DNA of 15,693 nt from Blautia sp. AF19-10LB (lineage in GTDB: Bacteria > Bacillota > Clostridia > Lachnospirales > Lachnospiraceae): the NCBI RefSeq assembly GCF_003461245.1, contig NZ_QTWS01000053.1:1-15693 (forward strand), read 5' to 3'. Below the pieces are notes generated by a model. The model did not search any database, was not told where the DNA came from, and was given only the letters and a program-made list of their open reading frames with translations. Below are positions 1-15,693 of the stretch, piece by piece. The first letter of the stretch is position 1, and every line of letters starts with the position of its first letter. The position numbers and the translations under genes are program-made.

Positions 1-159
1 ACGGAGGAAAAGGGCAACCAGAAAGAAACCTTGAAAATCAACACAAGCAAGCTGAAAAAATACTTTCCGAAGAACACAACGCCGAAGCAGATGGAGGAAA
101 CCATCATCAAACTTTTGGAGCGTGAGTTGCAGAGGAAACGCAACCGTGACAGCCGCTAA
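1..159 (+). CDS. ParB-like partition protein, C-terminal end (partial)
   Basis: Frame 1 is open from the first base to a TAA at 157-159, giving the last 52 residues of a protein that starts outside the window. The sequence is highly charged and ends in a basic tail (ERELQRKRNRDSR). The part reading LKKYFPKNTTPKQMEETIIK resembles, from memory, the C-terminus of the ParB/Spo0J-like proteins of Tn1549-type conjugative elements. Those proteins bind DNA and are thought to help element maintenance or plasmid-like segregation. The following YdbC-like gene fits, since the two often sit together. The assignment rests on the short tail and on neighbours only, because the ParB nuclease/CTPase domain is not in view. 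Confidence 0.55.
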   Translation, partial: TEEKGNQKETLKINTSKLKKYFPKNTTPKQMEETIIKLLERELQRKRNRDSR

Positions 160-204
160 TCTTCTTTTTTCGGGAAGTAAATACAGAGAGTTGAGGTATG
201 GAGA

Positions 205-435
205 ATGAGAGAAATCCAGTATGAAATCGTAAAGGAAATCGCAGTATTGTCTACGGGCGACAGTGGCTACACAAAGGAAATCAATCTCATTTCATGGAAT
301 GGGAAAGAGCCGAAGTATGACATCCGCAGCTTTTCCCCGAACCGTGAAAAGTGCGGCAAGGGAATCACGCTGAACGCTGATGAAGCGGCGGCACTCCTTA
401 AAGCATTACAGAAAGAATTAAACAGCGAGGATTAA
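205..435 (+). CDS. YdbC-like / PC4-family small DNA-binding protein
   Basis: A 76-residue protein. The pattern of a short beta-rich region (YEIVKEIAVLS.., TKEINLISWNG.., YDIRSFSP..) followed by GITLNADEAAALLKAL and a helix matches my memory of the YdbC/PC4 family. Members are small dimeric proteins that bind single-stranded DNA or act as transcription cofactors. The ATG at 205 follows a GAGG at 193-196 with good spacing. It lies 45 bases after the ParB-like gene and its stop overlaps the ATG of the next gene (TAATG at 433-437), so the genes are probably cotranscribed and translationally coupled. In conjugative elements such a protein could coat or protect transfer DNA, but that role is inferred. 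Confidence 0.75.
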   Translation: MREIQYEIVKEIAVLSTGDSGYTKEINLISWNGKEPKYDIRSFSPNREKCGKGITLNADEAAALLKALQKELNSED

Positions 436-698
436 TGGTATCTGATTGGCAGGGCGGGGACATTTCCAAACTCTTCCCTGCCCTGTCTGGAAAGGAAGAT
501 TTAAGTATGGGCGAGGATAAGAAAGCAGATAAAAAGAGAAAGCGTATCGTGCCAAAAGCACCAGTGCAGATGATAATCAGCCGTGAATATGTCGGCACAC
601 AGACCGTTACAGAAGCGTTTGTCCCGATTATCTCCGAGGATATTCGGAAGAAGATTGCCGAGGGCGACACCTTCGACAATGAGGGGCTGTCCGCTTAG
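435..698 (+). CDS. Small hypothetical protein upstream of the recombinase
   Basis: I do not recognise this 87-residue protein. It begins with Trp-Gln-Gly-Gly-Asp-Ile-Ser-Lys-Leu-Phe-Pro, has a strongly basic stretch (KKADKKRKR), and then a segment ending in FVPIISEDIRKKIAEG. No membrane segment or cysteine motif is visible. Two starts are possible. The ATG at 435 overlaps the preceding stop (TAATG) and suits translational coupling. The in-frame ATG at 507 (63 residues) has its own ribosome binding site, AAAGGAAG at 491-498, with 8 bases of spacing. I keep the longer form but the shorter one is equally plausible. It lies 54 bases before the recombinase, so a role in mobility control is possible but not shown. 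Confidence 0.6.
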   Translation: MVSDWQGGDISKLFPALSGKEDLSMGEDKKADKKRKRIVPKAPVQMIISREYVGTQTVTEAFVPIISEDIRKKIAEGDTFDNEGLSA

Positions 699-752
699 AA
701 TGTACGCAATGGGACATGAAAACAGATAGGACAGATACGGAGGTTTTACAGT

Positions 753-1817
753 ATGGCAGGAATCAAAGAAGAAAAGAAAATCTATTTAGTCGGCATTTAT
801 TGCCGCTTATCTAAAGACGATGGTACGGATAACGAGAGTGCGAGCATTGCGACACAGAAATCCATCCTCACGGATTATGTGAAAAAGCAGGGATGGCACA
901 TAGCAAAAACGTATGTGGACGATGGTTATTCTGGTACAAATTTCCAAAGACCAAGTTTCCAGAATATGATAAAAGACATTGAAAGCGGTCTGATAAACTG
1001 CGTGATTACGAAAGATTTATCCCGTCTGGGGAGAAACTATCTTGATTGTGGGTTATATCTGGAAGTTTTCTTCCCAGAGCATAACGTGAGGTATATAGCG
1101 GTCAATGACGGCGTAGATACCTTGAATAAATCTGCTATGGACATCACGCCTTTCCGCAACATTTTAAACGAAATGTATGCCGCTGACATATCTGTTAAGA
1201 TAAAATCGGCATATCGGGCGAGGTTTCAACAGGGGAAATTCATGGGAACTACCGCCCCTTATGGCTATATCAAAGACCCTGCCGACCACAACCATCTGCT
1301 GATAGATGATAAAGTGGCACATGTTGTAAAAGAGATATTCGACCTTGCATTAAAAGGGAATGGAGTTGCCAAAATTTGCAGACATCTTAATAAACAGCAT
1401 ATCCTACGCCCTGCCGCTTATGCGGCGGAGCGTGGCGAAACAGGCTTTGAACGTCATTTTGAGGGGAACGAGGACAAACGCTATATTTGGAGTGGGAACA
1501 GCGTGAGGAGCATTTTAAGAAGCCCGATATATGCGGGAAATCTTGTAGGCTACAAACGGATTGCCGCCAATATGAAAAGCAAGAAACGCCCCTCTAAGCT
1601 GCCCGAAGAATGGGAAGTGATACCCAATACCCATGAGGGAATAGTCACGCAGGAGGAATTTGATATTGTCCAACAGCTTATTACAAGTCGTAGGCTTCCA
1701 CAGAACAAGGGAGGATTTGTAAATATTTTTGCAGGCGTTATCAAGTGTGTGGACTGCGGATGTGCTCTGCGGGCAATGAACGTACACAGGAGGAAACGCC
1801 CAGAGATTATCGAGTTT
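753..1817 (+). pseudogene. Large serine recombinase (TnpX/TndX type), 5' part, interrupted
   Basis: Codons 1-355 of a site-specific recombinase that excises and inserts the layer-2 element. The resolvase domain starts at Tyr16-Cys-Arg-Leu-Ser20, with Ser20 the expected nucleophile, and has the conserved DLSRLGRN at 88-95. A recombinase domain follows, and the first half of the zinc ribbon is Cys332-x2-Cys335. The ATG has GGAGG at 739-743. After Phe355 the frame reads one more codon and a stop at 1821-1823, because a tyrosine-integrase element begins there. The matching 3' part is at 10539-11339; joined at the shared TTTG the two give an open 621-codon gene. As it stands, this fragment lacks the second zinc-ribbon half and the coiled-coil domain and should not work. 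Confidence 0.9.
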
Positions 1818-1831
1818 GAATAAATCGAGTT
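1809..1831 (+). other. Left attachment junction (attL) of the layer-3 element
   Basis: Recombinase coding sequence ends at 1815-1818 (TTTG). ATCGAGTT occurs twice here, at 1809-1816 in the host gene and at 1824-1831 inside the element. The repeat may reflect core-type integrase binding on both sides of the exchange point. Exact cleavage positions cannot be read from sequence alone. Confidence 0.6.
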
Positions 1832-1883
1832 GCTTAAAAAAGCCAGTGTTTATGCGGGTTTCAGCGATTTCGATTAGTCTTTT

Positions 1884-1931
1884 GATAACAAATTGATAAC
1901 AGTCATAGCAAGTGCCATTATTCTTGTTATC
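1884..1931 (+). repeat. Left integrase arm-type sites
   Basis: GATAACAAATTGATAACA at 1884-1901 contains two GATAAC units, and an inverted GTTATC lies at 1926-1931. The same 18-mer with one mismatch recurs near the other end at 10424-10441. Matching direct repeats close to both ends of a tyrosine-recombinase element are best explained as arm binding sites for the integrase or excisionase. This is inferred from position and repetition. Confidence 0.55.
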
Positions 1932-2021
1932 CAGTGGTTTATGGGTAACGGAACAATTAACAGGTGGCTTGCAGACTAAAGTTCGGAGCTTGGCTCTGAA
2001 CAAATTCCATATTATAAACTA

Positions 2022-2064
2022 AGCCCTTAGCTGTGGTTAATAACCATAGTTAAGGGCTTTTTTG
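2022..2064 (+). terminator. Strong rho-independent terminator at the left end of layer 3
   Basis: A long near-perfect hairpin whose outer arms are AGCCCTTA and TAAGGGCT, with inner arms CTGTGGTTA and TAACCATAG, is followed on the + strand by TTTTTT. No gene of layer 3 precedes it, so it would stop transcription entering from the broken recombinase operon and insulate the control region. The AT-rich far side gives only weak termination potential for the convergent regulator gene. Confidence 0.8.
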
Positions 2065-2115
2065 TCGTTGCCAAAGCATCTGTAGGGAGCTGCCAGTGGC
2101 AGGTCCTGTAGGTGC

Positions 2116-2646
2116 TTATTTATCTTTCAAGTGGTCTTTGAATGCTTCCACGAGAGCGTCACTTAATTCCTGTGATGGAACTTTTGCCCAACGCTGTGTG
2201 GTGTCGAACTCTGGATAATGGTAACGCCAGTTATCGTATTCTTCTCTGTTGATTTCTTCGGAAGATAGCTTGTCTGCCTGTTCTTTCCAAGCATACAGCA
2301 TTTTGAGGAGTTCATATGCTTCTCTGCCTTTGTCCTTGTTGACCTTTAAGCATACCTCTCCGTCTGCTTCACTGACAGTAAGACCGTAAATATCTTCAAG
2401 GGTAAACAGAGTGTGCATAAGACCGATATAGCTGTCTATGTCAGGAACATCAAGAGCCTGTGGAGAAACATCAAGCACCTGTGCCAATGCATTTGTAAGG
2501 TCTGCTTTCGGTTTGCGTGTACCAGTTTCGTACTGTGCCAAACGCACATCAGCACTCTTTTCTGGAAAACCGATTGCTGTACCGAGATACTTTTGTGTCA
2601 TACCACGCATTAGTCTGAAAAAATGTATTCTTTCGCTGATAGCCAT
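2116..2646 (-). CDS. XRE-family transcriptional regulator of the IME
   Basis: A 176-residue DNA-binding protein. Residues about 5-63 form an XRE/Cro-type helix-turn-helix (ISERIHFFRLMRGMTQKYLG... then LAQYETGTRKP), followed by an acidic, mostly helical C-terminal part with no recognised enzyme motif. The start is well supported: AAAGGAG lies 9 bases before the ATG on the minus strand. It is transcribed away from the excisionase-integrase operon from a promoter in the shared 2650-2815 region, which holds repeated ATGTTTAGTG-type sequences. The layout resembles a phage-like switch in which this protein represses its own gene and the mobility operon. The repressor role is inferred from family and layout. 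The C-terminal part may sense the inducing signal or mediate dimer formation. Confidence 0.85.
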   Translation of the reverse strand: MAISERIHFFRLMRGMTQKYLGTAIGFPEKSADVRLAQYETGTRKPKADLTNALAQVLDVSPQALDVPDIDSYIGLMHTLFTLEDIYGLTVSEADGEVCLKVNKDKGREAYELLKMLYAWKEQADKLSSEEINREEYDNWRYHYPEFDTTQRWAKVPSQELSDALVEAFKDHLKDK

Positions 2647-2678
2647 AATGATACGCTCCTTTTATATTTAGTGAAATA

Positions 2679-2708
2679 AGTATAGCAGAAATGTTTAGTG
2701 GAAGTCAA
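2679..2708 (-). promoter_or_regulatory. Promoter of the XRE regulator
   Basis: On the minus strand TTGACT (2703-2708) and TATACT (2679-2684) are 18 bases apart, and the -10 is preceded by TG as in an extended -10. One of the ATGTTTAGTG repeats (2691-2700) lies in the spacer, consistent with autoregulation. Confidence 0.75.
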
Positions 2709-2751
2709 GAAAAACCGAAACAAAAATGTTTAATATTTTCTTTGCAACCAC

Positions 2752-2780
2752 TTGACAATAGCAAATATGTTTAGTAAAAT
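2752..2780 (+). promoter_or_regulatory. Rightward promoter for the excisionase-integrase-mob operon
   Basis: TTGACA at 2752-2757 and TAAAAT at 2775-2780 with a 17-base spacer, close to consensus. A repeat copy (2767-2776) overlaps the -10, so repressor binding would block it. The nearest supported gene starts at 3095, leaving a long structured leader. Confidence 0.75.
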
Positions 2781-2810
2781 AAATTACGAATTAAACAAAT
2801 ATGCTTAATG

Positions 2811-3094
2811 CGACAACTGAATGACCGTCCGAAAAGCCAAACCGCCAAGACCTCGTCGGAGCAAGTTCCGTATCGTTCGCTTGTGTGCAAGCACAAAAGC
2901 TCATTCGCTGCACTGCTCCTCCTCTTCCCCAAAAGTCTCCGACTTTTCGGGAACCCCTATACGAGCGAGCGCCTGATGTACTGCGGTGCATTGGGACAGC
3001 ACAGCGCCTGCCGACAAGCAGGAGTGCCTGTTGGAACTTTAACACGGAGAAAGCGGCAAGCAAAAAATTATTTTAAGAAAGGAAGAAAAAGGAT
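2811..3094 (+). other. GC-richer structured leader, no convincing gene
   Basis: This stretch of about 280 bases is richer in GC than its surroundings. It contains several small hairpins: GCTTG/CAAGC near 2879-2892, AAAAGTC/GACTTTT near 2930-2947, and CCTGC/GCAGG near 3007-3022. Open frames cross it (for example 2808-3140) but have cysteine- and arginine-rich unlikely sequences and poor ribosome binding sites. It could be a regulatory leader RNA, a second transfer-related site, or remnant DNA. I cannot tell which. Confidence 0.4.
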
Positions 3095-3283
3095 ATGGAA
3101 AACAGATTTATCCGAGCCGAAGATGTGGCTCAGGAACTAAACGTATCAAAACCTTATGCATATAAACTCATCAGACAATTAAATGAGGAATTGAAAGCAA
3201 AGGGCTTTATTACGATTGCAGGGCGTGTAAATCGCCAGTATTTTTACGAAAGGCTCTACGGAGCAGGAAAGGGGGAAATGTAA
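3095..3283 (+). CDS. Excisionase-like small helix-turn-helix protein
   Basis: A 62-residue protein whose first 40 residues (FIRAEDVAQELNVSKPYAYKLIRQLNEEL) form a clear helix-turn-helix with the AEDVAQELNVSKPYAYKLI pattern seen in excisionases and small MerR-like binders. The C-terminal half (FITIAGRVNRQYFYERLYG) looks like a wing. The stop is directly followed by the ATG of the integrase, the usual xis-int arrangement, so coupled translation is likely. It probably bends DNA at the element ends to favour excision. It could instead be a purely regulatory protein, since Xis function cannot be proved from sequence. Confidence 0.75.
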   Translation: MENRFIRAEDVAQELNVSKPYAYKLIRQLNEELKAKGFITIAGRVNRQYFYERLYGAGKGEM

Positions 3284-4375
3284 ATGCCGGTATTTAAGAA
3301 TGAAGATAACGGTACTTGGTATGTGATGGCAAGGTATGTGAACTGGAAAGGGGAACGCAAGCAGAAATGCAAGCGTGGCTTTGCTACCAAACGAGAAGCA
3401 CAGGAATGGGAAAGAATGTTCAAATTGCAGACTTCTTCAGACCTTGATATGAGTTTTGAAGCCTTTACGGAGCTTTATATCAATGATGTGAAGAACCGTT
3501 TGAAGGAAAACACGTGGCTTACCAAAGAGCATATCATACGCACAAAGATACTTCCGTATTTCGGGAAACTGAAAATCAGCGAGATTTCCACAAAGGAGAT
3601 TATTACTTGGCAGAATGAAATGCTTGCCTATCGTGATGAGAAGAAAAAGCCTTATTCACAGACGTATCTGAAAACGCTGCACAATCAGTTGTCCGCCATT
3701 TTCAATCACGCTGTCCGCTACTATGAACTGCGTTCCAATCCTGCGGCAAAGGTGGGAAATATGGGACGTGAGGAACACAAGGAAATGCTGTTCTGGACAA
3801 AGGAAGAATACAAGAAATTCTCTTTTGAGATGATGGACAAGCCTGTTTCCTTTTATGCGTTTGAAATGCTTTACTGGTGCGGTATCCGAGAGGGCGAGCT
3901 GTTAGCTTTGACTCCGGCAGATTTCAACTTTGATAAGGAAACAGTCACAATCAATAAATCCTATCAGCGTTTGAAAGGGCAGGATGTGATTACTTCTCCG
4001 AAAACGAAAAAGAGCAACCGCACGATTAAAATGCCGAAGTTTCTGTGTGAGGAAATGAAAGAATATCTCGGTATGCTTTACGGATTGAAGAAGAAAGACC
4101 GTATCTTTACGGTGACGAAAAGCTATCTTCATCACGAGATGGACAGAGGGGCAAAGGCGGCAGGCGTGAAGCGTATCCGCATTCACGATCTCCGTCACAG
4201 CCACATTTCACTCTTGATTGATATGGGCTTTTCTGCGGTGGCGATTGCTGACCGAGTTGGTCACGAAAGTATTGATATTACTTATCAGTACGCACACCTC
4301 TTTCCGTCAAAGCAGATTGAGATGGCAGAAAAATTAGATGATTTAGGGAAAGGAGATTTTGAAAATGTCAGCTAA
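3284..4375 (+). CDS. int: Tyrosine-family integrase
   Basis: A 363-residue site-specific recombinase that inserts and excises the layer-3 element. Residues 1-50 form an arm-binding AP2-like domain (NGTWYVMARYVNWKGERKQ), about 55-150 a SAM-like core-binding domain, and about 165-350 the catalytic domain. The catalytic set is visible: Arg202 in CGIREGELLAL, Lys240 or Lys243 in the beta hairpin, His301 and Arg304 in HDLRH, His327 in VGH, and the nucleophile Tyr336 in YQYAHL. Length is near that of Tn916-like integrases, slightly shorter. Its start abuts the upstream excisionase-like gene and its last 11 bases overlap the next gene. The element has entered a coding sequence with only TTTG shared, fitting a relaxed, Tn916-like target choice. 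Confidence 0.95.
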   Translation: MPVFKNEDNGTWYVMARYVNWKGERKQKCKRGFATKREAQEWERMFKLQTSSDLDMSFEAFTELYINDVKNRLKENTWLTKEHIIRTKILPYFGKLKISEISTKEIITWQNEMLAYRDEKKKPYSQTYLKTLHNQLSAIFNHAVRYYELRSNPAAKVGNMGREEHKEMLFWTKEEYKKFSFEMMDKPVSFYAFEMLYWCGIREGELLALTPADFNFDKETVTINKSYQRLKGQDVITSPKTKKSNRTIKMPKFLCEEMKEYLGMLYGLKKKDRIFTVTKSYLHHEMDRGAKAAGVKRIRIHDLRHSHISLLIDMGFSAVAIADRVGHESIDITYQYAHLFPSKQIEMAEKLDDLGKGDFENVS

Positions 4376-4700
4376 GAACAGAGATAACAAAAATCGTTGG
4401 AGGAATATCACAGTAGGGTTTCGAGTATCGCCCGAAGAAAACGAACTCATTAACAGAGCTGTAGCTCTATCAGGATTGCCAAAACAGGAGTATTGTTACC
4501 GCCGTTGCTTAAATCAGGATGTGGTGGTACAGGGCAATCCGAGAGTGTATAAGGCGTTGAAAACGGAATTTGCCACAGTCCTTGCGGAACTGAAAAGGAT
4601 TGAAGCAGGAAAAGGTGTGGATGATGAACTGCTGAGTGTAATAGAACTGATTTCCATTATTCTCGGCGGTTTGAAAGGAGAGGATGCGAATGGAGAATAA
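4365..4700 (+). CDS. MobC-like relaxosome accessory protein
   Basis: A 111-residue protein. WRNITVGFRVSPEENELINRAVALSGLPKQEYCYRRCL matches the ribbon-helix-helix-like N-terminal pattern of MobC-family mobilization proteins, which bind near oriT and help the relaxase open the nick site. The rest is helical (LAELKRIEAGKGVDDELLSVIELISIILGGL). I chose the ATG at 4365, which has AGGAG at 4351-4355. A TTG six bases upstream is less likely. The gene overlaps the integrase stop by 11 bases and the next gene's start by 11 bases, so it is embedded in a tightly coupled operon with integrase and ATPase. It sits 1.5 kb upstream of the presumed oriT and relaxase. Confidence 0.75.
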   Translation: MSAKNRDNKNRWRNITVGFRVSPEENELINRAVALSGLPKQEYCYRRCLNQDVVVQGNPRVYKALKTEFATVLAELKRIEAGKGVDDELLSVIELISIILGGLKGEDANGE

Positions 4701-5844
4701 AAAAGAAATGACTATTCCAAATGTATCTGCGGCAACAGATGCGGAACAGTCACTTTCCAAATGTACTGACAATAGTATAGTCAATCAGGATACGGATTTC
4801 AAGGGGTACGAGCAATCTTTTGAAGAAATGCAAAGGGAAATACTCAGACAGTTAGACCCTTCCTATCTGAAAACAGTATCAATGACAACGCTGTATGATA
4901 CGGTGTTTGAGGTTCAGACACCACTTATCGACGGTCTGCTCCAAAGGGGAACTTACCTTTTCGTAGGTTCCCCGAAAGTGGGAAAGAGCTTTATGATGGC
5001 ACAGCTTGCCTATCATATCAGCACAGGCACACCGCTTTGGGAGTATAAGGTGCGTAAGGCAACGGTGCTTTATTTTGCCCTTGAAGATGATTACCCACGT
5101 TTGCAGAAGCGATTGTTTCAGATGTTCGGTGCAAAGGAGACAGGCAATCTGTATTTCGCAACGGAATGTAAAACGGTCAATGGCGGACTGGAAGAACAGA
5201 TAAGAGGGTTTATGAGGGAACACCCAGACACAGGCTTGATTATCATAGACACCTTAAAGCGTGTGCGTGAAGCAGGCGGAGCAGATTACAGCTACGCAAG
5301 TGATTATGATGTTGTGGCAAGGCTGAAAGCGTTGGCAGACAGTTACAAGGTTTCAATGCTTATTGTTCATCATACACGCAAACAAAAATCGGAAGATATA
5401 TTCGATATGATTTCAGGCACGAATGGTCTGATGGGTGCGGCAGACGGTGCATTTGTTCTCAGTAAGGACAAGCGTACTTCCAACAATGCCACACTTGATG
5501 TTGCTGGCAGAGACCAGCAGGATATGAAAATCCATCTTGTAAGGGACAGCGAGCGATTGGTGTGGAACTTTGCAAAATCGGAAACGGAGATGTGGAAAGA
5601 ACCGCCCGAACCTCTGCTTGAGAAGATAGCGGATACGCTCTTTTCGGAAAGTGACAGATGGGAAGGAACTGCTTCGGAACTTTGCGAAAGGCTTGCGGTG
5701 GATATAAAGCCGAATGTACTTTCTTTAAGGCTCAGTATCAACGCAAGCAGGCTGTTTCGTGATTACGGTATCCGTTATCAGAACAGCCGCACACACGACG
5801 GAAGAAAGGTTTCACTTTGGAAAGAAACCGAGCAGACGGCGTGA
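4690..5844 (+). CDS. RepA-like AAA (RecA-fold) ATPase
   Basis: A 384-residue ATPase of the RepA/DnaB-like AAA_25 class. Residues 1-70 are a polar leader. Walker A is GSPKVGKS at 93-100, followed by LEDD at 131-134, Walker B LIIIDT at 183-188, and a HHTRK sensor segment at 227-231. The C-terminal third after about 290 is winged-helix-like. In plasmids such proteins are hexameric helicases for origin opening. Mobilizable elements often carry them, probably for replication of the excised circle or for transfer. The ATG at 4690 has GGAGAGG at 4677-4683; an ATG at 4684 is too close to it. The gene overlaps the MobC-like gene and is followed by the structured origin-like region, consistent with action there. 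Confidence 0.85.
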   Translation: MENKKEMTIPNVSAATDAEQSLSKCTDNSIVNQDTDFKGYEQSFEEMQREILRQLDPSYLKTVSMTTLYDTVFEVQTPLIDGLLQRGTYLFVGSPKVGKSFMMAQLAYHISTGTPLWEYKVRKATVLYFALEDDYPRLQKRLFQMFGAKETGNLYFATECKTVNGGLEEQIRGFMREHPDTGLIIIDTLKRVREAGGADYSYASDYDVVARLKALADSYKVSMLIVHHTRKQKSEDIFDMISGTNGLMGAADGAFVLSKDKRTSNNATLDVAGRDQQDMKIHLVRDSERLVWNFAKSETEMWKEPPEPLLEKIADTLFSESDRWEGTASELCERLAVDIKPNVLSLRLSINASRLFRDYGIRYQNSRTHDGRKVSLWKETEQTA

Positions 5845-6178
5845 CAAACGGTGTCAAAGGTGTCAATGTTTTTGAGAGCAGCACGCTGTGAAAAACATTG
5901 TCACCATCGTCACACTTTGACACCGGATAAAGTTTAGGGGAGTGTGCAGAGAGTGCCTTTTCAAAGGCGGCTCTTTGGTCTCGCCTGCTGGCTCGGTCGG
6001 TTCGCAGGCGTGTGTGCCACCGGCACACGCTCACCCCTCGGAGAGCCTTCGGAGAACGCAAAACCTGTTTACAGGTCGCATTTTTGATGGGTGTACCCGT
6101 CAAAAGTGCTTTTGCGTTACTTTTGACAAAAGTAACAAAACCTGAGAATGTTGAAATTTACAGATGGGAGATGAAAAA
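5845..6178. other. Presumed oriT / origin region with nested inverted repeats
   Basis: No gene. First, GGTGTCAAAG (5850-5859) pairs with CTTTGACACC (5915-5924), and inside it CAATGTTTTT (5864-5873) pairs with AAAAACATTG (5891-5900). Then come hairpins GCCTTT/AAAGGC (5955-5968), CGCCTGC/GCAGGCG (5982-6010) and GTGTGCC/GGCACAC (6012-6028). Last, AACGCAAAA (6055-6063) pairs with TTTTGCGTT (6110-6118) and encloses two smaller hairpins (6064-6075 and 6082-6105). It overlaps a final hairpin GTTACTTTT/AAAAGTAAC (6116-6136). The position just before a MobV relaxase, and the TTACTTTTG context that recalls the pMV158-type nick region, point to oriT. The nick site is not established. Confidence 0.65.
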
Positions 6179-7339
6179 ATGCAGAGAACGATAAGTGCAA
6201 TGGTCGGTAAAGGCTCGGTCAATCACAATAGCCGAAAGTTCCGAGCAGAAAATGTAGACGGAACTCGTACTCATCTCAATATCGACTACTGCAATGAAAA
6301 TATAAAGACAGTTTATCACGAATTGTTTGATGAAGCATTGGAAAGATACAATGCCAAGCAGATAAGGTCAGACCGAAAGATAAAAGATTATTATGAAAAA
6401 ATCCGAAGTTCCAAGCAGGAAAAACCGTTCCACGAAATCATTTTACAGGTGGGCGGTAAGGGAAATATGAACGCCGATACGGAAAACGGAGAACTGGCAA
6501 AGCAGATTTTAGATGAATACTATCAGGGTTTTCAGGAGCGAAATCCACAGCTTCGGGTGTTCTCGGCTCATCTGCATATGGATGAAGCTACACCACATCT
6601 GCACATAGATTTTGTACCTTTTACCACAGGCAGCAAGCGTGGACTTGATACAAGAGTGTCACTAAAGCAGGCTCTTGCAACGCAAGGTTTTAAGGGCGGC
6701 AGTCGTGGCGATACGGAGTGGTCGCAATGGATACAGTCCGAAAAAGAACAGCTTGCGGCGGTGATGGAACGTTATGGGATTGAGTGGGAACATTTAGGCA
6801 CACACGAAAAACATCTTTCTGTTTTGGATTATAAAAAGCAGGAAAGAGAAAAAGAAGTGGCGGCATTAGGTGCGAAAATCGAGCAGAAACAGATTGAATT
6901 TGATGTGTTGTCGGAACGAGTATTGAACTATGATAAGGCAAAAGACGAGCTGTCAAATCTTGAAATAGAGCTTGATACTGCACCGAAATATCAGTTGCCA
7001 GAACCAGAGAAATTTATGACTGCAAAGGCATATAAAACCAAAATGGCAGAGCCGGTTGTAAGGAAATTGAAGCAACTTGTCAAAACGGTGCTTGCCCGCT
7101 GCTTTGAGGGGTGGGACAACTATCATAGGCTGAATACAGCGAATGCACAGTTATACCGCACCAATCAGCGTTTGGAGAAAGTCAATGAAAGATTGACCGA
7201 AGAAAACAAAATCCTAAAAGCAGAAAATAAAGATTACAGCCTGCTCCGTAAGGTTTTTGGTCGCAAACAGATAGATGATTTGTTGGAGCAGGCAAGAACA
7301 GTTAAAGGTCGCAAGCGTGATAATACACGATCACGATAG
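6179..7339 (+). CDS. MobV-family relaxase (Mob/Pre)
   Basis: A 386-residue relaxase that should nick one strand at oriT and lead it into a recipient cell through a helper secretion system. The N-terminal motif has HNSR at 16-19. The metal-binding motif is HMDEATPHLH at 133-142, with His133, Asp135, Glu136, His140 and His142, the MobV signature. The catalytic domain runs to about 215. The rest is a charged coiled-coil-rich tail (KEVAALGAKIEQKQIEF; RLEKVNERLTEENKIL). The ATG at 6179 is preceded by GGGAG at 6166-6170; the ATG at 6164 lies before that site. Length is near the usual 400-500 residues. The presumed oriT lies directly upstream, as in pMV158-type systems. Confidence 0.95.
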   Translation: MQRTISAMVGKGSVNHNSRKFRAENVDGTRTHLNIDYCNENIKTVYHELFDEALERYNAKQIRSDRKIKDYYEKIRSSKQEKPFHEIILQVGGKGNMNADTENGELAKQILDEYYQGFQERNPQLRVFSAHLHMDEATPHLHIDFVPFTTGSKRGLDTRVSLKQALATQGFKGGSRGDTEWSQWIQSEKEQLAAVMERYGIEWEHLGTHEKHLSVLDYKKQEREKEVAALGAKIEQKQIEFDVLSERVLNYDKAKDELSNLEIELDTAPKYQLPEPEKFMTAKAYKTKMAEPVVRKLKQLVKTVLARCFEGWDNYHRLNTANAQLYRTNQRLEKVNERLTEENKILKAENKDYSLLRKVFGRKQIDDLLEQARTVKGRKRDNTRSR

Positions 7340-7365
7340 ACAAAAATCACAGGAGGAAAAGGAAA

Positions 7366-7743
7366 ATGACAAAGACAATTTTTGAAGAAATGGGCGGAAC
7401 TTATAGACAGGTGGGTGATTATTTATTGCCGAACATCACAGTACCAGCCGAAGAAGAAATAGAGCCGATTGGTTTATGGGGGAAACGACATGCAAGGCAT
7501 TTAAAGGAACACTATAAAGTGTTATATATGAACCTGCTGACAAGCGGAAAGCTGCATAGTTATCTTGCAGAAGTCGATAAGCAAGCAGAGGATATGTTTC
7601 TTCGACTGGTAAAGGAATATGCCGACAGACAAGATGTGACGGAACAATTAAAGAAAGATAATCCCTACGAATGGATTGGAAGAATGAATAATATTCAGGC
7701 TTGTGTGAGGGAAGTTGTAGGAACGGAGTTGATTTACACATAA
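7366..7743 (+). CDS. tnpV: TnpV-like transposon protein
   Basis: A 125-residue protein with the TnpV pattern MTKTIFEEMGGTYRQVGDYLLPN, then WGKRHARHLKEHYKVLYMNLLTSGKLHSYLAEVDKQA, and a C-terminal helix ending in VREVVGTELIY. TnpV was named from Tn4451/Tn4453 of clostridia and is common in mobilizable elements of Clostridia. Its function is unknown and it is not required for the serine-recombinase reaction. AGGAGG lies 10 bases before the ATG. It is the last gene of the mobilization operon, 26 bases after the relaxase stop. No enzyme motif or membrane segment is seen. Its presence in a tyrosine-integrase element indicates modular exchange with Tn4451-like elements. Confidence 0.85.
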   Translation: MTKTIFEEMGGTYRQVGDYLLPNITVPAEEEIEPIGLWGKRHARHLKEHYKVLYMNLLTSGKLHSYLAEVDKQAEDMFLRLVKEYADRQDVTEQLKKDNPYEWIGRMNNIQACVREVVGTELIYT

Positions 7744-7845
7744 GCGTTTTACGGTATGGTGCTCCTGCGTTTGCTGGAGTGCTGTGGTTGTGGTTGTAAA
7801 GAGGTTGTGAAAGATTGAATTTCGTAATGGTTGGATGTATAATTA

Positions 7846-7873
7846 GGAAGTGAAAATTTTAATTTGCACTTCC
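7846..7873. repeat. 28-base near-perfect palindrome
   Basis: Arms GGAAGTG and CACTTCC flank AAATT/AATTT with only one interior mismatch. It lies between the mobilization operon and the cargo promoter. No clear T run follows, so it may be an operator or a weak terminator. Confidence 0.5.
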
Positions 7874-7888
7874 ATAAGGTGAAATGTA

Positions 7889-7917
7889 TTGACACAAAAA
7901 ATACAGTATGATAGTAT
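7889..7917 (+). promoter_or_regulatory. Promoter of the resistance cargo
   Basis: TTGACA (7889-7894) and TAGTAT (7912-7917) with a 17-base spacer. Transcription would start near 7924 and make a leader of about 270 bases before the ABC-F start codon. Confidence 0.65.
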
Positions 7918-7923
7918 TGCCAT

Positions 7924-8196
7924 TAGAAGAAAGAAAGGCACATTTTGTGTAAGGTGAGGAAATGATTAATAGATAATTTGATTTAAGTAAGACACATATA
8001 GTTATTGAGCCTGTAGAGAATAGGTTTGTTTTGTGTACGCTTAAGTTGGATTATCGCAAGAGGCATTTCCTTTGTTTTCCTTTTGGAAAAGAAATAAGGG
8101 GCTATTTAGCGAGTCTATTTTTGCGTATGCAAAAAAGACTCGTTTTTGTGTGTTCAAAATAATAATTGGCTCAGACTTCGAAAAGGAGAAACTTTA
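7924..8196 (+). promoter_or_regulatory. Leader of the ABC-F gene with a very short upstream frame
   Basis: The leader holds a ribosome binding site AGGTGAGG near 7952-7959 followed by ATG ATT AAT AGA TAA (7962-7976), a four-codon frame (Met-Ile-Asn-Arg). Further on is a small hairpin TTTTCC/GGAAAA near 8078-8094, and then a strong terminator directly before the gene. In Firmicutes, antibiotic-resistance ABC-F genes are often controlled by ribosome-mediated attenuation, in which a drug-stalled ribosome on a short leader frame prevents terminator formation. That mechanism here is inferred; I did not find an obvious antiterminator pairing. Confidence 0.6.
8110..8147 (+). terminator. Attenuator-like terminator before the ABC-F gene
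   Basis: CGAGTCT (8110-8116) pairs with AGACTCG (8136-8142) and TTTTTGC (8118-8124) with GCAAAAA (8129-8135), giving 14 paired bases with one bulged A and a GTAT loop, followed by TTTTT. It ends 49 bases before the ATG at 8197. No gene ends nearby, so its role is probably conditional termination. Confidence 0.85.
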
Positions 8197-9741
8197 ATGT
8201 TGCAGATAAAAAAATTAAATTTAACACATAAAAAAGACCTGAGAATAATTCTTAATGATTTCAACCTTGTGCTAAATGATGGAGATAAGGCAGTTATTAT
8301 TGGAGAAGAGGGAAATGGGAAATCGACATTAATGAAGTGGATATACAATCCGTCGCTTGTAGAAAACTATATAGAAGCAGATGGGGAAAGGATAATGGGA
8401 CACGAACGTCTTGGTTATCTTCCGCAGGAGATGCTCGATGAAGATAAGGAAAAAACAATATACGAATATTTTTCTGAAGAGGAAATATTCTGGGAGAAAA
8501 CGCCTAAAGAATTGTCTGTTATTGCGGGAAAATTTGGAATGAAAAATGATTTTTTCTACAGTAACCAGACAATGGGTAGTCTTTCAGGAGGCGAAAAAGT
8601 CAAGACACAACTTATGAGGCTTTTCATTCGCGATGTTTCTGTGCTGTTGTTGGACGAACCTTCCAATGACATCGACATTGCGACGCTTACATTACTGGAA
8701 AAAATCATAAATGACTGGAAGCACATTGTGCTTTTTATTTCACACGATGAAACGCTGATAGAGCGTACTGCCAACATGGTGATACATATCGAGCAGATTA
8801 TACGAAAAACAAAGGCGAGATATACCGTGGCAAAGCTTCCCTATAGACGCTATGTGGAAGAACGGCTTCATAAATTTGAAATCCAAAAACAGCGGGCACT
8901 GAGTGACCGTAGGGAGAAAAAGATTCGCGATGAAAAATATCAAAGAGTTATGCAGAGTGTACAAGGTGCATTAAGAAGTTGTACCAGACAAGCACCGTCT
9001 GTTGCCAAAAACTTAAAGGACAAAATGCATACGGTTAAGGCAATGGAACGAAGATTTGAAAAAGAAGATGAAAATATGACTCAGATGCCGGAACAGGAAG
9101 AAGCAATCTTTGTCAAATTAGGGGATGAAAACTCACACATTCCCGCAGGAAAAACGGTCATAGAATATGAACTTTCAAAGCTTGTGACTCCGGATGGCAA
9201 AAGAATTTTAGCAGAAGGAATTCATTTAAAAATAAAAGGTTCAGAAAAAATCTGTATGATAGGAGCCAACGGGGCAGGAAAAACGACTCTTCTAAAAAAG
9301 ATAGCGGAAGAACTCCTAAATCGGAATGACATTAAAGCAGAATATATGCCTCAAACTTATGAAGACCTGCTGGATTTGGATGTTACACCGGTTGATTACC
9401 TTGATAAAACAGGAGATAAAGAAGAGCGTACAAGAATTAGAACATACCTTGGTTCACTTAAATACACACCAGATGAAATGGAGCATCCGATTCGGGAGTT
9501 ATCAGGCGGACAAAAGGCGAAAGTGCTTCTCTTGAGGATGAGCTTAAGTGGTGCAAATGTTCTTATTCTGGATGAACCGACAAGAAATTTTTCACCATTG
9601 TCCGGTCCGGTAATAAGAAAAATGCTCCGAGAATTTCCGGGGGCTGTCATTAGCATTTCTCACGATAGAAAGTATATTGAAGAGGTGTGCGATAAAATAT
9701 ATCAGCTAAATCCTAATGGATTACAGCTAATTGGTGATTGA
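8197..9741 (+). CDS. ABC-F ATPase, likely ribosomal protection (antibiotic resistance) protein
   Basis: A 514-residue protein with two ABC domains and no membrane segment, the ABC-F layout. Domain 1 has Walker A GEEGNGKST (36-44), signature LSGGEK (129-134) and Walker B VLLLDEP (149-155, Glu154). A charged linker follows at about 205-320. Domain 2 has Walker A GANGAGKTT (356-364), signature LSGGQ (435-439) and Walker B VLILDEP with Glu460. Resistance-type ABC-F proteins bind the ribosomal E site and displace drugs from the peptidyl transferase centre or exit tunnel. The ATG at 8197 has AAAAGGAG. The long linker, the attenuator leader and the neighbouring nucleotidyltransferase favour a resistance role, perhaps to lincosamides, streptogramin A or pleuromutilins. 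I cannot name a known subclass, and a housekeeping-like ABC-F is the alternative. Confidence 0.85.
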   Translation: MLQIKKLNLTHKKDLRIILNDFNLVLNDGDKAVIIGEEGNGKSTLMKWIYNPSLVENYIEADGERIMGHERLGYLPQEMLDEDKEKTIYEYFSEEEIFWEKTPKELSVIAGKFGMKNDFFYSNQTMGSLSGGEKVKTQLMRLFIRDVSVLLLDEPSNDIDIATLTLLEKIINDWKHIVLFISHDETLIERTANMVIHIEQIIRKTKARYTVAKLPYRRYVEERLHKFEIQKQRALSDRREKKIRDEKYQRVMQSVQGALRSCTRQAPSVAKNLKDKMHTVKAMERRFEKEDENMTQMPEQEEAIFVKLGDENSHIPAGKTVIEYELSKLVTPDGKRILAEGIHLKIKGSEKICMIGANGAGKTTLLKKIAEELLNRNDIKAEYMPQTYEDLLDLDVTPVDYLDKTGDKEERTRIRTYLGSLKYTPDEMEHPIRELSGGQKAKVLLLRMSLSGANVLILDEPTRNFSPLSGPVIRKMLREFPGAVISISHDRKYIEEVCDKIYQLNPNGLQLIGD

Positions 9742-9825
9742 TAACAAAAAGGATGAAAGACTGACAAATTTCAGGCTTTTAGTGAGTTGGAAAGCATACA
9801 AAGATTTGAATTTGGAGGATAGATT

Positions 9826-10323
9826 ATGGTACGTACAGAAGATGCATGTGAAATTATAAAATATGCTTTGCAAAACGAAATTAAAGTATATTTAGATGGC
9901 GGATGGGGTGTTGATGCACTTCTTAAAAGAGAATCAAGAATACACAATGATATTGATTTGTTTGTTGAACTGAAACATTATCATGATTATATTTATGTGA
10001 TTAAGCAGCATGGATTTGAGGAAGTAAATACTGATTATACAACGGATGGTCATACTGTCTGGAAAGATGATAAACAAAGAATCATTGATTTACATTGTTT
10101 TGAATTTACAGATGACGGAATTGTTTATGAGGGAGATATATTTCCATCAAAAACTTTTTCCGGTATTGGAAAAGTTGGAGATATAACTGTTTCTTGTATT
10201 GAACCATTGAGTCAGGTAATGCTTCATTTGGGATATGAACACGATAAAAATGATGTGCATGATGTGATGCTGTTGTGTGAAACATTTCAAATAGCAATAC
10301 CAGATGAATATAAGGAAAAGTAA
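9826..10323 (+). CDS. Lincosamide nucleotidyltransferase-like enzyme (Lnu type)
   Basis: A 165-residue nucleotidyltransferase. LDGGWGVDALL at 23-33 carries the GG nucleotide-binding motif. The metal-binding acids are Asp42 and Asp44 in HNDIDLF, with Asp88 in IIDLH as the likely third. A C-terminal part with LHLGYEHDKNDVHDVMLL matches the short Lnu-type enzymes of 160-170 residues. These transfer AMP to lincomycin and clindamycin. I judge it closest to the Lnu(C)-like group from memory, but identity to a named allele needs a search. GGAGG lies 10 bases before the ATG. The gene is 84 bases after the ABC-F gene with no terminator between them, so both are probably one resistance unit. The pair is more AT-rich than the mobilization genes. 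Confidence 0.8.
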   Translation: MVRTEDACEIIKYALQNEIKVYLDGGWGVDALLKRESRIHNDIDLFVELKHYHDYIYVIKQHGFEEVNTDYTTDGHTVWKDDKQRIIDLHCFEFTDDGIVYEGDIFPSKTFSGIGKVGDITVSCIEPLSQVMLHLGYEHDKNDVHDVMLLCETFQIAIPDEYKEK

Positions 10324-10338
10324 AATTTCAGTTTTGTG

Positions 10339-10367
10339 TTGAATCTCTAAGCAAAATAGCTTATAAT
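10339..10367 (+). promoter_or_regulatory. Outward-facing promoter near the right end
   Basis: TTGAAT (10339-10344) and TATAAT (10362-10367) are 17 bases apart. No gene of the element lies downstream; the transcript would cross the right end into the recombinase 3' fragment. In the excised circle it would read across the joined ends toward the left terminator at 2022-2064. It could also be chance in AT-rich DNA. Confidence 0.4.
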
Positions 10368-10397
10368 TTGACATGCTACATATAGTTATTATCCACA

Positions 10398-10441
10398 GTT
10401 ATCGAGTAGGTGTTATCAATGCCGATAACAAAATGATAACA
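10398..10441 (+). repeat. Right integrase arm-type sites
   Basis: GTTATC at 10398-10403 and 10412-10417 is followed by GATAACAAAATGATAACA at 10424-10441, which matches the left-arm copy at 1884-1901 with one mismatch. Four GATAAC-type units are clustered here against three on the left. The presumed role is integrase and excisionase arm binding. Confidence 0.55.
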
Positions 10442-10529
10442 TTAGCTCGTATAGGCAGGATAATATGGATATATCAAATAATCAAAAGAACGAGAAACAT
10501 TACAGAGAATAATTCCTAAACAAAAAGCG

Positions 10530-10544
10530 TTAGTCTTTGTAGAC
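10530..10544 (+). other. Right attachment junction (attR) of the layer-3 element
   Basis: TTAGTC then TTTG (10536-10539) leads straight into recombinase codons Val-Asp-Cys. A similar TTAGTCTTTTG occurs inside the left end at 1874-1884. The shared TTTG with 1815-1818 marks the likely exchange region. Confidence 0.6.
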
Positions 10545-11339
10545 TGTGTACAGTATTCATGTAATAATTATGCAAGAAACGGAAGAAGCGAGTGTAGTGC
10601 CCACAATATAGAAGCAAGGGATTTATTCAATGCCGTTCTTGCCGACATCAACTGTTTTGCGGATATGGCAGTGAATGATGAAAAGGCGGTCAGGGCCATA
10701 GAAAAGCGGCTCACGGAAACAGACCAGAGCAGGGCGAAAGCATTAGAGAAAGAACGTAAGAAGCTGAACAAACGCCTTGCGGAACTGGACAGGCTGTTTT
10801 CCTCTCTCTACGAGGATAAGGTCATGGAGCGTATTACCGAGCGGAATTTTGAGATGATGTCGGGGAAATACCAGAAAGAGCAGCTTGAAATTGAAGCAAG
10901 GCTGAAAGAGGTGACGGAAACTCTTAATGAAAGCTACGAGAAATCACGGGGAATCCGTGACTTCCTCGCCCTTATCCGAAATTATCAAGGCTTAAAAGAA
11001 CTGGATGCAACAGTTATAAACGCACTCATAGACAAGATACTTGTTTCGGAGCGTGAGAAGATGGCAGACGGAACAGTGAAGCAGGAAATCAAGATTTACT
11101 ATAAATTCATCGGCTTTGTCGATGAATTACATATCATACCTACAAAACGGTGGGCAGCAATGCCCGCTAAAAATTGTACGGTGTGCGGCGTTGAATATGT
11201 CCCGGGCTCTGGTGCATCAAGGTATTGTCCTGCTTGTGCCAAGAAGATACGGAGGGAGAAATCAAACGAGAGCAAACGCAGGAGCAGAGAACAGAAAAGG
11301 ATAGCATGTATGAACTGTCCGCAAAAAATGACCGACTGA
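10539..11339 (+). pseudogene. Large serine recombinase, 3' part
   Basis: This fragment continues the gene broken at 1817. It starts Val-Asp-Cys-Val-Gln-Tyr-Ser-Cys-Asn-Asn-Tyr, the second half of the zinc ribbon with Cys-x2-Tyr and a later Cys in RSEC. It then has the long coiled coil typical of large serine recombinases (AIEKRLTETDQSRAKALEKE and following) and a C-terminal zinc-finger-like CTVCGVEY...RYCPACAKK with a basic tail. It encodes 266 residues and has no start codon of its own at the junction. The stop TGA at 11337-11339 lies beyond the presumed element end at 11330-11331, so the final residues come from the target gene. Without excision of layer 3 no intact recombinase can be made. 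Confidence 0.9.
11330..11331. other. Presumed GA crossover, right end of the serine-recombinase element
   Basis: Left of this GA the sequence is recombinase C-terminus; right of it the helicase frame (CCG ACT GAC CTT GAA...) is family-like. The native helicase codon before Pro would end in GA if it were Arg (AGA or CGA), as in the usual Trp-Arg-Pro context. GA is the known crossover dinucleotide of TnpX/TndX-type enzymes. Other GA pairs at 11334 and 11338 are possible but less consistent. Confidence 0.5.
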
Positions 11340-12279
11340 CCTTGAACAAAGGCAGGGACGTATTGAACGGCAGGGCAATATGTTCTCAGAGGTGGAGGTT
11401 TACCGTTATGTGACCGAGCAGACTTTTGATGCCTATCTCTATCAGTTGGTGGAGAGTAAGCAGAAATTTATCAGCCAGATAATGACGAGCAAAAGCCCTA
11501 TCCGTTCTGTCGAAGATGTGGACGAGGTTGCCCTGTCCTTTGCGGAGGTTAAAATGCTTGCCACAGGCGATGCCCGTTTTAAGGAAAAGATGGATTTGGA
11601 TATACAGGTATCAAAGCTCCGAGTGTTAAAGCAGAGTTACCTTTCCGAACATTACGACCTTGAGGACAGGGTGCTGAAATACTATCCAAAGACTATCAAG
11701 GAGTATGAGGAACGCATTGCAGGCTATGAAAATGATGCAATTCTTGCCGAGCAGCATAAGCCGCAGGGCGAGGATAAGTTCTGCCCGATGACCCTAAAAG
11801 GCGTGACCTACACCGAAAAAGCAGACGCAGGCGAAATGCTCCTTGCAATCTGCAAGGACTATCCGATGTCTGCACCTACCGAAATCGGCAGCTATCGAGG
11901 TTTCCAAATGGAGATTTATTATGATACCGTCAACGCCCATTACTGTATGAACCTTTGCGGAAAAGCAAAGCATAAGGTTGATTTAGGTGCTGATGCCCTC
12001 GGAAATCTGACCCGAATCGAGAACGAGCTGTCAAAGCTCCCCGTCAGACTGGAAGCAGCTAAGACCAAAAAGGCGGAAACTATCGCACAGCTTGAAACCG
12101 CAAAGGAGGAAATCAAGAAGCCTTTTGCCTTTGAAGATGAGCTGAAAGAAAAAACAGAACGGCTGAACGCTCTTAACATTGAGCTGAATCTGAATGAAAA
12201 AGATACTTCCGTTATGGATACCGAGCCAGAGCAGGCAGAAGAACAGCCCGAAAGAAAATGTGCAAGTCGAGAGAGATAA
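11332..12279 (+). pseudogene. 3' remnant of the SNF2-type helicase/methylase of a Tn1549-like ICE
   Basis: The frame opens just after a TGA at 11329-11331 and begins PTDLEQRQGRIERQGN, which is helicase motif VI (Q-x2-GR-x2-RQGN). It then continues with VEVYRYVTEQTFDAYLYQLVESKQ and a coiled-coil tail rich in Lys and Glu. This matches the C-terminus of the very large SNF2 helicase with an adenine methylase domain carried by Tn1549-type ICEs. Intact proteins have more than 2000 residues; 315 remain in view. The 5' part presumably lies left of layer 2, outside the window. The ATG at 11380 could start a shorter product but has no clear ribosome binding site. The role of the full protein is unproven, perhaps protection or processing of transfer DNA. 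Confidence 0.8.
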
Positions 12280-12356
12280 TGCGGTTTGCATATTTGTATT
12301 GCTGATTTCTGGGAAGTATAATAGGTGTAGATTAGTAAATGTCGGAGGTGAAAGGT

Positions 12357-12686
12357 GTGCTTGATAATTTCAGATTTGAAACCTTTGTTGATGTGCATAG
12401 CAACATCTTTGCTGAATATCTAAGCTCCGTTATCGCAAAGCTGCCCAAAGAAAATCCAGAATACCATTTCATAGAGGAAAGGATAGAGAAACTCTACAAG
12501 GAGTATCCAAAAGTGATGGAGGCTCTGGATACGGAAAAGCCGAGCGATTTATCCGAGCAGGAGTGTAAGGCTTTGATAGAAGTTTTGGAGCTTCGGAATA
12601 GGCTCAGCGATATGCAGCAGGAAGCAATCTATTTCAGAGGGTGCTATGACAGCGTTGGATATCTCAAAAAGGCAGGAATTTTATAA
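12357..12686 (+). CDS. Small hypothetical ICE protein
   Basis: A 109-residue, mostly helical, acidic protein that I cannot name. It contains EYLSSVIAKLPKENPEYHFIEERIEKL, then ALDTEKPSDLSEQECKALIEVLELRNRL, and ends with a Tyr-Phe-Arg-Gly-Cys-Tyr-Asp segment. No membrane segment or metal motif is seen. I chose the GTG at 12357, because GGAGG at 12344-12348 lies exactly 8 bases before it. The in-frame ATG at 12339 precedes that site. A similar small gene usually follows the large helicase in Tn1549-like ICEs, so it is probably a resident gene rather than cargo. A terminator follows at 12696. Confidence 0.7.
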   Translation: MLDNFRFETFVDVHSNIFAEYLSSVIAKLPKENPEYHFIEERIEKLYKEYPKVMEALDTEKPSDLSEQECKALIEVLELRNRLSDMQQEAIYFRGCYDSVGYLKKAGIL

Positions 12687-12695
12687 CCAAGAACG

Positions 12696-12726
12696 GCGGC
12701 ATTGGCGTGGAGCTGATGCCGCTTTT
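12696..12726 (+). terminator. Terminator after the small ICE gene
   Basis: GCGGCAT (12696-12702) pairs with ATGCCGC (12716-12722), a perfect 7-base GC-rich stem, followed by TTTT. It separates the resident ICE genes from the TIR cassette. Confidence 0.75.
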
Positions 12727-12765
12727 ACATAGTTGTCACCGTTGGTAAAAATATACAAGATTTTG

Positions 12766-12774
12766 TGCTATAAT
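12766..12774 (+). promoter_or_regulatory. Extended -10 promoter of the TIR cassette
   Basis: TGCTATAAT is a perfect extended -10. The -35 position is weak, and TTGGTA at 12742-12747 is too far for normal spacing. Transcription would start near 12781, about 35 bases before the TIR gene. It shows the cassette can be expressed independently of ICE promoters. Confidence 0.7.
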
Positions 12775-12814
12775 AAAGATGCCTTATAAAGAAAATTTAG
12801 AGAAAGGTGATTAT

Positions 12815-13813
12815 ATGAATATTTTTATATCATATTCGCATATAGACAAGGAATTTGCCCTTAAACTGTCATCAGCGTTAGAAGCCGATGGCTACGATGT
12901 ATTTATTGACAACAAAATTCCCATTGGAAACAACATATACAAAGATATTGGCAAAGGAATTGCGAAGGCTGATGCGGTAATTGTTGTGATTTCAAAAAAT
13001 TCTAATGGAAGCCACTTTGTGGCGAATGAAACTATATCCATGTTGTCATTTTTAGACAAAGGGAGAATACCGTTAGTTATACCTGTAGTTTTAGGAAAGG
13101 ATACCCCTTTACCAGCAGACCTAAATAGGTTTAATTATATTGTTATTCCATATGAGAGTAAAGAGGACAATAGTAACGATTTGTCAATAGAATATGGTGT
13201 GCATGGACAAAAAGTAAGGTTAGACAAGTCATTAGAGAAAGATGCTATTGAAAAAATAAGACTAATTCTTGCGGCACATGATGAGAAAATAAAGCGGGGT
13301 GAAGAAGAACGAAGAAAATCCGAGGAAAAAGTAAAGACGGGCTTATCAAAGTACATAGAGGATGTTTTTACTAATTTGAAAGAAAGCGAAAAAAGAAATA
13401 AAAAATTTGCCTTCTGGCTATATTTAGTTTCGATTGTTTCTTTGATTGCTACGATTGTCATTGCCGTTATTTTTGTCGCAAATAGAGATTGGCAAACAGA
13501 AAATATTGGATATATGATAGCATATGGCGTTACTTGCTTGTTCATTATTATCATATTGATTTCATTATCTAAATTACTATTTACACTTGCTAAGTCCTTT
13601 ATGGTTGAAGCGATAAGATGCTCAGATAGGATACACGCTATTTCTTTTGGTAAATTCTTTTTGGATGCATATGGAGCAGAAGCATCTCGTGAAGAAGTAC
13701 TGAAAGCATTTGGTTCTTGGAATATAGATAATGGTAGTACATCGTTTAGAAATCAATCTGGGGAAGATTATGACCCTAAAATAGCTGAGATTATAAATAT
13801 TTTGAAAAAATAA
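12815..13813 (+). CDS. Membrane-anchored TIR-domain protein
   Basis: A 332-residue protein. Residues 1 to about 150 form a TIR domain: box 1 is IFISYS at 3-8, YDVFID at 27-32 is the next strand and loop, and DAVIVVISKNS at 53-63 is followed by HFVANE with Glu72 at the position of the catalytic glutamate of NAD-cleaving TIR domains. A charged helix (155-197) leads to two membrane helices at about 198-222 and 231-256, then a soluble tail of 75 residues (DAYGAEASREEVLKAFGSWN...). Many bacterial TIR domains consume NAD+ or make cyclic ADP-ribose signals in anti-phage defence. The ATG at 12815 has AAAGGTGA upstream; an ATG at 12779 lacks one. First gene of a four-gene unit. Enzyme activity is inferred. 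Confidence 0.85.
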   Translation: MNIFISYSHIDKEFALKLSSALEADGYDVFIDNKIPIGNNIYKDIGKGIAKADAVIVVISKNSNGSHFVANETISMLSFLDKGRIPLVIPVVLGKDTPLPADLNRFNYIVIPYESKEDNSNDLSIEYGVHGQKVRLDKSLEKDAIEKIRLILAAHDEKIKRGEEERRKSEEKVKTGLSKYIEDVFTNLKESEKRNKKFAFWLYLVSIVSLIATIVIAVIFVANRDWQTENIGYMIAYGVTCLFIIIILISLSKLLFTLAKSFMVEAIRCSDRIHAISFGKFFLDAYGAEASREEVLKAFGSWNIDNGSTSFRNQSGEDYDPKIAEIINILKK

Positions 13814-13859
13814 AACAAGTCCAGTGAAATAATAAGAAACATATTGTGGAGGTGATAAA

Positions 13860-14276
13860 TTGAATACGGCAATATTGGAAGTGCTTATATCAGTTATTTC
13901 ATCATTTTTAGGAGTAAACTTAAAAGACATAAAGGCAAGCCTAAACAAAGAGAACTTAAAGACATCAGAAGATAATGTAATAAGTGTAAGCATTGATTCT
14001 GTTAGCAAGAATCTGCAAGATTCTAAAGAAATTATTGAAAATGCACTACTTGAAATTGAGAAACAAAAAAAGTTGTTTGAACAGATGAAACAGGAAGCAG
14101 AAATTAGCCAACAAATAACAACCATGAATCAAGAACAAGTGAATGCCTTAAATACTCTTCTGGAAAACACATTAAATAAGCAGGAAAAAAAGACTTTTCC
14201 CAAAACACTTTTATGGAATCTATTTTTCTGTTTACTTAGTGCCATATTAGGATATATATTAGGAAAATTGTTGTAA
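13860..14276 (+). CDS. Small coiled-coil protein with a C-terminal membrane helix
   Basis: A 138-residue protein that I do not recognise. The N-terminus (AILEVLISVISSFLGV) is hydrophobic and may be amphipathic or membrane-associated. The middle is a long helical, coiled-coil-like stretch (KEIIENALLEIEKQKKLFEQ and onward). The C-terminus (LLWNLFFCLLSAILGYILGKLL) is a clear membrane helix, giving a tail-anchored layout. A TTG start at 13860 is supported by GGAGGTGAT at 13848-13856; no ATG fits as well. It lies 46 bases after the TIR gene with no terminator between them. It may oligomerise with the TIR protein in the membrane. No catalytic motif is visible, so a sensor, adaptor or pore role is only conjecture. 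Confidence 0.7.
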   Translation: MNTAILEVLISVISSFLGVNLKDIKASLNKENLKTSEDNVISVSIDSVSKNLQDSKEIIENALLEIEKQKKLFEQMKQEAEISQQITTMNQEQVNALNTLLENTLNKQEKKTFPKTLLWNLFFCLLSAILGYILGKLL

Positions 14277-14291
14277 GGAAAGGAGAGAAAA

Positions 14292-14879
14292 ATGGATAAC
14301 AGAATTACTATTATATTAGAATTGCTTTCTGCAGGCGTAATAGCATCCTTAGTTGCAGGTATCTTTTCCTTAATTATTGCATTTAAGAATAATAAGCGTT
14401 TAGTAGAGCTTGAAAAAAGCAAGCAAAAATTTACTGTAAATCAAGAACGATATAAAGGATTGAGAGAGGCTTATGCCGAATTGCTTAATGTATTACCAGA
14501 GGAAAAACTTTTAAGGCATATTATTATAAATTTACCTTCTCAAAAAAATTTTCAAGAAAATGGACTTTCAGAAGCCTATGAAGCAGCAGATATGAATATG
14601 AAAATTATGTATTCACATTTTCAAAAGCATGGTTATTTGCTTTCGGATGATGAACAGAAAGAGATTATTAAATTGATTGATGTGATTGACACTATTACAA
14701 AAAGTATTATTGATATTAGTTTGGGCTTGCAAGTGTATGATGTTGGGAATGAAGAAAATGAAGATGCTTCGGTAGATAAAGTTCACAAAAAAATTTTGGA
14801 AAGAATATTAAAAGTAACCGAGTTTGAAGAAACATATTACAATTTATTTAAAAACAATTTGAGTAAGCTTTCAAAATAA
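14292..14879 (+). CDS. Membrane-anchored helical protein, paralogue A of the cassette
   Basis: A 195-residue protein with one N-terminal membrane helix (residues about 7-31, LELLSAGVIASLVAGIFSLIIAF). It is followed by a basic turn (KNNKRLVELEKSKQKF) and a long helical cytosolic part with a conserved-looking Tyr-rich segment (NQERYKGLREAYAELLNVL). The lack of metal or nucleotide motifs gives no clue to an enzyme. Its layout and the segment after the membrane helix resemble the next gene (hydrophobic helix, then NN-x-RL-x2-[LI]EK-x-KQ, then a YxxLxE[AL]xxxLL-like helix), so the two are probably diverged paralogues. AAAGGAGAG precedes the ATG, which lies 15 bases after the previous stop. Function unknown; perhaps a membrane partner of the TIR protein. 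Confidence 0.75.
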   Translation: MDNRITIILELLSAGVIASLVAGIFSLIIAFKNNKRLVELEKSKQKFTVNQERYKGLREAYAELLNVLPEEKLLRHIIINLPSQKNFQENGLSEAYEAADMNMKIMYSHFQKHGYLLSDDEQKEIIKLIDVIDTITKSIIDISLGLQVYDVGNEENEDASVDKVHKKILERILKVTEFEETYYNLFKNNLSKLSK

Positions 14880-14914
14880 AAAACACAGATTTTAAGTTGC
14901 AAGGAGAAGCAATA

Positions 14915-15433
14915 ATGGAGTTAAATGAATTTTTTACTACGGTTATTCTTACAGCAGCAGTATTTGCTGCACTTGTTACATCAATAGCCAATATAATTAT
15001 TTCGCTGATGAATAATTGGCGACTAAAAAAAATAGAAAAACAAAAGCAAATGAATGAAATTGATAAGTATAGATATAGTAGACTATATGAATTAATATTG
15101 AATTGGCATAAATATGATTCTGCCCCAAGAGGGGATACTGCCGAAGAAATAGCTTTTTATAGATTGCTTAATTTGTTTATGGACGATTCTGGGCGTTATG
15201 AAATAGCAAAACCTTTGTTAGACAAATGCTATATTGAAGAATTAGAGGTAAAAAAAACAGAAGGCGAAAAATTACTGAATGACTTAGTTGGAGCTGAATT
15301 ACCAGATGGAACACACTCAGAGGAGTTTCCTGCCATTAAACAAAGGTATTTTGACATTGCAAAAGAGTTTTCAAAAATGTTGAAAACGGTAATCAACTGT
15401 CAACTTGAGGAGTTATTATGTAAGAGCAATTAA
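14915..15433 (+). CDS. Membrane-anchored helical protein, paralogue B of the cassette
   Basis: A 172-residue protein with an N-terminal membrane helix (about 9-31, VILTAAVFAALVTSIANIIIS). NNWRLKKIEKQKQ and then RYSRLYELILNWHKY mirror the same region of the preceding gene. The remaining helical part contains RGDTAEEIAFYRLLNLFMDDSGRYEIA, which recalls a small helical bundle, and no catalytic motif is evident. I chose the ATG at 14915, because AAGGAG (14901-14905) lies 9 bases upstream; a TTG at 14897 lies before it. The gene starts 35 bases after its neighbour and is followed by the cassette terminator, so it is the last member of the unit. Role unknown; sensing phage or membrane damage is conjecture. 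Confidence 0.75.
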   Translation: MELNEFFTTVILTAAVFAALVTSIANIIISLMNNWRLKKIEKQKQMNEIDKYRYSRLYELILNWHKYDSAPRGDTAEEIAFYRLLNLFMDDSGRYEIAKPLLDKCYIEELEVKKTEGEKLLNDLVGAELPDGTHSEEFPAIKQRYFDIAKEFSKMLKTVINCQLEELLCKSN

Positions 15434-15463
15434 GACAAATTTGAAAAAGATACTTATTTACAT

Positions 15464-15504
15464 AGCCGAGAGGTTTTCTTAATGGAAAATCCCTCGGCTT
15501 TTTC
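15464..15504 (+). terminator. Terminator closing the TIR cassette
   Basis: AGCCGAG (15464-15470) pairs with CTCGGCT (15493-15499) and the stem extends inward to TTTTC/GAAAA with one mismatch and one wobble pair. TTTTT follows. It ends 7 bases before the toprim ribosome binding site, so the toprim gene cannot simply be read from the cassette promoter. Confidence 0.8.
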
Positions 15505-15529
15505 TATTTCAGGAGGTGATTTTATTTGA

Positions 15530-15640
15530 ATGAGAAGTAACCGACCCTATGTGCAGATTGATCCTTCCGTGATTGAGCAGGCACGGCAGATGGACTTGCT
15601 TTCCTACTTGCAGAGGTATGAGCCGAGCACCCTAATATAA
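15530..15640 (+). pseudogene. Toprim/DUF3991-like primase gene, 5' end only
   Basis: AGGAGGTGA at 15511-15519 precedes an ATG at 15530. The frame reads RPYVQIDPSVIEQARQMDLLSYLQRYEPS, the N-terminus I know from the toprim/DUF3991 (DNA-primase-like) proteins of Tn1549-type ICEs, which normally exceed 300 residues. After Ser33 it reads Thr-Leu-Ile and stops at 15638-15640. The following bases are AT-rich and unlike the family, which suggests that another insertion or deletion joint lies near 15627-15635. The full protein probably acts in DNA synthesis during transfer. What follows to the window end is too short to identify. Confidence 0.75.
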
Positions 15641-15693
15641 TGGTATCGTAATTTAAGACACTTCAAGAGACATTTCTTAATGAATCTGATATA

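Follow-up and report, generated by a model that had tools for sequence, protein, structure and literature searches.

It is customary to regard TIR enzymes, membrane effectors and EAD adaptors as distinct components. The three-gene TIR and transmembrane system of the P2-like phage AC1 is, according to the available part of the report, active against lambda, LF82_P8 and P2 (PMC9122126). TIR genes with SLATT neighbours have been described in Firmicute phages, where the accessible text presents the two-TM protein as a predicted membrane effector (PMC9503650). SpbK, as far as the available sections of its report go, is a tested precedent for ICE-borne TIR defence (PMC8880864), and PdpSau is portrayed in the excerpt at hand as a prophage protein that is anchored in the membrane and brings about abortive infection together with membrane effects (PMC10127798).

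The locus compared with these systems here lies in a stretch of 15,693 nucleotides from Blautia sp. AF19-10LB, which was analysed as a whole and is referred to as the window. Loci compared with it bear L numbers.

Layout of the Cassette

Four ORFs, named A, B, C and D, lie on one strand; the short gaps given in the preliminary description were confirmed as 46, 15 and 35 bases.

12766..12774, + strand: extended -10 promoter element TGnTATAAT, read from the sequence, with TATAAT at 12769 and without a canonical -35
12815..13813, + strand: gene A, 332 aa, with TIR, coiled stalk, 2TM hairpin and conserved C-terminal domain (CTD)
13860..14276, + strand: gene B, 138 aa, TTG start, coiled middle, hydrophobic at both ends (hydropathy)
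14292..14879, + strand: gene C, 195 aa, N-terminal membrane helix and helical cytosolic domain
14915..15433, + strand: gene D, 172 aa, N-terminal membrane module and a helical domain unlike that of C; alternative TTG start at 14897

The previously noted AT-richness of the block is borne out by a GC content of 0.31, versus 0.44–0.45 for the ICE and the other stretches compared, except for the resistance-gene region (0.365). The extended -10 element, also noted before, is present by reading; it is absent from the list of the promoter scan, the total of which was not above chance (18 found versus 14.0 ± 4.2 in shuffles). Values of dN/dS against L010 were 0.146 for A, 0.057 for B and 0.21 for C, and D gave 0.174 against L113; the ORFs are therefore real genes under purifying selection. 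Rfam at gathering scores gave no match in the window.

Gene A and the Hairpin-CTD Family

The start of A is most likely 12815, after an AGAAAGG-type ribosome site (judged by eye), and the length of 332 aa is found in 11 of the 20 closest relatives. Its parts are as follows.

12815..13150, + strand: TIR domain, residues 1–112, with Glu72 at the catalytic position
13424..13591, + strand: two-helix membrane hairpin, TM1 at residues 204–222 and TM2 at 241–259 (hydropathy; AF2 model)
13589..13780, + strand: CTD, residues 259–322 (conservation in the family alignment)

The match to Pfam TIR_2 (E 2.3e-22) and the hydropathy agree with the earlier reading of A as a TIR protein with two membrane helices. 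E72 is aligned with the conserved Glu of the BtTir and Roq1 TIRs, which we take to be the catalytic residue, and 100 of the 104 TIR-bearing relatives have it too. With a Glu at this position, A may cleave NAD+. That it is a membrane-assembled TIR effector, as had been proposed, is plausible from the AF2 model, which is of middling confidence (pTM 0.52; pLDDT below 50 in the last 29 residues). The VIA fold comparison of A covers residues 1–161.

What defines A is the hairpin-CTD rather than the TIR domain, a point overlooked in the preliminary description. TIR is present in only 20 of the 26 family members, and the remaining six bear EAD11, MgtE_N-like, coiled or unrecognised fronts; the TIR and non-TIR forms nevertheless align over the hairpin-CTD (hhalign E 2.6e-47, 162 columns). 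The member at L025 carries EAD11 twice and is adjoined by STAND-TPR and trypsin genes, while the front of the L031 member is MgtE_N-like. For the E. coli prophage gene at L030, no Pfam family among those listed passed its cut-off and PADLOC gave none. Eight CTD residues (E265, D271, R272, H274, A275, G279, W302 and N303) are invariant in all 26 diverse members. Conservation in A is 0.80 for the CTD versus 0.56 for the TIR, and moderate for the membrane helices (0.44 and 0.49). By dN/dS, the TIR (0.058) and the CTD (0.050) are under the strongest constraint, compared with 0.26 for the TM part and 0.32 for the linker.

These data bear on a simpler explanation, in which A would be a membrane-tethered TIR NADase that kills through loss of NAD+, and the hairpin-CTD would only anchor the enzyme, oligomerise it or sense a cue. 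The retained Glu fits such an enzyme equally well. However, six of the 26 members dispense with TIR and keep the CTD, and the CTD is the more conserved of the two; we consider this explanation unlikely, though it is the strongest of the alternatives.

Full-length A was not found in 99 relatives or in 392 genomes of the order, with at most five candidates scored per genome in the latter; the matches listed in both sets were to the TIR or partial, and none reached beyond profile position 247 of 318. A had no match in phage records or viral contigs, and phage records gave none for the prophage protein of Klebsiella either. E. coli prophages have the module too, with a DNA match in 154 of 5,426 genomes, in a single gene whose front is diversified, so that it can be tested directly with laboratory E. 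coli strains and phages. In all five E. coli prophage loci that were opened, the gene lies between the CI repressor and the integrase. The variants compared are 30% identical in the front and 76% in the CTD, and the gene has no recognised enzyme domain. No paper was recognised as describing the hairpin-CTD module, which is a weak negative, as subscription papers were mostly outside the search.

Among the six non-TIR members, P0122 could be an assembly chimera or a deletion. Near-identical A–D pieces fused to other sequence were seen in P0063, P0082, P0092, P0124, P0126, P0219, P0271, P0307 and P0308; these were treated as assembly chimeras or deletions and were not used.

Genes B, C and D

The N-terminal membrane modules of C and D are homologous, and hydropathy gives one N-terminal helix in each. 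The membrane helix once ascribed to every small protein thus holds for C and D, whereas B is hydrophobic at both ends. No Pfam, NCBIfam or PADLOC family was found above cut-off for B, C or D.

Relatives of C stand beside A at L009, L010 and L011; B has relatives at L009 (frame broken) and L010 and is missing at L011, and D is missing at L010 and L011. The genes are thus not unlinked throughout, as the A-B-C and A-C arrangements recur. D occurs without A–C at L113, among transfer-type genes of another ICE, and the L066 phage contig holds a C relative without A, near an HTH gene. The dedicated four-gene system that had been proposed does not survive this comparison: the four genes are not a fixed unit, and D is a separable rider.

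In 297 genomes, C was found only in G446 itself and as two weak partial matches, G495 and G470, the regions of which hold no A-like gene (by eye). In 397 genomes, two partial matches to C were found (in G1041 it was D's N-terminal module that matched), and D was found in one genome. C had no match in plasmids or phages, and D none in viral contigs. The fold of C had no PDB match at E ≤ 0.001, the best matches being generic helical bundles; against viral models the best match was a Siphoviridae protein (E 0.042). The small membrane protein at L023 was ruled out as a relative of C (hhalign probability 8).

One might suppose a Thoeris-like relay, in which the TIR would make a nucleotide signal and B, C or D, as effectors of their own, would respond to it; such a relay has been put forward for TIR with SLATT or transmembrane proteins. 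The gene order does resemble that of the AC1 TIR and transmembrane system, as described in the available part of PMC9122126, and the TIR-SLATT neighbours of Firmicute phages are similar according to the accessible text of PMC9503650. However, A itself unites hairpin and TIR in one chain, no family passed its cut-off for the would-be effectors, and B, C and D are all missing from 20 of the 23 A-family loci, which makes this relay highly improbable.

Another possibility is that the family and the C and D proteins are exclusion factors, which would stop phage or conjugative DNA from entering at the membrane and would not kill. The position between CI and integrase in E. coli, the occurrence of D alone amid transfer-type genes and the C relative in a phage contig would all suit such a role. 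A catalytic-looking TIR or an EAD11 is not needed for it, and since C and D stand without a TIR partner at L066 and L113, they may do something else. Exclusion seems improbable.

The ICE Slot and Its Cargo

The cassette sits between two ICE genes, in a slot with the following features.

12339..12686, + strand: 5' slot border, DUF6664 gene of the ICE backbone (PF20369, E 4.8e-56)
12726..12732, + strand: slot-edge direct repeat TACATAG, 5' copy
15459..15465, + strand: slot-edge direct repeat TACATAG, 3' copy
15464..15499, + strand: intrinsic terminator hairpin and T-run, belonging to the ICE slot
15530..15640, + strand: 3' slot border, first part of the primase-like gene of the ICE; the frame stops after 36 codons within the window

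The terminator, missed by a simple scan, folds at -20.8 kcal/mol (z -5.3; none of 200 shuffles as good). The hairpin claimed earlier is thus real, but it is not the cassette's own: of the 13 slots compared, with unrelated cargo, 12 have it at their 3' edge, and it hence belongs to the ICE.

The slot is an ICE hotspot. Its cargo elsewhere is largely different and often immunity-like, including a caspase, a CAP12-type TIR with an ATPase, a HEPN and a kinase, and otherwise similar ICE slots differ in what they carry. No family was matched by the cargo proteins at L099, L100, L107 and L108, and an empty form of the slot was found in none of 116 genomes and in no viral contig. Conflict genes (Gabija, CBASS, CRISPR and others) are near 10 of 23 family loci, a raw count without a control set, and the other 13 have no such neighbour. 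Together, the slot comparison and the family neighbours support, at the level of sequence, the earlier suggestion of putative defence-type cargo in an ICE.

Alternatively, the genes may serve the element itself, for instance in its transfer, maintenance or regulation. The place of D in the transfer-type cluster at L113 would agree with this, as would the several slot cargo proteins without a conflict family. The TIR, the prophage slot and the presence of Gabija, CBASS and CRISPR near family loci speak against it, and so does the variation of cargo between otherwise similar slots; a role outside defence is quite improbable.

Proposed Mode of Action

The explanation we prefer, to which we give a little less than an even chance, is that the ICE carries the block as exchangeable cargo with an anti-phage or anti-element function, in which the membrane executor common to the family would be the hairpin-CTD, with the TIR as a trigger open to exchange. 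At its core would be gene A, encoding a membrane effector from a modular family, built of a variable N-terminal trigger (in this case a TIR with Glu at the catalytic position), a long coiled stalk, the two-helix membrane hairpin and a constant cytosolic CTD. A cue from infection or a foreign element would activate or cluster the TIR, which would then assemble, cleave NAD+ or do both; the hairpin-CTD would subsequently oligomerise in the membrane, and the cell or the invader would be stopped. C, and usually B too, may be membrane partners that keep A inactive or relay the cue, with D as a separable rider whose anchor is of the same family as that of C.

This explanation is preferred because the hairpin-CTD, with its eight CTD residues, is constant while TIR is not, because the fronts vary (EAD11, MgtE_N-like and the diversified E. 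coli prophage fronts), and because constraint within A is strongest on TIR and CTD. The slot cargo elsewhere and the 10 loci with conflict neighbours also argue for it, together with the precedent of SpbK, as given in the available portion of PMC8880864. Against it, the membrane helices are only moderately conserved, which would not be an obvious expectation for a pore, the retained Glu would suit a tethered NADase as well, and 13 loci have no conflict neighbour in a count that lacks a control set. The cargo without family match, the lack of an empty slot form and the middling model with its low-confidence last 29 residues weigh in the same direction.

More broadly, and tentatively, stalk-2TM-CTD may be an unnamed, widespread immunity executor, with the CTD (E..DR.HA...G...WN) as a ligand- or partner-gated switch and with TIR, EAD11, MgtE_N-like domains and diversifying coils as plug-in triggers; the TIR form would then combine signal maker and membrane effector in one polypeptide. 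One conserved membrane module, unnamed in the libraries searched, joins TIR, EAD and other fronts in turn, and for more immunity genes of gut Clostridia, the slot bounded by the DUF6664 and primase-like genes is a ready place to search.

Comparison with Known Systems

As stated in the preliminary description, the locus is not recognised as a named system: no named-system profile passed its cut-off, and membership in Thoeris, CBASS/Pycsar and SLATT was rejected on profile tests. A resembles Thoeris in having a TIR domain in a defence-like setting, but the ThcB4 profile NF058526 scores 25.4 bits (cut-off 220), and ThsB_TIR PF08937 scores 19.9 (cut-off 21.2); the latter was found at E ≤ 0.1 in seven of 26 family members (best 3.4e-5). 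The Thoeris partner effector (SIR2, TM-macro or protease), already reported as absent, was not recognised among B, C and D by Pfam, PADLOC or NCBIfam. For CBASS/Pycsar, no nucleotide cyclase gene was found among A–D, and the CAP12-PCTIR_TIR profile scores 16.8 bits on A (cut-off 24.7). Like SLATT proteins, A has two TM helices by hydropathy and model; however, SLATT_1 reaches 14.2 bits (cut-off 41) and DUF4231 11.3 (cut-off 24.7), and the hairpin-CTD compared with three SLATT_1 proteins gave an hhalign probability of 1. The other SLATT families were covered via the Pfam scan of A and the 26 members, among 25 of 50 families listed.

The AC1 system likewise combines TIR and membrane proteins in a cargo hotspot of a mobile element, but by its description in the available text these are separate products (PMC9122126), whereas A is one chain with a CTD. 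The TIR and SLATT neighbours of Firmicute phages couple TIR to a two-TM protein, as A does, in the part of PMC9503650 at hand. SpbK of ICEBs1 is also a TIR protein and anti-phage ICE cargo; it acts as a single gene, and the available portions of its descriptions mention no membrane hairpin (PMC8880864, PMC12847820). PdpSau is membrane-anchored and prophage-borne, and the hairpin-CTD gene is found in prophages too, but the accessible description gives PdpSau one N-terminal helix and an OB-like domain (PMC10127798). Finally, phrog_2628, a prophage protein of unknown function adjoining CI, has no TIR and a coiled, diversified front, but it is homologous to residues 157–331 of A (E 2.9e-14) and has the motif in common with it.

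Gene A and Its Cassette

The cassette consists of four genes whose GC content (0.31) lies well below the 0.44–0.45 of the compared ICE stretches.

Features of the cassette
12766-12774, + strand: extended -10, upstream of four co-directional genes, A to D
12815-13813, + strand: gene A, 332 aa
13860-14276, + strand: gene B, 138 aa, TTG start
14292-14879, + strand: gene C, 195 aa
14915-15433, + strand: gene D, 172 aa

An ATG at 12779 is less likely to be the start of A than position 12815, since a ribosome site was seen by eye ahead of the latter and a length of 332 aa is shared by 11 of the 20 closest relatives among the matches listed. With locus L010 as the comparison, dN/dS values were 0.146 (A), 0.057 (B) and 0.21 (C); for D, compared with locus L113, it was 0.174.

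In a Pfam scan of A, TIR families alone exceeded the cut-off (TIR_2, E 2.3e-22). The AF2 model (mean pLDDT 75.7, pTM 0.52, final 29 residues below 50) shows the TIR, a helix (138-222) running into the first membrane segment and a helix (231-286) that returns and contains the second. Among 29 relatives, mean identity to A was 0.80 in the C-terminal domain (CTD) and 0.56 in the TIR; the membrane stretches had values of 0.44 and 0.49, the linker 0.35. By dN/dS the TIR of A is constrained as strongly as the CTD. E72 aligns with the conserved, catalytic-position Glu of BtTir and Roq1. It is retained in 100 of 104 TIR-bearing relatives among the matches listed (120 of 245, with 108 relatives of at least 290 aa, of which these 104 carry a TIR).

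One Membrane Half, Several Fronts

The comparison was widened to 26 proteins from Clostridia, Olsenella, Bacteroidetes, Proteobacteria, Pyxidicoccus and plasmids. Eight residues (E265, D271, R272, H274, A275, G279, W302 and N303) are all present in 26/26, while a TIR is found in 20, both with a TIR profile built from A1 and with Pfam TIR_2. In the remaining six the front is EAD11 twice (L025), an MgtE_N-like domain (L031) or, in the prophage member L030, coiled; three fronts have no family match (L026, L027 and P0122). The stalk, hairpin and CTD of the 20 TIR forms align with those of L025, L030 and L031 over 162 columns (hhalign E 2.6e-47). A is thus one member of a family whose defining part is the membrane half and whose fronts are interchangeable.

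The prophage form, L030, corresponds to phrog_2628 (E 7.1e-224) and was matched in 154 of 5,426 E. coli genomes, with 116 records at 95–99% identity and 38 at 60–80%. Five loci (L078, L115–L118) were opened, one close to L030 and four diverged, and in all five the gene is flanked by those for the CI repressor and the integrase and shares their strand. Among them, the first 150 residues had a mean pairwise identity of 0.30, the stalk and membrane stretch 0.56 and the CTD 0.76; for CI it was 0.57 and for the integrase 0.97. Fronts that vary and a membrane half that does not, in a lysogeny region, form the pattern expected of a sensor-plus-executor, or of an exclusion factor.

Partners of Gene A

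A, B and C occur together in L010, where they occupy the ICE slot that they fill in the window, and in L009 beside Gabija, where the B frame is broken and the contig ends within C; L011 carries A and C. In the remaining 17 genome loci and three plasmid loci of the A family, B, C and D were not found at E 0.01. D is missing from L010 and L011, where D-profile matches were rejected as D genes, being the N-terminal module of C that is common to C and D. This membrane module is 43% identical between C and D over 49 residues (hhalign probability 97.8, 53 columns), the remainder being unlike. D stands by itself in the ICE of L113 (9475-10014, reverse complement), where 19 kb of sequence contains neither A nor B nor C. 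By eye, its neighbours there are a coupling-protein-like and a small pilin-like gene in a transfer-type cluster, and it could possibly be an entry-exclusion factor. C is predicted to be all-helical (pLDDT 87.3), and a C relative without A lies in the IMG/VR contig L066 near an HTH-like gene on the opposite strand. Taken together, the distribution of A-B-C, A-C and solitary D best supports a putative core of A with C, with B frequent and D a separable rider.

Member sequences number 404 (A), 352 (C) and 313 (D) in the largest clusters, which shows that close copies are common and is no evidence of linkage. Near-identical A-D pieces fused with one another or with other genes were also seen in public metagenome assemblies (P0063, P0082, P0092, P0124, P0126, P0219, P0271, P0307 and P0308). 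These are probably chimeras; deletions by recombination are possible.

The ICE Cargo Slot

PF20369 (DUF6664) was found at 17 places in 13 of 195 related genomes, and 11 of these places were compared together with L010. In L099–L109, a Clostridia ICE family carries cargo in the interval between the DUF6664 and primase-like genes, a hotspot whose 3' edge bears a conserved terminator. The cargo largely differs among the compared slots; by eye, overlap was seen between the window and L010 (A-B-C) and between L100 and L109 (similar kinase-like genes). Cargo GC is 0.30–0.33 in 10/12 stretches against 0.39–0.50 in the flanks, the exceptions being L101 (0.41), which has an IS-like pair, and L109 (0.40), whose cargo end is undefined. 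A scan of ten cargo proteins, taken from eight loci, gave no family match for those of L099, L100, L107 and L108.

Slot cargo with matches
L102: caspase
L103: CAP12-type TIR and ORC-CDC6-like ATPase
L104: HEPN barely above the cut-off; TPR-like protein under the cut-off
L105: PD-T4-6-like kinase in two overlapping frames

The terminator with its TACATAG edge is present in 12 of 13 slots, window included (L109 is the exception), with one base changed in L010 and small changes in L101; TACATAG stands at the 5' edge in 7/13. The window's cargo therefore spans about 12733-15458, with the terminator belonging to the ICE backbone. L105, L107 and L108 have a direct repeat of 14–15 bases at both slot edges, and L104 has an extra small gene between terminator and primase. 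The primase gene was not found in the sequence examined of the L103 and L109 slots, and no empty slot was found in 116 genomes or in viral contigs.

The first slot genes of L010 (1180-2085) and L108 (686-1354) share, by eye, a C-terminal stretch HNDxWxC...C...K..I...L..L; no family was found for the L010 protein. In the window, the primase-like frame (within 15530-15693) stops after 36 codons, against about 330 aa in other copies, so a further junction or break lies near 15640. Elsewhere in the window, in a reading made largely by eye, 753-1823 and 10665-11336 look like the front and back (DUF4368) of one large serine recombinase gene. They enclose a tyrosine integrase-like gene, an ABC-F gene (8146-9741) and, at 9826-10323, a nucleotidyltransferase gene that resembles Lnu but stays under the Lnu cut-offs.

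Neighbourhoods of Family Members

One genome per species (84,980 species) was scanned with two CTD peptide patterns, a search that misses members lacking them. The 20 loci obtained, of which L022, L024 and L028 are partial or broken copies, and three plasmid loci make up the 23 considered. Genes flanking all family matches were read and a chosen subset was profile-scanned. A conflict gene or array lies within about 5 kb in 10/23 loci, an uncontrolled count that is at most suggestive.

Conflict neighbours
L009: Gabija (GajA E 1.9e-267, GajB E 6.7e-250)
L011: P-loop Mrr protein (Mrr_cat E 2.6e-30; NACHT under the cut-off)
L012, 24-1290: CRISPR array, 61-base period, in an Olsenella MAG; a TIR-hairpin-CTD gene follows about 0.6 kb downstream
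L014: PDC-S19
L015, L016: a second TIR gene in each
L022: ABC-3C CTD9
L025: STAND-like TPR protein and trypsin
L029: CBASS cyclase (E 5.9e-103) and phospholipase (E 3.9e-141)
L031: GmrSD

No conflict neighbour was found among the genes scanned or read in the other 13 (L010, L013, L017–L021, L023, L024, L026–L028 and L030); L023 gave a weak ATPase match and, by eye only, an L024 gene has a TIR-like stretch.

Proposed Mechanism and Known Systems

Since the prophage form has no recognised enzyme domain and neighbours CI and integrase, the hairpin-CTD probably executes or blocks on its own. The EAD11 form has a STAND-like gene and a trypsin gene beside it; PMC8195603 describes fusions of cognate EADs to effectors in systems of this type. 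Together with a TIR as constrained as the CTD, these forms tentatively favour a model, just short of an even chance, in which the variable front would act as trigger and the hairpin-CTD as membrane executor. The nearest rival, in which A is a tethered NADase, fits the retained E72 and seems less likely; against it, six of the 26 family members keep the CTD without a TIR.

Membership of the cassette in Thoeris and of A in SLATT both fail. No recognised description of a hairpin-CTD with exchangeable fronts was found in the literature searched. The general kind, TIR proteins with membrane partners or on mobile elements, is already known: a P2-like phage carries the AC1 system (PMC9122126), TIR and SLATT genes are neighbours in phages of Firmicutes (PMC9503650), and ICEBs1 carries SpbK (PMC8880864, PMC12847820).
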